From: Erythrobacteraceae bacterium CFH 75059
GTDB taxonomy: Bacteria; Pseudomonadota; Alphaproteobacteria; Sphingomonadales; Sphingomonadaceae
Length of the DNA stretch: 64,000 nucleotides
NCBI GenBank assembly: GCA_004331795.1
Contig: SJSR01000001.1
Location: forward strand, 62,001-126,000
Direction of reading: 5' to 3'
Shown: positions 1 through 64,000 of the stretch, in pieces
Position numbering within the stretch: position 1 is the stretch's first letter
How the letters are laid out: each line of letters starts with the position of its first letter
Translations under genes and position numbers: made by a program
Notes under the pieces: generated by a model
What the model saw: the letters and a program-made list of their open reading frames with translations, nothing else
The model's database searches: none
What the model was told of the DNA's origin: nothing

Positions 1-328
1 CCGGTTCCTCGTCCGCGCCACCGTCCCGCACACCCGGAAACAGCCGCACTCCGCCGAGTGGCAGGCCGAACAGCGACCGGCGGGCCGCGCGCACCTCCTC
101 GATGCTGGTGACGGCGATCCGGCCTTCCCGCCGCTCCTCCTCCAGCGCCGCGACCGTACGGTCGTAACAGGCGAGCCGTTCGGCATCGGCCGGCAGGCTC
201 CTGCAGTCGACCACCGCCCGCAACGGCGCCGGCGGCTCGGCGGAAGCACTGCGTCCTTCCTGCGCCGCAGCCGGCAACGCCAGAACCGCCGCCCACGCGG
301 CCAGAAGCACTCGGCAAGACCTCGTCAT
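1..328 (-). CDS. Small secreted protein, partial (C-terminus off left edge)
   Basis: The reading frame is open on the minus strand from an ATG at 328 to the left edge, so only the first 109 codons are visible. It begins with a signal peptide (MTRSCRVLLAAWAAV, then a likely cleavage after PAAAQ). This is followed by DCRSLPADAERLACYDR, a cysteine-pair motif seen at the start of many uncharacterised sphingomonad envelope proteins. I infer export to the periplasm or outer membrane; the function is unknown. It points away from the TonB-receptor gene at 549, so the 220-base gap between them should hold both promoters. Confidence 0.6.
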   Translation of the reverse strand, partial: MTRSCRVLLAAWAAVLALPAAAQEGRSASAEPPAPLRAVVDCRSLPADAERLACYDRTVAALEEERREGRIAVTSIEEVRAARRSLFGLPLGGVRLFPGVRDGGADEEP

Positions 329-389
329 GTCAGCAAATCCTCGACCCTCAGCCTCAATCAGCCCCGCCTTTTTGCGCCGGCGCGCCTTG

Positions 390-415
390 AACAGCAATGT
401 TGCTGTTTTGCGACA
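390..415. promoter_or_regulatory. Inverted-repeat motif upstream of the first TonB receptor
   Basis: AACAGCAA-TG-TTGCTGTT (390-407) is a perfect 8-bp inverted repeat. It overlaps a second, imperfect one, GTTGC-TGTTTT-GCGAC (399-414). The second closely matches GTTGCA-GTTT-TGCAAC in the clpB promoter (10108-10123). It may be an operator or curvature element for the receptor gene. No cognate protein can be named. Confidence 0.35.
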
Positions 416-548
416 GTGCAGATGGATCATGAGGCGCGGCGGCACTGCGCGATTGCGGGGCGCATTGTTCCTGAATAACCACCGCAGCCAATCACGCCTC
501 GCTGCGGGCGGCGCGTGCATTGTCGAATCACCAGCAAGGACGTCATCC

Positions 549-3506
549 ATGTCGCAATCCTACCGCCGTCACCTGATGACCGGATCGCTCCTCGCGAGCG
601 CGTTCGTTCTCGCTCAGCCCGCTTACGCGCAGGCCGCCCGGGACCAGAACCGCCCGGCCGAGAACCTCCAGGTCGCCCCGGCCGAAGCGGCGCCGGACAG
701 CCAGTTCGAGCCCGGCTCTGAAATCGTCGTCACCGGCACGCTGATCCGCAACCCCAACATCGAAGCGTCGGCGCCCGTGACCTCCATCGGCCGCGCCGAA
801 GTCGAGCTGCAGCAGGTCAACGTCGCCGAGGAACTGCTGCGCGAGATCCCGGGCGTCGTGCCCTCGATCGGCTCGCAGGTGAACAACGGCAATGGCGGCG
901 CCTCCTTCGTCAACCTGCGCGGCCTCGGCACCAACCGCAACCTGGTGCTGGTTGACGGGCGGCGCATCGTGCCGGCCAACATCGGCGGCGCGGTCGACCT
1001 CAACAACATCCCGCTCGCCCTGCTCGAGCGGACGGACGTGCTGACCGGCGGCGCCTCGACCACCTACGGTGCGGACGCGGTCGCCGGTGTCGTGAACTTC
1101 GTCACCCGCCGCAACTTCGCCGGCATCGATCTCGGCCTCAGCCAGCAGATCACCGAGCGCGGCGACGGCAACATCTTCCGCGGCGACCTGACGGTCGGCG
1201 CGAACTTCGACGATGGCCGCGGCAACGCCGTGCTGTCGGTCGGCTACCAGAACGCCAACCCGGTGTTCCAAGGCGCGCGCGACTTCTCGCGGTTCAACGT
1301 CGACTCCGTTTCCGGCAATGCCGGCGGTTCGGGCACCAGCGTGCCGACCCGCGTGTTCATCCCCGGCACCGGCACCCGCGTGCTCGACAACGGCGTGTTC
1401 CGCCCGGCAACGCCGGCTGATGCGTTCAACTTCAACCCGTTCAACATCTTCCAGACGCCGTTCGAGCGCTTCAACATCTACGGCGCCGCTAACTACGAGG
1501 TGACGCCGGGGATCGAGGTCTATGCCCGCGGCCTGTTCTCCAAGAACACGGTCTCGACCATCATCGCTCCGTCGGGCGCCTTCGGCTCGCAGCTGACCTT
1601 TGGCGTGAACAACCCGTTCCTGAGCGACGCGGCCGCCAACACGCTGTGCCTCGCCTCCGGCGCGACGCAGGCGGCCTGTACGGCGGCGCGCACGGCTGCT
1701 CCGGGTTCGGCGGCGGACATCCGCCTGACCAACATCGTGCAGCGCCGCTTTGTCGAAGGCGGCGGTCGCGTGTCCGAGTACACCACCACCCTGTTCGACA
1801 CGGTGATCGGTGTCCGCGGCGACATCACGGACAACATCGGCTTCGACCTGTTCGGCTCGTACGGCGAGAGCGAGAACACGCAGCGCCAGCGCAACAACGG
1901 CCTGCTGTCGCGTCTTCGGCAGTCGGTGGATGCGGTGCGCCTGCCGAACGGGCAGATCGCGTGCCGCAACACCGCCAATGGCTGCGTCCCGCTCAACATC
2001 TTCGGCGGGCCGGGCAGCATCACGCCCGAAGCGTTCAACTTCATCAACGCCTCGGCCAGCGGCTCCAACATCGCCAGCCTGGCGACGGTGCGCGGTGTCA
2101 TCTCCGGCGATATCGGCTTCACCTCGCCCTGGGCGACGGAAGCGTTCGGCTTCGCCATCGGCGGCGAATACCGCGACTACAGCGCCGGCCGCTCGTCCGA
2201 CATCGCTCAGCAGACGCCGGGCGAGGTGCTGGGCAACGGCGCCGCGTCGCCGGACGTCCTCGGCGGCTATGACGTCAAGGAAGCGTTCGTCGAAGTGATC
2301 GCGCCGCTGATCGTCGACCGTCCGCTGTTCCACAGCCTGCAGCTCGAACTCGGCGCCCGCGTGTCCGACTACTCGACCACCGGCACGAGCTGGACCTACA
2401 AGATCGGCGGCAGCTGGGAACCGGTGCCGAGCATCAAGTTCCGCGGCGGCTACAACCGTGCGACCCGTTCGCCGAACGTGGCCGAACTGTTCGACCCGCT
2501 GCGCACCGGTCTCGACAACAGCGCCATCGATCCGTGCCAGCTGGCTCTGCCGACGCTGAACGCCAACCTGCGCGCGGTCTGCCTTGCGCAGGGCGCGCCG
2601 GCGAGCACGATCGGCAACATCCAGCCGCCGTCGGCCGGCCAGATCAACATCACGTTCGGCGGCAACCCGAACCTCGATGTCGAGCGGGCCGACACCTACA
2701 CCGCCGGTGTGGTGCTGCAGCCGGTGTTCATCCCCGGCCTGACGATCAGCGCGGACTACTACAACATCAAGGTCACGGACGCGATCACCTCGCCCACCGT
2801 GGGCGACGTGTTCTTCCGCTGCTTCGGCACCTCGTCGTTCAGCGCCACCACCCCGGTTGATCCGGGTGCCGGTGCCGCGACGAACCCGGCGTGCACGGCC
2901 ATTCGGCGCAACCCGGTCACGGGCGGCATCGACGGCGACGTGTCGACGACGCCGGGCCTGCCCCTGCCGCTGACGAACCAGGGCATCATCCGCAGCAGCG
3001 GTGTCGACCTGATCGCCAACTACCAGCGCGATCTGGGCTGGGCCGGTCTGGCGCTCAGCTTCGCCGGCAACTGGACCGACAAGTCGCAGTTCCAGCCGAC
3101 CCCGCTGAGCGAGAACCTGGAGTGCGTTGGCCAGTACGGGCTGGACTGCGCCTCGCCGCTGCCCGAGTTCTCGTTCTCGCAGCGCACCACGCTGACGTTC
3201 GACCGGGTCTCGCTGTCGCTGCTGTGGCGCTTCATCGACGATCTGCGGGTGCAGGATGACGCCGCCGGCGACTTCCAGCCGCGCTTCGAACGGATCGACG
3301 AGAAGCACTACTTCGACCTGTCGGCCCGCTACGAGATCACCGACCGGGCCAACATCATCTTCAGCGTGTTCAACCTGTTCGACAAGGATCCGCCGATCGT
3401 GGGCAGCACCATCGGTGCCACCGCCTTCAACAGCGGCAACACCTATCCGTCGACCTACGACCCGCTGGGCCGTCGCTACGCTGTGGGTGTCAACCTGCAG
3501 TTCTGA
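549..3506 (+). CDS. TonB-dependent outer-membrane receptor
   Basis: 985-residue receptor that should carry a scarce nutrient across the outer membrane using TonB-ExbBD energy. The substrate cannot be read from sequence. The start at 549 is preferred over upstream in-frame ATGs because it has AAGGA nine bases before it and gives a clean signal peptide (MSQSYRRHLMTG through AQPAYAQA). The TonB box is near SEIVVTGTLIR. The plug domain follows, with LRGLGTNRNLVLVDGRR and GGASTTYGADAVAGVVNF, then a long barrel ending in aromatic ...VGVNLQF, as expected for outer-membrane insertion. It resembles the second receptor at 4090 through plug and barrel, so the two look like diverged paralogues. Confidence 0.9.
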   Translation: MSQSYRRHLMTGSLLASAFVLAQPAYAQAARDQNRPAENLQVAPAEAAPDSQFEPGSEIVVTGTLIRNPNIEASAPVTSIGRAEVELQQVNVAEELLREIPGVVPSIGSQVNNGNGGASFVNLRGLGTNRNLVLVDGRRIVPANIGGAVDLNNIPLALLERTDVLTGGASTTYGADAVAGVVNFVTRRNFAGIDLGLSQQITERGDGNIFRGDLTVGANFDDGRGNAVLSVGYQNANPVFQGARDFSRFNVDSVSGNAGGSGTSVPTRVFIPGTGTRVLDNGVFRPATPADAFNFNPFNIFQTPFERFNIYGAANYEVTPGIEVYARGLFSKNTVSTIIAPSGAFGSQLTFGVNNPFLSDAAANTLCLASGATQAACTAARTAAPGSAADIRLTNIVQRRFVEGGGRVSEYTTTLFDTVIGVRGDITDNIGFDLFGSYGESENTQRQRNNGLLSRLRQSVDAVRLPNGQIACRNTANGCVPLNIFGGPGSITPEAFNFINASASGSNIASLATVRGVISGDIGFTSPWATEAFGFAIGGEYRDYSAGRSSDIAQQTPGEVLGNGAASPDVLGGYDVKEAFVEVIAPLIVDRPLFHSLQLELGARVSDYSTTGTSWTYKIGGSWEPVPSIKFRGGYNRATRSPNVAELFDPLRTGLDNSAIDPCQLALPTLNANLRAVCLAQGAPASTIGNIQPPSAGQINITFGGNPNLDVERADTYTAGVVLQPVFIPGLTISADYYNIKVTDAITSPTVGDVFFRCFGTSSFSATTPVDPGAGAATNPACTAIRRNPVTGGIDGDVSTTPGLPLPLTNQGIIRSSGVDLIANYQRDLGWAGLALSFAGNWTDKSQFQPTPLSENLECVGQYGLDCASPLPEFSFSQRTTLTFDRVSLSLLWRFIDDLRVQDDAAGDFQPRFERIDEKHYFDLSARYEITDRANIIFSVFNLFDKDPPIVGSTIGATAFNSGNTYPSTYDPLGRRYAVGVNLQF

Positions 3507-3528
3507 GGCCGGCAAAATCGGTGAACGG

Positions 3529-3557
3529 GAAGGGGGTCGCGTCTGCGGCCCCCTTTC
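3529..3557 (+). terminator. Rho-independent terminator after TonB receptor 1
   Basis: A GC-rich hairpin of about 11 bp (AAGGGGGTCGC / GCGGCCCCCTT, one G-T pair, loop GTCT), with the last pairs running into TTTC. It lies 23 bases after the stop codon. Confidence 0.75.
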
Positions 3558-3587
3558 TGCTATGGGGAACCCCGAGGAGACATGATC

Positions 3588-3881
3588 ATGCGGACGACCA
3601 GCCTGAGCCTTGCCGCGTTCCTGACGGCCTTTGTCACGGCCCAGCCTCTCGCAGCCCAGCAGCAGGCGGTTGACGCGTCAGGGGCGCCCCACGCTGCGGC
3701 TGAAGGCGCGCCGACCGGCCCGGAGCCGCAGATCTGCCGGGTGCAGGACGTGACCGGTTCCCATGTGCGCAAGCGCAAGGTGTGCCGCACCGCGGCCGAG
3801 TGGCGGCGCCTGGCGGACGACCACCGTGCCCAGGCGCAGGAATATGTCGAACACGGCCGCGGGGGCTCACGCGGCAACTGA
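3588..3881 (+). CDS. Small secreted protein, unknown function
   Basis: 97 residues with an N-terminal signal peptide (MRTTSLSLAAFLTAF...PLAAQ). The mature part has two cysteines framing a basic stretch (ICRVQDVTGSHVRKRKVCRT), then a charged helix (AAEWRRLADDHRAQAQEY). Small proteins of this plan are common in sphingomonads, but no function is known to me. There is an ATG at 3582 as well. I chose 3588 because the GAGGAGA at 3574-3580 is correctly spaced only from the second ATG. It lies alone between the two receptors, after a terminator. Confidence 0.65.
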   Translation: MRTTSLSLAAFLTAFVTAQPLAAQQQAVDASGAPHAAAEGAPTGPEPQICRVQDVTGSHVRKRKVCRTAAEWRRLADDHRAQAQEYVEHGRGGSRGN

Positions 3882-4089
3882 GGCGCCGCCCCCGCTTCCC
3901 AGCGGCCGCGCAACGATGTTTCGCTCGCCGCCGCCCCCGCCGCACCTTCTTGTTGCATTTGGGTGACATCCGCTGAGAAAGCTTCAGCCCCGCTCGTTCA
4001 TTTGCCCTTCATCGGCTTGCGGGGCATTGCCTGCTTCGGCTTTAACGGTCTCCGCCTTGCCTTTGGCTCGATAAGGGGACTGTTTGAAC

Positions 4090-7000
4090 ATGAGACATGC
4101 TTTCGCGAAGGCCATGACCGGCCGCGCCGCCCTGTTTACCGGCGCCGGCGTCGTGGCGCTCGCCGCCGCCGCTCCGGGGTTTGCGCAAACCACCGCCACG
4201 ATCCCGGACGAGGAAGAAGTCGCGCGGACGAACACGGGCACGACGGGCGAGCAGATCATCGTCACCGGCTCGCGCATCGCGCGTCCCAACCTCGAGTCGA
4301 CCACTCCGATCGCGTCGGTCACGGCGCAGGACCTGACCGAACGCGGCACGCCGAACATCGGTGACGCGCTGGCCGAGCTGCCGGCGCTGGGCTCTGCCTT
4401 CACCCAGGCGAACTCGACCCGCTTCATCGGCACCGCGGGCATCAACACCCTCGACCTTCGCGACCTTGGCTCGGCGCGGACGCTGGTGCTCGTCAATGGC
4501 CGCCGTCACGTGACGTCGCAGCCCGGCACGTACGATGTCGACACCAACACCATCCCGTCCGACCTGCTCGAGCGGGTCGACCTGGTGACTGGCGGCAACT
4601 CGGCCGTTTACGGGTCCGACGCCATCGCCGGGGTGGTGAACTTCATCCTGCGCCGCGACTTTGACGGCGTGCGGGTGCGCGGACAGGCGGGCCTGTCGGA
4701 CGAGGGCGATGCGGCGGGATATTTCGCCAGCATCACGGCGGGACGCAACCTGTTCGACAACCGCCTGAACGTCGCGTTCTCTGCGGAATGGGACCGGCAG
4801 GACCAGCTGCTCTCGCGGCAGCGCGACAGCTTCACCGGCGCGCTTTCCGGCTTCCCCAACTTCACGACAACGGAACCGACCACCACCTACAACCCGCTGA
4901 CGCGCACCACCACTCCGGTGCCGAACCGCAACAACAACGGCATCCCGAACACCACGCTGGTCCGCGGCCTGCGCTTCGCGCAGCTGAACGAGAACGGGAT
5001 GCTGCAGACGGTCTGTCCGTACCTCACCAACGCGCAGTACGACGCGCTGTCTCCAGCCGCCCGCGCGCGGCATGAGCAGCGCCTTCAGCTGAGCTGCGCC
5101 TCCGTCACCCGCGACCCGCAGGGCCGCTTGGTTCCGAACAGCTTCACCCCGACTGGCGGGGGCGTGAACCATTTCTGGTCGTTCGACCCGACCGGCCAGT
5201 TCCTCGTCCGGAGCGTGCCGACCGGCGACCTGCGCCCTCAGGGTGGCGGCGTGATCGGCGGGCTGGGATCGACCGGTCTCGAAGAGGCGCAGCTGCGGCC
5301 CGAGCTGGAGCGTTATGCCTTCAACGTCCTGCTGAATGCGGATCTCGGCACGGCTTTCCGTCCCTTCCTCGAAGCGAAGTATGTGCGGATCGACGCCGTC
5401 CAGCAGTCGACCCAGCCGACCTTCTCGACCGGCCTGCTGCGCAGCACCTTCCGCCTCGACAACCCGTTCCTGACCCCTCAGGCACGGCAGCAGATCATCG
5501 AGATCAACGGCCTCGACCCGGCGGCGCCGGCAGTGGTGAACGGGACGCAGACCTTCCAGTCGTTCCGCTTCAACTACGACCTCGGCACGCGGTCGGAAGA
5601 TCACCGACGCGAGCTGTGGCGCATCGTCGGCGGCGTGGCGGGCGACCTGTCCACCACGGGCAACCTGCGCTACGAAGTGGCGCTGAACTACGGCCGGTCG
5701 GAGACGTATTACGACACCGGCGGCAACATCAACATCGCGCGCTACAACAACGCCACTGACGCCGCGCGCGATGCCAACGGCAACATCGTCTGCCGCATCA
5801 ACCTCAACCCGGCCACGGCCGATCCGGCGTGCGCCCCGCTCAACCCGTTCGGGTACGGCAACGCCTCGCAGGCGGCCCGCGACTACGTCCTCGCCGTCTC
5901 CTCGCGCGAGCAGTGGGCAGAGCAGCTCAACGCCACGGCGTTCATCTCCGGCGACAGCAGCGGGTTCTTCAACCTGCCGGGCGGCCCGGCCGGGTTCGCG
6001 CTCGGTGTCGAGTACCGCCGCGAGGACGCGTTCTCGGCCTATGACGACTTCACCGTCAGCGGGCAGAGCTTCCTCAACGCCATCGGCGCCTTCGATCCGC
6101 CGGCGCAGACCATCCGCGAAGCCTTCGCGGAACTGCGGGTGCCGATCCTTGCGGCCGTTCCGTTCTTCAACGAACTGACGGTCGAGGGCGCGGTGCGCGT
6201 CTCCGACTACAACACGCAGGACGATCTCGTCTGGGCGTACAACGCCGGGGTGATCTGGTCGCCGTTCCAGGATCTGCGCATCCGCGCGGCCTACGGGCGG
6301 GCGGTGCGGGCGCCGAACATCGGCAACCTGTACTCCACCCAGTCGGAAACCTTCCTCAACGGCCTCGTCGATCCTTGCAACCAGACGGTCATCAACGAGA
6401 ACCCGAACCGCGCCCGCAACTGCGCCGCGGCGGGTATCCCGACGACCATCGTGGTGGGCGGCGAAACCCGTCCGTGGACGAACGTCGCCGCGTCGGGCAT
6501 TTCGGGCTTCAATCAGGGCAACCCGAACCTGTCTCCCGAAAAGAGCGACAGCATCACGGTCGGCTTCGTCTACCAGCCGTCGTTCCTGTCCGGGTTCTCG
6601 TTCTCGGCCGACTACTATGACATCAAGGTGTCGGAAGTGATCAGCGGGCTGGATCCGCAGGCGATCATCAACCGCTGCTACGATGATCCGGTGGGTCTCG
6701 ACAATCCGTTCTGCGCCGCGGTCTTCCGTCGGCGGACGAACGATCCGCTGACCGACTTCACCTTCCAGGGTCAGCAGAACCGGACCTTCCCCGGCGTGCC
6801 GCAGATCGACATTCCGCGCATCGGCCCCTCGTTCATCAACCAGCCGTTCAACTTCGCTGAACTGCGGGCGCGGGGGATCGACTTCGAGGTGGCCTATGTG
6901 GGCGCCCTGTCGGACACGATCCGCCTGAACTCACGCCTGCTGGTGACGCACAACCTCGAACGCGAGAACTTCACCTTCATCACCGATCCGGAACGGTCCA

Positions 7001-7380
7001 CGCGGCTCAACGGCGTTCTGGGCATTCCGGAGTGGGCGGCGAGCCTGTTCTCGACCCTCGACTTCGGCGAGGTGGACTTCTCCTACAACGCGCGCTTCGT
7101 CAGCCGCATGACCGTGGGCGCGTGGGAGACGCAGTTCTCGCATCAGGGTCGTCCGCCGGAAAACCCGGACGCGTTCCCGTTCACCCACTATCCGGACATC
7201 CTGTACCACAACATCCGGTTCGGCTTCGAACCGGAAGGCACGCGGTTCCGGTTCTACGCGGGTGTCGACAACGTGCTCGACCAGCTGCCGCCGTCGCCGC
7301 TCGACGGACGCGGAGCGGGCAGCGGGATCTACCCGAACGTCGGCCGCTTCTTCTACGCGGGTGCCGTCTTCACCTTCTGA
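4090..7380 (+). CDS. TonB-dependent outer-membrane receptor
   Basis: 1096-residue receptor with a signal peptide (MRHAFAKAMTGRAAL to APGFAQ), a TonB-box-like segment (EQIIVTGSRIARP), a plug with LRDLGSARTLVLVNGRR and GGNSAVYGSDAIAGVVNF, and a long barrel ending ...FFYAGAVFTF. AAGGGGA lies about ten bases before the ATG at 4090. A TTG at 4084 is a less likely start. The 208-base leader before it holds no other gene. The substrate is unknown. The nearby clpB and peptidase genes give no hint, and no sugar or siderophore enzyme adjoins it. Confidence 0.9.
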   Translation: MRHAFAKAMTGRAALFTGAGVVALAAAAPGFAQTTATIPDEEEVARTNTGTTGEQIIVTGSRIARPNLESTTPIASVTAQDLTERGTPNIGDALAELPALGSAFTQANSTRFIGTAGINTLDLRDLGSARTLVLVNGRRHVTSQPGTYDVDTNTIPSDLLERVDLVTGGNSAVYGSDAIAGVVNFILRRDFDGVRVRGQAGLSDEGDAAGYFASITAGRNLFDNRLNVAFSAEWDRQDQLLSRQRDSFTGALSGFPNFTTTEPTTTYNPLTRTTTPVPNRNNNGIPNTTLVRGLRFAQLNENGMLQTVCPYLTNAQYDALSPAARARHEQRLQLSCASVTRDPQGRLVPNSFTPTGGGVNHFWSFDPTGQFLVRSVPTGDLRPQGGGVIGGLGSTGLEEAQLRPELERYAFNVLLNADLGTAFRPFLEAKYVRIDAVQQSTQPTFSTGLLRSTFRLDNPFLTPQARQQIIEINGLDPAAPAVVNGTQTFQSFRFNYDLGTRSEDHRRELWRIVGGVAGDLSTTGNLRYEVALNYGRSETYYDTGGNINIARYNNATDAARDANGNIVCRINLNPATADPACAPLNPFGYGNASQAARDYVLAVSSREQWAEQLNATAFISGDSSGFFNLPGGPAGFALGVEYRREDAFSAYDDFTVSGQSFLNAIGAFDPPAQTIREAFAELRVPILAAVPFFNELTVEGAVRVSDYNTQDDLVWAYNAGVIWSPFQDLRIRAAYGRAVRAPNIGNLYSTQSETFLNGLVDPCNQTVINENPNRARNCAAAGIPTTIVVGGETRPWTNVAASGISGFNQGNPNLSPEKSDSITVGFVYQPSFLSGFSFSADYYDIKVSEVISGLDPQAIINRCYDDPVGLDNPFCAAVFRRRTNDPLTDFTFQGQQNRTFPGVPQIDIPRIGPSFINQPFNFAELRARGIDFEVAYVGALSDTIRLNSRLLVTHNLERENFTFITDPERSTRLNGVLGIPEWAASLFSTLDFGEVDFSYNARFVSRMTVGAWETQFSHQGRPPENPDAFPFTHYPDILYHNIRFGFEPEGTRFRFYAGVDNVLDQLPPSPLDGRGAGSGIYPNVGRFFYAGAVFTF

Positions 7381-7400
7381 CCGTAAGGCAGAGCCGCAAA

Positions 7401-7435
7401 GGAAAGGGCTCCGGCATGATGCCGGAGCCCTTTCC
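7401..7435. terminator. Perfect 15-bp terminator hairpin between convergent genes
   Basis: GGAAAGGGCTCCGGC / GCCGGAGCCCTTTCC with loop ATGAT, a perfect stem placed 20 bases after the receptor stop and 26 before the clpB stop. The A/T runs inside the stem base could serve either strand, so it probably terminates both convergent transcripts. Confidence 0.85.
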
Positions 7436-7461
7436 GTTTGGCCAAGGAATGGACGATCGGA

Positions 7462-10071
<2,610 letters not shown>

Positions 10072-10099
10072 GTGCTCTCCCTCACAAGCAGTCTGGCGT

Positions 10100-10128
10100 C
10101 AGATAGTGTTGCAGTTTTGCAACGCAAG
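10100..10128 (-). promoter_or_regulatory. Sigma-32 (RpoH) heat-shock promoter of clpB
   Basis: On the minus strand CTTG (10128-10125) is followed after 17 bases by ACTATCTG (10107-10100). That matches the alphaproteobacterial RpoH pattern CTTG-N17/18-CYTATNTG at all but one position. It would start transcription roughly 20 bases before the clpB ATG. The 17-base spacer is almost exactly filled by the inverted repeat GTTGCA-AAAC-TGCAAC (10123-10108), which could bind a regulator. Confidence 0.75.
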
Positions 10129-10284
10129 AGGTGACGACATTTCGCGCCGATCGAAACGGTGTGCGCAACAATTTGGCCAATTCCGGCGGTTGATGGCAAT
10201 TGCCGTTGCTCCGCCGGGCGCATCTTGGCAAGGAAGCGCCCCAAGCCAGCCATATGGCGCATTCCGGGTGAAGGTGGCCTCTGT

Positions 10285-13143
10285 ATGAAGATTCGTTCGA
10301 TGTGGGCGGGGGCCGCGGCACTTGCTCTGTGCGCATGTGCGACAACCGTGCCGACGGGCATCACCCCGGCGGCTCCTCCCGCCGCCGGCGCCGACGGGCA
10401 GACCGCGGCTCCGCTGGACCGGCTTGTCGGTGAAGTGCGCATCCCGCACGAGAAGTTCACCCTCGCCAACGGTCTCGATGTCATCGTTCACGAAGACCGC
10501 AAGGCGCCAATCGTCGCGGTGGCGGTGTGGTACAATGTCGGCTCGAAGGACGAGCCTCAGGGCCGGACCGGCTTCGCGCATCTGTTCGAGCACCTCATGT
10601 ACAACGGTTCGGAGAACGCGCCCGAGGATTTCTTCGAGTACCTGCAGCAGATGGGCGCGACCGATTACAACGGCACGACCAGCTTCGATCGGACCAACTA
10701 TTTCCAGACGGTCCCGCGCGGCGCGCTCGAAAAGGCCCTGTGGCTCGAGTCCGACCGGATGGGGTATCTTCTGGGCGCCGTCACCCAGGCGAAGCTCGAC
10801 AACCAGCGGGGCGTGGTCCAGAACGAGAAACGGCAGGGCGACAATCAGCCCGGCGGGCTGGTCTTCTACGAAGTCGCCCGCACCCTTTTTCCCGCGCCGC
10901 ACCCCTACAATCACACCCCGATCGGCTCCATGGCGGATCTCGACGCCGCGACGCTGGAGGATGTGAGAAACTGGTTCCGCGACAAGTACGGCCCGAACAA
11001 CGCGACGCTGGTGCTGGCCGGCGACATCAGCGCGGCCGAGGCGCGGCCGCTGGTGGAAAAGTGGTTCGGAGCGATTCCGCGCGGGCCGGTGAACGAGCCG
11101 GCGCAAGCGAATGTGCCGGAACTGGCGCAGGACGTGCGCACGGTCATGCGCGATCAGGTCGCGGCACCGTCCATCACCCGCTACTGGTCGGCACCGGGCA
11201 TCCTCGACCGGGATCTGGTCGCCCTTCAGGTGGGGATGCAGATCCTTGGCGGCCTCTCGTCCAGCCGCCTCGACAACGCCCTGGTGCGTGACGAGAAGAT
11301 CGCCGTCAGCGTGTCGGCCGGCAACTTCGCCTTCCAACGGGTCGGCATCATCTCCGTCAGCGCCACGGCCAGCCCCGTCAGCGACCCCGCCACGGTCGAG
11401 GCGCGCATGAACGCCGTGGTGGATCGCTTCATCGCCGAAGGCCCGACGGAAGACGAGGTGCGCCGGGCCACCACCACGAATGTCGCCGGCACGATCCGCG
11501 GGCTGGAGCAGGTGGGCGGGTTCAACGGCAAGGCGGTGACGCTCGCCTCGGGCGAGGTGCTGGCCGGCGACCCTGAGTTCTATGCCCGGCAACTCGAAGT
11601 GCTCGCCTCCCTGACCCCGACCGACGTGCGCGCGGCGATGCAGCGCTGGCTGCGGCGGCCCGCCCTGACGCTCGTGCTCGAGCCGGGTGAGCGTGACGGC
11701 ACCTACGCGGAGGCTGCGGTCGTCAACCGGCCGGCGGCGCCCGAGGAGCAGATCACGGTGAGCAAGGTGCGCCCCGCGCCGCCGATCGGCCCCGTGCCCG
11801 CGCTCGACTTCCCGGCTGTCGAGCGGGCGACCCTGGCCAACGGGATGCGCGTCACCTACGCCCAGCGCACCGCCATTCCCAACACGCTCGTCAGCGTATC
11901 CTTCGACGCCGGCAGTGCGGCCAACCCCGCTGCCCGGCGCGGTCTCGAGACGCTCACCCTCAACCTCATGGACGAGGGCACGACCTCCTTGTCGTCGCAG
12001 CAGCTCGCCGAAGCGCGCGAGCGGCTCGGCGCGGCCATCAGCACCGGCAGCAGCGCCGACCGCTCGGTGTTCACGCTCGACGCGCTCAGCGCCAATCTTG
12101 AACCCTCCCTCGATCTTCTGGCCGACATCGTCCGCAATCCCGCGTTCGACCCCGGCGAGTTCGAACGGGTTCGCACCCAGCAGCTGACCGGTATCCAGCA
12201 GCAACTGCGCACGCCCGCCTCCATCGCGGCCCGCGTGCTCACGCCGATCATCTATGGCGAGGACAGCCCGTATGGGGGGCCGGCCAGCGGCACTCCGGCT
12301 TCCGTCCGTGCGATCACGCGCGACGATCTGGTGGCCTTCCACAGCACCTGGATCCGGCCCGACAATGGCGAGATCTTCGTGGTCTCGGATCGCCCGCTGA
12401 GCGCGGTGCTGCCGGTGCTGGAACGGACACTTGGCGACTGGCAGGCGCCCACGACGCCGCGCGGGAACAAGGCGTTCGGCGCCTTCGCCGCCGCGCCCGC
12501 GGCAAGCCGCATCGTGCTCGTCAACCGGCCCAATTCGCCGCAGTCCTACATCCTTGGCGGACAGCTGACGCCGGCCTCCGCCCGTGACGCGACCATTGTC
12601 GACCTGCTGAACGCCAACAGCGCACTGGGCGGTGATTTTCTGTCGCGGCTCAACATGAACCTGCGCGAGTCAAAGGGATGGTCCTACGGCGTTCGCGGAA
12701 GCGCGGGGCTGGCTGAGCGGGCCGTCACCTACCAGGTGGCCGCGCCGGTTCAGGCCGACCGCACCGGCGACGCGCTGGCGGAGCTGATCAAGGATCTGCA
12801 GGGCTTTGTCACCACCAGCGGCGTCAGCGACGCGGAGCTGTCCCGCATCGTCACCTCGCGGATCGGCGAATTGCCCGGCCAGTTCGAGACTTCGGGTGCC
12901 GTGCTGCGCGCGTTGCAGCAGAACGCGCTGTACGGCCGGCCCGACGATTACTACGAGACGCTGGCGGACCGTTACCGCGGACAAACCCGCGCCAGTCTCG
13001 ACGCCGCGGCGCGTGCCGCCATCCGCCCCGGGCAGTTCGTCTGGGTCGTGGTCGGGGACGCGAGCGTCGTCGCCCCGCAGCTCCAGCGGCTGGGTCTGGC
13101 GGTGGAGACCCGGGAACTCGCGTCGCTCACCAGTGGTAATTGA
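10285..13143 (+). CDS. M16-family zinc metallopeptidase, predicted lipoprotein
   Basis: 952-residue pitrilysin/insulinase-family peptidase with two tandem M16 repeats. The first holds the inverted zinc motif HLFEH (residues 99-103) within GFAHLFEHLMYNG. The second (from about 510) lacks it, as is normal for the structural half. The start at 10285 follows AAGGTGG by seven bases and gives a short signal peptide with lipobox LCAC (Cys18), so I infer attachment to the envelope facing the periplasm. Family members degrade peptides and misfolded fragments; the substrate here is unknown. It is transcribed divergently from clpB. Confidence 0.88.
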   Translation: MKIRSMWAGAAALALCACATTVPTGITPAAPPAAGADGQTAAPLDRLVGEVRIPHEKFTLANGLDVIVHEDRKAPIVAVAVWYNVGSKDEPQGRTGFAHLFEHLMYNGSENAPEDFFEYLQQMGATDYNGTTSFDRTNYFQTVPRGALEKALWLESDRMGYLLGAVTQAKLDNQRGVVQNEKRQGDNQPGGLVFYEVARTLFPAPHPYNHTPIGSMADLDAATLEDVRNWFRDKYGPNNATLVLAGDISAAEARPLVEKWFGAIPRGPVNEPAQANVPELAQDVRTVMRDQVAAPSITRYWSAPGILDRDLVALQVGMQILGGLSSSRLDNALVRDEKIAVSVSAGNFAFQRVGIISVSATASPVSDPATVEARMNAVVDRFIAEGPTEDEVRRATTTNVAGTIRGLEQVGGFNGKAVTLASGEVLAGDPEFYARQLEVLASLTPTDVRAAMQRWLRRPALTLVLEPGERDGTYAEAAVVNRPAAPEEQITVSKVRPAPPIGPVPALDFPAVERATLANGMRVTYAQRTAIPNTLVSVSFDAGSAANPAARRGLETLTLNLMDEGTTSLSSQQLAEARERLGAAISTGSSADRSVFTLDALSANLEPSLDLLADIVRNPAFDPGEFERVRTQQLTGIQQQLRTPASIAARVLTPIIYGEDSPYGGPASGTPASVRAITRDDLVAFHSTWIRPDNGEIFVVSDRPLSAVLPVLERTLGDWQAPTTPRGNKAFGAFAAAPAASRIVLVNRPNSPQSYILGGQLTPASARDATIVDLLNANSALGGDFLSRLNMNLRESKGWSYGVRGSAGLAERAVTYQVAAPVQADRTGDALAELIKDLQGFVTTSGVSDAELSRIVTSRIGELPGQFETSGAVLRALQQNALYGRPDDYYETLADRYRGQTRASLDAAARAAIRPGQFVWVVVGDASVVAPQLQRLGLAVETRELASLTSGN

Positions 13144-13191
13144 ACGACACGGGATCCGCACGAACCCCCTCACTTTGCAAGGAGAGAATGC

Positions 13192-13497
13192 ATGTCAGTT
13201 GCCGGCACCTACGACACCGTCGTCAAGAGCCCGATGGGCGATCAGAAGGGCACCTTCACCGTTCAGCCCAGCGACGATGGCAGCAGCTTCACCGGTTCCA
13301 TGGCCGGCGGCATGGGATCGATGGACGTGAAGAACGGCACCATCAACGGCAACGAGCTGAGCTGGTCCATGGACATGACTGTGCCCATGCCGATGACCCT
13401 CAACTGCACGGCGACGGTCGATGGCGACCAGCTCACCGGCAAGGTGAATGCCGGCGCTTTCGGTGACATGCCGCTGACGGGTACGCGGAAGAACTGA
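13192..13497 (+). CDS. Conserved hypothetical protein, 101 residues
   Basis: No signal peptide. The sequence is rich in Gly, Ser, Thr and Asp, with a repetitive beta-strand pattern (GTYDTVVKSPMGDQKGTFTV, then SFTGSMAGGMGSMDVKNG and LTGKVNAGAFGDMPLTGTRK). It suggests a small lipocalin-like or single-sheet beta barrel. Proteins beginning MSVAGTYDTVVKSPMG are familiar from sphingomonads without assigned function. AAGGAGAG sits about five bases before the ATG. It follows the peptidase after 48 bases and may be cotranscribed. Confidence 0.7.
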   Translation: MSVAGTYDTVVKSPMGDQKGTFTVQPSDDGSSFTGSMAGGMGSMDVKNGTINGNELSWSMDMTVPMPMTLNCTATVDGDQLTGKVNAGAFGDMPLTGTRKN

Positions 13498-13511
13498 GCG
13501 ATTCCAGAGCG

Positions 13512-13544
13512 GGACGGCCGCGGCGATACGCTGCGGCCGTCCTT
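13512..13544. terminator. Terminator hairpin between convergent genes
   Basis: GGACGGCCGC / GCGGCCGTCC, a 10-bp stem with an 11-base loop, 14 bases after the stop of the 101-residue gene. Only two T residues follow, so it may be weak. It also faces the end of trmL. Confidence 0.6.
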
Positions 13545-13600
13545 GCGTCCTGAATCACAGAAGGGAAATCTGCTCCTCGCCCGACGGCTGACGCCGTGCT

Positions 13601-14056
13601 TCAGACATGCGCGCGCACAGCCTGATAGGCCGCCGCCGCCACCGTGTTCGCGAGGTTGAGCGAGCGGATGTGGGGCGAACACATCGGCAGCCGGAACTGC
13701 CGACCGGGAAAGCGGCCCCATACCGCGTGCGGAATGCCCCGTGTCTCGCCCCCGAACACCAGTACTGCGTCCTCGGGGTAGTCGGGTTCGAAGAACGAAC
13801 GGCTGGCGTGCTCCTCGAACAGAAACATCTGGTCGTCGCGCGGCTGGCGTGCGGCGATGAACAGGTCCCAGCTCGCATATTCCGCCAGCCGCACATGCGG
13901 CCAGTAGTCGAGGCCGGAGCGCTTCACCCGCGCATCGGTGATCTCGAACCCGAGCGGGTGGATCAGCACCAGCTCTGCATCGAGCGCCACGCAGGTCCGG
14001 CCCACAGCGCCGGTGTTGCCGGGGATTTCCGGCTGGACGAGGACGATGGAGAGCAC
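13601..14056 (-). CDS. trmL: tRNA (cytidine/uridine-34-2'-O)-methyltransferase TrmL
   Basis: 151 residues, the size of the minimal SPOUT methyltransferase TrmL. TrmL uses S-adenosylmethionine to 2'-O-methylate the wobble base of tRNA-Leu isoacceptors. Visible family motifs are QPEIPGNTGAVGRTC near the N-terminus, GLDYWPHV, FGGETRGIP, and the C-terminal knot segment RSLNLANTVAAAAYQA. The start is a GTG at 14056, ten bases after the gatB stop, so it is the last gene of the gat cluster and probably cotranscribed. Confidence 0.92.
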   Translation of the reverse strand: MLSIVLVQPEIPGNTGAVGRTCVALDAELVLIHPLGFEITDARVKRSGLDYWPHVRLAEYASWDLFIAARQPRDDQMFLFEEHASRSFFEPDYPEDAVLVFGGETRGIPHAVWGRFPGRQFRLPMCSPHIRSLNLANTVAAAAYQAVRAHV

Positions 14057-14066
14057 GGGGCGCCCG

Positions 14067-15566
14067 TCACCCGTCGAGCCTGGCTTTCAGCACGGCGTTG
14101 ACCAGTCCAGGGTTGCCCTTCCCCTGCATCGCCTTCATCACCTGCCCGACGAAGAAGCCGAACAGCTTGTCCTTGCCGCCGCGATACTCGGCCACCTTCT
14201 CGGCATTGGCGGCCAGCACCCGGTCCACCGCCGCCTCGATCGCGCCGGCGTCGGATTCCTGCTTCAACCCTTCTGTTTCGGCGATCTCTTTCGGGGCGCG
14301 GCCTGACCTGAGCACGTGCTCGAAGATTTCCTTGGCCTGCCCGCCGGAAATGTCGCCCCTCGCCTGCATGTCGAGGATCGCCGCCTGCGCCGCGGCCGTG
14401 GCGAAGGCCGGATTGGCTTCGGCCCCCAGAGCGTTCATCACGCCCGGGGCGATCGACAGGATCCAGTTGGCGACCGCCGTCGCCACCTCGGTCTCGCCCT
14501 TGCCGCTGCTGCGCGCCGTCTCGGCCAGCAGCGTCTCGAACCGGGCAAAGGTCTCCACCTCCGCCGTCAGCTCGCGCGCGTTGTAGGGGGAAAGACCGAG
14601 CACCTCGATGTAGCGGCGGCGCTTGGCGTCGGGCAGTTCGGGCAGGGACGCACGGCACTCCTCCACGAAGGACTCGTCCAGTTCCAGCGGCAGCAAATCC
14701 GGATCGGGGAAGTAGCGGTAATCCTGCGCGTCCTCCTTCGACCGCATCGAGCGCGTGGTTCCCGTGCCGGGGTCGAACAGGCGCGTCTCCTGCACCACGG
14801 TGCCGCCGTCCTCGATCAGCTCGACCTGCCGGCGCGCCTCGTGCTCGATCGCCTGCATGACGAAGCGGACCGAGTTCACGTTCTTCGTCTCGGTCCGGGT
14901 GCCAAGCGGCTCTCCGGGGCGGCGCACCGACACGTTCACGTCCGCGCGCAGGGAACCTTCCTCCATGTTGCCGTCGCACGAGCCGACATAGCGCAGGATC
15001 GCGCGCAGCTTGCGCAGATACGCGCCGGCTTCCGCCGGCGAACGCATGTCGGGCCGGCTGACGATCTCCATCAGGGCGACGCCCGAGCGGTTGAGATCGA
15101 CATAGGACATGCTCGGATGCTGGTCGTGCATCAGCTTGCCCGCGTCCTGCTCGACGTGGATGCGTTCGATGCCGATGCGCTTGTCCTGAAGGATGCCGGC
15201 CTTCTCGTCCGCTTCGACGAGCAAGGTGCCCTCGCCCACCAGCGGGTGGTAGAGCTGGCTGATCTGGTAGCCCTGCGGCAGGTCGGCGTAGAAGTAGTTC
15301 TTGCGGTCGAACCGGCTCCACCGGTTGATCGTCGCCTCGACCGCCAGCCCCGTGCGGACCGCCTGCCGGATGCACTCCCGGTTCGGAACCGGCAGCATCC
15401 CCGGCATCGCGGCATCGACGAGACTGACCTGCGTGTTCGGCTCCGCGCCAAAGGCGGTCGAGGCGGTCGAGAACAGCTTGGCGCGGCTCGTCACCTGCGC
15501 GTGAACCTCAAGGCCGATCACGACCTCCCATTCGCCTGTTCTGCCCTGGATGCGATAGGTGGTCAT
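14067..15566 (-). CDS. gatB: Asp-tRNA(Asn)/Glu-tRNA(Gln) amidotransferase subunit B
   Basis: 499 residues. GatB binds the mischarged tRNA and, with the GatA amidase, converts Glu-tRNA(Gln) or Asp-tRNA(Asn) to the amide form. The core motif [13 protein letters not shown] opens the protein. The cradle domain follows ([35 protein letters not shown]), with a helical YqeY-like tail ending [17 protein letters not shown] start at [14 protein letters not shown]. Upstream in-frame codons read into low-complexity sequence and would run toward gatA. The gap to the gatA stop is 40 bases. Confidence 0.96.
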
Positions 15567-15606
15567 TCTGGTTCCCGATCGGCTTTGGCCGCGTCCATCA
15601 TCACCG

Positions 15607-17091
15607 TCACCACCACCGCTGCGGGCGGGCGGTGAAGCCGGCACGTTGCTCGATGGCGAGGCCGGCGTTCAGGACGCCCTGTTCGTCGAGCGGCTTGCCG
15701 ATGATCTGCAGCCCCAGCGGCAAACCGTCGGGGTTCAGGCCGCCGGGGACGCTCATCGCGGGCAGGCCGGCGAGCGAGGCCGGGACGGCGAACACGTCGT
15801 TCAGATACATCGTCAGCGGGTCTTCGGAGAGCGATCCGAGCGGGAAGCTGGCGGTCGGCGTCGTCGGAGCGAGGATCACGTCGCACTCGGCCCAAGCATT
15901 CCGGAAGTCGCGGGCGACCAGCGTCCTGACCTTCTGCGCCTGGGTGTAATAGGCGTCGTAGAAGCCGGCGGAGAGCACATAGGTGCCGATCAGGATCCGC
16001 CGCTTCACCTCGTCGCCGAAGCCGGCGGCACGCGTGGCGGCGTACATCTCCTGCAGCCCCACACCCGCCGGCGCCTCCCGCAGGCCGTATCGCACGCCGT
16101 CGTAGCGCGCGAGGTTCGACGACGCCTCGGCGGGCGCGACGATGTAGTAGGCCGGCAGCGCGTAGTCGGTGTGCGGCAGGCTGATGTCGACCAGCTGCGC
16201 GCCCGCGTCGCGCAGCCATGCCTTGCCCTGCTCCCACACGGCAACAATGGCCTCGTCCATGCCCTCGCGCCGGTATTCGCACGGAACGCCTACCTTCAGA
16301 CCACGCAGGTCCGCATCCAGCGCAGCGCTCCACTGCGGCACGGGTTCATCAAGGCTGGTGGCGTCCTTGGGATCGAACCCGGCCATCGCCTCCAGCATCA
16401 CCGCGCAGTCTTCCACGCTGCGCGCCATCGGGCCGGCCTGGTCCAGCGACGAGGCGAAGGCCACGACGCCCCAGCGGCTGCAGCGCCCGTAGGTCGGCTT
16501 GATGCCGCAGATGCCGGTGAACGCCGCCGGCTGCCGGATGGAGCCGCCCGTGTCCGTGCCGGTGGCGGCAGGACACAGCCGCGCCGCAATGGCGGCGCTG
16601 GACCCGCCGGAGGATCCCCCCGGCGACATCGGCGTCTCTCCGCCGTCGCTGCGCCGCCAGGGGGAGACGACATTGCCGAAGTGACTCGTCTCGTTCGACG
16701 ACCCCATGGCGAACTGGTCGAGGTTGAGCTTGCCCAGCATCCCCGCGCCCGCATCCCACAACCGCTGCGACACGGTGGACTCGTAGGGCGGCACGAAGCC
16801 TTCGAGAATCGCGCTGGCGGCGGTGGTCTGCACGCCGCGGGTGGCGAACAGGTCCTTCATCCCGATCGGCACGCCGGCCAGAGGTCCAAGCGGCTTCCCC
16901 GCAGCGCGGTCGGCATCGACCCTGGCGGCGGCGGCGGCGGCGTGGTCCGGCGTCGTGACGATGAAGGCGTTGAGCGCGCCCCCCTCAGCCACGGCCGCGT
17001 TGAAGGCATTCGCAACCTCGGCTGCGGTGAAATCGCCCCGTGCGACCCCGTTGCGCAAGGCCATCACACCCAAGTCAGTCAGCTGCGTCAT
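15607..17091 (-). CDS. gatA: Asp-tRNA(Asn)/Glu-tRNA(Gln) amidotransferase subunit A
   Basis: 494-residue amidase-signature enzyme that releases ammonia from glutamine for GatB. The Ser-cisSer-Lys triad region is visible: [10 protein letters not shown] supplies the lysine, and [12 protein letters not shown] plus [15 protein letters not shown] supply the serines. The start codon overlaps the gatC stop (ATGA at 17088-17091), indicating translational coupling and fixed GatCAB stoichiometry. Length and motif spacing are normal. Confidence 0.97.
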
Positions 17092-17390
17092 TCGATCACC
17101 TTGGGCACGCCGAAAAAGCCGTGCTCGGCCGCCGGAGCGTTGGCGAGCACATCGTCGCGCCGCCCGCCGCCCGTGTCCGGATCGGCATCGACGACATCCT
17201 CGCGCAGGCGGAGGCGGTTCGGGATCACGGCCGTCATCGGCTCCACGGCGCTGGTGTCGACCCGCGACAGCTGTTCGACCCAGTCGAGGATCTTGGACAG
17301 TTCCGGCGCGAGGCGCGCCAGCTCGTCTTCGCTCATGCGGACACGCGCGAGCCGGGCCACGCGGGCCACCTCTTCGGATGTGACGGACAT
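17088..17390 (-). CDS. gatC: Asp-tRNA(Asn)/Glu-tRNA(Gln) amidotransferase subunit C
   Basis: 100 residues. GatC wraps around GatA and stabilises its contact with GatB. It begins [17 protein letters not shown], the usual start, and contains [20 protein letters not shown] and the proline-rich linker leading to LREDVVDAD. It ends [11 protein letters not shown], also typical. An in-frame start 12 codons upstream is less likely, because the family begins at this methionine. Confidence 0.95.
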
Positions 17391-17434
17391 GGAGCGCGCG
17401 TTACCGGCAGGCGCGGCAACCATCAAGCGCGCGT

Positions 17435-18025
17435 TTAGCGCCCCTGCGGCCGCCCCCGCGGATCCGGCGCGCCCGGTTCCGGCTGGGGCTGGGCCGCGCC
17501 GTGGCCCTGACCAAGCAGCTGCCGCAAGACGGCGAGACGCTGCTGGAACTCCCCTTCGGGCATGAAGTCGATGAGCTCGACCTCGAACACCAGGTCGGCG
17601 TTCGGCGGGATCGGCGAACCGGGCTGCGGGTTGGGCCCGTACGCCTGGTCCGAGGGGATCTCCAGCCGGTAGCGTCCGCCCTTCTGCATCTGCAGCAGCC
17701 CGTCACGGAAACCCGGGATCATGTTGGAGAGCGGCAAAGGCACACCCTCGGGAAAAATGCCCTGAACCGGCAGGGGCAGATCCTGCGATTCGTCGAAGAC
17801 TTCCCCGGTGTCGGCCAACGTGCCGCGGTAGCGCACGAACACGACATCGTCGGCGGAGGGCCGGGCGCCCGTTCCCGCAGTCAGCGTCTCGACCTGCAGT
17901 CCGCGCGGAACGGTGGCCACCGCCACGCCCCCCGCGAGCGCCAGCGAAGCGGCGATCGCCAGCCACAGCTTGGTCCGCGACCCGCGGGCCAGCGGCTGAA
18001 GGGGAACGCGCGTGATCTCGGTCAT
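17435..18025 (-). CDS. FKBP-type peptidyl-prolyl cis-trans isomerase, membrane-anchored
   Basis: 196 residues with one N-terminal membrane segment (about 20-40, [19 protein letters not shown]), then an FKBP domain: [45 protein letters not shown] and [12 protein letters not shown]. It should catalyse prolyl isomerisation on proteins at the periplasmic face. The C-terminal tail is Gln/Pro-rich and probably disordered. It sits between rpsU and gatC on the same strand, an order I know from sphingomonads. Confidence 0.9.
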
Positions 18026-18118
18026 GTTCAGCCTTCGCCTGATCCAGCCCGGAAGTGAAGAAGCAATCGGCAGCGCCGCTCCGCACCGCTCCGTGCGGGC
18101 AGCGGCGTCACCGAAGCG

Positions 18119-18328
18119 TCAGAGCTTGACGCCGTCGCGTTCGGCCCGCTTGCGGTCCATCTTGCGCGCCCGGCGGACGGCGGCCGCTTTCTCGCGCGCG
18201 CGCTTCTCGCTCGGCTTCTCGTAGTGGCGACGCAGCTTCATTTCGCGATACACGCCCTCGCGCTGCAACTTCTTCTTCAGCGCGCGAAGGGCTTGGTCAA
18301 CATTGTTATCGCGAACCATGATCTGCAT
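18119..18328 (-). CDS. rpsU: 30S ribosomal protein S21
   Basis: 69 residues, very basic, beginning [20 protein letters not shown] and ending in a lysine/arginine-rich tail, as in alphaproteobacterial S21. S21 binds near the 16S 3' end and affects initiation. GAGGTG lies upstream of the ATG. It is the first gene of the minus-strand translation cluster that continues with FKBP and gatCAB. Its promoter should lie in 18329-18530, shared with divergent crcB. Confidence 0.97.
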
Positions 18329-18534
18329 AAATCAACACACCTCGATGAACCGGACACGCGGGCACCATCGCCTAGCCGCATGAACTGCAAACAACAAACA
18401 GCCGCTCCCGGAACCGGGTGCAGCTTCGTCTCCTGCTCCCTACAGCACACCGCGCGGCTGCGCAAGCATTGCCGAACCACCCCAGCCGCAGCGGGCAACT
18501 GGTCACGCGCGACCTGCCCCGCTATGGCGGCGGC

Positions 18535-18936
18535 ATGAGCAGCGCCACCCTGTCGTCCCTTGCCCCCGTCGCGCTTGGCGGCGCGCTGGGCGCGGTGATG
18601 CGGTTCGTGCTCGGACTGGCGGTGGTCAAGTGGATGGGTCCATCGGCCGTGGCCTTCCCCTACCCGACCCTCATCACCAACATCGCGGGGAGCCTGCTGC
18701 TCGGCGTGCTCGCCGGCGTGGTTCTGCGCGAGGGGGCCCAGTGGCACGGCTGGAGCCTGTTCCTGGCGGCCGGTGTCTTGGGCGGCTTCACGACCTTTTC
18801 CACCTTCAGCCTCGAAGTGGCTCTGCTGATCGAGCGCGGCGCGGCTCTCAAAGCGGCCGCCTATGTAGGGACGTCGCTGCTCGGGGGAGTGATGGCCCTG
18901 TTCGGCGGTCTTGCGCTGGGTCGGATCGTCGCATGA
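18535..18936 (+). CDS. crcB: Fluoride exporter CrcB/Fluc
   Basis: 133 residues with four hydrophobic segments. Fluc channels are dual-topology homodimers that let fluoride leave the cytoplasm. Family signatures are GGALGAVMRF near the N-terminus, TLITNIAGSLLLG (channel asparagine), and GGFTTFSTFSLE with the phenylalanine box. I start at MSSATLSS, ignoring an in-frame upstream extension that reads non-coding sequence. Its stop overlaps the next start (ATGA, 18933-18936). No fluoride riboswitch is evident upstream on this strand. Confidence 0.93.
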   Translation: MSSATLSSLAPVALGGALGAVMRFVLGLAVVKWMGPSAVAFPYPTLITNIAGSLLLGVLAGVVLREGAQWHGWSLFLAAGVLGGFTTFSTFSLEVALLIERGAALKAAAYVGTSLLGGVMALFGGLALGRIVA

Positions 18937-20048
18937 CTGGCGCCGATCCCGGCGGCTCCGTGCGCCAGTTCGAGGTGTCGGCCGATGACGACGGCATCCG
19001 GCTCGACCGCTGGTTCAAGCGGCACCTGCCGCAGATCGGCTTTGCCACCGTCTCCCGCTGGGCGCGCACCGGACAGATCCGCGTCGATGGCCGGCGCGTC
19101 GCGGCGGACGATCGCCTCGCCAAGGGTCAGATCGTGCGCGTTCCTCCCGGAGGTGCGCCGGCGACGCCGCGGGCGGCCGTGTCCCTTGGTCCGGAAGAGC
19201 GGGAACTGGCCGCCGCGATGGTGATCCGCGCCACGCCTTCGGCGCTCGTGCTGAACAAGCCGCCGGGGCTGGCGACGCAGGGCGGCACCGGAACGAAGCG
19301 TCATGTCGACCGCCTCCTCGACGCGTTCGCCGAGGGAGAGGCACCGCGGCCGCGCCTCGTGCACCGGCTCGACAAGGACACGTCCGGTGTCCTGCTGGTC
19401 GCCAGGACACCGGGAAGCGCCGCGTACTTCGCCAAGAAATTCGCCAGCCGGAGCGCGCGCAAGGTCTACTGGGCGCTTGTGGTGGGTGTGCCGGACGTGC
19501 CGGAAGGAACGATCGACGCCCCGCTCGCCAAGCAGCCGGGGACGGGTGGCGAGAAGATGCATGTCGACGAAAGCGGCGGGCAGCCGGCAAGGACGCGCTA
19601 CCGCGTGGTCGATCGCGCGGGCAAGCGCGCCGCCTGGCTCGAACTCGAACCGCTGACGGGCCGCACGCACCAGCTTCGGGTGCACTGCGCCGCACTTGGC
19701 CATCCGATCGTGGGCGACGGAAAGTACGGCGGCGCCGACGCCTTCCTCACCGGCGCGATCAGCCGCAAGATGCACCTCCATGCCCGCAGGCTGGTGATCG
19801 GTGCGCCGGGTGGCGAACGGATCGACGTCGTGGCCGACCTGCCCGACCACTTCGCCGCCTCGATGGAGCAGCTCGGCTTCGACCCCGGCGCCAGCGATGC
19901 GGCGCCCAGCGACTTCTCGCCGCCGCCGCGCTCGCCCGAGGACCAGAAGCGTGCGGCGCGCGCGCATGCGAAGACCTACCGGAAGGCGCGGCGCGGCGAG
20001 AGGCGTGGCCGTGGCAGACAAGCGGGGCACCGGGAGCGCCGCCGCTGA
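18933..20048 (+). CDS. RluC/RluD-family 23S rRNA pseudouridine synthase
   Basis: 371 residues. An S4 RNA-binding domain comes first (IRLDRWFKRHLPQ, GQIRVDGRRV, about 20-75). The RluA-type catalytic domain follows, with the catalytic aspartate in RLVHRLDKDTSGVLLVAR and KVYWALVVGVP further on. TGRTHQLRVHCAALGHPI is the family C-terminal motif. It most resembles RluC (uridines 955/2504/2580 in E. coli), but the exact target is inferred. The last 50 residues are a charged Arg/Lys-rich tail that could bind RNA. It overlaps crcB by four bases. Confidence 0.9.
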   Translation: MTGADPGGSVRQFEVSADDDGIRLDRWFKRHLPQIGFATVSRWARTGQIRVDGRRVAADDRLAKGQIVRVPPGGAPATPRAAVSLGPEERELAAAMVIRATPSALVLNKPPGLATQGGTGTKRHVDRLLDAFAEGEAPRPRLVHRLDKDTSGVLLVARTPGSAAYFAKKFASRSARKVYWALVVGVPDVPEGTIDAPLAKQPGTGGEKMHVDESGGQPARTRYRVVDRAGKRAAWLELEPLTGRTHQLRVHCAALGHPIVGDGKYGGADAFLTGAISRKMHLHARRLVIGAPGGERIDVVADLPDHFAASMEQLGFDPGASDAAPSDFSPPPRSPEDQKRAARAHAKTYRKARRGERRGRGRQAGHRERRR

Positions 20049-20644
20049 TGCACCCGGATGCGACCTATGCGGATCTTGACGAACCGCGCGCACTCGCCAC
20101 GGCGGACCGCATCGGCTTCGCGCAGATCATCACCGTGGTGAACGGCAGCCCTGCCCTAGCCTATGCTCCGGCCGTGCGCACAGACGCGCGGACGTTCTGC
20201 TTCCACCTGGCGCGCGCGAACCGCGTCGCCCCGCACCTCGCCGGCACGCGCGCGGTGCTGAGCTTCCTCGGTCCCCACGGCTACATCACGCCGGCCTGGT
20301 ATCATGATCGTGGCGGAAGCGTTCCGACCTGGAACTACATCGCCGTCGAACTGGAAGGCACCGTGCGGTTGGTGCCGGAGCCGGACCTGCTGCAACACAT
20401 CGACGCTCTGGCGCAGCGCCACGAGCCGCAGATGAGCGGCACGCCGTGGGTCCGATCACGCGTGGATCCGGACCGCATCGCCCGGATGGTCCGCGGCATC
20501 GCCGGCTTCGCCCTTGCGGTCGACCAGGTCCGCGCCACGCGCAAGCTGGGTCAGGACAGGTCCGCGCGGGACCGGGCCGGCGTTGTGCTCGGGCTGGAGG
20601 CCGCCGGCAATCCCGGCTTGGCGGCTGAAATGCGACACCCGTGA
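20048..20644 (+). CDS. PaiB-like FMN-binding protein
   Basis: 198 residues matching the PaiB/negative transcriptional regulator family, a split-barrel flavin-reductase fold. Recognisable segments are TADRIGFAQIITV, FHLARANRVAPHL, VLSFLGPHGYITPAWY, SVPTWNYIAVELEG, and near the end IAGFALAVDQVRATRKLGQ. Family members bind FMN or haem breakdown products, and some repress sporulation or protease genes; the role here is unknown. The ATG overlaps the preceding stop (TGATG). Confidence 0.85.
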   Translation: MHPDATYADLDEPRALATADRIGFAQIITVVNGSPALAYAPAVRTDARTFCFHLARANRVAPHLAGTRAVLSFLGPHGYITPAWYHDRGGSVPTWNYIAVELEGTVRLVPEPDLLQHIDALAQRHEPQMSGTPWVRSRVDPDRIARMVRGIAGFALAVDQVRATRKLGQDRSARDRAGVVLGLEAAGNPGLAAEMRHP

Positions 20645-21297
20645 TCCGGCTGGCTGTCTTTGACTGTGACGGCACGCTGGTCGATGGCGAGGCCATGGTG
20701 TGTCAGGCCATGCGGGCTGCCTTCGCCGGGGAGGCGCTCGCCCCGCCCGCCGATGCCGCGGTCCGCCAGGTCGTCGGCCTCAGCCTTCCGCTGGCGATTG
20801 CGCGTCTTGCGCCCGACCAGACTGCGGCACGGCGCAGCCGTCTCGCCGAGCGGTATCGCTCCGCCTTTGCGGCCACGCGTGACGGGACGGCGCATCAGGA
20901 ACCGCTGTACCCGGGGATCGAGGATCTGGTGCGGGATCTGCGGAACAGCGGCTGGACCCTCGGCATCGCGACAGGCAAGAGCAGCCGCGGTGCCGCAGCC
21001 ACCCTTGCGGCGCATGGCCTTGCGGGCAGCTTCGCCACGGTCCAGACGGCCGACCATCACCCATCCAAGCCCCATCCGTCCATGCTGTTCGCCGCCATGG
21101 CGGACGCAGGCGCGGAGCCGTCGAACACGGTGATGATCGGCGACACCGTGTTCGACATGCACATGGCGGTGTCGGCCGGCGCCCGTGCCGTCGGCGTTGC
21201 ATGGGGCTACCACACGCGTGCAGACCTGCTCGCCGCCGGCGCAACCGCCGTTGCCGACAGAGCGCAAGATTTGGGAGCCTTGCTTGCCGCCTTCTGA
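20641..21297 (+). CDS. HAD-superfamily phosphatase (phosphoglycolate phosphatase-like)
   Basis: 218 residues with the four HAD motifs: VFDCDGTLVDG (nucleophile Asp and acid/base Asp), GIATGKSSRG, the lysine in HHPSKPHP, and MIGDTVFDMHMA. The alpha-helical cap lies between motifs I and II (subclass IA), as in Gph-type phosphatases and beta-phosphoglucomutases. The substrate cannot be assigned. It starts with GTG overlapping the previous stop (GTGA), so it is coupled to the PaiB-like gene. Confidence 0.88.
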   Translation: MIRLAVFDCDGTLVDGEAMVCQAMRAAFAGEALAPPADAAVRQVVGLSLPLAIARLAPDQTAARRSRLAERYRSAFAATRDGTAHQEPLYPGIEDLVRDLRNSGWTLGIATGKSSRGAAATLAAHGLAGSFATVQTADHHPSKPHPSMLFAAMADAGAEPSNTVMIGDTVFDMHMAVSAGARAVGVAWGYHTRADLLAAGATAVADRAQDLGALLAAF

Positions 21298-21493
21298 CCA
21301 TCAGGCCCGCCGTCGCTGGGCGGTGATGCAGCTTGTCCGCATGGTGGCCGTCGCGGCGGCCCTGTTCGGGGTCTACGCGCTGGCCGAGCGGGGTCTTGCC
21401 CGCCCCGACCTCGGCGCGCCGCTCCTCCTGCTCGGCGCGGCCGGCTTTTTCGCCGGGCCGGCCCTGCTGGCGAAACGGTGGAGGAGCCGGTGA
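21284..21493 (+). CDS. Small two-segment membrane protein
   Basis: 69 residues with two hydrophobic helices (MVAVAAALFGVYALAE and GAPLLLLGAAGFFAGPALLA) and the conserved-looking tail LLAKRWRSR. The start is uncertain. A TTG at 21284 has GGGAG seven bases before it and overlaps the HAD gene; an ATG at 21326 would drop 14 residues. Similar small proteins precede the ATP12 chaperone gene in sphingomonads, suggesting linked expression. No function is known to me. Confidence 0.6.
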   Translation: MPPSDHQARRRWAVMQLVRMVAVAAALFGVYALAERGLARPDLGAPLLLLGAAGFFAGPALLAKRWRSR

Positions 21494-22212
21494 AGCGGTT
21501 CTACCGCGATGCGACCGTGGAAAAAGTGGACGGCGGGTTCGCCGTCGCGCTCGACGGCCGCGTGCTGCGTACCCAGCGCGAGCGGCGGATCCAGTGCCTG
21601 CCCAGCAGGGCCAGCGCCGAGCTTCTGGCTGAGGAATGGGCGCGCCAGGGCGACACGATCGATCCGTCCGACTTTCCGCTGCGCGCGCTGGCCGATTTCG
21701 CCTTGGAGGAAATCGCCCACGCCCCCGAAGCGGCGACCGGCCGCATCCTGCGGTTCGGAGAGACCGACACGCTGTGCTATCGCGCCCATCCGGATGAACC
21801 GCTCCATGTGCGCCAGATCGCTGTCTGGGATCCGCTGCTCGCCGACCTCGAACGCCGCCTCTGCGTCCGCTTCAGACGGATCGGCGGCGTAAGCTACCGG
21901 CCGCAGCATCCCGAAACGCTGCACGCTCTGCACGACGTCCTCACGCCGCTTCATCCCGTGGTTCTGGCCGCCGCCGAGCAGATGGCGAGCCTTTCGGCCT
22001 CGCTGGTGATCACCCTTCTCGCGACCTTGCCCGGCGCGGACGAAGACGCCTTGTGGAGCGCGGCCACGCTTGAAGAGGAGTGGCAGGCCGAGCAATGGGG
22101 CCGCGAAACGACGGCGGAGGAGCGGCGCAGGCGCCGGCGCGCCGAGTTCGCCACCGCCCGCCGGTTCGCCCTCGCCGCGCTGGATGGAGAGCGGATCCTG
22201 CCAGGCTCATGA
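21490..22212 (+). CDS. ATP12-family F1-ATPase assembly chaperone
   Basis: 240 residues of the Atp12 family, which holds the alpha subunit of F1 during ATP-synthase assembly. Motifs include KRFYRDATVEKVDGGFAVAL, DGRVLRTQ, AEEWARQGDTIDPSDFPLRA, FGETDTLCYRA and, near the end, ATLEEEWQAEQWGRE. I start at GTG 21490, whose GTGA overlaps the upstream stop, because the family begins at K-R-F-Y. A GTG at 21478 is also possible. It is the last gene of the six-gene run beginning at crcB. Confidence 0.9.
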   Translation: MKRFYRDATVEKVDGGFAVALDGRVLRTQRERRIQCLPSRASAELLAEEWARQGDTIDPSDFPLRALADFALEEIAHAPEAATGRILRFGETDTLCYRAHPDEPLHVRQIAVWDPLLADLERRLCVRFRRIGGVSYRPQHPETLHALHDVLTPLHPVVLAAAEQMASLSASLVITLLATLPGADEDALWSAATLEEEWQAEQWGRETTAEERRRRRRAEFATARRFALAALDGERILPGS

Positions 22213-22290
22213 CGCCGCGCTTGGGCGGCGCGCTCACCACACGTGTCCCTCAGCGCCGCCGAGCCTTCCGGGAACGAGCGGCCGCATGGG

Positions 22291-22512
22291 TCATGTTTTG
22301 CTCAGTTCGGAACCAAGCTTGAGCACCCTGTCTCCGTCATCCTGCTTGATGAGATAGGCAGGGTTATCTTTTGACCCGTGACGCGTGATCTTGCTGCCCT
22401 TGATGGTGCGGCTGACGTCGCGCTCGAACCGCTCCACGATCTTGCCCTCGGCCGTGCCGCCGCCCCAGTGCCACGTCACCGTGTCACCCTTGGAGAAGCG
22501 GTTGTCGGCCAC
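22291..22512 (-). CDS. DUF2945 / HVA1 TUDOR-like small protein
   Basis: 73 residues, GTG start at 22512, beginning MADNRFSKGDTVTWHWGGG. The pattern KGDxVxW...G...GKIVERF...RTIKGSKITRHGSKDNPAYLIKQ...VLKLGSEL is that of the small hypervirulence-associated/TUDOR-like DUF2945 family. The biological role is unsettled. The longer in-frame extension upstream is low-complexity shadow of the neighbouring gene. It lies 10 bases after the next gene on the same strand. Confidence 0.75.
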   Translation of the reverse strand: MADNRFSKGDTVTWHWGGGTAEGKIVERFERDVSRTIKGSKITRHGSKDNPAYLIKQDDGDRVLKLGSELSKT

Positions 22513-22522
22513 GCCGCCTGCC

Positions 22523-22861
22523 TCAGTTCCGGTTGGCCGGGTTCGGCATGGTGGTGGTGGTGTTGGCGTCGGCGGCGCCCGGCTGGTTCTGCAGGGTGCG
22601 GGCCGAACCTTCGTCGCCGAGCAGCACACCGTCCGTGCTGCTGCTTCCGCCGGCGCGGTCCTCCGCGGCGCGGATGCGCTGATCGACGGTGGCCGCACCC
22701 TCGATTTCATCCTGGGTCGAGGCGCCGATGATCCACACCGACAGCAGCAGGATGGCCGCGATCGCCGTCCCGAAGATCAGCACCCATCGCGCCACATTGT
22801 TCTTTGAACCCGCCGATGCCTCGACATCGCGGATGTGAATTTCCTCGTCCGGACTCGCCAT
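22523..22861 (-). CDS. Membrane-anchored hypothetical protein
   Basis: 112 residues. A short acidic cytoplasmic head (MASPDEEIHIRDVEASAGSK) is followed by one membrane helix (ARWVLIFGTAIAAILLLSVWIIGA). The outer tail is polar and Ala/Asn/Thr-rich (...DANTTTTMPNPANRN) and probably disordered. The head-helix-tail plan fits a small inner-membrane protein with a periplasmic tail. I recognise no family. It could be cotranscribed with the DUF2945 gene that follows. Confidence 0.6.
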   Translation of the reverse strand: MASPDEEIHIRDVEASAGSKNNVARWVLIFGTAIAAILLLSVWIIGASTQDEIEGAATVDQRIRAAEDRAGGSSSTDGVLLGDEGSARTLQNQPGAADANTTTTMPNPANRN

Positions 22862-22973
22862 TGCTGCTTTCCTTGATGCGGTCCTGCGGCGGACCTTCGC
22901 CCCCTTGGTGACGTCGCAACGGACCACCGCCCGCCGGGTTCCAGCAGGCGCTTCTGTGGATGGCCCGCCCGGA

Positions 22974-23825
22974 TCAGTCGCGCAGCAGTTCGTTGATGGC
23001 GGTCTTGCTCCGCGTCTGTGCATCGACCGTCTTGACGATCACCGCGCAGTAGAGCCGCGGATCGCCCGTCCCCCCACCTTCGCGCGCCGAGGGCGCGCTG
23101 CCGGGAACGACGACGGAATAGGGCGGCACCTCGCCGCGGTACTCGCGCCCGCTCTGCCGGTCGATGATGCGGGTGGAGGCGCCCAGATAGACTCCCATCG
23201 ACAGCACCGCACCCTCTCCGACACGAACCCCTTCGGCGACCTCGCTGCGCGCGCCGATGAACGCCCCGTCGCCGATGATCACCGGCTCTGCCTGCAGCGG
23301 CTCGAGCACGCCGCCGATCCCCGCACCGCCGGAGATGTGGACGTTGCGCCCGATCTGGGCGCATGACCCGACGGTGGCCCAGGTGTCGACCATCGTCCCC
23401 TCGCCGACATGGGCGCCGATGTTGACGAAGGACGGCATCAGCACGGTTCCGCGCCCGATGAAGGCGCCGCGCCGCACGACGGCGCCGGGCACTGCGCGGA
23501 TGCCGGCATCGCGGAAGCGCCCCTCGTCCCAGCCGGCAAACTTCAGCGGCACCTTGTCGAACCACGGCCCGGGCACGCCGTCGGTGTCGCCGTCGCTCCT
23601 CATCACCCGGTTGTCGTTGAGCCGGAACGACAGCAGCACAGCTTTCTTCAGCCACTGGTTGACCGTCCACCCGCCGTGGGAATCGGGCGAGGCGACGCGC
23701 GCGTCGCCGCTGTCGAGCAGGTCCAGCGCGGCGTTGACGGCCGCCGTGATCTCGCCGTCGCCCGGACCGAGTTCGCCGCGGCGCTCCCATGCCGCCTCGA
23801 TCCGGTGCTGCAGATCCCCGACCAT
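22974..23825 (-). CDS. dapD: 2,3,4,5-tetrahydropyridine-2,6-dicarboxylate N-succinyltransferase
   Basis: 283 residues. DapD transfers succinate from succinyl-CoA to tetrahydrodipicolinate in the diaminopimelate/lysine pathway, feeding peptidoglycan. The C-terminal half is a left-handed beta helix of hexapeptide repeats ([56 protein letters not shown]). The N-terminal helical part has [19 protein letters not shown] start at [16 protein letters not shown], preceded by a purine-rich AAAGGGGGAAAGG. The 112-base gap after it separates it from the next gene. Confidence 0.95.
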
Positions 23826-23995
23826 CGCTGCCTTTCCCCCTTTCGTGGTGTGTCGATGCTTGGCCGTAGGCGCGCCGCTTTCCTCCTGCAAGCCGCCGTC
23901 GCACACCCCACCCTGCGGCGCACCCGGCCGCGCCTTTAAGCGCCTGTTAACGGCTTGGGACCGAGTGACAGAGGAGAACACGCGCAGGATAGCAG

Positions 23996-26380
23996 ATGGA
24001 ACATCGGGGAATGGGGATCAGGTGCGGCGTGGGCTTGAGACTTGTTCTCGCCGGAACGGCGGCGCTGGCGCTGTCGGCGTGCGGCGGCAGCGGCGGAAGC
24101 CGCGTCAACCCGGCCCCGCCTCCCCCCACCGGCGGGCCGGCGCCCGCTCCGTCGCCAAGTCCCTCACCGACGCCGAACTTCGACACCGCGGAAGTGCGCC
24201 GCTCTGACGGACCGCAGTTCCACAATGCCGTGACGGCATGGCGCAGCAACATCACCGGGCGCGGGCAGACGATCGCCATTGTCGACACCGGCATCGACCA
24301 GACCAACCCGGAATTCACCGGCCGGATCTCCGCCGCTTCGCGCGATGTGGCGGGCAACGCAAGCGTGCAGGCGGAAAACGATCACGGCACCAATGTCGCC
24401 CTCGTGGCCGCGGCGGCGCTGAACAACACCGGTGTTGTCGGCATTGCGCACCAGGCCACGATCATGGCGCTGCGCGCCGATCGTCCGGGCACCTGCGCCC
24501 GCCGTTCGGACGGCTCGCTGGAAGGATGTCAGTTCTTCGACAGCGACATCGCCCGCGGCGTCGATGCGGCGGTGGCGGCGGGAGCCCGCGTCATCAATCT
24601 CAGCCTCGGCGGCGGCACGCCGACGGTCACGCTTCGCAACGCCATCAACCGCGCGGCGCAGGCAGGCGTGGTCATCGTGGTGGCGGCGGGCAATGGCGGG
24701 AACGCAACCGGCGCGGATGCCAATCCGGCCGAGCCGGATCCCTTCGCCTCCGGCATCCTGACCGCCGGCGGTGCCAATGTCATCATCACCGGCTCGGTCG
24801 ATGAGAACGGGGCTTTCTCCAGCTTCAGCAACCGCGCCGGCTCGCGCGCGCCATCCTTCCTGTCGGCACAGGGGCAGGGCATCTGCTGCGTGTACGAAAA
24901 CGGCGACATCCGGGTCACGACCGAGGCCGATGGCCGCCGCTTCGTCACCGTGTTTTCGGGGACGAGCTTCGCCGCGCCGCAGGTGTCGGGCGCGGTGGCC
25001 TTGCTGGCGCAGGCGTTTCCGAACCTGACCGGCGCGGATATCGTGCGCATCCTCCTCGACAGCGCCCGGGATGCCGGGGCCGCCGGTGTCGACGAGGTGT
25101 ACGGACGCGGCATCCTCGACATCGCCCGCGCCTTCGCGCCGCGCGGGGCGACGAGCCTCGCCGGCTCCGACACGCGGCTCGCCCTCGGCGACAGCACCGG
25201 GGTCGCCTCGCCGGCGATGGGCGATGCGCTTGCCCGCGGCGCGCTGAACAGCGTGCTGACGGATGGGTATCGTCGCGCCTACGCCATCGATCTCAGCCGC
25301 GGCATGACCGCCGCCGCGCCGGCGCAGCGGCTGCACGCGGCGGTCGGGCAGCACGGCCGCTCCCTGGGCGGCTCCGAGGGGCCGCTGGCGCTGGCAGTGT
25401 CGATCGGGGCGCCCGGCGAGGCTCATGGTCCGTCCGTGGCGCCGATGCCGCTGCCGCTCGCGCTCACGGCTCAGGAAGCCGCCGGCGCCCGCGTGCTTGC
25501 GGCCACCGCGGCGGCGCGGCTGTCCCGCTCCACCACGCTGGGCCTCGCGGTGGAGGGCAGCGCCGACGCGCTTGTCCGCCATCTCGACGGCCGCGCGCCC
25601 ATGCCGTTCCGGATGGTCGGGGAGAGCGGCAGCGACAGCGGCTTTGCCCGCACGGACACGGTTGCCGTGGCGCTGCGCAAGGACGTCGGTCCGTGGGCGT
25701 GGACAGCCAGCGCGGCGAGCGGAGACGCGTATCTCGGCGGTTACCGACATGGCTGGGACACTCTGTCGCAGCGGCGGGAGCGCCGCCCGGCCACGACCCT
25801 GGCACTGGCGCTCGACGGCACGGTCGGCCTCGTCGACCTGTCCGGGTCGCTGACCTGGCTGAGCGAGCGCGAGACGGTGCTCGGCGGCTACTTTCACCCG
25901 GCGCTCGGTGTTGCAGGCGCGAACACCGTCTTTGCCGATGCGCGGCTGGCCTTTGCTCCGGCGCGCGGATGGACCCTCGCGGCGGCAACGCGCCACGGGT
26001 TCACGGGCACGGGATCGCCCGCCGGCGGCGCCGGCGCGATCAGGAGCCGCGCGCTCACGCTCGACCTTGTGCGGACAGGCGTGCTCCAGACGCACGACAT
26101 GCTCGGCCTGCGCCTGTCACAGCCGCTGCGGGTCACGTCGGGCGGCCTCGATCTGCTGCTGCCGGTCGACTACGACTACGCCGCTGCCGCTCCGGTGCTG
26201 GGGTCGCGGCGCCTGCCGCTGGTGCCGCGCGGACGCGAACTGGCGGGCGAACTGTCGTGGGCCGGCACGCTGTGGCACGGACAGGCAGGCGCCAGCCTGT
26301 TCTACCGTCGCCAGCCCGGCCATGTCGCCGCCGCTCCGGATGATGCCGGGCTGCTCCTGAGCTGGAGCCGCTCCTTCTAG
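23996..26380 (+). CDS. Secreted subtilisin-like (S8) serine protease, predicted lipoprotein with C-terminal beta-rich domain
   Basis: 794 residues. The signal peptide ends at lipobox LSAC (Cys29), followed by a flexible Pro/Gly/Ser linker to about 60. The S8 catalytic domain has Asp97 (IVDTGID), His130 (ENDHGTNVA), oxyanion Asn233 (AAGNGG) and Ser324 (SGTSFAAP). From about 400 the sequence is beta-rich and ends SWSRSF, a terminal aromatic typical of outer-membrane barrels, so it may be an autotransporter-like or surface-anchored protease. An alternative start is ATG 24011. Its stop overlaps that of the opposing kinase gene at CTAG 26377-26380. Confidence 0.82.
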
Positions 26381-27447
26381 GGCAGGCCGGCGCGGCGCGC
26401 AAACAGATAGGCGGTGTGGACCAGCGGCCCGACGCGTTCGGACATCTGGCGCGCATGCGCCGACGACGCGGTGCCATCGATCACGCGCTTCTTGATCCCC
26501 TGCATGATCCCCGCCAGCCGGAACAGGTTGTAGGCGAAATACCAGTCCATCGGCGGCACCGGATAACCGGTCCGCGCGACATAGCGGTCGACCGCCTCCT
26601 CCATGGTCGGGATGCCGAGCGCTGCATGGTCCAGCCCACCGATCCCGGCCCTTCCGTCGGGCGGGTTCACCCAGTTGAGCATGAGGTAGGCGAAGTCGGC
26701 CACCGGATCGCCGAGGGTGGACAGCTCCCAGTCGAGAACCGCCGCCACGCGCGGCGCATCGGGAGCGAACAGAAGATTGTCGAGGCGGTAGTCGCCATGC
26801 ACGATCCCACTGGCGTGCTGCGGCGGCACCGTCTGCGGCAGCCATTCGATCAGCCGGTCCATCTCCGGCAGCGTTTCGGTTTCCGACAAACGGTACTGGG
26901 TCGACCAGCGGGCGATCTGCCGCGCGCAGTAGTCTTCCGAGCGGCCGTAGTCGGCGAGACCGATCGGGTCGGCATCCGTCAGATGGAGATCGGCCAGCGT
27001 GTCGATCATGGCATGGTAGAGCGCGCGTCGTTCATCGGCGGACGCGCGGGGCATCGCCCCGTTCCACAGGCTGCGTCCGTCGACGAGCTCCATGACGAAG
27101 AACTTCGATCCGATCACCGTCGCATCTTCACACAGACCGAACATGCGCGGGACGGGAAAACCCGTCCGGCCCAGCGCCGTCATCACCCTGTATTCGCGAT
27201 CGACCGCATGCGCGCTCGGCAGGAGCTTGCCGAAGGGCTGTCGGCGCAGCACGTAGCTGCGCCCCGGCGTGTCGATGCGGTAGGTCGGGTTGGACTGGCC
27301 GCCCTTGAACTTGGCGAGCGCGACGGGTCCGGCGAACCCTTCCACGTGGTCGCGCAGCCATGCCGTCAGCGCGGCCTCGTCCAGTCGGTCGCGCTCGGGC
27401 ACGTCGATGATGCCGACCATCTCCTGTTCGTAGTCGATCCCCGCCAT
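26377..27447 (-). CDS. Aminoglycoside-phosphotransferase-fold kinase, ACAD10/11- or LvaA-like
   Basis: 356-residue kinase of the APH/choline-kinase fold. The nucleotide-binding part includes FKGGQSNPTYRIDT and YVLRRQPFGKLLPSAH. The catalytic loop is IVHGDYRLDNLLF and the metal site is AVLDWELSTLGDPVADFAY. This subgroup equals the N-terminal half of human ACAD10/ACAD11 and the bacterial LvaA kinase, which phosphorylate 4-hydroxyacyl-CoAs. The ACAD11-like dehydrogenase two genes upstream supports that role (inference). Its ATG overlaps the alcohol-dehydrogenase stop by one base (TGATG). Confidence 0.85.
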   Translation of the reverse strand: MAGIDYEQEMVGIIDVPERDRLDEAALTAWLRDHVEGFAGPVALAKFKGGQSNPTYRIDTPGRSYVLRRQPFGKLLPSAHAVDREYRVMTALGRTGFPVPRMFGLCEDATVIGSKFFVMELVDGRSLWNGAMPRASADERRALYHAMIDTLADLHLTDADPIGLADYGRSEDYCARQIARWSTQYRLSETETLPEMDRLIEWLPQTVPPQHASGIVHGDYRLDNLLFAPDAPRVAAVLDWELSTLGDPVADFAYLMLNWVNPPDGRAGIGGLDHAALGIPTMEEAVDRYVARTGYPVPPMDWYFAYNLFRLAGIMQGIKKRVIDGTASSAHARQMSERVGPLVHTAYLFARRAGLP

Positions 27448-28532
27448 CAGCCGAACACCACCACCGAACGGGCCTGATGACCCGCGCGCAGCCGGTCGAA
27501 ACCCTCGTTCACCTGCGCGAGCGGGATCCGCTCGGCGACGAGGGTGTCGAGGTCGAGCAGTCCGCGCATGTAGAAGTCGACCAGCCGCGGCAGGTCCACC
27601 GGAAAGCGGTTCATGCCCATGATGGCGCCCTGAAGCCGCTTGCCGCTGAGCAGATCCATCGCGGACAGCCCCACCTTGCAGTCGAGCGGCATCATGCCGA
27701 GGATGGTTGCCGTTCCTCCACGGCGCAGCGCCTTGACCGCAAGGGCCGCCGACTCCGGCCGGCCGACCGCCTCGATGGCATGGTCGACGCCGCCCTTGGT
27801 GAGCGCCACGATCTCCTCTGCGGCCGTCGGGGAGAGGGCATCCACTGTGTCAGTTGCCCCCAGCACCTCGGCCAGCGCCCGCTTCTCAGGCTGCGGATCG
27901 GCAGCCACGATCCGCCCCGCTCCCGCGATCCTCGCCGCGTTGATGGCGGCGAGCCCGACCCCGCCGCAGCCGATGACCGCCACCGTCTCGCCCGGAACCA
28001 GCCGCGCGGCGTTGAACACCGCCCCGGCGCCGGTCGTCACCGCGCAGCCGATCACGGCCGCCCGGTCGAGCGGCATGTCCCGGTCGATGGCGACGCAGGC
28101 GTGTTCGTGCACGAGCATCGTTTCCGCCAGCGCCGACAGGTTGAGCATCTGGTGCACCGGACCGTCGCCCCGGCGAAGGCGCGGCGGCTGCTGAGGCGAA
28201 CGCCGCGTCTCGCCGCCAAGACACAGTGCCATGCGGCCCGTCACGCAGAATTCGCAATGTCCGCAGAAAGCCGACAGGCAGGTGACGACGTGATCGCCGG
28301 CCTTCACGGTCCGCACCTCCGAACCGACCTCGAGGACCACGCCCGCCGCCTCGTGGCCCGGCACGCACGGCAGGGCATGGGGATAGGCGCCGTCGATGAA
28401 GTGCAGGTCCGAATGGCACAGGCCGCAGGCCGCGGTGCGGATCAGCACCTCCCGCGGACCCGGCTTGTCGACTGTCAGCGTGTCGAGGACAAGCGGCTCC
28501 CCCGTCCGCTCCAGAACCGCCGCCCGGCTCAT
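27447..28532 (-). CDS. Zinc-dependent alcohol dehydrogenase (MDR family)
   Basis: 361 residues. The catalytic zinc ligands are Cys in [13 protein letters not shown] and His/Glu in PGHEAAGVV. The structural zinc site is C-x2-C-x2-C-x7-C in the stretch [12 protein letters not shown] to CLGG. The NAD-binding fold has [20 protein letters not shown]. It should oxidise an alcohol, possibly a hydroxyacyl or S-hydroxymethyl thiol intermediate; the substrate is unknown. It lies between an ACAD11-like dehydrogenase and the kinase, overlapping both (ATGA upstream, TGATG downstream), so the three are one translational unit. Confidence 0.9.
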
Positions 28533-29848
28533 GCGGCGCTCGCGCCCGCGCTGCCGCCGCCGCTGCCGGCCGCAAGGCCCGCACCGACACCGTCATTGCC
28601 GTCCGGTCGGGCCGCGTGGCGGGCGAACTCGATCCGCGCAATGGCCCGCGCGTGCACTTCGTCCGGCCCGTCGGCGAGCCGCAGCGTGCGCTGGTGGGCA
28701 TAGGCGCGCGCGAGGCCGAAATCATCGGAGACACCCCCGCCGCCATGCGCCTGAATGGCATCGTCGATGATCCTGAGCGCCATCACCGGCGCCTGCACCT
28801 TGATCATCGCGATTTCCTGCGCGGCCGCCTTGTTGCCGACCTTGTCCATCATGTCGGCCGCTTTCAGGCACAGGAGCCGGGTCATCTCGATGTCGATGCG
28901 CGCCCTGGCGACCCGCTCTTCCCACACGGAATGCTTGTAGATCGGCTTCCCGAAAGCCTCGCGCGATTGCAGCCGGCGGCACATCTTCTCCAGCGCCTCT
29001 TCCGCGACCCCGATCGTCCGCATGCAGTGGTGGATGCGTCCCGGCCCCAGACGGCCCTGCGCGATCTCGAACCCGCGCCCCTCGCCCAGCAGCATGTTCT
29101 CGGCCGGGATCCGCACGTCCCTGAGCTCGATTTCCATGTGCCCATGCGGGGCGTCGTCATAGCCGAACACGGGCAGATGGCGCAGCACGGTCACGCCCGG
29201 CGCGTCCAGCGGCATCAGCACCATCGACTGCTGCGCATGGCGGCTGGCGCTGGTGTCGGTCTTGCCCATGAGGATGGCGATCTTGCAGCGCGGGTCGCCG
29301 GCTCCGCTCGACCACCACTTGCGGCCGTTGATGACGTATTCGTCGCCGTCCCGCTCGATGCGGCACTCGATGTTGGTCGCATCGGATGAGGCGACCTGAG
29401 GCTCGGTCATGAGGAAGGCGGAGCGGATCTCGCCGTTCATCAGCGGACGCAGCCACTTCTCCTTCTGCTCGGCCGTTCCGTAGCGGTGCAGCACTTCCAT
29501 GTTGCCGGTGTCGGGCGCCGAGCAGTTGAACACTTCGCTGGCGAAGCCGATCCGGCCCATCTCTTCGGCGCACAAGGCATATTCGAGATTGGTCAGCCCC
29601 GGCCCGTCGAACTCGAAGCTGTCGTCGACATGCTGGTGGCCGGCGTTGCGCGGCGGCATGAACAGGTTCCAGATGCCCTGCCGCCGTGCCTCCTTCTTCA
29701 GATCCTCGACGACCTGGATGACCTTCCACCGTTCGCCCGCGCGGTCCTGCTCGTCATAGACGGGCACGGCGGGACGGACGTGCCGGGTGATGAAGTCGCG
29801 CACGCGCCCCTGCCAGTGTTGCTGCCGCTCGGTGGGGTGGAAATCCAT
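28529..29848 (-). CDS. Acyl-CoA dehydrogenase, ACAD10/11 type
   Basis: 439-residue FAD-dependent acyl-CoA dehydrogenase. Several segments match the ACAD domain of human ACAD10/ACAD11 rather than straight-chain enzymes: [64 protein letters not shown] and [16 protein letters not shown]. In that family (with LvaC in Pseudomonas) the enzyme removes phosphate from a 4-phosphoacyl-CoA made by the partner kinase. The gene begins at [12 protein letters not shown]; upstream in-frame sequence is shadow of the transporter gene. The tail is Gly/Ala-rich. Confidence 0.88.
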
Positions 29849-29910
29849 GGCTGTGCGTCCTCTCTGTTGTGGGCACGGGATGCCGTGTCCGCGCGCCGGG
29901 CGCAACCCGC

Positions 29911-31395
29911 TCAGGGCACGCCCGGCGTGCTCGCGCCCGGATTGTGCCCCGCGGCGGCGAGCGCCGCCAGCCGCGCCTCGTGATCGGCGCGGTTGATGGG
30001 AAACCGCGCCAGCCAGAACGACGTCACCACCGCCAGCACCAGCGACACGGCGGCAAAGACAAGGATCAGGCGATCGATGACGGCGCCGTCGACCGCGCCG
30101 GGCACCGCGCCCTCCGGCAGGCCGGCGAAGGCGACGATCAGCCCGGCCGCGAAGATGCCGATCCCGCCGGCGCACTTCTGGATGAACCAGTTGCCGGCGT
30201 AGAACGACCCCTCCGCACGCCTTCCGGTCCGCTCCTCGAAGGCCTCGACGATTTCGGCCACCATCGACGACCCGGACAGCAGAACCACCACGCTGGCCCA
30301 GTTCGCCACCAGCAGGAAGCCGAAGATCAGGACCGTGGATGCCACACCGCCCGGTTCCGGCCAGAACCCGAGGAGAAACAGCGTGTAGGGCGTAAGCCAG
30401 CAGGCCACGCCGAGCAGCACGATCCGCGACGCCGTCACCGCCTTGCCCCAGCGGCGGTGGAGCGGCCCCACGGTGAGAAACACGGCGACGATGCTGGCGA
30501 ACAGGACGAAGGGCAGGATGTTGAACGCGCCCGGGGTGAACTGCCAGACATAGAGATACAGGTAGTTGATGAGCGCGAAGGTGATGCCCTGGCTCACATA
30601 GGCGGCCACCGAGCCGGCGGCGAGGATCACGAAGGCGCGTTCGGAAAACGCCTCGCGGATTTCGGAGAACGCGCCGCGGAAGGAGAACGGGGCGTGCCGA
30701 TGGGCCGGGTATCCGGCCACCCGCCGGTGCTGCGCCAGCGCCGATCCGAGCACCGAGACCGTGATGAGCGCGCCGCCGAAGATGCCGAACGCGGCATAGC
30801 CGTCCGGGTCCAGCATCCCGCCCGACAGGAACACGCCATAGGCGAGCAGGAGCATCAGCAGCCCGCCCGCCCACCCCAGCAGCCCGCGCCAGCGGAACAG
30901 GTCGGTCCGTTCGTCATAGTCGCGGGTGAGTTCCGGCACGAGGGCGGCGGAGGGCACCTCGACCATCGACAGCAGCAGCCGCACCGTGACCGCAACCGCC
31001 AGCAGCCGCCAGAAGGACGGCTCCTCGCCGGGAAAGGCCCACAGGACCGACCACATGATGCCGAGCGGCACGGCCGCCGCATACATCCACGGCAGGCGCC
31101 GGCCCCAGCTTGTGTAGGTGCGGTCGGACAGGTTGCCGAGCAGCGGATCGATGCACGCGTCGATGAACAGCGCCAGCATCAGCGCGAGGCTGACGGTGGC
31201 CGCTGGCATGCCGAGCACCTGATTGTAGTAGAGCAGCAGGAACACGGCAAAACCGTTGTCCTTGACGCCGAAGGCCACGGCTCCGAACCCGTTGGCAAGC
31301 TTGATCCGGAGGGGGAGCGGCTGCGCCGCGGACGCTGGCGCCGCGCCGCGGCGCGGCGTTCCTGCCAGCTCCTCATCCCGCACCGCCTGCTCCAT
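29911..31395 (-). CDS. MFS transporter, GPH sugar/cation symporter-like
   Basis: 494 residues with about twelve membrane helices. The pattern [44 protein letters not shown] and [12 protein letters not shown] is that of the glycoside-pentoside-hexuronide:cation symporter group (PF13347). The substrate is uncertain. In catabolic clusters of this kind members often import organic acids or terpenoids. GGGAG precedes the start at 31395. It is the first gene of the minus-strand catabolic half, 62 bases upstream of the ACAD11-like gene. Confidence 0.85.
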
Positions 31396-31570
31396 GCCGA
31401 CTCCCGCAGCTTGCCGGTCCAAGCCTAGGGCGCGCCGGAGCACCGTCAATGGCGGGCGCAATGACGCTACGGCATCCGGGCGAAGGCCATCGCGGGGTTG
31501 CGGAGCCCTGATGACGCGGCCTAGTGTCTGCCGGCCGCGGGGCGACGCGGCGGGCTGAAGGATGAGGATC

Positions 31571-32764
31571 ATGGCCGACCTGACCCAGTTTCGTGAACAG
31601 ACCCGCACCTGGCTGCAACAGAACTGTCCGCCCGAGATGCGCGAGCCGGTCCGGTCCGAGGACGACATCTACTGGGGCGGGCGCGACGCCCGCTTCGCCA
31701 GCGAGGCGCAGCGGGTCTGGTTCGAGGCGTGCCGCGACAAGGGCTACACCGTTCCGGCCTGGCCCAAGGAGTATGGCGGCGCGGGATTGTCGCCGCCGGA
31801 AGCCAAGGTGCTGCGCGAGGAGATGGCCCGCATCGGCGCCCGCCCGCCGCTGTCCTCCTTCGGCATCTGGATGCTCGGACCGGCCCTGCTGCACTTCGGC
31901 ACCGAGGGACAGAAGCAGCGGTTCCTCCGCGAAATCGCCCGCGGCGAGGTCCGCTGGTGCCAGGGCTATTCGGAACCGGGCAGCGGATCGGACCTCGTCT
32001 CCTTGCAGACGTCCGGCGAGGACCGGGGCGACCACTGGCTCGTCAACGGCCAGAAGGTGTGGACCTCCTACGCGGACAAGTGCGACTGGATCTTCTGCCT
32101 CGTACGCACGGATCGGGAGAACAAGTATCGCGGCATCACCTTCATGCTGTTCGACATGACGACGCCCGGCGTGTCGACCAAGCCGATCAAGCTCATCAGC
32201 GGATCGAGCCCTTTCTGCGAGACGTTCTTCGACGACGTGAAGGTGCCCAAAAGCTACGGCGAGGACATCCCCGCGCAGGTGGGCGAGGTCAATCGCGGCT
32301 GGGACGTGGCCAAATACCTTCTCGGCCACGAGCGCGAGATGATCTCGGGCGCGGACAGTTCCGAGCGCACCGCAGGAATAGGGGCCGCGATGAAGCGGGT
32401 GGCCGAGGGCGGCGGCGGCAGTCTCGACCCGCTGCTGAGGGCCGAGCTTGCCCAGTTCGACGTCGACGCGCTTGCCTACGCGTGCATGGGCGAGAAGTTT
32501 CTCGACGAGGTCAAGGTCGGCAAGGCCCACCCGGCGCAGCCGAACATGATGAAGTACGCCGGAACGGAACTGAACAAGCGGCGCCACGAGCTGATGATGG
32601 CGGTCGGAGGCTCGCGCGCGCTGGAATGGGACAGCGAGGAAACCGCGGGCGGCAAGCCGGCGCGTGACTGGCTGCGGACCAAGGCCAACAGCATCGAGGG
32701 CGGCACCAGCGAGATCATGCTGAACGTCGTCGCCAAGCGCATCCTCGACCTGCCGGGCGGTTAA
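31571..32764 (+). CDS. Acyl-CoA dehydrogenase
   Basis: 397-residue FAD enzyme of the acyl-CoA dehydrogenase superfamily, oxidising an acyl-CoA to the enoyl-CoA. Motifs seen are WPKEYGGAGLSPPEAKVLRE, WCQGYSEPGSGSDLVSLQT (flavin/substrate contacts), WLVNGQKVWTSYADKCDW and the C-terminal IEGGTSEIMLNVVAKRIL. ATG 31571 is better spaced from GAAGG than ATG 31562. It is followed 79 bases later by a second, shorter dehydrogenase, a pairing that in steroid degradation gives heteromeric enzymes. Confidence 0.9.
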   Translation: MADLTQFREQTRTWLQQNCPPEMREPVRSEDDIYWGGRDARFASEAQRVWFEACRDKGYTVPAWPKEYGGAGLSPPEAKVLREEMARIGARPPLSSFGIWMLGPALLHFGTEGQKQRFLREIARGEVRWCQGYSEPGSGSDLVSLQTSGEDRGDHWLVNGQKVWTSYADKCDWIFCLVRTDRENKYRGITFMLFDMTTPGVSTKPIKLISGSSPFCETFFDDVKVPKSYGEDIPAQVGEVNRGWDVAKYLLGHEREMISGADSSERTAGIGAAMKRVAEGGGGSLDPLLRAELAQFDVDALAYACMGEKFLDEVKVGKAHPAQPNMMKYAGTELNKRRHELMMAVGGSRALEWDSEETAGGKPARDWLRTKANSIEGGTSEIMLNVVAKRILDLPGG

Positions 32765-32843
32765 GGGGCGCCGCCGGCGCGATCACAGCAGAGGACGAGT
32801 GCGCATCGGCCGACGATCGGCTGATGACGGAAGGGACAAGAGG

Positions 32844-33983
32844 ATGCCGCTTTACCACACCGACGACCAGCAGATGCTGCACGACACCGTTGCGCCGTTC
32901 ATGGCGGAGGAAGGCGGCATTGCCCGGCAGCTGCGGCACTGGCGCGACCGCGACTGCCCCGACGGGTTCGGGCATGCGCTGTGGCGGCAGTTCGCGGAGA
33001 TGGGGTTCACCGGCATCCTCGTCGCGGAAGAGGACGGCGGTCTTGGCATGGGCCATGTCGAGGCGGGCATCCTCCTCGAGGAGGTCGGCCGCAACCTCAC
33101 GCCCTCGCCCTTCCTCGCCACCTCCGTGCTGGTCGCCAGCGCGCTGCGCCATGGCAGCGACGATGTGCGCGGGCGCTGGCTGCCCGGCCTGCTTTCGGGC
33201 GAGACCGTCTACTCCGCCGCGATCGACGAGGGGCCGAAACACCGCCCCGAGCGCATCGCCTGCCGCGCCGAGCGTTCGGGCAACGGATTCCGCCTGACGG
33301 GTCAGAAGGACTTCGTGCTGCACGGGGCGAGCGCCGACATGATCGTGGTCGCGGCGCGCACCTCCGGCGAGGACGGTGAAACCGACGGCATCACCCTGTT
33401 CGCCGTCCCGCGCGATGCCAACGGAATGCAGCACCAGCCGGTGCGGCTGGTCGACAGTTCGGTGGCGACACACACCCGCTTCGACGGCGTGGAACTCGAC
33501 GGCGACGCGGTGATCGGCGAAGTCGACGGCGGCCGGGTGGTGCTCGACGCCATGCTCCGTGCCGGGCGTGTCGGCGCAGCGGCCGAAGGGGTGGGCGTCG
33601 CGCGCGGCGCCATGGACATGACGGTCGGCTATCTCAAGCAGCGCAAGCAGTTCGGCCGGTTCATCGGCGAGTTCCAGGCCCTGCAGCACCGGGCGGCGCA
33701 TCTCTATGCGGAGGTGGAGATCGCCAGGGCGGCAGTGATGAAAGCGGCGCAGTTGCTCGATGCCGGCGCCGAGCAGGCCGACCTGATGACAAGCGTCGCC
33801 AAGGCCAAGGTTGCCAAGGCGGCGCGGTTGGCGGTTCAGGAGGGCGTGCAGATGCATGGCGGCATCGGCATGACCGATGAATACGACATCGGCTTCTACA
33901 TGAAGCGTGACCGGGCGCTGGCGGAGTTCCTGGGCGACGAGCACTATCATGCCGGACGGGTCGCGGCGCTGAGCGGATACTGA
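32844..33983 (+). CDS. Acyl-CoA dehydrogenase
   Basis: 379 residues of the same superfamily as the upstream gene but clearly divergent. It has GFTGILVAEEDGGLGMGHVEAGILLEEVG, then RLTGQKDFVLHGASADMIVV, a C-terminal helical domain with YLKQRKQFGRFIGEFQALQH, and GVQMHGGIGMTDEYDIGFYMKR. The start at MPLYHTDDQQ follows GAAGGG by eight bases. It probably pairs with the 31571 product; the substrate class (cyclic or branched acyl-CoA) is inferred from pairing only. Confidence 0.88.
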   Translation: MPLYHTDDQQMLHDTVAPFMAEEGGIARQLRHWRDRDCPDGFGHALWRQFAEMGFTGILVAEEDGGLGMGHVEAGILLEEVGRNLTPSPFLATSVLVASALRHGSDDVRGRWLPGLLSGETVYSAAIDEGPKHRPERIACRAERSGNGFRLTGQKDFVLHGASADMIVVAARTSGEDGETDGITLFAVPRDANGMQHQPVRLVDSSVATHTRFDGVELDGDAVIGEVDGGRVVLDAMLRAGRVGAAAEGVGVARGAMDMTVGYLKQRKQFGRFIGEFQALQHRAAHLYAEVEIARAAVMKAAQLLDAGAEQADLMTSVAKAKVAKAARLAVQEGVQMHGGIGMTDEYDIGFYMKRDRALAEFLGDEHYHAGRVAALSGY

Positions 33984-34063
33984 TCCGCCGGGCGGATGCA
34001 GGTCCCCAGGCGCGGCTCGACGCACGGCGGCTGACTGGCTGAGAACAAGCGGAGTTCACCTCA

Positions 34064-34870
34064 ATGAACCTTACAGACCTTTTCTCCCTCGACGGCCGGG
34101 TGGCGCTCGTCACCGGCGGATCGCGCGGCATCGGGCGGATGATCGTCGAAGGCCTGCTCGCCGCGGGCGCGGCGTGGGTCTACATCGTCGCCCGCAAGGC
34201 GGAGCAGGTGGAGGAAACCGTCGACGCGCTGGGCGGCAAGGTGATCGGCCTTGTCGGCGATCTCAGCCAGATGGACGGCATCCAGCGGCTCGCGGACGAG
34301 CTGGCCGCGCGCGAGGACCGGCTCGATCTGCTCGTCAACAATGCAGGCGCGGCGTGGGGCGCGGAGTTCGAGGAATTTCCGGAGGCCGGCTGGGACCGGA
34401 CGATGGACCTGAACCTCAAGACGCCCTTCTTCCTGACGCAGAAGCTCTACCCGCTGCTGAAAGCCGCCGCCTCGCCCGACCGCCCGGCCAAGGTGCTCAT
34501 GATCGCGTCGATTGACGGGATGAAGAGCAATCCGTGGGAAACCTATCCCTATCAGGCGTCGAAGGCGGGCCTCATCCACCTCACCCGCCGGATGGCCGCG
34601 CGGCTGATCCGCGACAACATCGTCGTCAACGGCATCGGTCCCGGAGCGTTTCCGTCCGCCATGAACCGCGCCGCCCGCGACAACGAGGAGATGGTCAGCC
34701 GCGGCATTCCGGCGCGCCGGGTCGGCGTGACCGAGGACATGGCGGCGGGCGCGATCTACCTGCTCAGCCGCGCGGGCGACTATGTGGTAGGCACGACGAT
34801 CCCCATCGACGGCGGGGTCGTGAACGCGAATGTCGGGGCTGGAAACTTCGTCGATCCGTCGGGGCGGTGA
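34064..34870 (+). CDS. Short-chain dehydrogenase/reductase
   Basis: 268-residue classical SDR. It has a Rossmann glycine motif TGGSRGIG, NNAGAAWG, and the active-site serine (MIASIDGMKS) with YQASKAG (Tyr-x3-Lys). The family oxidises or reduces hydroxyl/keto groups with NAD(P). Placed after two acyl-CoA dehydrogenases, it may act as a 3-hydroxyacyl-CoA or related dehydrogenase; this is inference. The C-terminus after IPIDGGVV carries a short Gly/Asn extension. Spacing to the previous stop is 80 bases. Confidence 0.88.
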   Translation: MNLTDLFSLDGRVALVTGGSRGIGRMIVEGLLAAGAAWVYIVARKAEQVEETVDALGGKVIGLVGDLSQMDGIQRLADELAAREDRLDLLVNNAGAAWGAEFEEFPEAGWDRTMDLNLKTPFFLTQKLYPLLKAAASPDRPAKVLMIASIDGMKSNPWETYPYQASKAGLIHLTRRMAARLIRDNIVVNGIGPGAFPSAMNRAARDNEEMVSRGIPARRVGVTEDMAAGAIYLLSRAGDYVVGTTIPIDGGVVNANVGAGNFVDPSGR

Positions 34871-34898
34871 GAGGACAGGGGGCCGATGGATACGGCCC

Positions 34899-35552
34899 TC
34901 ACCCCATCAGGCCGCGCACGAAATCGACCAGCCCGGTCTGCCGCGCCCGCCTGAGCCGCTCCGCCTTCAGGATGCCGTGCACGGCGGCAAAGCACCGGTC
35001 GAAGTCGTCGTTGACGACCACGTAGTCATAGCCGTCCCAGTGGCTGATCTCAGAGCGGGCGCGGGCCATGCGGTACTGGACCACGTCCTCGCTGTCCGAT
35101 CCGCGTGAGCGGAGCCGTTCCTCCAGCGCCGCGATCGAGGGGGGCAGGAGGAACACGCGGACGACGTCCACCTCCATCCTCTGATAGAGTTGCTGCGTTC
35201 CCTGCCAGTCGATGTCGAACAGGAAGTCCTGTCCCGCCTTCAGCCCGGCCTTGATCTGCGCCTTGGGCGTGCCGTACAGGTGGCCGAACACCTCCGCCCA
35301 TTCGAGCAGTTCGCCATCGTCGACCATGCGGCGGAACGCCGCTTCCGTGACGAAGTGGTAGTCGCGCCCGTCGACCTCGCCCGGTCGCGGCTGCCGGGTC
35401 GTGACGGACACCGACAGGCGGATGTCGCTGTCATTCTCCAGCAGGCTGCGCGCAACGGTGGTCTTGCCCGCGCCGGAGGGCGAGGAGAGGATGAACATCA
35501 GGCCGCGGCGCTGAAGCTGGTCACGACTGGCGGGCACGCTGTCAGGAGGCAT
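34899..35552 (-). CDS. gmk: Guanylate kinase
   Basis: 217 residues. Gmk phosphorylates GMP to GDP with ATP, which is essential for GTP supply. The P-loop is SSPSGAGKTTVARSL. The GMP-binding segment is SVSVTTRQPRPGEVDGRDYHFV, and FLFDIDWQGTQQL and RMARARSEISHWDGYDYVV follow. The N-terminal 17 residues before the fold (PPDSVPASRDQLQRRG) are longer than average. A start at MFILSSPSG (residue 19) would also give a working enzyme. It converges with the SDR gene, with 28 bases between stops. Confidence 0.95.
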   Translation of the reverse strand: MPPDSVPASRDQLQRRGLMFILSSPSGAGKTTVARSLLENDSDIRLSVSVTTRQPRPGEVDGRDYHFVTEAAFRRMVDDGELLEWAEVFGHLYGTPKAQIKAGLKAGQDFLFDIDWQGTQQLYQRMEVDVVRVFLLPPSIAALEERLRSRGSDSEDVVQYRMARARSEISHWDGYDYVVVNDDFDRCFAAVHGILKAERLRRARQTGLVDFVRGLMG

Positions 35553-35615
35553 AGCCGCTGTTGGCGCAAACCGGCCGCCTTGCGCAAGGGGCCGCTGGCA
35601 GCGCGCCCCCCGTGT

Positions 35616-36110
35616 TCAATCGGCCATGCTGGCCAGGGTGTCTTCACCCTCCCGCTGCGCCTTGGCTTTGCCCTTCCGCCGGGCCTGGCTCCGTTCGTAC
35701 AGCGCCTTGGCCAGCAGCGTGCCGCCGACCAGCGCCGCGCCCGGCACCGACCGGGTCGCGACCCGGCTCGCCCCCGCCAGCGCCAGCGTGCGCAGGATCG
35801 ACTTCTTCTCCACGATCCGCTTGGCCTGCGTGTCGTCATACCGGTTCTGCAGGACCGACTTGTGCACGGTGTTGCGCATCAGCTGCGAGATGCCGCGCAT
35901 CGCGATGTCGGCCATGAACATGTTGGTGGCCGGATTGGGCGACAGCCCGAGCGTTCCCGGCCCGTCGCTGCGCGCCAGCGGCTTCGTCAGGCGGCTGAGC
36001 TGGCGCCCCGCCATGTCGGTGACATGCTCGTCCCGCTCGTCGCTTGCGCCGGCGGCTCCCCGCCGTCCGCCCTTGCGCCCGTGCTGCCCGGTGGCGTTCC
36101 TCGTCATCAC
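35616..36110 (-). CDS. Conserved sphingomonad hypothetical protein
   Basis: 164 residues. The basic, Gly-rich N-terminus is probably disordered. The body includes MADIAMRGISQLMRNTVHKSVLQNRYDD, AKRIVEKKSILRTLALAGASRVAT and RSVPGAALVGGTLLAKALYERSQARRKG. A conserved core around RSVPGAALVGG...LLAK is familiar from many sphingomonad genomes with no assigned function. The hydrophobic stretch near 125-140 is too short to call a membrane helix firmly. ATG 36110 or 36107 could be the start. Confidence 0.65.
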   Translation of the reverse strand: MMTRNATGQHGRKGGRRGAAGASDERDEHVTDMAGRQLSRLTKPLARSDGPGTLGLSPNPATNMFMADIAMRGISQLMRNTVHKSVLQNRYDDTQAKRIVEKKSILRTLALAGASRVATRSVPGAALVGGTLLAKALYERSQARRKGKAKAQREGEDTLASMAD

Positions 36111-36154
36111 GTCATCCCATGCACCTTGGCCGGGAGAGTGTTCGCGCCCGGCGC

Positions 36155-36658
36155 CTACTTCTTGCGGCCGAAATCGACCGTGACGACGTTCGAGCCGTCC
36201 TCGCCCTGTTCAACCGTGGGCGCGGAGGCCGGTTCCCCCCCGTCATTGACGCTGTCGGAGGCGCCGTGAGGTTCGGGATCGGCGGCGACGGCCTGGAAAT
36301 GCAGCCCGAAATCGACCGCAGGATCGACGAACTGGGTCACCGCCGCGAAGGGAATGGTGAGCTTGGCCGGACGCTGGTTGAAGGACAGGCCGACGCTGAA
36401 GCCCAGCTCGTCCACCGTGAGATCCCAGAACTTGTTCTGCAGGACGATCGTCATTTCGTCCGGGAACCGCTCGCGCAGATGCGGCGGGATGTCCACACCG
36501 GGAGCGCCCGATTTGAAGGTGATGTAGAAGTGGTGCGCACCCGGCAGCACGCCGCCGCTGTCCTCCACGATCGACAGAACCCGGCCGACCACGGCGCGCA
36601 GCGCCTCCTGCACGATCGTGTCGTAAGGGATCAGGCTGTCGCGTGGCTCCTCGCTCAT
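36155..36658 (-). CDS. sspB: SspB-family ClpXP specificity adaptor
   Basis: 167 residues of the SspB fold. SspB tethers ssrA-tagged and some regulatory proteins to ClpXP for degradation. Recognisable segments are SLIPYDTIVQEALRAVVGRVL, HHFYITFKSGAPGVDIPPHL, FPDEMTIVLQNKFWDL and LSFNQRPAKLTIPFAAVTQF. The disordered tail ends VVTVDFGRKK, resembling the C-terminal ClpX-docking peptide. The start at MSEEPRDS is chosen from the family; upstream in-frame sequence is antisense to hisB. It is divergent from hisB with 88 bases between starts. Confidence 0.9.
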   Translation of the reverse strand: MSEEPRDSLIPYDTIVQEALRAVVGRVLSIVEDSGGVLPGAHHFYITFKSGAPGVDIPPHLRERFPDEMTIVLQNKFWDLTVDELGFSVGLSFNQRPAKLTIPFAAVTQFVDPAVDFGLHFQAVAADPEPHGASDSVNDGGEPASAPTVEQGEDGSNVVTVDFGRKK

Positions 36659-36746
36659 GGATGTGTCGTGACCTGCCCGCCGCCCCCGGTCAAGCACGAA
36701 TGCAGCGCTTGGATTGCCGCACGCAGCCGTTATAGCCCCACCCATC

Positions 36747-37340
36747 ATGCGCAGCGCCACCATCTCCCGCCACACCGCCGAAACCCGCATCGAGGTCGCG
36801 GTCGATCTTGACGGAACGGGCCGCTACGACGTGGCCACCGGGATCGGCTTTCTCGATCACATGGTGGAGCAGGTCGCCAAGCACTCGCTCATCGACATCA
36901 CCATGAAGGTGGAAGGCGACCTTCACGTTGACCAGCACCACACGACCGAGGACAGCGCCTTGGCGCTCGGGCAGGCGCTGCTCAAGGCGCTCGGCGACAA
37001 GGCCGGGATCGGGCGGTACGGCCACGCCTATTCGCCGATGGACGAGACGCTGGCGCGGGTGGCGCTGGACCTCTCGGGGCGCTCCTACCTCGTCTGGCGC
37101 GCCGGCTTCACCCAGGCCAAGCTGGGCGAATGGGACACGGAACTGATCGAGCACTGGTTCCACTCCATCGCGCAGACGGCGGGCATCACCCTGCATGTGG
37201 AGGTGCTGTACGGCACCAACAACCACCACGTCTGCGAGGCAATCTACAAGGGGTTTGCCCGCGCGCTGCGCCAGGCGGTCGAAAAGGACCGCCGCAAGGG
37301 CGAGGCGGTGCCGTCCACCAAGGGACAGCTCGGTGGCTGA
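36747..37340 (+). CDS. hisB: Imidazoleglycerol-phosphate dehydratase
   Basis: 197-residue monofunctional HisB, sixth step of histidine synthesis. The manganese-binding motifs are visible: [36 protein letters not shown], and in the second half [18 protein letters not shown] and [21 protein letters not shown]. The start at [14 protein letters not shown] matches the family. The C-terminus ends [10 protein letters not shown] and overlaps the start of hisH by eight bases. Confidence 0.97.
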
Positions 37341-37965
37341 CAACGCCGCGGTCTGCCTCGTCGACTACGGCGGCGGCAACCTTCATTCTGTCGTCAACGC
37401 GTTGCGGGTTGCGGGGGCGACGGTCACGGTGAGCGCCGACGCGGATGTGATCGCCAGGGCCGACCGGATCGTCCTGCCCGGTGTCGGCGCCTTTGCCGCC
37501 TGCGCCGCCGGCCTGCGCGCGGCAGACGGGGTCATCGAGGCGCTGCACCACCGGGTGCGCGGCGGCGGGGTGCCGTTTCTCGGCGTCTGCGTCGGCATGC
37601 AACTGCTCGCCACGACGGGAGAAGAACACGGCGAAAGCGCCGGGCTGGACTGGATCCCGGGGACCGTGCGCCGGATCGATCCCGCGGATCCGACGGTCAA
37701 GGTGCCGCACATGGGCTGGAACGATGTCGTGCCGATGCCGCACCCCGGCCCCGCCGAACTGCTCGTCGACGGGGAGGCGTACTTCCTGCACTCCTATGCC
37801 TTTCATCCGGTGAGCGGCCGCGACATCGCCGCGATGACCGACCATGGCGGCGGGCTGGTGGCGGCCGTGGGACGCGACAACATGCTCGGGGTGCAGTTCC
37901 ATCCTGAGAAGAGCCAGCGCTACGGCATCGGCCTGCTCGAGCGGTTTCTGGAGTGGCGACCATGA
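37333..37965 (+). CDS. hisH: Imidazole glycerol phosphate synthase, glutaminase subunit
   Basis: 210-residue class I glutaminase that feeds ammonia to HisF. The nucleophile cysteine lies in [12 protein letters not shown], and the histidine/glutamate pair in [13 protein letters not shown]. It begins at GTG 37333 ([19 protein letters not shown]), overlapping hisB by eight bases. YGGGNLHSV replaces the common YGxGNLxSV, a harmless variant. Its stop overlaps the hisA ATG. Confidence 0.96.
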
Positions 37966-38693
37966 TCGTGTTTCCGGCCATCGACCTCAAGGATGGTCAG
38001 GTCGTGCGCCTGTCCGAAGGCGACATGGCCCGCGCGACGGTCTATGGCGGCGATCCGGCCGCGCAGGCTCGCGCCTTTGCGGAAGCGGGCGCGCAGCATC
38101 TCCACGTGGTCGATCTCGACGGGGCGTTCGCCGGAGAGAGCCGCAACGCTGCCGCGGTGGAGGCCATCATCGACGCCTTTCCCGGCCACGTGCAGCTTGG
38201 CGGAGGCATCCGCAACGCGCAGGCGGTGGAACGGTGGTTCTCGGCGGGCGTGTCGCGGGTCGTGATCGGCTCCGCAGCCCTGAGCGACCCGCCGTTCGTG
38301 CGGGACATGGCCCGCACGTGGGAGAACGGCATCGTGGTGGCGGTGGACGCGCGTGACGGGATGGTGGCGACACACGGCTGGGCCGACGTGTCGGACGTCC
38401 CCGTCGCCGACATGGCGCGGTGGTTCGAGGACGCCGGCGTTGCGGCGCTGCTGTTCACCGACATCGGCCGCGACGGGCTGCTGAAAGGGGTCAACGTCGA
38501 TGCAACGGTGGAACTGGCCCGCGCGGTCAGCCTTCCCGTAATCGCCAGCGGCGGAGTGAAGGGGCTGGACGACATCTACCTCCTTTCCCTGCACGCGGCC
38601 GACGGCATCGAGGGGGTGATCACGGGCCGCGCGCTGTATGACGGCCGTCTGGATCTCGGCGCCGCGCTGGCGTTGGCCGGGCGCGCGTCATGA
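37962..38693 (+). CDS. hisA: Phosphoribosylformimino-AICAR ribotide isomerase
   Basis: 243-residue (beta-alpha)8 barrel doing the Amadori rearrangement before HisF/HisH. Catalytic aspartates are in [14 protein letters not shown] and [13 protein letters not shown]. Phosphate loops are [10 protein letters not shown] and [10 protein letters not shown]. The ATG at 37962 overlaps the hisH stop (ATGA). A GTG three codons upstream is in frame but less likely. Confidence 0.96.
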
Positions 38694-39460
38694 CGGTCCG
38701 CATCCGCGTCATCCCCTGTCTCGATGTGGCGGACGGCCGCGTGGTGAAGGGCGTCAACTTCGTCGAGCTGCGCGACGCGGGCGATCCGGTCGAGCAGGCG
38801 CGCGCCTATGACCAGGCCGGCGCCGACGAACTGTGCTTCCTCGACATCTCGGCCAGCCACGAGGGGCGCGGCACGCTGCTCGACGTGGTGCGGCGCACGG
38901 CCGAGGTCTGCTTCATGCCGCTGACCGTAGGCGGCGGCGTGCGGACGGTGGAGGATGCGCGGGCGCTGCTGCTGGCTGGCGCCGACAAGGTGGCGGTCAA
39001 CTCCGCCGCCGTTGCCGACCCCGATCTCGTCGCCCGGCTGGCCGACCGTTTCGGCAGCCAGTGCGTCGTCGCCAGCATCGACGCCCGCGCCGTGACCAGC
39101 GGCGACGCGCGCGGATGGGAAGTGTTCACGCATGGGGGGCGCCGGGCCACGGGTCTCGACGCGGTCGAGCACGCGCGCCGGCTTGCCGATCTGGGCGCGG
39201 GGGAGCTGCTGGTGACCTCGATGGATGGCGACGGGACGCGTGAGGGCTACGACCTCGAACTCACGCGTGCCGTGGCCGACGCGGTGCCGGTGCCGGTCGT
39301 GGCCAGCGGCGGCGCGGGAACCCTGCAGCACCTGGTCGACGGCGTCACGAAGGGACACGCCAGCGCCGTGCTGGCCGCCTCGATCTTCCACTGGGGCCAG
39401 CACACCGTGCGCGAGGCGCATGCCGCCCTGCGTGCGGCCGGATTGCCGGCCCGTGGCTGA
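38690..39460 (+). CDS. hisF: Imidazole glycerol phosphate synthase, cyclase subunit
   Basis: 256-residue barrel paralogue of HisA that closes the imidazole ring and releases AICAR. It starts [21 protein letters not shown] with the catalytic Asp. Other family segments are [47 protein letters not shown] (second catalytic Asp) and [12 protein letters not shown]. It overlaps hisA by four bases (ATGA) and hisE by eight. Confidence 0.97.
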
Positions 39461-39788
39461 TCCCCGCATTCTCTCGCGGCTCGAGGCCGCCATCGCGCGG
39501 CGCCGCGCGGCGGACGATGCGCAAAGCTACGTGGCGGCGCTGCACCGGCGCGGGCTTCCGGTGATCGCCCGCAAGCTGGGCGAGGAAGCGGTGGAGACGG
39601 TCGTCGCCGCGCTGTCGGGCAGCCACGAGGAGACGGTCGGCGAGGCGGCCGACCTGATCTTCCATCTCCTCATCCTGCTGTCCGCCCGGGAGGTGCCGTT
39701 CGACGCCGTGCTCAATGAACTGGCCCGGCGGGAGGGTGTCTCCGGGCTGGAGGAGAAAGCCATGCGGAGTGAACGCGATGCCGATTGA
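39453..39788 (+). CDS. hisE: Phosphoribosyl-ATP pyrophosphatase
   Basis: 111-residue MazG-like HisE, second step of the pathway. It has [23 protein letters not shown], then the metal-binding helices [14 protein letters not shown] (EE...E) and [17 protein letters not shown] (E...D). It begins at GTG 39453 inside the hisF end and its stop lies 11 bases inside the next gene. The separate HisI cyclohydrolase is not in this window. Confidence 0.93.
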
Positions 39789-40155
39789 TGCGACGCAACC
39801 CTATGACCACGGCAACATCTTTGCCCGGATCCTGCGCGGGGAGCTGCCGGCGCGGATCGTGCACGAGGACGAATGGGCCATTGCCTTTCACGACATAAAC
39901 CCCCAGGCGCCCGTGCACATTCTTGTCGTGCCGCGCGGCCCCTATGTCAGCTGGGACGATTTCTCCGCGCGGGCGGACGCCGAGGAGATCGCCGGCTTCA
40001 TCCGCGCCGTAGGAGCGGTGGCGCGGGCGCACGGGCTCGTCGCGCCCGGCTACCGCCTGCTGGCGAATGTCGGCGGGCATGGCGGACAGGAGGTTCCGCA
40101 CCTCCACGTGCACCTGTTCGGTGGCGCTCCGCTCGGCCCCATGCTCGCGCGATAG
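39778..40155 (+). CDS. HIT-family nucleotide-binding hydrolase
   Basis: 125 residues with the histidine triad VPHLHVHLFGG near the C-terminus, plus NIFARILRGELPARIVHEDEWAIAFHDINPQAPVH at the N-terminus. HIT proteins of this HinT-like branch hydrolyse phosphoramidates such as AMP-lysine. The gene overlaps hisE by 11 bases and closes the his operon. This placement recurs in alphaproteobacteria. Confidence 0.92.
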   Translation: MPIDATQPYDHGNIFARILRGELPARIVHEDEWAIAFHDINPQAPVHILVVPRGPYVSWDDFSARADAEEIAGFIRAVGAVARAHGLVAPGYRLLANVGGHGGQEVPHLHVHLFGGAPLGPMLAR

Positions 40156-40223
40156 GGCATCGGCCATGCGCGGCGTGGCCGGGTTGCCCCCGGCTGCTGC
40201 CCTCGGCTAGGGGTGGGCCGCAC

Positions 40224-40703
40224 ATGCACACCCATTCCGCGCCACCGCCTGCACCCGCCCTCCCCGACGGCGTCATCGACGGCGACCGGCATCTGTATGC
40301 CGTGCGCGTCTACTACGAGGATACGGATCTGTCCGGGGTGGCCTACCACGCCAACTACCTGCGCTGGTTCGAGCGGGCCCGGTCCGACCTGCTGCGCCGC
40401 CTGGGCATCGACCAACGCGCGGCAGTCGAAGCCGGCGAAGGGGCATGGGCGGTCGCCGACCTCGGCCTGCGTTTCCTCAGCCCCGCCCGGCTCGACGACG
40501 ACGTGCTGATCGTCACCCGCTGCACCGAACTGCGCGCCGCCAGCTGCCGCATGGCGCAGCAGGCCTTTATCGGCGAGACGCTGTGCGCGGACGCGACCCT
40601 GCGCGTCGGCTTCGTCTCGCCGAGCGGCCGCCCGCGGCGTCAGCCGGCGGACTGGCATGCCCGCTTCACCGCTTTTGTCACCGCCCAGCCTGCGAGGCCC
40701 TGA
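40224..40703 (+). CDS. ybgC: Tol-Pal-associated acyl-CoA thioesterase
   Basis: 159-residue hotdog-fold 4-hydroxybenzoyl-CoA-thioesterase-like protein. The active-site motif YYEDTDLSGVAYHANYLRWFERARSDLL contains the catalytic Asp of the YbgC group, whose members act on short or acyl-ACP substrates in phospholipid metabolism. It is the first gene of the tol-pal operon, eight bases before tolQ. An ATG at 40224 starts it. The 68 bases upstream probably contain the operon promoter. Confidence 0.92.
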   Translation: MHTHSAPPPAPALPDGVIDGDRHLYAVRVYYEDTDLSGVAYHANYLRWFERARSDLLRRLGIDQRAAVEAGEGAWAVADLGLRFLSPARLDDDVLIVTRCTELRAASCRMAQQAFIGETLCADATLRVGFVSPSGRPRRQPADWHARFTAFVTAQPARP

Positions 40704-40710
40704 TCCCAGC

Positions 40711-41412
40711 ATGTTTGACCGTTTCCTTCTCACCGCGGCGCCGACGAGCCTCGACCCGCTCGAACTGTTTCTCCAGGCCGACATCGTCGTAAAGCTCGTC
40801 ATGATCGGGCTGGTGGTGGCGAGCATCTGGGTCTGGGGCATCATCGTCGCTTTCGTCCTGCGCATGCGTCGCCTGCGAGCCGACAGCACGCGGTTCGAGC
40901 ACGATTTCTGGCGCACCGGCGATTTCGAGACTGTCCAGTCGGCCCGGCGCCGGCGCGACATCCCGCCCGCACGGGTGGCCGAGGCGGCGATTGCGGAACT
41001 GCGCCAGTCGGTGAAGGCGGGCGCCGTCGATCAGGTCGCCGCCCGCGAACGGATCGCCACGGCGATGGACAACCAGATTGCCGAGGAAGCCGATGCCCTG
41101 TCGCAGCGGCTCACCTTTCTCGCCAGCGTCGGGGCGGTGGCGCCGTTCGTGGGGCTGTTCGGAACCGTCTGGGGCATCATGAACAGCTTCTTCCAGATCG
41201 GGGCCCAGGAATCGTCCTCGCTGGCGGTCGTGGCGCCCGGCATTTCCGAAGCGCTGTTCGCCACCGCGATCGGCTTGTTCGCCGCCATCCCGGCTGTTGT
41301 CGCCTACAACCGGTTCTCCGACCAGGTGAACCGGTTCGAGGCCCGGTTGCAGCGCTTCGCCGGCCGACTGCATGCCAGCCTCAGCCGCGAGCTGGAGCAG
41401 GAGGCCGCCTGA
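40711..41412 (+). CDS. tolQ: Tol-Pal system proton channel subunit TolQ
   Basis: 233-residue inner-membrane protein with three membrane helices (about 25-45, 140-160 and 175-200). It has the MotA/TolQ/ExbB signature [18 protein letters not shown], followed by [23 protein letters not shown]. With TolR it uses proton flow to energise TolA, tightening the outer membrane at division. It is followed directly by tolR (TGATG overlap). Confidence 0.95.
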
Positions 41413-41861
41413 TGGGGATGAGCCTTGGCACCACCCGCCGCAAGGGCGCCCGCGGCGGCCGCGCGCCGATGGCCGAGATCAACGTCACTCCCTTCGTCGA
41501 CGTCATGCTGGTGCTGCTCATCATCTTCATGGTGACGGCGCCGCTGCTGACGGCCGGGGTTGCGGTGGATCTGCCCGACAGCCGGGCCGCGGCGCTGCCT
41601 CAGGACCGGGAACAGGTGACCATCTCCATGACCTCCGACGGGACGATCTACCTCGACGACACCGTCGTGCCCGCCGGTGAGCTGGCGGAACGCCTGTCGG
41701 CGCTCGCGCCCGTCCAGTCATCCGGCTCCGCTCCGGCCGTGACGCTGCGCGCCGACCGTACCCTGCCCTATGGCAACGTGATGGCCGTGATGGGCGAGCT
41801 GAACCGGGCGGGCCTGAACTCCATTTCGCTGGTCACAAACAGTTCAGTCAGCGCGCCCTAG
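41412..41861 (+). CDS. tolR: Tol-Pal system protein TolR
   Basis: 149 residues, ExbD/TolR family. One membrane helix carries the essential aspartate ([19 protein letters not shown]), and the periplasmic domain ends with the folded core [24 protein letters not shown]. The short basic start ([23 protein letters not shown]) is cytoplasmic. Fourteen bases separate it from tolA. Confidence 0.95.
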
Positions 41862-41875
41862 CGTCGAGCCCTGCC

Positions 41876-42865
41876 ATGCCGAGAGCCGTCGCCAGCACGA
41901 TCCCGAGCCACTCCGGTGAAGAGCGCGTCGGTCTGATCGTTGCCGCCGCGCTGCATGCCGGGCTGCTCGCCTTTCTCCTCACTCGTCCCGCGCCGGCTCC
42001 CACGCCGATGCCGCGCGAAGAAAGGATGGTCGTCAACCTGTCGCCGGATGTCGGCCGGTCGGACACGGCGCCCGATCCGGTGCCGGCGAGCCGGGCCGCG
42101 GTGGCCCCGCAGCTGGACACCGAAACGGCCGCTCCTCTCCCCGAGCCGCTGCCTGCCCCGGTGCCGCCCGCCGCTCCGCCTGCACCTCCGCAGCCCGCCA
42201 TCGCGGAGCCGGTGCCGCGGCCCGTCGCATCGCCACCGCCTCGTCCGCAACCGCAGCCCCAGCCGCAACCTCAGGCGCGCGCCCAGCCCCAGCCCCAGCC
42301 CCGGCAACAGGCGCCCGCGCCGGCTCGTCCTGCGCCGGCACCCGCAGCCCAGGCACCTGCCCCGCCCGCAACCCGGGCCGCAGCCCCCACCGCGCGCCAG
42401 AACACCGCTCCGGCAGCCCCGTCCGCGCCCGCCGCCCGCCCCGCACCCGCGCAGCGTCAGGCGGCGAGCCGCATCGGCAGCGATTTCCTTGCCGGCATGG
42501 GCAGCGCGGACACCAACGAGACGCGCGCACCCGCCACGCGCGCCGGCGCACGCTCGCAAGCGTCGATCATCTCGGCGCTCACCCGCCAGATCAAGCCGCA
42601 CTGGAGTGCGCCCCAGGGCGTGGACGCGGAACGGCTCGTCACCATCCTCGCCTTCACGCTGAACGAGGATGGCAGCCTTGCCGGACGGCCGCGGGTGGTC
42701 AGCCAGTCCGGCGTGACCGAGGCGAACGCCGCGCAGCGGGCGCTGCACGCGGAACGCGCCATCCGCGCCGTGCAACTGGCGGCGCCCTTCGACCTCCCGC
42801 GGGAGGATTACAGCGCCTGGCGGAACATCACCGGCGCCCGTTTCGACAGGAACCTATCGCAATGA
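41876..42865 (+). CDS. tolA: TolA-like envelope-spanning protein
   Basis: 329 residues. One N-terminal membrane anchor (VGLIVAAALHAGLLAFLL, about 18-36) is followed by a long Pro/Ala/Gln-rich periplasmic stalk (about 55-200) instead of the helical stalk of enteric TolA. A TonB/TolA-like C-terminal domain comes last (SIISALTRQIKPHWSAP, VTILAFTLNEDGSLAG). It should connect the TolQR motor with Pal/TolB. Its stop overlaps the tolB start (ATGA). Confidence 0.9.
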   Translation: MPRAVASTIPSHSGEERVGLIVAAALHAGLLAFLLTRPAPAPTPMPREERMVVNLSPDVGRSDTAPDPVPASRAAVAPQLDTETAAPLPEPLPAPVPPAAPPAPPQPAIAEPVPRPVASPPPRPQPQPQPQPQARAQPQPQPRQQAPAPARPAPAPAAQAPAPPATRAAAPTARQNTAPAAPSAPAARPAPAQRQAASRIGSDFLAGMGSADTNETRAPATRAGARSQASIISALTRQIKPHWSAPQGVDAERLVTILAFTLNEDGSLAGRPRVVSQSGVTEANAAQRALHAERAIRAVQLAAPFDLPREDYSAWRNITGARFDRNLSQ

Positions 42866-44280
42866 TGAAAGCCCTTGGCAAAGCCGCGCTGCTGCTTTCC
42901 GCAGCCCTGACCCTTCCCGTCCTCGCCCAAGCGCAGGATCTTGGCCAGCGTCTCCCGCCGGAAGGCGGCGTCGACCGCGTTCCGGTGCAGGGATCGTCCA
43001 GTCCGCAGGCGGACGGGCTGACGTTCACCGTCACCGACGAGAACGAGTGGCAGGATCTCTCCATCGCCATTCCGGCCTTCGCGACCGACCGCGACCAGCC
43101 GACCCCTGCCAACGCCCAGGGCACCGCCGCCCTTGGTCGGGCGATCGGGCAGGTCATCTACAACAATCTGCGCAACAACGGCCTGTTCCGCCCCGTCGGC
43201 CCGGACGCGCTGCCGCAGACCGGCTTCGCCCAGGTCACCGCGCCGACCTACAGCGTCTGGAGCGCCCGCGGCAACGAGATGCTGCTGCAAGGCTTCGTCC
43301 GGGCAGGTGCCGACAACCGGCTGACGATCGGCTGCTACCTCTACGACGTGGCGCTGCGGCAGGAGGTCGCGCGCGAAGGCTGGGTCGTCCAGCCGGGCGA
43401 ATGGCGGCGGGCCGCGCACAAGTGCGCCGATCTCGTGTATTCGCGCCTCACGGGCGAAAACCCGTTCTTCGACAGCCGCATCGCCTACATCGCCGAGACC
43501 GGACCCAAGGACAACCGGGTCAAGCGCCTGGCGATCATGGATTCGGACGGCGCCAACCACCGCTTCATCACCAACGGCCGCTCGACCGCGCTCACCCCGC
43601 GCTTCTCGCCCGACTATTCCAAGCTGCTCTACCTGTCCTACGTCGACGGCAATCCGCGCATCTACGTCTATGACGTGGGCACCGGCACGCAGCGGCTGGT
43701 GGTGGAGAACCGCAATCCCACCATCGCGCCGCGGTGGTCGCCCGACGGCCGCTACATCATGTTTTCGATGGCGGTGGCCGGCAACACCGACATCTACCGG
43801 GTGCCGGCAGCCGGAGGTCCGGTGGAGCGGCTGACCGACGCGCCTGGCATCGACGTGGGCGGGTCGTACTCGCCCGACGGGCGAAGCATCGTGTTCGAAT
43901 CCGACCGGTCCGGGTCGCAGCAGATCTACATCATGAACGCGGACGGCTCGAACCAGCGGCGCATCTCGTTTCACGGCGGACGCGCGGCCACCCCGGAGTG
44001 GAGCCCGCGCGGCGACCAGATCGCCTTCACCCACATCGCCGGCAATTTCCGCATCGCCACGATGACGCCTGATGGCCGCAACCTGCGCCATCTCACCAAC
44101 AGCTGGCAGGACGAGGCGCCGACATGGTCGCCGAACGGTCGCATCATCCAGTTCTTCCGGACCGAGCGCGGGTCCGGCCGCACGGCATTGTGGCAGGTCG
44201 ATCTCACCGGCCGCAACGAGCGGCAGCTGCCGACGCCGGTGGACGGGTCGGACCCTGCATGGGGACCGATCCTGCCGTGA
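42862..44280 (+). CDS. tolB: Tol-Pal system beta-propeller protein TolB
   Basis: 472-residue periplasmic protein. A signal peptide ([19 protein letters not shown] to AQAQ) precedes an N-terminal domain (to about 190) and a six-bladed propeller of PD40 repeats, such as [44 protein letters not shown] and [13 protein letters not shown]. TolB binds Pal and TolA. ATG at 42862 or 42865 could be the start. Confidence 0.95.
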
Positions 44281-44335
44281 ACCGTTCCAATCCTGCGCCG
44301 CGGCGCACATCATCCACAACTGGGGAAGGATCGAC

Positions 44336-44860
44336 ATGCTGAAATCACACCATCTGGTCATGGCCCTGGCGGCGGGCACCCTGGTGCTTGGCGGATGCCG
44401 CAGCCGCGCGCCCGAGGAACTGCCACCCACGCCCGTTCCGCCCTCCACGGCGCCCGGCACCGGCGTCGGCACCGGCACCGGCGGCGCGGCGCAGCCCGGG
44501 ACCCAGGCGCATTTCGAGCAGACAGTGGGCGGCCAGACGGTGATCTACTTCGACACCGACCGGTACAACATCGACTCCGCCGACCAGGCGGCCCTGCAGG
44601 CGCAGGCGCAATACCTGCGGCAGTTCCCGAACGTCACGGTCACGATCGAGGGTCATGCCGACGAGCGCGGCACGCGCGAATACAACCTCGCGCTCGGAGA
44701 ACGCCGGGCGAACGCGGCGCGCAACTATCTGGTCGGCCTGGGGATCGCCGACAGCCGCATCCGCACGGTCAGCTACGGCAAGGAGCGGCCGGTAGCGCTC
44801 GGCTCCACCGAGGCTGCCTGGGCGCAGAACCGGCGCGCCGTCACCGTCGTCATCAATTGA
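44336..44860 (+). CDS. pal: Peptidoglycan-associated lipoprotein Pal
   Basis: 174 residues. A lipoprotein signal peptide ends at LGGC, a Gly/Thr/Pro linker follows, and then the OmpA-like peptidoglycan-binding domain: [47 protein letters not shown] and [15 protein letters not shown]. The diaminopimelate-binding Asp and Arg are in the second segment. GGAAGGA is six bases before the ATG. It ends the operon, followed by a terminator. Confidence 0.97.
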
Positions 44861-44867
44861 ACGGACG

Positions 44868-44899
44868 GGGCCGCACCGCCACGGGTGCGGCCCGCCTTT
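44868..44899 (+). terminator. Terminator of the tol-pal operon
   Basis: GGGCCGCACC / GGTGCGGCCC, a perfect 10-bp stem with a six-base loop, seven bases after the pal stop, then GCCTTTC. Confidence 0.8.
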
Positions 44900-44972
44900 C
44901 GGCAGCAGTGGAACGGCTGGTCTTGAACATGCGCGGGTCCTATGCTGCGCCGATGCCGTTCCGGTGCATCTC

Positions 44973-45506
44973 GTGAGCAGTTCACGTCGATCCCTCGACT
45001 GGGGATTTCCTCGCTGGCGCGGCTACGGCAGCTCTCGCGAAGCGGCACAGGTGCGTCTCTGCGACCGGCACGGGTGCGAGGAACCGGGCGATTGCCCCGC
45101 ACCCAAGGCGCCCAACAGCACGGAGCGGTGGCATTTCTGCCGCCGGCACGCCGCCGAATACAACAGCCGCTGGGACTACTTCGCCGGTCTCGAGGCGGAG
45201 GAACGCGAACAGCGCGTCCGCTCTGAACGGCACACGGCCGACGGCTATGCGCGGGCGCAGCACTACGGCTGGGCAAGCGATGGCGACGGCTCGCGCTCGG
45301 CCGACGAGATGCGGGCGCTCGGTGTGCTCGGCCTCGACGCCGACGCCGACATGGCCGCCGTCAAGCGGGCGTGGCGCGAACGCGCCAAGCTCGTCCATCC
45401 CGATGTCCGCCCCGACGACGCCGACGCGGCGCAGCAGTTCCGCCGGCTCCAGCTCGCCTACGAGGTTCTGAAGGCGGCCGAAGAACGGCGGACGTGGCGC
45501 GGCTGA
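44973..45506 (+). CDS. J-domain protein
   Basis: 177 residues. The N-terminal half has a cysteine-containing segment (VRLCDRHGCEEPGDCPAPKA, then WHFCRRHAAEYNSRWDYFAGL) that may bind metal. The C-terminal half is a J domain with the essential HPD in AWRERAKLVHPDVRPDDADAA. It should stimulate the ATPase of an Hsp70 partner; the client is unknown. Start codon choice is weak: GTG 44973 and GTG 44964 are both in frame and neither has a clear ribosome site. Confidence 0.75.
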   Translation: MSSSRRSLDWGFPRWRGYGSSREAAQVRLCDRHGCEEPGDCPAPKAPNSTERWHFCRRHAAEYNSRWDYFAGLEAEEREQRVRSERHTADGYARAQHYGWASDGDGSRSADEMRALGVLGLDADADMAAVKRAWRERAKLVHPDVRPDDADAAQQFRRLQLAYEVLKAAEERRTWRG

Positions 45507-45746
45507 TCCCCGGGGGACGCAGCCACGCGCGGCGGCCGCCAAGGTATCGCTGGTTGACTTTCCGGCTCCACACGCCCACATGGCCCGCAGACGGGACGCT
45601 TTGGCAGCGTGAAACGGCGGCGAAGAGGCCGCGAGCTGCGCCCCGTCATGTCCAAGAGCTTCCCTTTTCACGCGGGTCGTTCCGAACCCGCTTCGCGCGT
45701 GGCTCGGCCTCGTGCGTCGCCGCACATGAAAGCGACACCAAATCCA

Positions 45747-47084
45747 ATGTCATTTGAACTGCTCGGGCTGTCCCAGCCCGTTCTCCAGGCGCTCAGCGAA
45801 AAAGGCTACACGGCGCCCACGCCCATCCAGGAACAGGCGATCCCGCTGGTCCTGCAAGGCCGCGACCTGATGGGCATCGCCCAGACCGGCACCGGCAAAA
45901 CGGCCGCCTTCACCCTTCCCTCCATCGACCGGCTGCGCGCGGCCGAAAGAGGGACGCCGCGCCGCTCGTGCAGGATGCTGGTGCTCGCTCCGACACGCGA
46001 GCTGGCGGGCCAGATTGCCGATGCCGCGCGCGATTACGGCGCCTTGTCAGGGCTCTCCACCGCGGTCATCGTCGGCGGCACGTCCGTCAACCGCGACCGT
46101 CAGAAGATGGCGCGCGGTGTCGACATTCTGGTCGCAACGCCCGGACGCCTTGTCGACCTGCTCGATCAGGGCGCGATGACGCTGAACCATGTGGAGATCC
46201 TCGTGCTCGACGAGGCCGACCAGATGCTGGACCTCGGCTTCATCCACGCGCTGAGGAAGATCGTCGGCCTGCTGCCGCAGAAGCGGCAGACGCTGCTGTT
46301 CTCGGCCACCATGCCCAAGGCCATCAAGGATCTGGCGGCGCGGTATCTGCGCGAGCCGGCGCATGTCTCGGTGACGCCGGCGGCGACGACTGCCGAACGG
46401 GTGACGCAGTATGTCTGCCATGTCAGCCAGCCGGAAAAGCAGGCGCTGCTCACCCTTTCGCTGAGCAAGGGGCTGGCATCGGACGAGATCGACCGCGCGC
46501 TGGTGTTCACACGAACCAAGCATGGCGCCGACCGGGTGGTGCGCCATCTCGACAAGGCCGGCATCCGCGCCAACGCCATTCACGGCAACAAGAGCCAGCC
46601 GCAGCGCGAACGGGCTCTGGACGAGTTTCGCCAAGGCCGCGTCCGCGTGCTGGTGGCGACCGACATCGCCGCGCGCGGCATCGACATTCCGGGCGTGAGC
46701 CACGTGTTCAACTTCGAGCTGCCGAACGTGGCCGAACAGTATGTCCACCGCATCGGCCGCACCGCGCGGGCGGGCCGCGACGGCTCGGCCATCGCCTTCT
46801 GCGCGCCGGACGAGAAGGCGTATCTGAAGGACATCGAGAAGCTGACCCGCCAGACCTTGCAGCCGATCCCCTTGCCGCCGTCCTTCCGCGCGGCGGTGGA
46901 GCAGCTCGGGAGAATGCCGGAAGAGCCTTCGCGGCAGGTGCACAGCCGGCCCGAGCCGCGCCTGAAGGTCCAGGCGAAGCCGGCACCGCACCGCGGCGCG
47001 CGGCCGCCGCAGGGCGGCGAGCGCGGACGGGCGGGTCGCGGCGGAGGCCGGCGATCGAGCGGCGGAGCGCGGGCGGCGCGCTAG
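45747..47084 (+). CDS. DEAD-box RNA helicase, RhlE type
   Basis: 445 residues with all helicase motifs: Q motif (GYTAPTPIQEQAIP), Walker A AQTGTGKT, PTRELAGQ, VLDEADQML, FSATMP, and in the second domain VFTRTKHGADRVV, ATDIAARGIDIPGVSHV and HRIGRTARAG. The tail is basic and glycine-rich (GGERGRAGRGGGRRSSGG), as in RhlE proteins of ribosome assembly and cold adaptation. ATG 45747 is chosen because the family begins M-S-F. ATG 45726 is also in frame. A leader of up to 190 bases precedes it. Confidence 0.9.
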   Translation: MSFELLGLSQPVLQALSEKGYTAPTPIQEQAIPLVLQGRDLMGIAQTGTGKTAAFTLPSIDRLRAAERGTPRRSCRMLVLAPTRELAGQIADAARDYGALSGLSTAVIVGGTSVNRDRQKMARGVDILVATPGRLVDLLDQGAMTLNHVEILVLDEADQMLDLGFIHALRKIVGLLPQKRQTLLFSATMPKAIKDLAARYLREPAHVSVTPAATTAERVTQYVCHVSQPEKQALLTLSLSKGLASDEIDRALVFTRTKHGADRVVRHLDKAGIRANAIHGNKSQPQRERALDEFRQGRVRVLVATDIAARGIDIPGVSHVFNFELPNVAEQYVHRIGRTARAGRDGSAIAFCAPDEKAYLKDIEKLTRQTLQPIPLPPSFRAAVEQLGRMPEEPSRQVHSRPEPRLKVQAKPAPHRGARPPQGGERGRAGRGGGRRSSGGARAAR

Positions 47085-47093
47085 CGAGCGGAG

Positions 47094-47125
47094 CGCTTTC
47101 TCTCTTGCCGGGGAGAGAGAAAGCG
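47094..47125. terminator. Hairpin terminator between convergent helicase and PLP-enzyme genes
   Basis: CGCTTTCTCTCT / AGAGAGAAAGCG, 12 bp with an eight-base loop, placed 10 bases after the helicase stop and close to the end of the opposing gene. It lacks a long T run but has pyrimidine-rich arms on both strands. Confidence 0.6.
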
Positions 47126-47132
47126 GTTCCCG

Positions 47133-48452
47133 TCAGACTGCGCCGAGCGCCTGTTCGAAGTCCGCAATCAGGTCGTCCGCATCCTCGATCCCCACGCTGA
47201 TCCGCACGAGGTTGTCGGAGATCCCCAGTTCCGTCCGCCGCCCCTGAGGCACGGACAGGTGGGTCATTGACGCCGGGTGGCTCGCCAGGGTTTCCGTGCC
47301 GCCGAGGCTCACCGCGAGCTTGGCCACCTTCAGCGCGTCGAGGAAACGGAAGCATTCCTCCTCCCCGCCCTTCAGGAACACGGAAAAGGTCGAGCCGGCG
47401 CCGAGGCAATGGCGTTCGTAGATGTCCTGCTGGCGCGGATCGCTGATGAAGCCGAGATAGCCCAACCCCTCCACCTTCGGGTGGTCGCGCAGGTAAGCGC
47501 AGACCTTGGCGGCGTTCTCGCCTGCGCGCGTCATGCGCAGTTCCACCGTCTCGAGGCTGCGCAGCAGCATCCAGGCGGTGTTCGGGTCGGCAATGCCGCC
47601 CATCGTGTTGCGCAGGGAGCGGACCGGGTTCATCCACTTCTTCGCCCCCGCCACACTTCCCGCAACGAGGTCGCTGTGACCGCCGACATATTTGGTCAGC
47701 GAATAGGCGACGATGTCGGCCCCGTGCTCCAGCGGCCGCTGCCACAAGGGGCCGAGAAAGGTGTTGTCGATCGCGATCGGAGGGCCGTCCGCGCCGAACG
47801 CCGCGTCGCGCGCATCGCGCACCGCCTGCACATCGACCAGCGCATTGGTCGGGTTGCCGGGCGACTCAAGGTAGATCATCGCCACCTTGCCTCCCTGCTC
47901 GGACGCCATCTCGGTCGCGCGGGCAAGGATGTTGTCGAGTTCGTCGCGGGTCGCGCCGGCGGGGAAATCGACATAGGAGACGCCGAACCGGCTCAGCGTC
48001 TTGGCGACGAACCCTTCGGATGCGGCGTAGAGCGGCCCGGAGTGGACGATCACGTCGCCGGCCGAACAATAGGCCATCATCAGGATGCAGATCGCGGTCA
48101 TCCCGGAGGAAAAGCACAGCGCGTCCTCGGCCCCGTCCCAGATGGCCAGGCGGTCCTCCAGAATTTCCTGGTTCGGCCCGTTGAAACGCGAATAGACGAG
48201 GCCCTCCGCCCCGCCCTCGCGGATGCCGGTGATCCCCTCGAAATGCCGCTTGCCCGCCGCCGCGGATTCGAAGGCGAAGGTGGAGGTGAGAAAGACCGGC
48301 GGTTTCAGCGATCCTTCCGACAGCACCGGATCGTAGCCATAGCCCATCATCAGCGTCGCAGGCTTGAGCCTCCGGCCATTGAGGCTCGTCACCTCCGGCT
48401 TGGGCTTGCGCCGGGGGAGCGGATTGCCGGACGAATCGAGTGCATCGGGCAT
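47133..48452 (-). CDS. Cystathionine gamma-synthase-family PLP enzyme
   Basis: 439-residue Cys/Met-metabolism enzyme (trans-sulfuration fold). It has YSRFNGPNQEILEDRLAIWDGAE, LCFSSGMTAI, YLESPGNPTNALVDV, the cofactor aspartate in IAIDNTFLGPL and the PLP lysine in VAYSLTKYVGGHSDLVAG. The N-terminal extension KPEVTSLNGRRLKPATLMMGYGYDP is typical of a long alphaproteobacterial subfamily. Whether it makes cystathionine or is a methionine gamma-lyase cannot be decided from sequence. The AAGGAAGG ribosome site lies in a predicted pseudoknot, and a short peptide is encoded upstream, so expression is probably controlled in the leader. Confidence 0.88.
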   Translation of the reverse strand: MPDALDSSGNPLPRRKPKPEVTSLNGRRLKPATLMMGYGYDPVLSEGSLKPPVFLTSTFAFESAAAGKRHFEGITGIREGGAEGLVYSRFNGPNQEILEDRLAIWDGAEDALCFSSGMTAICILMMAYCSAGDVIVHSGPLYAASEGFVAKTLSRFGVSYVDFPAGATRDELDNILARATEMASEQGGKVAMIYLESPGNPTNALVDVQAVRDARDAAFGADGPPIAIDNTFLGPLWQRPLEHGADIVAYSLTKYVGGHSDLVAGSVAGAKKWMNPVRSLRNTMGGIADPNTAWMLLRSLETVELRMTRAGENAAKVCAYLRDHPKVEGLGYLGFISDPRQQDIYERHCLGAGSTFSVFLKGGEEECFRFLDALKVAKLAVSLGGTETLASHPASMTHLSVPQGRRTELGISDNLVRISVGIEDADDLIADFEQALGAV

Positions 48453-48453
48453 G

Positions 48454-48496
48454 AAAAAACCTTCCTTGGTCGTGTGGCCCCCAGGAAGGCGGGGGC
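48454..48496 (-). promoter_or_regulatory. Predicted pseudoknot/attenuator covering the ribosome binding site
   Basis: On the minus strand GCCCCC (48496-48491) pairs with GGGGGC (48482-48477). Its 8-base loop contains CCTTCCT (48489-48483), which is complementary to AGGAAGG (48466-48460), the ribosome binding site of the downstream enzyme. The two stems (6 and 7 bp) with 1- and 10-base connecting loops fit an H-type pseudoknot. Six T residues (48459-48454) follow, so the second stem could also act as a terminator. Confidence 0.6.
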
Positions 48497-48524
48497 AGGT
48501 CGTGCCGGAGGGGCGCTGGCGATC

Positions 48525-48563
48525 CTAACCTCCGCAGGACCGCATCTCCGCCACCAGCAGCAT
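48525..48563 (-). CDS. Putative 12-codon leader peptide
   Basis: ATG CTG CTG GTG GCG GAG ATG then CGG TCC TGC GGA GGT TAG encodes MLLVAEMRSCGG. There is no Shine-Dalgarno sequence (CCTCCC precedes it), but a -10 box sits about nine bases upstream, so the transcript would begin at or next to the ATG, as in leaderless trpL of Sinorhizobium. It contains methionine and cysteine codons and stops 73 bases before the sulfur-amino-acid enzyme gene, consistent with attenuation. Confidence 0.5.
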   Translation of the reverse strand: MLLVAEMRSCGG

Positions 48564-48572
48564 GGGAGGCGA

Positions 48573-48601
48573 CGATTAACGGGGGCACGCGGCGCTTTCA
48601 A
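48573..48601 (-). promoter_or_regulatory. Predicted housekeeping promoter for leader peptide and PLP enzyme
   Basis: Minus strand TTGAAA (48601-48596), then 17 bases, then TAATCG (48578-48573); or a 16-base spacer to TTAATC. It places the start point near the leader-peptide ATG. Confidence 0.5.
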
Positions 48602-48679
48602 TCTCCGGCCCGCCCGACCTCGGCACGACGTCGCGCGGGTTCAGGGGCGTGCAAGCTCCCCTCGGTCAGGATTCGGAAC

Positions 48680-49321
48680 ATGATCCGCCTGCCTGCCGCC
48701 CCGTGCCTGCTCGCCGCTCTCCCCGTTGCGTTTGTCGCGCAGGCGCAGTCGCCATCTGCCGAGCAGTGGGAGATCGGTCCTGTCGAGCGCGGACGCAGCC
48801 TGTCGCCCGGCATGCCGCCCACGCTGGAGGCCACGCGCGACGGACCGGCGTTCCGTTTTCCGCAGCCGAGCGCCGCAGCAGGCCATGTGCACTACGTCAC
48901 CGTTCCCGTCAGCTCGCTGGAACGCGCGCGCCGGATCACCCTGCGCTACCGGATCGATGCCGCCCCCGGCGTGCGCTTCGTGCCGCAGGAAGCGCCGCAT
49001 GAAGAAGCCAGCCTGTCGCTCTATTTCCAACAACGCGGCGATGGCTGGACCCGCCGCTTTCCCACCCACCGCTGGTACGCGCCGTCCAGCAAGGTCATGC
49101 CCCTGCGTCCGGGCACGCACACGGTGACGGTCGCCATGAACGAGCCGTGGGTCGCGGTCCTCGGCGGCACTTCCCACGATCTGCCCGAGGACTTCGCCGC
49201 GGCACGGCGCGACACGGCGCGCGTGGGCTTTGTCTTCGGATCGGCAGCGAGCGGGCGCGGCCATGGCGTGTTCGCCACCGGACCGGCTCGTTTCACCATT
49301 CTCGACTTCCGGATCGAATAG
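48680..49321 (+). CDS. Secreted hypothetical protein
   Basis: 213 residues with a signal peptide (MIRLPAAPCLLAALPVAFVAQAQ). The mature part is beta-rich (VHYVTVPVSSLERARRITLRY, SLSLYFQQRGDGWTRRF, THTVTVAMNEPWVAVLGG, ARVGFVFGSAASGRGHGVFA), suggesting a jelly-roll or lectin-like sandwich. I recognise no catalytic motif. It stands alone, divergent from the PLP-enzyme leader and convergent with infC, so context gives no hint of role. Confidence 0.65.
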   Translation: MIRLPAAPCLLAALPVAFVAQAQSPSAEQWEIGPVERGRSLSPGMPPTLEATRDGPAFRFPQPSAAAGHVHYVTVPVSSLERARRITLRYRIDAAPGVRFVPQEAPHEEASLSLYFQQRGDGWTRRFPTHRWYAPSSKVMPLRPGTHTVTVAMNEPWVAVLGGTSHDLPEDFAAARRDTARVGFVFGSAASGRGHGVFATGPARFTILDFRIE

Positions 49322-49345
49322 TCCCGGTAGCCGGGCGATTGAAGC

Positions 49346-49888
49346 TTACTTGGGCGAGAGCACCATCAGCATCTGCCGGCCTTCGAGGCGGGGATAGGCT
49401 TCGACCTTGGCGGTTTCGGCCACGTCCTCCTGCACCCGCTTGAGCAGGTCCATCCCGAGCTGCTGATGCGCCATTTCGCGCCCGCGGAAACGCAGCGTGA
49501 TCTTGACCTTGTCGCCATCCTCGATGAAGCGCGCGACGTTGCGCATTTTGACGTCATAGTCATGATCATCGATGTTCGGGCGCATCTTGATCTCTTTGAT
49601 GTCCTGCGTCTTCTGGGTCTTGCGCGCCGCGTTGGCCTTTTTCTGGGCCTCGTAGCGGAACTTGCCGACGTCGAGGAACTTGCACACCGGCGGATCGGCG
49701 TTGGGCGACACCTCGACGAGGTTCAGCCCGAGTTCGGCCGCCTGTTCGATGGCTTGCCGCGTGTACATGACGCCAAGGTTCTCGCCCTCGTCGTCGATGA
49801 CGCGGACCTTGTCAGCCTGAATGAAGTGATCGAAACGCGGGCCGCTCTTGATCGGCGGCTGAAGCATGCGGCGAGGCGGACGGGGTAT
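49346..49888 (-). CDS. infC: Translation initiation factor IF-3 (probable AUA start)
   Basis: IF-3 splits ribosomes and checks the start codon. The N-domain (VRVIDDEGENLGVMYTRQAIEQA), the lysine-rich linker (FRYEAQKKANAARKTQKTQ) and the C-domain (IKEIKMRPNIDDHDYDVK, RFRGREMAH) are intact. The first ATG (49867) has no ribosome site. AGGAGA (49901-49896) lies seven bases before an in-frame ATA at 49888, giving 180 residues beginning (M)PRPPRRMLQPPIKSGPR, like family N-termini. A rare start codon on infC is the known autoregulation device (AUU in E. coli). Confidence 0.85.
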   Translation of the reverse strand: MPRPPRRMLQPPIKSGPRFDHFIQADKVRVIDDEGENLGVMYTRQAIEQAAELGLNLVEVSPNADPPVCKFLDVGKFRYEAQKKANAARKTQKTQDIKEIKMRPNIDDHDYDVKMRNVARFIEDGDKVKITLRFRGREMAHQQLGMDLLKRVQEDVAETAKVEAYPRLEGRQMLMVLSPK

Positions 49889-49960
49889 GGGGCAGTCTCC
49901 TGGTGTTGCAGATCAGGCGGGCTATGTAGGCGCGAAGCGGCGCCCGCGCCAGAGGTTTGC

Positions 49961-50662
49961 TCAGGCGTTCCGCTCCCAGAGGCGAAATTGCACCAGCTTG
50001 TCTCCGGCGCGCAACACGGCGCTGATCTTCTCGGCCGGTTGCAGCGCCTTGATGATGGCTGGATCGTTCGCCGCCATGCCGCCAGTGAGGGTGCCGAACG
50101 CCGGGAGCACCAGCCGCTCCGCCCCGTCGCGCGCGCAGGCCAGAACCGCGCACGGCCGGCTGATCCGCCGGCGGCCGACACGCACCTGCACCCGCGGATG
50201 GAAGTGACCGGACATCTCCGGCCGCACCTCTCCCGCTCGGGCGATGTGGCGCAGGACCGCGCGGCCGAGCTGCAGCTCCTCCACCCGCTCGCCGCCGCAT
50301 TCGGCGGCGCCCGACGTGGCCGGACCATCGTGATTGCCCGTGATCCAGACCCAGTGCACCGCCCGGGTCAGCGCCTGCAGCATCCCGCACACATGCGGGT
50401 CGAGCCGTGCCGCCCCGTCGGGATCGTGGAAGTTGTCGCCAAGGGTGATCACGCGGCGCGCGCCCGTCTCCCGAATGGCGAGAGCCACGCGCTCCAGCGT
50501 CTCGCGGCTGTCATAGGGCGGCAGGAACTGGCCGTGGCGGGCAAAGAAGCTGGCTTTTTCCAGATGCAGGTCGGCGACCAGCAGCGCCTGCTCGCGCGGC
50601 CAGTACACGGCGCGCCCGGCCGCCAGCAGCATCGCCTCGCCTGCGAACGAAAAGGGAACCAT
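49961..50662 (-). CDS. pdeM: Ligase-associated metallophosphoesterase PdeM
   Basis: 233-residue calcineurin-like phosphoesterase. Metal motifs are VADLHLEKA, LGDNFHD, ITGNHD and GHFHPRVQV. The family is annotated as a DNA-damage-response endonuclease linked with an ATP-dependent ligase and a Lhr-type helicase. Here those partners are not adjacent, so the link is only by family. It is divergent from hemF with 45 bases between starts and follows infC on the same strand. Confidence 0.88.
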   Translation of the reverse strand: MVPFSFAGEAMLLAAGRAVYWPREQALLVADLHLEKASFFARHGQFLPPYDSRETLERVALAIRETGARRVITLGDNFHDPDGAARLDPHVCGMLQALTRAVHWVWITGNHDGPATSGAAECGGERVEELQLGRAVLRHIARAGEVRPEMSGHFHPRVQVRVGRRRISRPCAVLACARDGAERLVLPAFGTLTGGMAANDPAIIKALQPAEKISAVLRAGDKLVQFRLWERNA

Positions 50663-50707
50663 GGGCGGCCCTTGCCCCCCTCGGCGCCATTTGGCAAGAG
50701 CGGTTCC

Positions 50708-51565
50708 ATGACGCCATGGCAGCACGAAGTCGAAGCGGCCCGCGGGTGGTTCGAGTCGCTGCGCGACCGGATCTGCGCCGAGTTCGAGACCATCGAACGC
50801 GAAGCCGGCTCGGATGCGTCGTTCGAGTATGTTCGCTGGGAACGCGAGGAGGACGGCAACCCTGATCCCGGCGGCGGCACGCGCGGCCTGATGAAGGGCG
50901 CGGTGTTCGAGAAGGTCGGTGTGAATGTCTCCACCGTCCATGGCCGCTTCGCCCCGGCTTTCGCGGCCACCATCCATGGCGCGGACGAGCACAACCCGCA
51001 GTTCACCGCCACTGGCGTCAGCCTGGTCGCGCACATGGCAAATCCCCACGTGCCCGCCGTGCACATGAACACCCGGTTCCTCGTGACGGGCAAGGCGTGG
51101 TTCGGCGGCGGGGCGGATCTCAACCCTCCGATCCCGTACGCCGACGACACCGAGGCGTTCCACGCCCGGCTGCGCGCGGCCTGCATGGCGCACAACCCCA
51201 CCTATTACGAACGCTTCGCCAAGTGGGCCGACGAGTATTTTTTCATCCCCCACCGCGGGGTCGCCCGCGGTGTCGGCGGCATCTTCTACGACCATCTCGA
51301 ATGCGACGACGAGGCCGCGTTCCAGCGTCATTTCGCGTTCACCCGCGATGTGGGCGAGGCGTTTCTCGACATCTTCCCGCAGCTGGTGCGGCGCCGCATG
51401 GCAAGCGCCTTCACCGCGGACGACAAGCGGCGCCAGCTGGAGTGGCGCGGGCGCTATGCCGAATTCAATCTCGTCTACGATCGGGGCACGTTGTTCGGCC
51501 TCAAGACGGGTGGCAACATCGACGCCATCCTGATGTCCCTGCCGCCGGAGGCTGTCTGGAGCTGA
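50708..51565 (+). CDS. hemF: Oxygen-dependent coproporphyrinogen III oxidase
   Basis: 285 residues. HemF decarboxylates two propionates of coproporphyrinogen III in haem synthesis using oxygen. Family segments are GGGTRGLMKGAVFEKVGVNVS, HMANPHVPAVHMNTRF, WFGGGADLNPPIPY, FFIPHRGVARGVGGIFYDHL and the C-terminal RRGRYAEFNLVYDRGTLFGL-like stretch with LKTGGNIDAILMSLPP. It starts at ATG 50708. Convergent with the glycosyltransferase gene, 10 bases apart. Confidence 0.96.
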   Translation: MTPWQHEVEAARGWFESLRDRICAEFETIEREAGSDASFEYVRWEREEDGNPDPGGGTRGLMKGAVFEKVGVNVSTVHGRFAPAFAATIHGADEHNPQFTATGVSLVAHMANPHVPAVHMNTRFLVTGKAWFGGGADLNPPIPYADDTEAFHARLRAACMAHNPTYYERFAKWADEYFFIPHRGVARGVGGIFYDHLECDDEAAFQRHFAFTRDVGEAFLDIFPQLVRRRMASAFTADDKRRQLEWRGRYAEFNLVYDRGTLFGLKTGGNIDAILMSLPPEAVWS

Positions 51566-51575
51566 GCGCGGCCAC

Positions 51576-52664
51576 CTAGAAGCTGCGCCGGCGCCAGACG
51601 AAGATCGACGACGCCGCGAAGTTCCAGACCGTCCCGACGACGATCCCTGCGAATGCCGCCAGCCACCACTCGTAGTGGAGCGAGAAGGCATAGGAGGCGA
51701 TCCCGACATTGCCGAGCAGCCCGATGCTGCACACCAGGTAGAAGCCGAGCAGCCCGGTGAAGAAGGAGACGCCCCGCCGCCTCGCGTCGCGATAGGTCAG
51801 CATGTTGTTGAGGATGTAGTTCCCGGTCATCGCCGTCACCGTCGCCAGTGTCTGCGCCGCGACAAAGCTCGCACCGGCGGCGAAGAAGGCCAGTGCGAAA
51901 CTCGCATAATGGACGATGACCCCGAGCCCCCCGACCAGTGCGAAGAAGACGAGCCGGGCGGGGATGAAGCGCCCGACCGTCTTGTCGAGCAGCAGCAGGC
52001 CGAACTGAAGCAGCACCGCGGTGTCGAGCTTGCTTTCGCCATGCTGCCTTGTGCGGAACACATAGGGCAGCTCGGCGACCTTCAGCGCCCTTGGAGAGCT
52101 GGCGAACAGATCCAGCAGGATCTTGTAGCCTTCGCCCGAAAGATTGCGCACGGCCGCATCGAACGCCTCGCGCCGGATCATGAAGAACCCGCTCATCGGG
52201 TCGCTGACCGGCGCCCGCAGCACCTTTGTGGCAATCGCGGTGGCAAGGCGGCTCATCCGCGCCCGCTGCGCGCTCCAAGCCCCGACACCCCCCTCGCCCG
52301 CGTAGCGGGTGGCGACCACCACATCCGCGTCCGTCGTGCGCAGCGTGGCCAGCATCCGCGGCAGCAGGGTCTCGTCATGCTGCAGATCCCCGTCGATTAC
52401 GGCAAAGACGGGCGCCGGACTGCTGAGCATCCCCTCGATCACCGCCGTCGACAGGCCCCGCCGGCCGATCCGGCGGATCACCCGCACCGGATGACCGGCC
52501 TCGTGCAGGGCCAGGGCCTGCGCCGCCGTGCCGTCGGGCGAGTCATCGTCGACAACGATCATCTCCCACGCCTCACCGGCCAGCGCGTCGCTGAGCCGCG
52601 CATGCAGCAAGGGCAGGTTGTCGGCCTCGTTGTAGGTCGGAACGATAACGGAAAGTTCAGGCAT
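51576..52664 (-). CDS. GT2 polyprenyl-phosphate glycosyltransferase fused to GtrA domain
   Basis: 362 residues. A dolichyl-phosphate-mannose-synthase-like GT2 domain (about 1-225) has LSVIVPTYNEADNLP, VVDDDSPDGT, VIDGDLQHDETLLPRM and DPMSGFFMIRREAFD. A GtrA-type domain with four membrane helices follows (about 235-360). It would load a sugar onto undecaprenyl phosphate and flip it for a membrane transferase. The gene directly upstream encodes such a candidate acceptor-side enzyme and overlaps it by eight bases. Confidence 0.88.
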   Translation of the reverse strand: MPELSVIVPTYNEADNLPLLHARLSDALAGEAWEMIVVDDDSPDGTAAQALALHEAGHPVRVIRRIGRRGLSTAVIEGMLSSPAPVFAVIDGDLQHDETLLPRMLATLRTTDADVVVATRYAGEGGVGAWSAQRARMSRLATAIATKVLRAPVSDPMSGFFMIRREAFDAAVRNLSGEGYKILLDLFASSPRALKVAELPYVFRTRQHGESKLDTAVLLQFGLLLLDKTVGRFIPARLVFFALVGGLGVIVHYASFALAFFAAGASFVAAQTLATVTAMTGNYILNNMLTYRDARRRGVSFFTGLLGFYLVCSIGLLGNVGIASYAFSLHYEWWLAAFAGIVVGTVWNFAASSIFVWRRRSF

Positions 52665-53961
52665 ATGTGCTTGCAATCCTCGATGAAGACGAGATTGCAT
52701 CCCGTCGCAATGATGAGACGAGTGCACACGCCACGATCGCGATCATCGCAGCGTCGGCAGGCTGCCGAAATCTCCAGCTGCCCCAACTGATCAGTGCCAC
52801 CCCGATGACGAACAAGGGCATGAGCGCAAAGCGCGCTTGCTCGCGCGCCATGCGCGGGTGCCGCCAGACAGCTATTAAGAATGTCACCACAAGGGCGATG
52901 ATCGGCAGCGAGGCGAACAGGATCTGACGCAGTTCACTGTTTCGCCATGGATAGCCGGTCCACTGATAGGCAAGCTTGCGCAGTGTGAGGTAAGCTGCCG
53001 CTGCTGGCGCCGACGCAATCCACTCGAACGTGCGCCTTTGCAGGAGACGATCTTGCTCTGTGTATGGAAGATCTTGTTCTTCCGCGCTCAGATACCCGTT
53101 GCCGCTGACCGGCAGCCACTTTCCTGGCCCCGTCCATGTCGATCGTCGCTCAAGCTTTGCAACCCCCTCTGAAGTGGACAACAGAACCGGGTTGAGACCT
53201 CCCGCCATAGTTTCGCCACCGTTGGCGGTCAGGAGCACCGGTGTCCCGAGCTTGTGCGACACGTGAATCGACCATGGCAACACGGCCAAAGCGAATCCGG
53301 CCATGACCAGAAGCCAGTTGCGTGCTGCCGAGCGAAGCTGCCCGCACTCCAGCCACACCATGAGCAAGACAATCGGCATCAGCAACTGATACATCGTTCG
53401 CACGTGAGCAAGCGCACCCAACAGAAGGCCCGCCGCCAACCAGCGTGCCGCATGACTAGACCCGCCAGTTCGCGGCATGACTGCCAAAGCTGACAGCAAC
53501 AACGGGAGAGCAAGAGTTTCGCTGTACAACGACGCCGCGATGAAGATCTGGGGAGGCCAAAGGGTTAATGCGGTGCCCGCGAGAAGAGCCGCGCTTCGGC
53601 TCGCTCCGTTCCGACGAAGCGCAACGGAGAGCAGCGGTGGAGCGGTGGCGGCAATCACGCTGACGGCTATCTGCACGAAAAGGAAATCGTCGCTGACCAT
53701 GCGCAGGGCTGCAAGAAGCGCGGGAAATCCCAAGGTTCTGCGACCGGGATCATCGAACCGACCTTCAATTAAGCCGGCACTGAGCTGCCAATATTCCCAT
53801 TCGTCGTAATCAAGCGCCTGAACATCCGAGCGATAGAAGAAGGCCAATCCTGCGAATACATAGATACAGGCAGCAACCGCAAACAGCGGTAGAAGAAAGG
53901 CGAGGAATGATCTGCTGTTCAGTGAGCCGTCCATGCGCTCGACTGCGCTTCGAAAAGCCAT
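52657..53961 (-). CDS. GT39/ArnT-like integral membrane glycosyltransferase
   Basis: 434 residues with roughly ten hydrophobic helices. The first large periplasmic loop begins DVQALDYDEWEYWQLSAGLIEG, with the acidic residues expected of lipid-linked-sugar transferases (PMT/ArnT fold). Later parts are hydrophobic helices with a soluble insert (LLTANGGETMAGGLNPVLL). It probably uses the product of the GT2-GtrA enzyme. The start is uncertain (53961 chosen; 53997 and 53934 are possible). The codon use looks less GC-rich than in flanking genes. Confidence 0.75.
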   Translation of the reverse strand: MAFRSAVERMDGSLNSRSFLAFLLPLFAVAACIYVFAGLAFFYRSDVQALDYDEWEYWQLSAGLIEGRFDDPGRRTLGFPALLAALRMVSDDFLFVQIAVSVIAATAPPLLSVALRRNGASRSAALLAGTALTLWPPQIFIAASLYSETLALPLLLSALAVMPRTGGSSHAARWLAAGLLLGALAHVRTMYQLLMPIVLLMVWLECGQLRSAARNWLLVMAGFALAVLPWSIHVSHKLGTPVLLTANGGETMAGGLNPVLLSTSEGVAKLERRSTWTGPGKWLPVSGNGYLSAEEQDLPYTEQDRLLQRRTFEWIASAPAAAAYLTLRKLAYQWTGYPWRNSELRQILFASLPIIALVVTFLIAVWRHPRMAREQARFALMPLFVIGVALISWGSWRFRQPADAAMIAIVACALVSSLRRDAISSSSRIASTYA

Positions 53962-54094
53962 TCCTGCGCCCCCGCCTTGTATGCCTCGGTGCAACATCAA
54001 GCAACTGACCAATGTGGCATTCTCTTGCTTGCGCTGCCGCTCCTGACACAATCCCGTTGCAATGCAGCATGCCAGCCCACATCATCGTGTTCTG

Positions 54095-56182
54095 ATGCTC
54101 AGGCAATACGAATTGGTCGAACGGGTCAAGGAGTACGATCCGGAAGCCGACGAGGCGCTGCTCAACCGCGCCTATGTCTACACGGTGCAGAAGCACGGCA
54201 CGCAGAAGCGCGCCTCGGGCGACCCGTACTTCTCGCACCCGGTCGAGGTGGCCGGGCTGATGACCGATCTGAAGCTCGACCAGGAAACGATCGCGACCGC
54301 GCTGCTCCACGACACGGTCGAGGACACGCTCACCACCATCGAGGACATCGAACGCAATTTCGGCCCCGACGTCGCCCGGCTCGTGGACGGGGTGACCAAG
54401 CTCAGCAAGATCGAGCAGATGCCCGAGAACGAGCGGGCGGCGGAGAACCTGCGCAAGTTCCTGCTCGCCATGAGCGAGGACATCCGGGTGCTGCTGGTGA
54501 AGCTCGGCGACCGGCTGCACAACATGCGCACCCTCAACTTCATCAAGAACCCCGAAAAACGGCAGCGCATCGCACGCGAGACGATGGAGATCTACGCGCC
54601 GCTGGCCGAGCGGGTCGGCATGTACGAATACATGCGCGAGATGCAGCTCCTTGCCTTCGAGCAGCTCGAGCCCGACGGCTACCAGACGATCACGCAGCGG
54701 CTGGAGCAGATCAGGCGGCAGGACAAGGGGCAGGTGGATGCCATCGCGCTCGACATCAAGCACGTTCTCGCGCAGGCCGGAGTGCGGGTGGAGGTCACCG
54801 GCCGCGAAAAGCACCCCTACTCGATCTGGCGCAAGATGGCCGAACGCCACGTCACCTTCGAACAGATCACGGACATCATGGCCTTCCGGGTCATCTGCGA
54901 GGATGAACTCGACTGCTACCGGGCGCTGGGCGTGCTGCACACCACCTGGCAGTTCCTGCCCGGCCGGTTCAAGGACTACATCTCCACGCCCAAGAGCAAC
55001 GGCTACCGCAGCCTGCACACCGCCCTGCTGTACGAAAACTCGATGCGGGTCGAGGTGCAGATCCGCACCCGCGAGATGCATCGGCTCAACGAGTTTGGGC
55101 TGGCCGCGCACTGGGCCTACAAGCAGGGCGCGCGCCCCGACGGTCAGGTCGGCTGGCTGCGCGACCTGATCGAGATCGTCGACGCCAGCAACGACCCCGA
55201 GGAACTCCTCGAGCACACCCGCATGGCGATCTACCAGGATCGCATCTTCGCGTTCACCCCCAAGGGCGCGCTGTTCCAGCTTCCCCGCGGCGCCACGCCG
55301 GTGGATTTCGCCTTTGCGGTCCACACCAATCTCGGCCTGCAGACGGTGGGCGCCAAGATCAACGGCCGGCATGTGCCGCTGCGCTCGCAGCTTGCCAATG
55401 GCGACGTGGTCGAGATCATCAAGAACCCCGAGGCCGAGCCGCAGCTGTCATGGCTGGGCTTTGTCGTCACCGGGAAGGCCCGGGCGGCGATCCGGCGCGC
55501 GGTGCGGGCGCGAGAACGTGCCGAGGTCGCGGCTCTCGGGCAAAAGCTGTTCGACGAGATCGCCAGCCGCGTTCCGGCGCGCATCGGCAAGAAGGCGACC
55601 CGCGCGGCCGTCGCCCGCCTCGGAATGGAGGAGGAGGAGGAGCTGATGTACGCCATCGGCGCCGCCAAGCTCAGCGACAAGGAAGTCATGGAGGCGCTGG
55701 TGCCGGGGTGCACCGCCGAACTCGGGCCGGAAGAGGACTGGAAGCAGAAAGGCGCAATCTCCATCCGCGGCCTGTCTCCCGGCGCGGGGTTCCAGTTGGC
55801 GGAATGCTGCCATCCGGTGCCCGGTGACCGGATCGTCGGCCTGCGCCGCCCCGATCAGCCGGTCGAGGTGCACAACATCGACTGCCTCGCCGTGGCCAAG
55901 GCGCTCGACGCCGACTGGCGCGATCTCTCGTGGGGTCCGCGGTCCCAGGGTGCCGTCGGCCGGATGCGGGTGACCCTCTACGACCGGCCGGGCACGCTGG
56001 CGGAAGCGGCCGGGATCATCGCGCGCAACCTCGCCAATGTGCGCGGACTGCACCAGACGCACCGGGATCCGCCGTTCACCACCTACGAGGTGGACGTCGA
56101 GGTGCAGGATGCCAAGCACCTTCACCGCATTCTCAGCGCCCTTCGCGCCAGCGATGCGATCAGCGGCGCGGAACGGGTCTGA
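54095..56182 (+). CDS. Bifunctional (p)ppGpp synthetase/hydrolase (Rsh)
   Basis: 695-residue RelA/SpoT homologue, normally the only long one in alphaproteobacteria. The HD hydrolase has HDTVEDTLTT and KLGDRLHNMRTL. The synthetase domain has REKHPYSIWRKMAERHVTFEQITDIMAFRVI, FKDYISTPKSNGYRSLHTAL and EVQIRTREMHRLNEFGLAAHWAYK. TGS (FAFTPKGALFQLPRGATP), the zinc-finger/CC segment (ECCHPVPGD) and a C-terminal ACT domain (VTLYDRPGTLAEAAGIIARN) follow. It sets alarmone levels under starvation. The start at MLRQYELVERVKEYDP follows the family. Confidence 0.96.
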   Translation: MLRQYELVERVKEYDPEADEALLNRAYVYTVQKHGTQKRASGDPYFSHPVEVAGLMTDLKLDQETIATALLHDTVEDTLTTIEDIERNFGPDVARLVDGVTKLSKIEQMPENERAAENLRKFLLAMSEDIRVLLVKLGDRLHNMRTLNFIKNPEKRQRIARETMEIYAPLAERVGMYEYMREMQLLAFEQLEPDGYQTITQRLEQIRRQDKGQVDAIALDIKHVLAQAGVRVEVTGREKHPYSIWRKMAERHVTFEQITDIMAFRVICEDELDCYRALGVLHTTWQFLPGRFKDYISTPKSNGYRSLHTALLYENSMRVEVQIRTREMHRLNEFGLAAHWAYKQGARPDGQVGWLRDLIEIVDASNDPEELLEHTRMAIYQDRIFAFTPKGALFQLPRGATPVDFAFAVHTNLGLQTVGAKINGRHVPLRSQLANGDVVEIIKNPEAEPQLSWLGFVVTGKARAAIRRAVRARERAEVAALGQKLFDEIASRVPARIGKKATRAAVARLGMEEEEELMYAIGAAKLSDKEVMEALVPGCTAELGPEEDWKQKGAISIRGLSPGAGFQLAECCHPVPGDRIVGLRRPDQPVEVHNIDCLAVAKALDADWRDLSWGPRSQGAVGRMRVTLYDRPGTLAEAAGIIARNLANVRGLHQTHRDPPFTTYEVDVEVQDAKHLHRILSALRASDAISGAERV

Positions 56183-56212
56183 ACACGCGCGCGCCTGTGT
56201 GGCCCGAGCGGC

Positions 56213-56575
56213 TCAGAACTCGAGCTGGTCGTCGCCGTCGCGGATGCGCCACCGCACCAGACGGCACACATCGACATCCCGCCTGATCACCTCACGTCCG
56301 GTCCGCATCGTGACCTTGAGGTCGTAGCGGCAATAATCCGTCCCATCGTAGAAATTGATCACCCGCGTGTCGCCGGGAGCGATGGTTTCGGAACCAAGAA
56401 TGTCCTCTTCGTAGGTGTCTCGCGAGATGTTCGAGCCTCGCAGCTCCCAGATCGCGATTGACGCCTCGTTGATGACGAGAACGCGCCGATCGTTGCCGTC
56501 CGGATCGGACGCGGACGCGCCGCTTGCCGACAGGCCCAACGCCGCCGCACATGCCAATGCCCACAGATGCTTCAT
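56213..56575 (-). CDS. Small periplasmic hypothetical protein
   Basis: 120 residues with a signal peptide (MKHLWALACAAALGLSASGASA). The mature part reads VLVINEASIAIWELRGSN, EEDILGSETIAPGDTRVINF and YCRYDLKVTMRTGREVIRRDVDVCRLV, with two cysteines that could form a disulfide. This INExSxxxIxEL...YCRYD pattern recurs in proteobacterial secreted proteins of unknown role. It converges with rsh, 30 bases from its stop. Confidence 0.7.
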   Translation of the reverse strand: MKHLWALACAAALGLSASGASASDPDGNDRRVLVINEASIAIWELRGSNISRDTYEEDILGSETIAPGDTRVINFYDGTDYCRYDLKVTMRTGREVIRRDVDVCRLVRWRIRDGDDQLEF

Positions 56576-56729
56576 CCCGAGTCTCCCGCACTATCCTCTT
56601 GAACGCGTTGCAGCTGCTGTTCCTTCAGCGCGACGACCCGGCTGCGCGGTTCATCGTAGGGGCACGCGGCGGCACTGCAACAGCAATTCACCCGGACGGC
56701 GGCCGTCTGGGTGAGGAGGCACCCGAACG

Positions 56730-57722
56730 TCAGGGCGCGGGAAGGCGCCGCACCGGCACCGGAATGTTGCAGACGTCCGCACCGCCCGCCGGCTGGATGA
56801 AGAACGGGTCGCGCCGGTTCGCCCGCGCGTCAGCGTAGGCGGCGAAGGTCGCGCTCTCGGTCGAGAGGTACTGGAAGCGCGGACGTGTCTGCTGGCCTGC
56901 CGCTTCGCTGCTTGAGGCCGGGTCGGCTTCGGGCAGGTCCCTGGCCAAGCGGATCGAGACGATCGGCACCCGCTCCTGCGGGGTCTTGTAGAACCCCAGC
57001 GCCTCCGTCCCGCGTGGCAGGCTGGAGAGGTGCTCGATCCCCTCCACCACCCGCCCGACCAGCGCGATGTTGCGGTCAAGATGCCGCGGCGCATGGCCGA
57101 TCACCGCGTACAGTTCCGCGCCTGATCCGGTGTCCGGCGGCATCCCCCGCCCCACGCCGACCATGCCGTAGCAGTGGACGGGCCACTCGCGAGCGCCGTC
57201 TGTCGAGACTGGCCAGCCGCGCCTAAAGCTCGCACCGGGAGCGTATGGATCACACAGCCATACCGACCTGACTTTCGAGCGATCTCCGCACGGGTTCATC
57301 AGAACGGCAATGGCATTTAGTTGATGGGCGTAGTCGGCCCTGTCCATGACCCGCAGCCCCGCCGGCAGCTTCTTCGCCTTCGCCGCGTCTTCTCCGTCCG
57401 GGTCGCCCCATTGCGCGACGTAATTGTCCTGCACCCGGTTTACGCTCAGCCCGTCATACCATCCCGCTCGCGCCAGCGTGCGGATGTTCTCCACCCACCC
57501 CTGGCTGAAAGGCGGCGGCATCAGCTGGATGACCACCTGCCGCGGCTTGCCCCCCGCATCGGGTGCCAGCGTCATCACCAGCAGGTCGGACGGGGCGATG
57601 GCGACCCAGTCGGACGCCGGCGCAGCGGCGACGATCTCGTTCGGGGATCGCCGGTCCTGTTCCCGTGCCGCCCCGGATGTGGCGACGACGGCAGCGACGA
57701 AGAGGAACGCGGGCTTCAGCAT
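56730..57722 (-). CDS. Periplasmic cyclophilin-type peptidyl-prolyl isomerase
   Basis: 330 residues beginning at MLKPAFLFVAAVVATSG, a signal peptide. The isomerase core is a divergent cyclophilin: FSQGWVENIRTLARAGWYDGLSVNRVQDNYVAQWGDPDG, FYKTPQERVPIVSIRLARDL. It contains long insertions and four to five cysteines. The catalytic efficiency is doubtful because the usual FxxQGGD is altered to VAQWGD. An in-frame upstream extension is only the translated antisense of the tRNA-Ser gene. Confidence 0.8.
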   Translation of the reverse strand: MLKPAFLFVAAVVATSGAAREQDRRSPNEIVAAAPASDWVAIAPSDLLVMTLAPDAGGKPRQVVIQLMPPPFSQGWVENIRTLARAGWYDGLSVNRVQDNYVAQWGDPDGEDAAKAKKLPAGLRVMDRADYAHQLNAIAVLMNPCGDRSKVRSVWLCDPYAPGASFRRGWPVSTDGAREWPVHCYGMVGVGRGMPPDTGSGAELYAVIGHAPRHLDRNIALVGRVVEGIEHLSSLPRGTEALGFYKTPQERVPIVSIRLARDLPEADPASSSEAAGQQTRPRFQYLSTESATFAAYADARANRRDPFFIQPAGGADVCNIPVPVRRLPAP

Positions 57723-57727
57723 GGAAG

Positions 57728-57740
57728 CAGTGTGACACTG
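57728..57740. promoter_or_regulatory. Palindrome upstream of the cyclophilin start
   Basis: CAGTGT-G-ACACTG is a perfect 13-base palindrome five bases before the ATG of the cyclophilin gene. It could be an operator; nothing further supports it. Confidence 0.25.
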
Positions 57741-57766
57741 CCTGCGACCTGGGAAAAGCGCGAGCC

Positions 57767-57794
57767 TTGCGCCTGTCCACAAGCCTGCTAAGGC
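57767..57794 (+). promoter_or_regulatory. Possible promoter of tRNA-Ser
   Basis: TTGCGC (57767-57772) and TAAGGC (57789-57794) with a 16-base spacer, ending 27 bases before the mature tRNA. Confidence 0.35.
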
Positions 57795-57821
57795 GCACAG
57801 CCTGTCCGTCCAGGGACATGC

Positions 57822-57912
57822 GGAGCGGTGGCCGAGTGGTCGAAGGCGCACGCCTGGAAAGTGTGTATACGGCAAAACCGTATCGAGGGTTCGAATCCCT
57901 CCCGCTCCGCCA
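57822..57912 (+). tRNA. tRNA-Ser (GGA)
   Basis: 91 bases with the CCA end encoded. The acceptor stem is GGAGCGG (57822-57828) with CCGCTCC (57902-57908) and discriminator G. The anticodon stem is CACGC/GTGTG around loop CTGGAAA (anticodon GGA). The long variable arm has TACGG/CCGTA, typical of serine tRNAs, and the T arm is GAGGGTTCGAATCCCTC. It marks the border between housekeeping genes and the accessory region to the right. Confidence 0.97.
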
Positions 57913-57913
57913 T

Positions 57914-57948
57914 TCAACCCATTGGAATTGTTCTATTCCTTGGGTTGA
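57914..57948 (+). terminator. Hairpin after tRNA-Ser
   Basis: TCAACCCA / TGGGTTGA outer stem with GGAAT / ATTCC inner stem and a small bulge. It starts two bases after the encoded CCA. There is no T run, so it is a processing or termination hairpin with moderate support. Confidence 0.45.
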
Positions 57949-58091
57949 GCGCGAAAAATCCCGTTTGTTTCAACGGTTATAGGCCATGGGCTGTCCACCG
58001 GGTTTAGCCGGATATGCCCCTCACCATGCTCTCTCGCGGCCGATATTCTCCAAAGCTCTCGACTACACCGGTTTCAGTGTAGAGCTTTATC
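57949..58091. other. Non-coding gap between tRNA hairpin and IS element
   Basis: No gene is seen. Just before the IS end lies an inverted repeat: AAAGCT (58052-58057) and CTACAC (58063-58068) pair with GTGTAG (58077-58082) and AGCTTT (58083-58088), with a five-base bulge. Confidence 0.5.
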
Positions 58092-58154
58092 TGACGTGAC
58101 CCCCTGATTTTCCTCCACACCGATTAGAGTCTGGCCCTTTGGAAGGACGGACAG

Positions 58155-58440
58155 ATGAAGCGAACGAGGTTCACGGAAGAGCAGATTATTGGCGTGCTGA
58201 AGGAAGCGGAGGCGGGTGCGAAGTGGCTGACCTGGCTCGGCGACACGGCGTAACGGAAGCGACGATCTACAACTGGAAGGCCAAGTATGGCGGCCTTGAG
58301 GTCTCCGAGGCCCGACGGCTGCGGGAGCTTGAGAGCGAGAACGCGAAGCTCAAGCGGCTGCTGGCCGACACGATGCTGGACAACGTTGCGCTGACCCGAA
58401 GGGCGGCGAAGCTAACGATCTTCTGGCAAAAAAGTTCTGA
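58155..58440 (+). pseudogene. IS3-family orfA (helix-turn-helix), frameshifted
   Basis: It begins MKRTRFTEEQIIGVLKEAEA, the usual IS3/IS407 orfA start. One base is missing at GCGAAG/TGGCT (near 58224), where AAGGTGGCT is expected. The reading then continues in another frame as VADLARRHGVTEATIYNWK (the DNA-binding helix-turn-helix) and the leucine-zipper-like helix. About 20 extra bases (58394-58413) break the frame again before DLLAKKF and the stop at 58440. Confidence 0.8.
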
Positions 58441-58451
58441 CGCCCGCCGCC

Positions 58452-59292
58452 ATGCGGGAAGCTGTGGCTCATCTTCAGGCCTGCCACGGGATGAGCGAAC
58501 GGCGGGCGTGCCGTGTCATCGATGCTGATCGCAAGAGCGTGCGCTACCGTTCCACCCGGGACGATGATGCCGGGTTGCGTGAGAAGCTGCGCGAGCTGGC
58601 CAACCAGCGTCGCCGGTTCGGCTATCGCCGTCTGCACATTCTGCTGCGCCGGGAGGGCGTGATGATCAACCGCAAGAGGACCCAACGTATCTACCAGGAG
58701 GAAGGGCTGGCAGTCAGGCGGCGGCGCAGCCGCAGGAGGGCCGTGGGGACCAGAGCGCCTTCTCCGGTGCTGGCGCTGCCGAACCAGCGCTGGAGCCTCG
58801 ACTTCGTACATGACCAGATGGCGTCGGGCCGAAGGTTCCGCGTGCTCAACGTGGTCGATGACGTGACCAGGGAGTGCCTGGCAGCGGTGCCCGACACCTC
58901 GATCTCGGGTCGCCGGGTCGTGCGCGAGCTGACCCAGCTGATCGATCAGCGTGGCAAGCCCGCCATGATCGTCAGCGACAACGGCACCGAACTCACCAGC
59001 AATGCCGTGCTGGCCTGGTGCGGGGAGATCGGTGTGGAGTGGCATTACATCGCGCCGGGCAGGCCGATGCAGAACGGCTACGTCGAGAGGTTGGCCTCCG
59101 GCCAGCTTCGCTTTCAACGGCCGCATGCGCGACGAACTGCTCAACGAGACACTGTTCCTCAGCCTGACCCATGCCCGGGTCGAGATCGCGGCCTGGGTGG
59201 AAGACTACAACAGGGAGAGACCGCACTCGTCCCTTGGCTATGCAACCCCGGCGGCGTTCGCCGCCGAACTGGATAAGCAATGGGCTGCGTAG
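58452..59292 (+). pseudogene. IS3-family orfB (DDE transposase), disrupted
   Basis: An rve-fold transposase with helix-turn-helix ACHGMSERRACRVIDADRKS, first catalytic Asp in WSLDFVHDQMASG and second in VSDNGTELTSN. Around the third catalytic residue (expected YVESFNGRMRDELLNE) a net 22-base insertion after 59089 shifts the frame. The rest (NGRMRDELLNETLFLSL to ELDKQWAA) continues one frame over to the stop at 59292. It lies one frame -1 of orfA at the slippery site, as expected for the family. Confidence 0.82.
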
Positions 59293-59399
59293 CGGAGCCC
59301 GTAGGGCGTAGCGAAGTAGGCCAGTGCTTCAACCGCGCTGATGCGCAAAACAACCGACCGGCTCTAATCCCAGCTGGGGGAAAGCTGGGGGTCACGTCA

Positions 59400-59495
59400 A
59401 ACGTGTCGATCGCTGGGCCAGGATCGCTGATCGGTGGGACGAGCCGAACGAGGACATCGCATTCCTCCGAACTCTGGCTGAAGAAGATTGATCGT
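59400..59495. other. Gap between IS and HNH gene
   Basis: 96 bases between the right IS end and the HNH stop codon. No gene, clear terminator or att-like copy of the tRNA end is visible. Confidence 0.5.
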
Positions 59496-60284
59496 TTAGC
59501 CTTCAGCCGAAATCCAGATGTTGTCGCGGTGCCACTTTAGGCGTTCCCGATGCTGGTCTGAAAGTGGCAGTGGCGGAACGTTTTCCAGTCCCAGAGCTTC
59601 ACGGGCATCCAGTCCCAGCTTTGGGGAAGCTATCGACCTTCCCAGATCATCAAATGTCACAAGACCGGCATCAAAGGCCGCGTCCCACAAGGCTGAGAGC
59701 AGCAGGCCATTGTGGACGTTCAACCGCTCTTGGTCGCTGCTACACGCCGCCCACGGAATAATGTGTGATGCCCGCAGGAGTTCGGGTTCCCTCACACCCG
59801 TTAGGGGGCAGGTCGCATTCCAATAGTCCACCAGTGCCGAGCGAAACCGGTTCTGGCCGATGCGAACTTTTTGCTCTCGTTCGGCCTCGGTATCGCCCAG
59901 ATGCGCGGTATCGTTGAGGAAGTCCTCGTAAGGCAGTGTCGGCAAGCACATCGACAATCGGTAGACGGCACTGACTGCTTCGAAGAGGCCATCTCTATCC
60001 TGGAATGCGAAGGCTCCGGCGTGCCCTTTTGCGCAAGGCCCGGCCAGCTCAGCCTTCAGCTCCCGTGCCGCCCCGGGATGCGCGACGGACAGGAAGAAAG
60101 GTCCGGCCATCCCATTTGTTGATGCCGCGACTGCGATTTCACCGGGCGCTGACGCCGACGAGAAGAACAACCAGCCCGCTGCCTGTCCTTGCGGGATCCG
60201 ATAGCCATGCTCGTTGGCAGCGTCGCGAAGTTCGGATTCCAGCGCGAACGGATATTCAGATAGCCGATCTCTGGTATCGATCAT
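59496..60284 (-). CDS. HNH endonuclease (HNH_2 type)
   Basis: 262 residues. The C-terminal part is an HNH_2 nuclease: RIGQNRFRSALVDYWNATCPLTG, ELLRASHIIPWAACSSDQERL (His174) and NVHNGLLLSALWDAAFDAGLV (catalytic His/Asn about 191-192). The N-terminal 130 residues (QAAGWLFFSSASAPGEIAVAAS...) are of unknown type and may sense DNA or a cofactor. HNH_2 nucleases are common in restriction and anti-phage loci. The ATG overlaps the DUF262 stop (ATGA), so it is coupled to that gene and the methylase. Confidence 0.82.
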   Translation of the reverse strand: MIDTRDRLSEYPFALESELRDAANEHGYRIPQGQAAGWLFFSSASAPGEIAVAASTNGMAGPFFLSVAHPGAARELKAELAGPCAKGHAGAFAFQDRDGLFEAVSAVYRLSMCLPTLPYEDFLNDTAHLGDTEAEREQKVRIGQNRFRSALVDYWNATCPLTGVREPELLRASHIIPWAACSSDQERLNVHNGLLLSALWDAAFDAGLVTFDDLGRSIASPKLGLDAREALGLENVPPLPLSDQHRERLKWHRDNIWISAEG

Positions 60285-62223
60285 GCGACAGGCTCACCCT
60301 CGACTTCATGGATCACATATTGGCGGAAAGCCTCTGCAGTCGTGAAGCACCTGAAACCGGCTGAATTGGCGAGCGACATCAGCTCTGCGCTTTCGTCGAT
60401 CAGCACTGCCACCGCTTCCGTCAATTCCTGCCGGACACCATTAGGCCAAGCGATGTCGAGCACAGCCTGCTGTCCGCCGGTAGCTTCATCTACCAACTCA
60501 AACGCCAGAACGCCTTCCGCCAGCCCGCGGTCCTGCGTCCAGGCATTGAGTTCGACCAATTCATTCTCTTCTTCCTCGGTGGCGAACCCGCCAATCACTG
60601 CGGGGGCGGCCAGAATGGGGGCTGCACTGGCAAGCCAACGATCCGCCTCTGCTCCCAGCAAGCTGGCCAGCTGCTTATTAGCCTCGGCTGCCAGCAGTTC
60701 GCGCCGTGCAGCGAGGAAGTCCTGATAGTTTTCAATTCGCCAAAGATTGCGATCTATAGGGATCCACTGAGTTGCCAGTGCGCCCGGATGGTTGGCTTCG
60801 ATTTCTTCGAAATACACCTCAGGGCGCTCATCTGAAATGTTGAGGTTCGTCCCCTTCGTGAGGAAGCAAAAATTAGCAATCGCATTGACATCGGCCCGGC
60901 TGAAATTCGCTTTGTAGAGTTGCGCCTTGGGGAAGATGTGGTGGACCTCTAGTTTGCTGAGCTTGCCTAGCATATCGGCCTTTAGCGGTAGTCCGGTCCC
61001 CCAGTCGCGTGCTTCGGCCATGCGGGTGAGCATGTAGAGCACCGGGTAGAAGCGGGATCCCATGTTCCAACCGGTGAAATGGCCCGGTTCCACGCGGAGG
61101 CCGCCGTGCCACAGACGCAGGACATCCAGCATGCGGTCGAGCCCACCGGCAGACAGTGCTTCAAGGTCTGCGTCGATGAAGCTCTCGGTCGAACCTGAAA
61201 AACGCCCCCACATGGCAGCCTGCGCATACCAGAACAACAGCTTGTCCCGTTCCTGCTGGCTCATCGGCCCGGCATGCTGATCGAGGTAACGGGCCATGAC
61301 GGGAACTGCCCCGCGGCCAAAGAACACGCGGTCGTGATCAAGGCCAAGGCGCCCGGCAATCAGGTTCAGCGCTGCCTCCACATGCTTGCCGGCGCGTGAA
61401 AGGGCGCCCTGAACCTCTTCTGCGGAGCGTTCATGCAGGTGCAGGAACTTGGCCTCCCCCGTCAGCACGGTGTTGACCGACCGCAGCAGCCAATCGAGCG
61501 AGAAGTCGTATCCCGCCTGCTTCCATGTCGAGAGGCGCGTCTTCATTTCGGCACGCGCTTCCGGCCAGTCGGCGCATATCTTGGCCAGTGCCAGATCGCC
61601 CTTTGATAGCTTGGTGCCGCCGCTGTTCACCTTGTTGAAGATGTCGACCACCACGTCGAGCGTCATGTCCGCTCCGGTGATCTCCTCGATGTGCAGATCA
61701 ATGTCCCGAATGCCGAGGAGCTTGTTCAGGCGGCCGGCATAGTCGCCGATCTGCGGGGCGTGCTCCGGTTTCGCGGCCAGCGCGGCGATCATAGTGCCCA
61801 AGCCATCATTGCCGCCCTTGAACAGGGCGCTGACGTCGATCCACAGCGGATCGTCCTTCATCGCAATCGGCTGATAGAATTGGAACTCTTCGCGTCCGAT
61901 ATGGAAATGCAGGTTGGTGAAGGCCTTCTCATTCCCGTCGAAGAACTTGGGCGGCATGCCCCGGATTACGCCATAGAGCGAGGTCATCCGCTGCTGGCCA
62001 TCGAGCAGCAGCTTGACCACGCCCGGCGCAAGTTCCTGATCGCCGCGAAATTGCGCGCCTTCCGATTGCGTGGCCCAGACCAGCAGCCCACCGACCGGGT
62101 GCCTGCGATAGAGCGAGCCGAAAAGCCCGCGCACCTGATCGCCGCCCCAGACATAGCCGCGCTGAAACTCCGGCAGGGCCATGTGGCCATTGTCGATATA
62201 GTTCAGGATCGTCGAAATCTGCA

Positions 62224-62224
<1 letters not shown>
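60281..62224 (-). CDS. DUF262/DUF1524 protein (GmrSD-like)
   Basis: 647 residues. The N-terminal DUF262 domain has ALPEFQRGYVWGGDQVRG (16-33), DGQQRMTSLYG (75-85) and VNSGGTKLSKGDLALAK (199-215), the ParB/sulfiredoxin-like NTPase of GmrS. The DUF1524 HNH-like nuclease has EVHHIFPKAQLYKANFS (426-442) and NFCFLTKGTNLNISD (451-465), as in GmrD. Fused GmrSD enzymes cut modified phage DNA. About 130 C-terminal residues beyond DUF1524 match nothing I know. The ATG overlaps the methylase stop by one base (TGATG). Confidence 0.85.

Positions 62225-64000
<1,776 letters not shown>

Follow-up and report, generated by a model that had tools for sequence, protein, structure and literature searches.

A conserved pseudoknot leader before a cystathionine gamma-synthase-family gene in the Erythrobacter group, probably a translational control RNA not represented in Rfam 15

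The 64-kb stretch of DNA analysed here (the window) carries on its minus strand, at 47133–48452, a gene for a 439-amino-acid protein of the cystathionine gamma-synthase family, and immediately 5′ of it, at 48601–48453 on the same strand, lies the leader that is the subject of this study. Further upstream are a divergent ORF of 213 amino acids (48680–49321, plus strand), for which no NCBIfam match was found at E ≤ 1e-5, and beyond it infC, encoding IF-3 (49346–49867, minus strand). The family assignment of the downstream gene, part of the original prediction, was borne out by a match of 658.7 bits to NCBIfam NF005455/PRK07049 (cut-off 504), and the closest solved chains are an uncharacterised enzyme of Cys/Met metabolism and a putative cystathionine gamma-synthase. 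The home genome holds no other relative of the gene at E ≤ 0.001, and it encodes a cystathionine beta-lyase (locus L002) above the TIGR01324 cut-off; both facts fit a role in methionine synthesis. This role is uncertain, since in the home genome MetX (TIGR01392) stayed below its cut-off, with one fragment of 22.2 bits, and the search for MetA (PF04204) found nothing. From a Sphingomonas, PMC6970198 reports a gene that resembles metB/metZ, probably acts as a cystathionine gamma-synthase and is a possible ortholog of the present one.

Read 5′ to 3′, the leader begins with a −35 box, TTGAAA (48601–48596), followed after 17 nt by a −10 box, TAATCG (48578–48573). This promoter had been predicted beforehand; it is present in the sequence, and its spacing to the RNA element is fixed in the relatives, where the −10 end lies 19–24 nt 5′ of GGAGA in 68 of 87 loci. 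The scan behind this figure covered all 87 loci, which were not de-duplicated, and the best −35/−10 pair averaged 13.4 against 11.1 in shuffles (sd 1.3), while on the window itself it favoured an overlapping 18-nt spacing. Given the fixed distance between promoter and element, the transcript should start just 5′ of the first helix (P0), with a predicted start at about 48567–48565. At loci L171, L173, L174 and L175, which form one lineage, the element seems, by eye, to abut the stop codon of the upstream gene, and it may be intercistronic there and lack a promoter of its own.

The whole element spans about 110 nt and in the relatives is ordered, from 5′ to 3′, as P0, internal loop, P1, variable spacer, P2, linker and Shine-Dalgarno sequence (SD). 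In the window the P0 strands GGCG (48552–48549) and CGCC (48515–48512) were paired by eye, with covariation in the relatives, and their register is shifted relative to most of these. The 5′ side of the internal loop reads GAGAUG (48548–48543); relatives mostly have AGANG there, facing GGYG on the 3′ side. The P1 strands CGGUCC (48542–48537) and GGAUCG (48525–48520), which covary, enclose a near-invariant loop of 11 nt, UGCGGAGGUUA (48536–48526), within which GGAGGU (48533–48528) mimics an SD and has a possible partner in the P2 loop (48490–48485). This upstream arm, made of P0 and the P1 hairpin, was absent from the original prediction and was found through the homologous leaders. Downstream of it, the covarying P2 strands GCCCCC (48496–48491) and GGGGGC (48482–48477) enclose the loop GCCUUCCU (48490–48483), a candidate anti-SD whose CCUUCCU stands opposite AGGAAGG, the SD of the gene and the second strand of the pseudoknot helix (48466–48460), at the far end of a 10-nt linker (48476–48467). 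The resulting geometry is that of an H-type pseudoknot, with a stem of 6 bp, one base, a stem of 7 bp and no bases between the stems.

Folded by itself, the window leader does no better than shuffled sequences, 144 of 200 of which equal or surpass its energy (z +0.63), so that a comparison of homologues was needed. Orthologs were gathered from 59 genomes, 40 of which have one at E ≤ 1e-80, and the named ortholog loci used were the best 80 of 534, among which Porphyrobacter sp. GA68 is the nearest named relative (protein 95% identical), which places the home genome in the Erythrobacter group. The 110 ortholog loci examined comprised 87 with both loop anchors upstream of the gene, 21 without the element, and L050 and L089, which have no upstream DNA. 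The 87 loci, in which some genomes are present twice, reduce to 84 distinct leaders; these were found by two loop patterns, and loop conservation in them is therefore partly built in. Alignment A1, made with MAFFT and not structure-fitted, holds 72 of the 84, those with long or irregular spacers being left out (L005, L006, L034, L035, L036, L038, L061, L065, L069, L073, L079 and L082).

In A1, 91.5% of the cells are paired and 12 of 18 pairs show double changes, with a covariation score of 0.331 compared with 0.177 in shuffles, none of 500 of which reached it, and with 0.07–0.14 in slid controls. P2 is paired in 99.5% of its cells; P0 is the weakest helix with 76.3%, partly because its register shifts between species, yet five of its six pairs show double changes. 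Moreover, APC-corrected mutual information over the ungapped blocks of 126 distinct rows placed predicted P2, P1 and P0 pairs at the top six of 3916 column-pair scores, ranks 7–9 being near neighbours and not base pairs. At rank 17, an internal-loop base, A-11, and the first base past P1, A+14 (columns 16 and 42 of A1), show weak covariation and perhaps form a non-standard pair. The P1 loop is identical in 119 of the 126 distinct rows, which were gathered using that loop as an anchor. The loops are nearly unvarying, such that the helix between P2 loop and SD shows few changes and the pairing between P1 and P2 loops none, and neither covaries broadly. In a deep relative with a protein 73% identical the loops are retained while the stem sequences are new, and in some deep relatives the internal loop is altered or missing. 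The leader thus has what is expected of a riboswitch, a conserved structure joined to an expression platform, and judged by its covariation it is almost certainly a real conserved RNA. Aligning homologous leaders had been named beforehand as the check, and a lack of either pairing or peptide in them as grounds for refutation; the alignment returned conserved and covarying pairing, and the peptide was not conserved, so that the refutation applies to the peptide and not to the pairing.

The original prediction that the pseudoknot takes up the SD held in the homologues, where the pairing rises above its controls. In 74 of 83 leaders the P2 loop can form six or more contiguous pairs with the sequence downstream of it, as opposed to about 14% with shuffled tails, and in 72 of the 83 the match starts 6–10 nt past P2, which sets the linker length. 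As any SD is purine-rich, other SD-bearing genes of the same loci served as a further control: at least six Watson-Crick pairs between P2 loop and SD are present in 57 of 65 target genes versus 7 of the 165 controls. In the close relatives L005, L034 and L036, which lie on one tree branch, a single position of the helix is A-U, G-U and G-C, the SD losing an A in the first step and the loop changing from U to C in the second. Against the pairing, the P2 loop of L062, L065 and L068 has changed without a change in the SD, with loss of a mid-helix pair, and 9 of 83 leaders reach only 4–5 contiguous pairs. Taken together, these comparisons make it very likely that the P2 loop masks the SD in a pseudoknot. 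At loci L054, L105, L079 and L011 the linker between P2 and SD is lengthened by 32–40 bases, all or part of which form a fold of their own, and a match of 6–8 pairs is retained there.

A covariance model of the element (R1) was searched in 397 genomes of the family, 296 of the order and 349 of the phylum. R1 finds a single strong copy in the home genome and, with the limit set at E ≤ 0.01, matches 131 of the 397 genomes of the family; in 125 of the 397 there is one copy each at E < 1e-3, and in six there are weak matches alone (seven rows, E 0.0017–0.008). The order sample yields matches in 89 of 296 genomes, every one of them within the same family and three of them weak. In the phylum sample 7 of 349 match, four strongly and from within the family, the other three (E 0.006–0.008, two of them outside the order) being fewer than the 3.5 expected by chance; outside the family, therefore, nothing above chance level was found for R1 in the order and phylum samples. 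By these matches the element is kept in more than 100 genomes of the Erythrobacter group. The anchor lies upstream of the ortholog in 49 of 50 stretches around R1 matches examined by script, the exception, L196 (401 bases), giving no gene match, and the remaining matches were compared with the listed gene positions by eye. With one copy in each genome at E < 1e-3, R1 revealed no further target genes, and with a single target gene the ligand cannot be read from the regulon. We found no related DNA on plasmids.

The controlled gene is more widespread than its leader, with a match at E ≤ 1e-120 in 311 of the 397 genomes of the family, so that many orthologs lack the element. On a FastTree phylogeny of 132 orthologs (96 with and 36 without the element), its presence needs 5 changes versus a mean of 31.7 when shuffled, and well-supported branches force at least 3. 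Read from this tree, the element is an old feature with few losses or gains. In 11 of the 36 orthologs without it (L014, L015, L103, L217, L219–L223, L226 and L228), GTTAC...AACC, or a close variant, stands directly against the ATG and looks like a −10 box from which a transcript without a leader would start. Leader and leaderless expression seem to have been exchanged here, in one direction or the other.

We consider it reasonably probable, at about 0.6, that the leader controls translation, with the pseudoknot masking the SD and the P0–P1 arm probably sensing a signal or competing for the P2 loop. When the pseudoknot is formed, the SD would be masked and the enzyme would not be made. The GGAGGU of the P1 loop, by mimicking the SD, may take the P2 loop away from it, and the arm might then decide between an OFF state, with the P2 loop on the SD, and an ON state. 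Over 84 leaders the mean energies are −10.2 kcal/mol for P2 loop with SD and −7.4 kcal/mol for P2 loop with P1 loop, and −10.8 and −9.4 kcal/mol for the P1 loop and the SD, respectively, with the 16S tail. Such a competition between the two loops is conceivable but somewhat doubtful, and GGAGGU could act either as a competitor freeing the SD or as a decoy for the ribosome. Apart from the P2 loop, it is the P0–P1 arm that contains the conserved unpaired bases; the arm is therefore the likely sensor, and its signal may be a small RNA, a protein or a metabolite. A small-molecule riboswitch has slightly less than even chances. Going by the identity of the gene alone, the arm might respond to a metabolite of sulfur amino acids, in the simplest case turning expression off when SAM or methionine is plentiful; SAM itself as the ligand is rather unlikely.

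Among other readings, one stands ahead of the rest, though it is unlikely: the leader would be read not by a metabolite but by a protein, or a small RNA acting in trans, that attaches to the invariant P1 loop. In its favour, the unpaired bases with the strongest conservation lie together in one exposed loop of 11 nt, and the internal loop, which would make a natural pocket for a ligand, is altered or lost in some deep relatives. CsrA binds GGA loops, which would make it a candidate for such a protein; however, no gene for it (PF02599) was found in the home genome, whereas the control search finds CsrA in 3 of 14 named genomes, and a leader controlled by CsrA/RsmA was rejected on this ground. 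Another possibility is that there is no switch at all and that the pseudoknot and the SD-like P1 loop fix the level of translation or the stability of the message, for instance as a standby site or a decoy. The pairing of GGAGGU with the 16S tail, at least as good as that of the real SD, would suit such a function, as would the 11 apparently leaderless orthologs among the 36 without the element, in which this control is evidently not essential. Yet a constant level would hardly justify so strongly conserved a leader, with its two loops and three stems, and we regard this reading as improbable.

The original prediction also offered ribosome stalling on a leader peptide, and a 12-codon ORF, MLLVAEMRSCGG including the stop (48563–48525), does exist in the window; furthermore, 31 of 84 leaders have a six-codon ORF whose AUG is in register with a conserved UAG and whose codons are formed by the stem and loop of P1. 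The 12-codon ORF is not conserved in the homologues, however. Half of the distinct leaders (42 of 84) have no AUG in its frame, and in 37 of 84 all three frames are free of AUG from the predicted start region through to the end of P2. Its Met and Cys codons consist of bases of the P1 stem and loop, and their changes track the RNA stem: the codon of the second Met is AUG in 33, AGG in 35, AAG in 14 and ACA or ACG in 2 of the 84 leaders, and the Ser codon becomes Phe, Thr, Val or Ala in relatives while the stem is kept (by eye). A leader-peptide attenuator would show a conserved short ORF with regulatory codons, which this leader does not, and a peptide mechanism, be it attenuation or a ribosome stalled on Met or Cys codons, is accordingly very improbable. 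The run of six T between SD and gene (48459–48454), likewise pointed out beforehand, is there in the window and has no counterpart in the printed relatives, for which reason a terminator formed with it was rejected; peptide and T run are both judged incidental. It is hardly more probable that a pair of REP-type palindromes merely happens to precede the gene. This idea draws on the seven weak R1 matches in other sphingomonads, all of which are palindrome pairs (e.g. GCTCCTGCCTTCGCAGGAGC) resembling P1 plus P2, but the element is single-copy and fixed in position, and palindromes with at most one mismatch occur in 13 of the 30 nearest relatives, with one inexact copy in the home genome. Such palindromes would account at most for the origin of the element, not for its function. 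The REP-like pairs GCTCCTGCGAAGGCAGGAGC...GCTCCTGCCTTCGCAGGAGC were seen at L176–L182, and as a possible origin they have little support from near relatives.

With respect to known RNA families, a search of the window and of ten relatives at gathering thresholds matched the leader to no Rfam 15 family, the sole match in the window being a tRNA elsewhere, and the Rfam models of SAM-II, SAM-V and SAM/SAH gave no match at E ≤ 10 with the window leader and L041. The remark made beforehand that the SAM-II signature is lacking was thus correct, and it extends to the other riboswitch families searched. In a search limited to open-licence papers we found no description of the element, which is probably a translational control RNA outside Rfam 15. 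A divergent member of a known SAM class (SAM-II, SAM-V or SAM/SAH) would share with it the principle of an H-type pseudoknot taking up the SD, as given in PMC7367207 and PMC6061858; nevertheless, the missing Rfam match, the additional P0–P1 arm and the conserved unpaired bases outside the pseudoknot render this reading very remote. Bolder is the idea of a new riboswitch class and a first candidate for RNA control of the methionine pathway in Sphingomonadales, namely a bistable SD-mimic switch whose P0–P1 arm reads a metabolite such as SAM or an intermediate, which we put forward as a speculative and not very likely proposal. If the SD-mimic idea is true, it would represent a simple design for a translational switch, made of two opposed SD and anti-SD loops. 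With its length of about 110 nt and its single target gene, the element lends itself to direct study of structure and ligand.

Two further elements resemble the leader in part. The odc1 (uORF-25-1) motif, an alphaproteobacterial cis-element tested from Sphingomonas echinoides and with an unknown ligand, likewise combines a masked ribosome site with a pseudoknot according to PMC8632094. Unlike the present leader, whose peptide is not conserved, odc1 is described there as having a conserved 11-residue uORF peptide that overlaps the main start, and it precedes a different gene. The metXZ element of Betaproteobacteria is, in PMC4239095, an orphan RNA with a proposed pseudoknot and one copy per genome in most genomes, and it shares with our leader all of these features as well as the pathway step. 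It differs in the terminator hairpin that follows it and in its phylogenetic group, a comparison made by description only.

SAM-V is, as described in PMC6061858, also an alphaproteobacterial pseudoknot that lies before a methionine-synthesis gene and masks the SD, and its type has a different taxonomic range, Rhizobiales and Rhodobacterales, in PMC4239095. The present leader departs from it in giving no Rfam match and in having no recognised third-strand region. Similar in architecture is also the SAM/SAH riboswitch, which is found before metK in Rhodobacterales (distribution in PMC4239095) and in which, according to PMC7367207, translation is controlled by an H-type pseudoknot whose helix includes the SD as a strand. 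The leader described here has the same pseudoknot with the SD in its helix, but it differs by its P0–P1 arm, its conserved SD-like loop, the gene it precedes and the lack of an Rfam match. In addition, the ligand of SAM/SAH lies between the stem and the pseudoknot helix, where our leader has no conserved unpaired bases except one G. In PMC4239095, the three SAM/SAH riboswitch families are placed in groups other than Sphingomonadales, and for the seven Sphingomonadales genomes the table, going by its layout, gives a SahR-type regulator. A conserved RNA before a sulfur-transfer enzyme would fill this gap.
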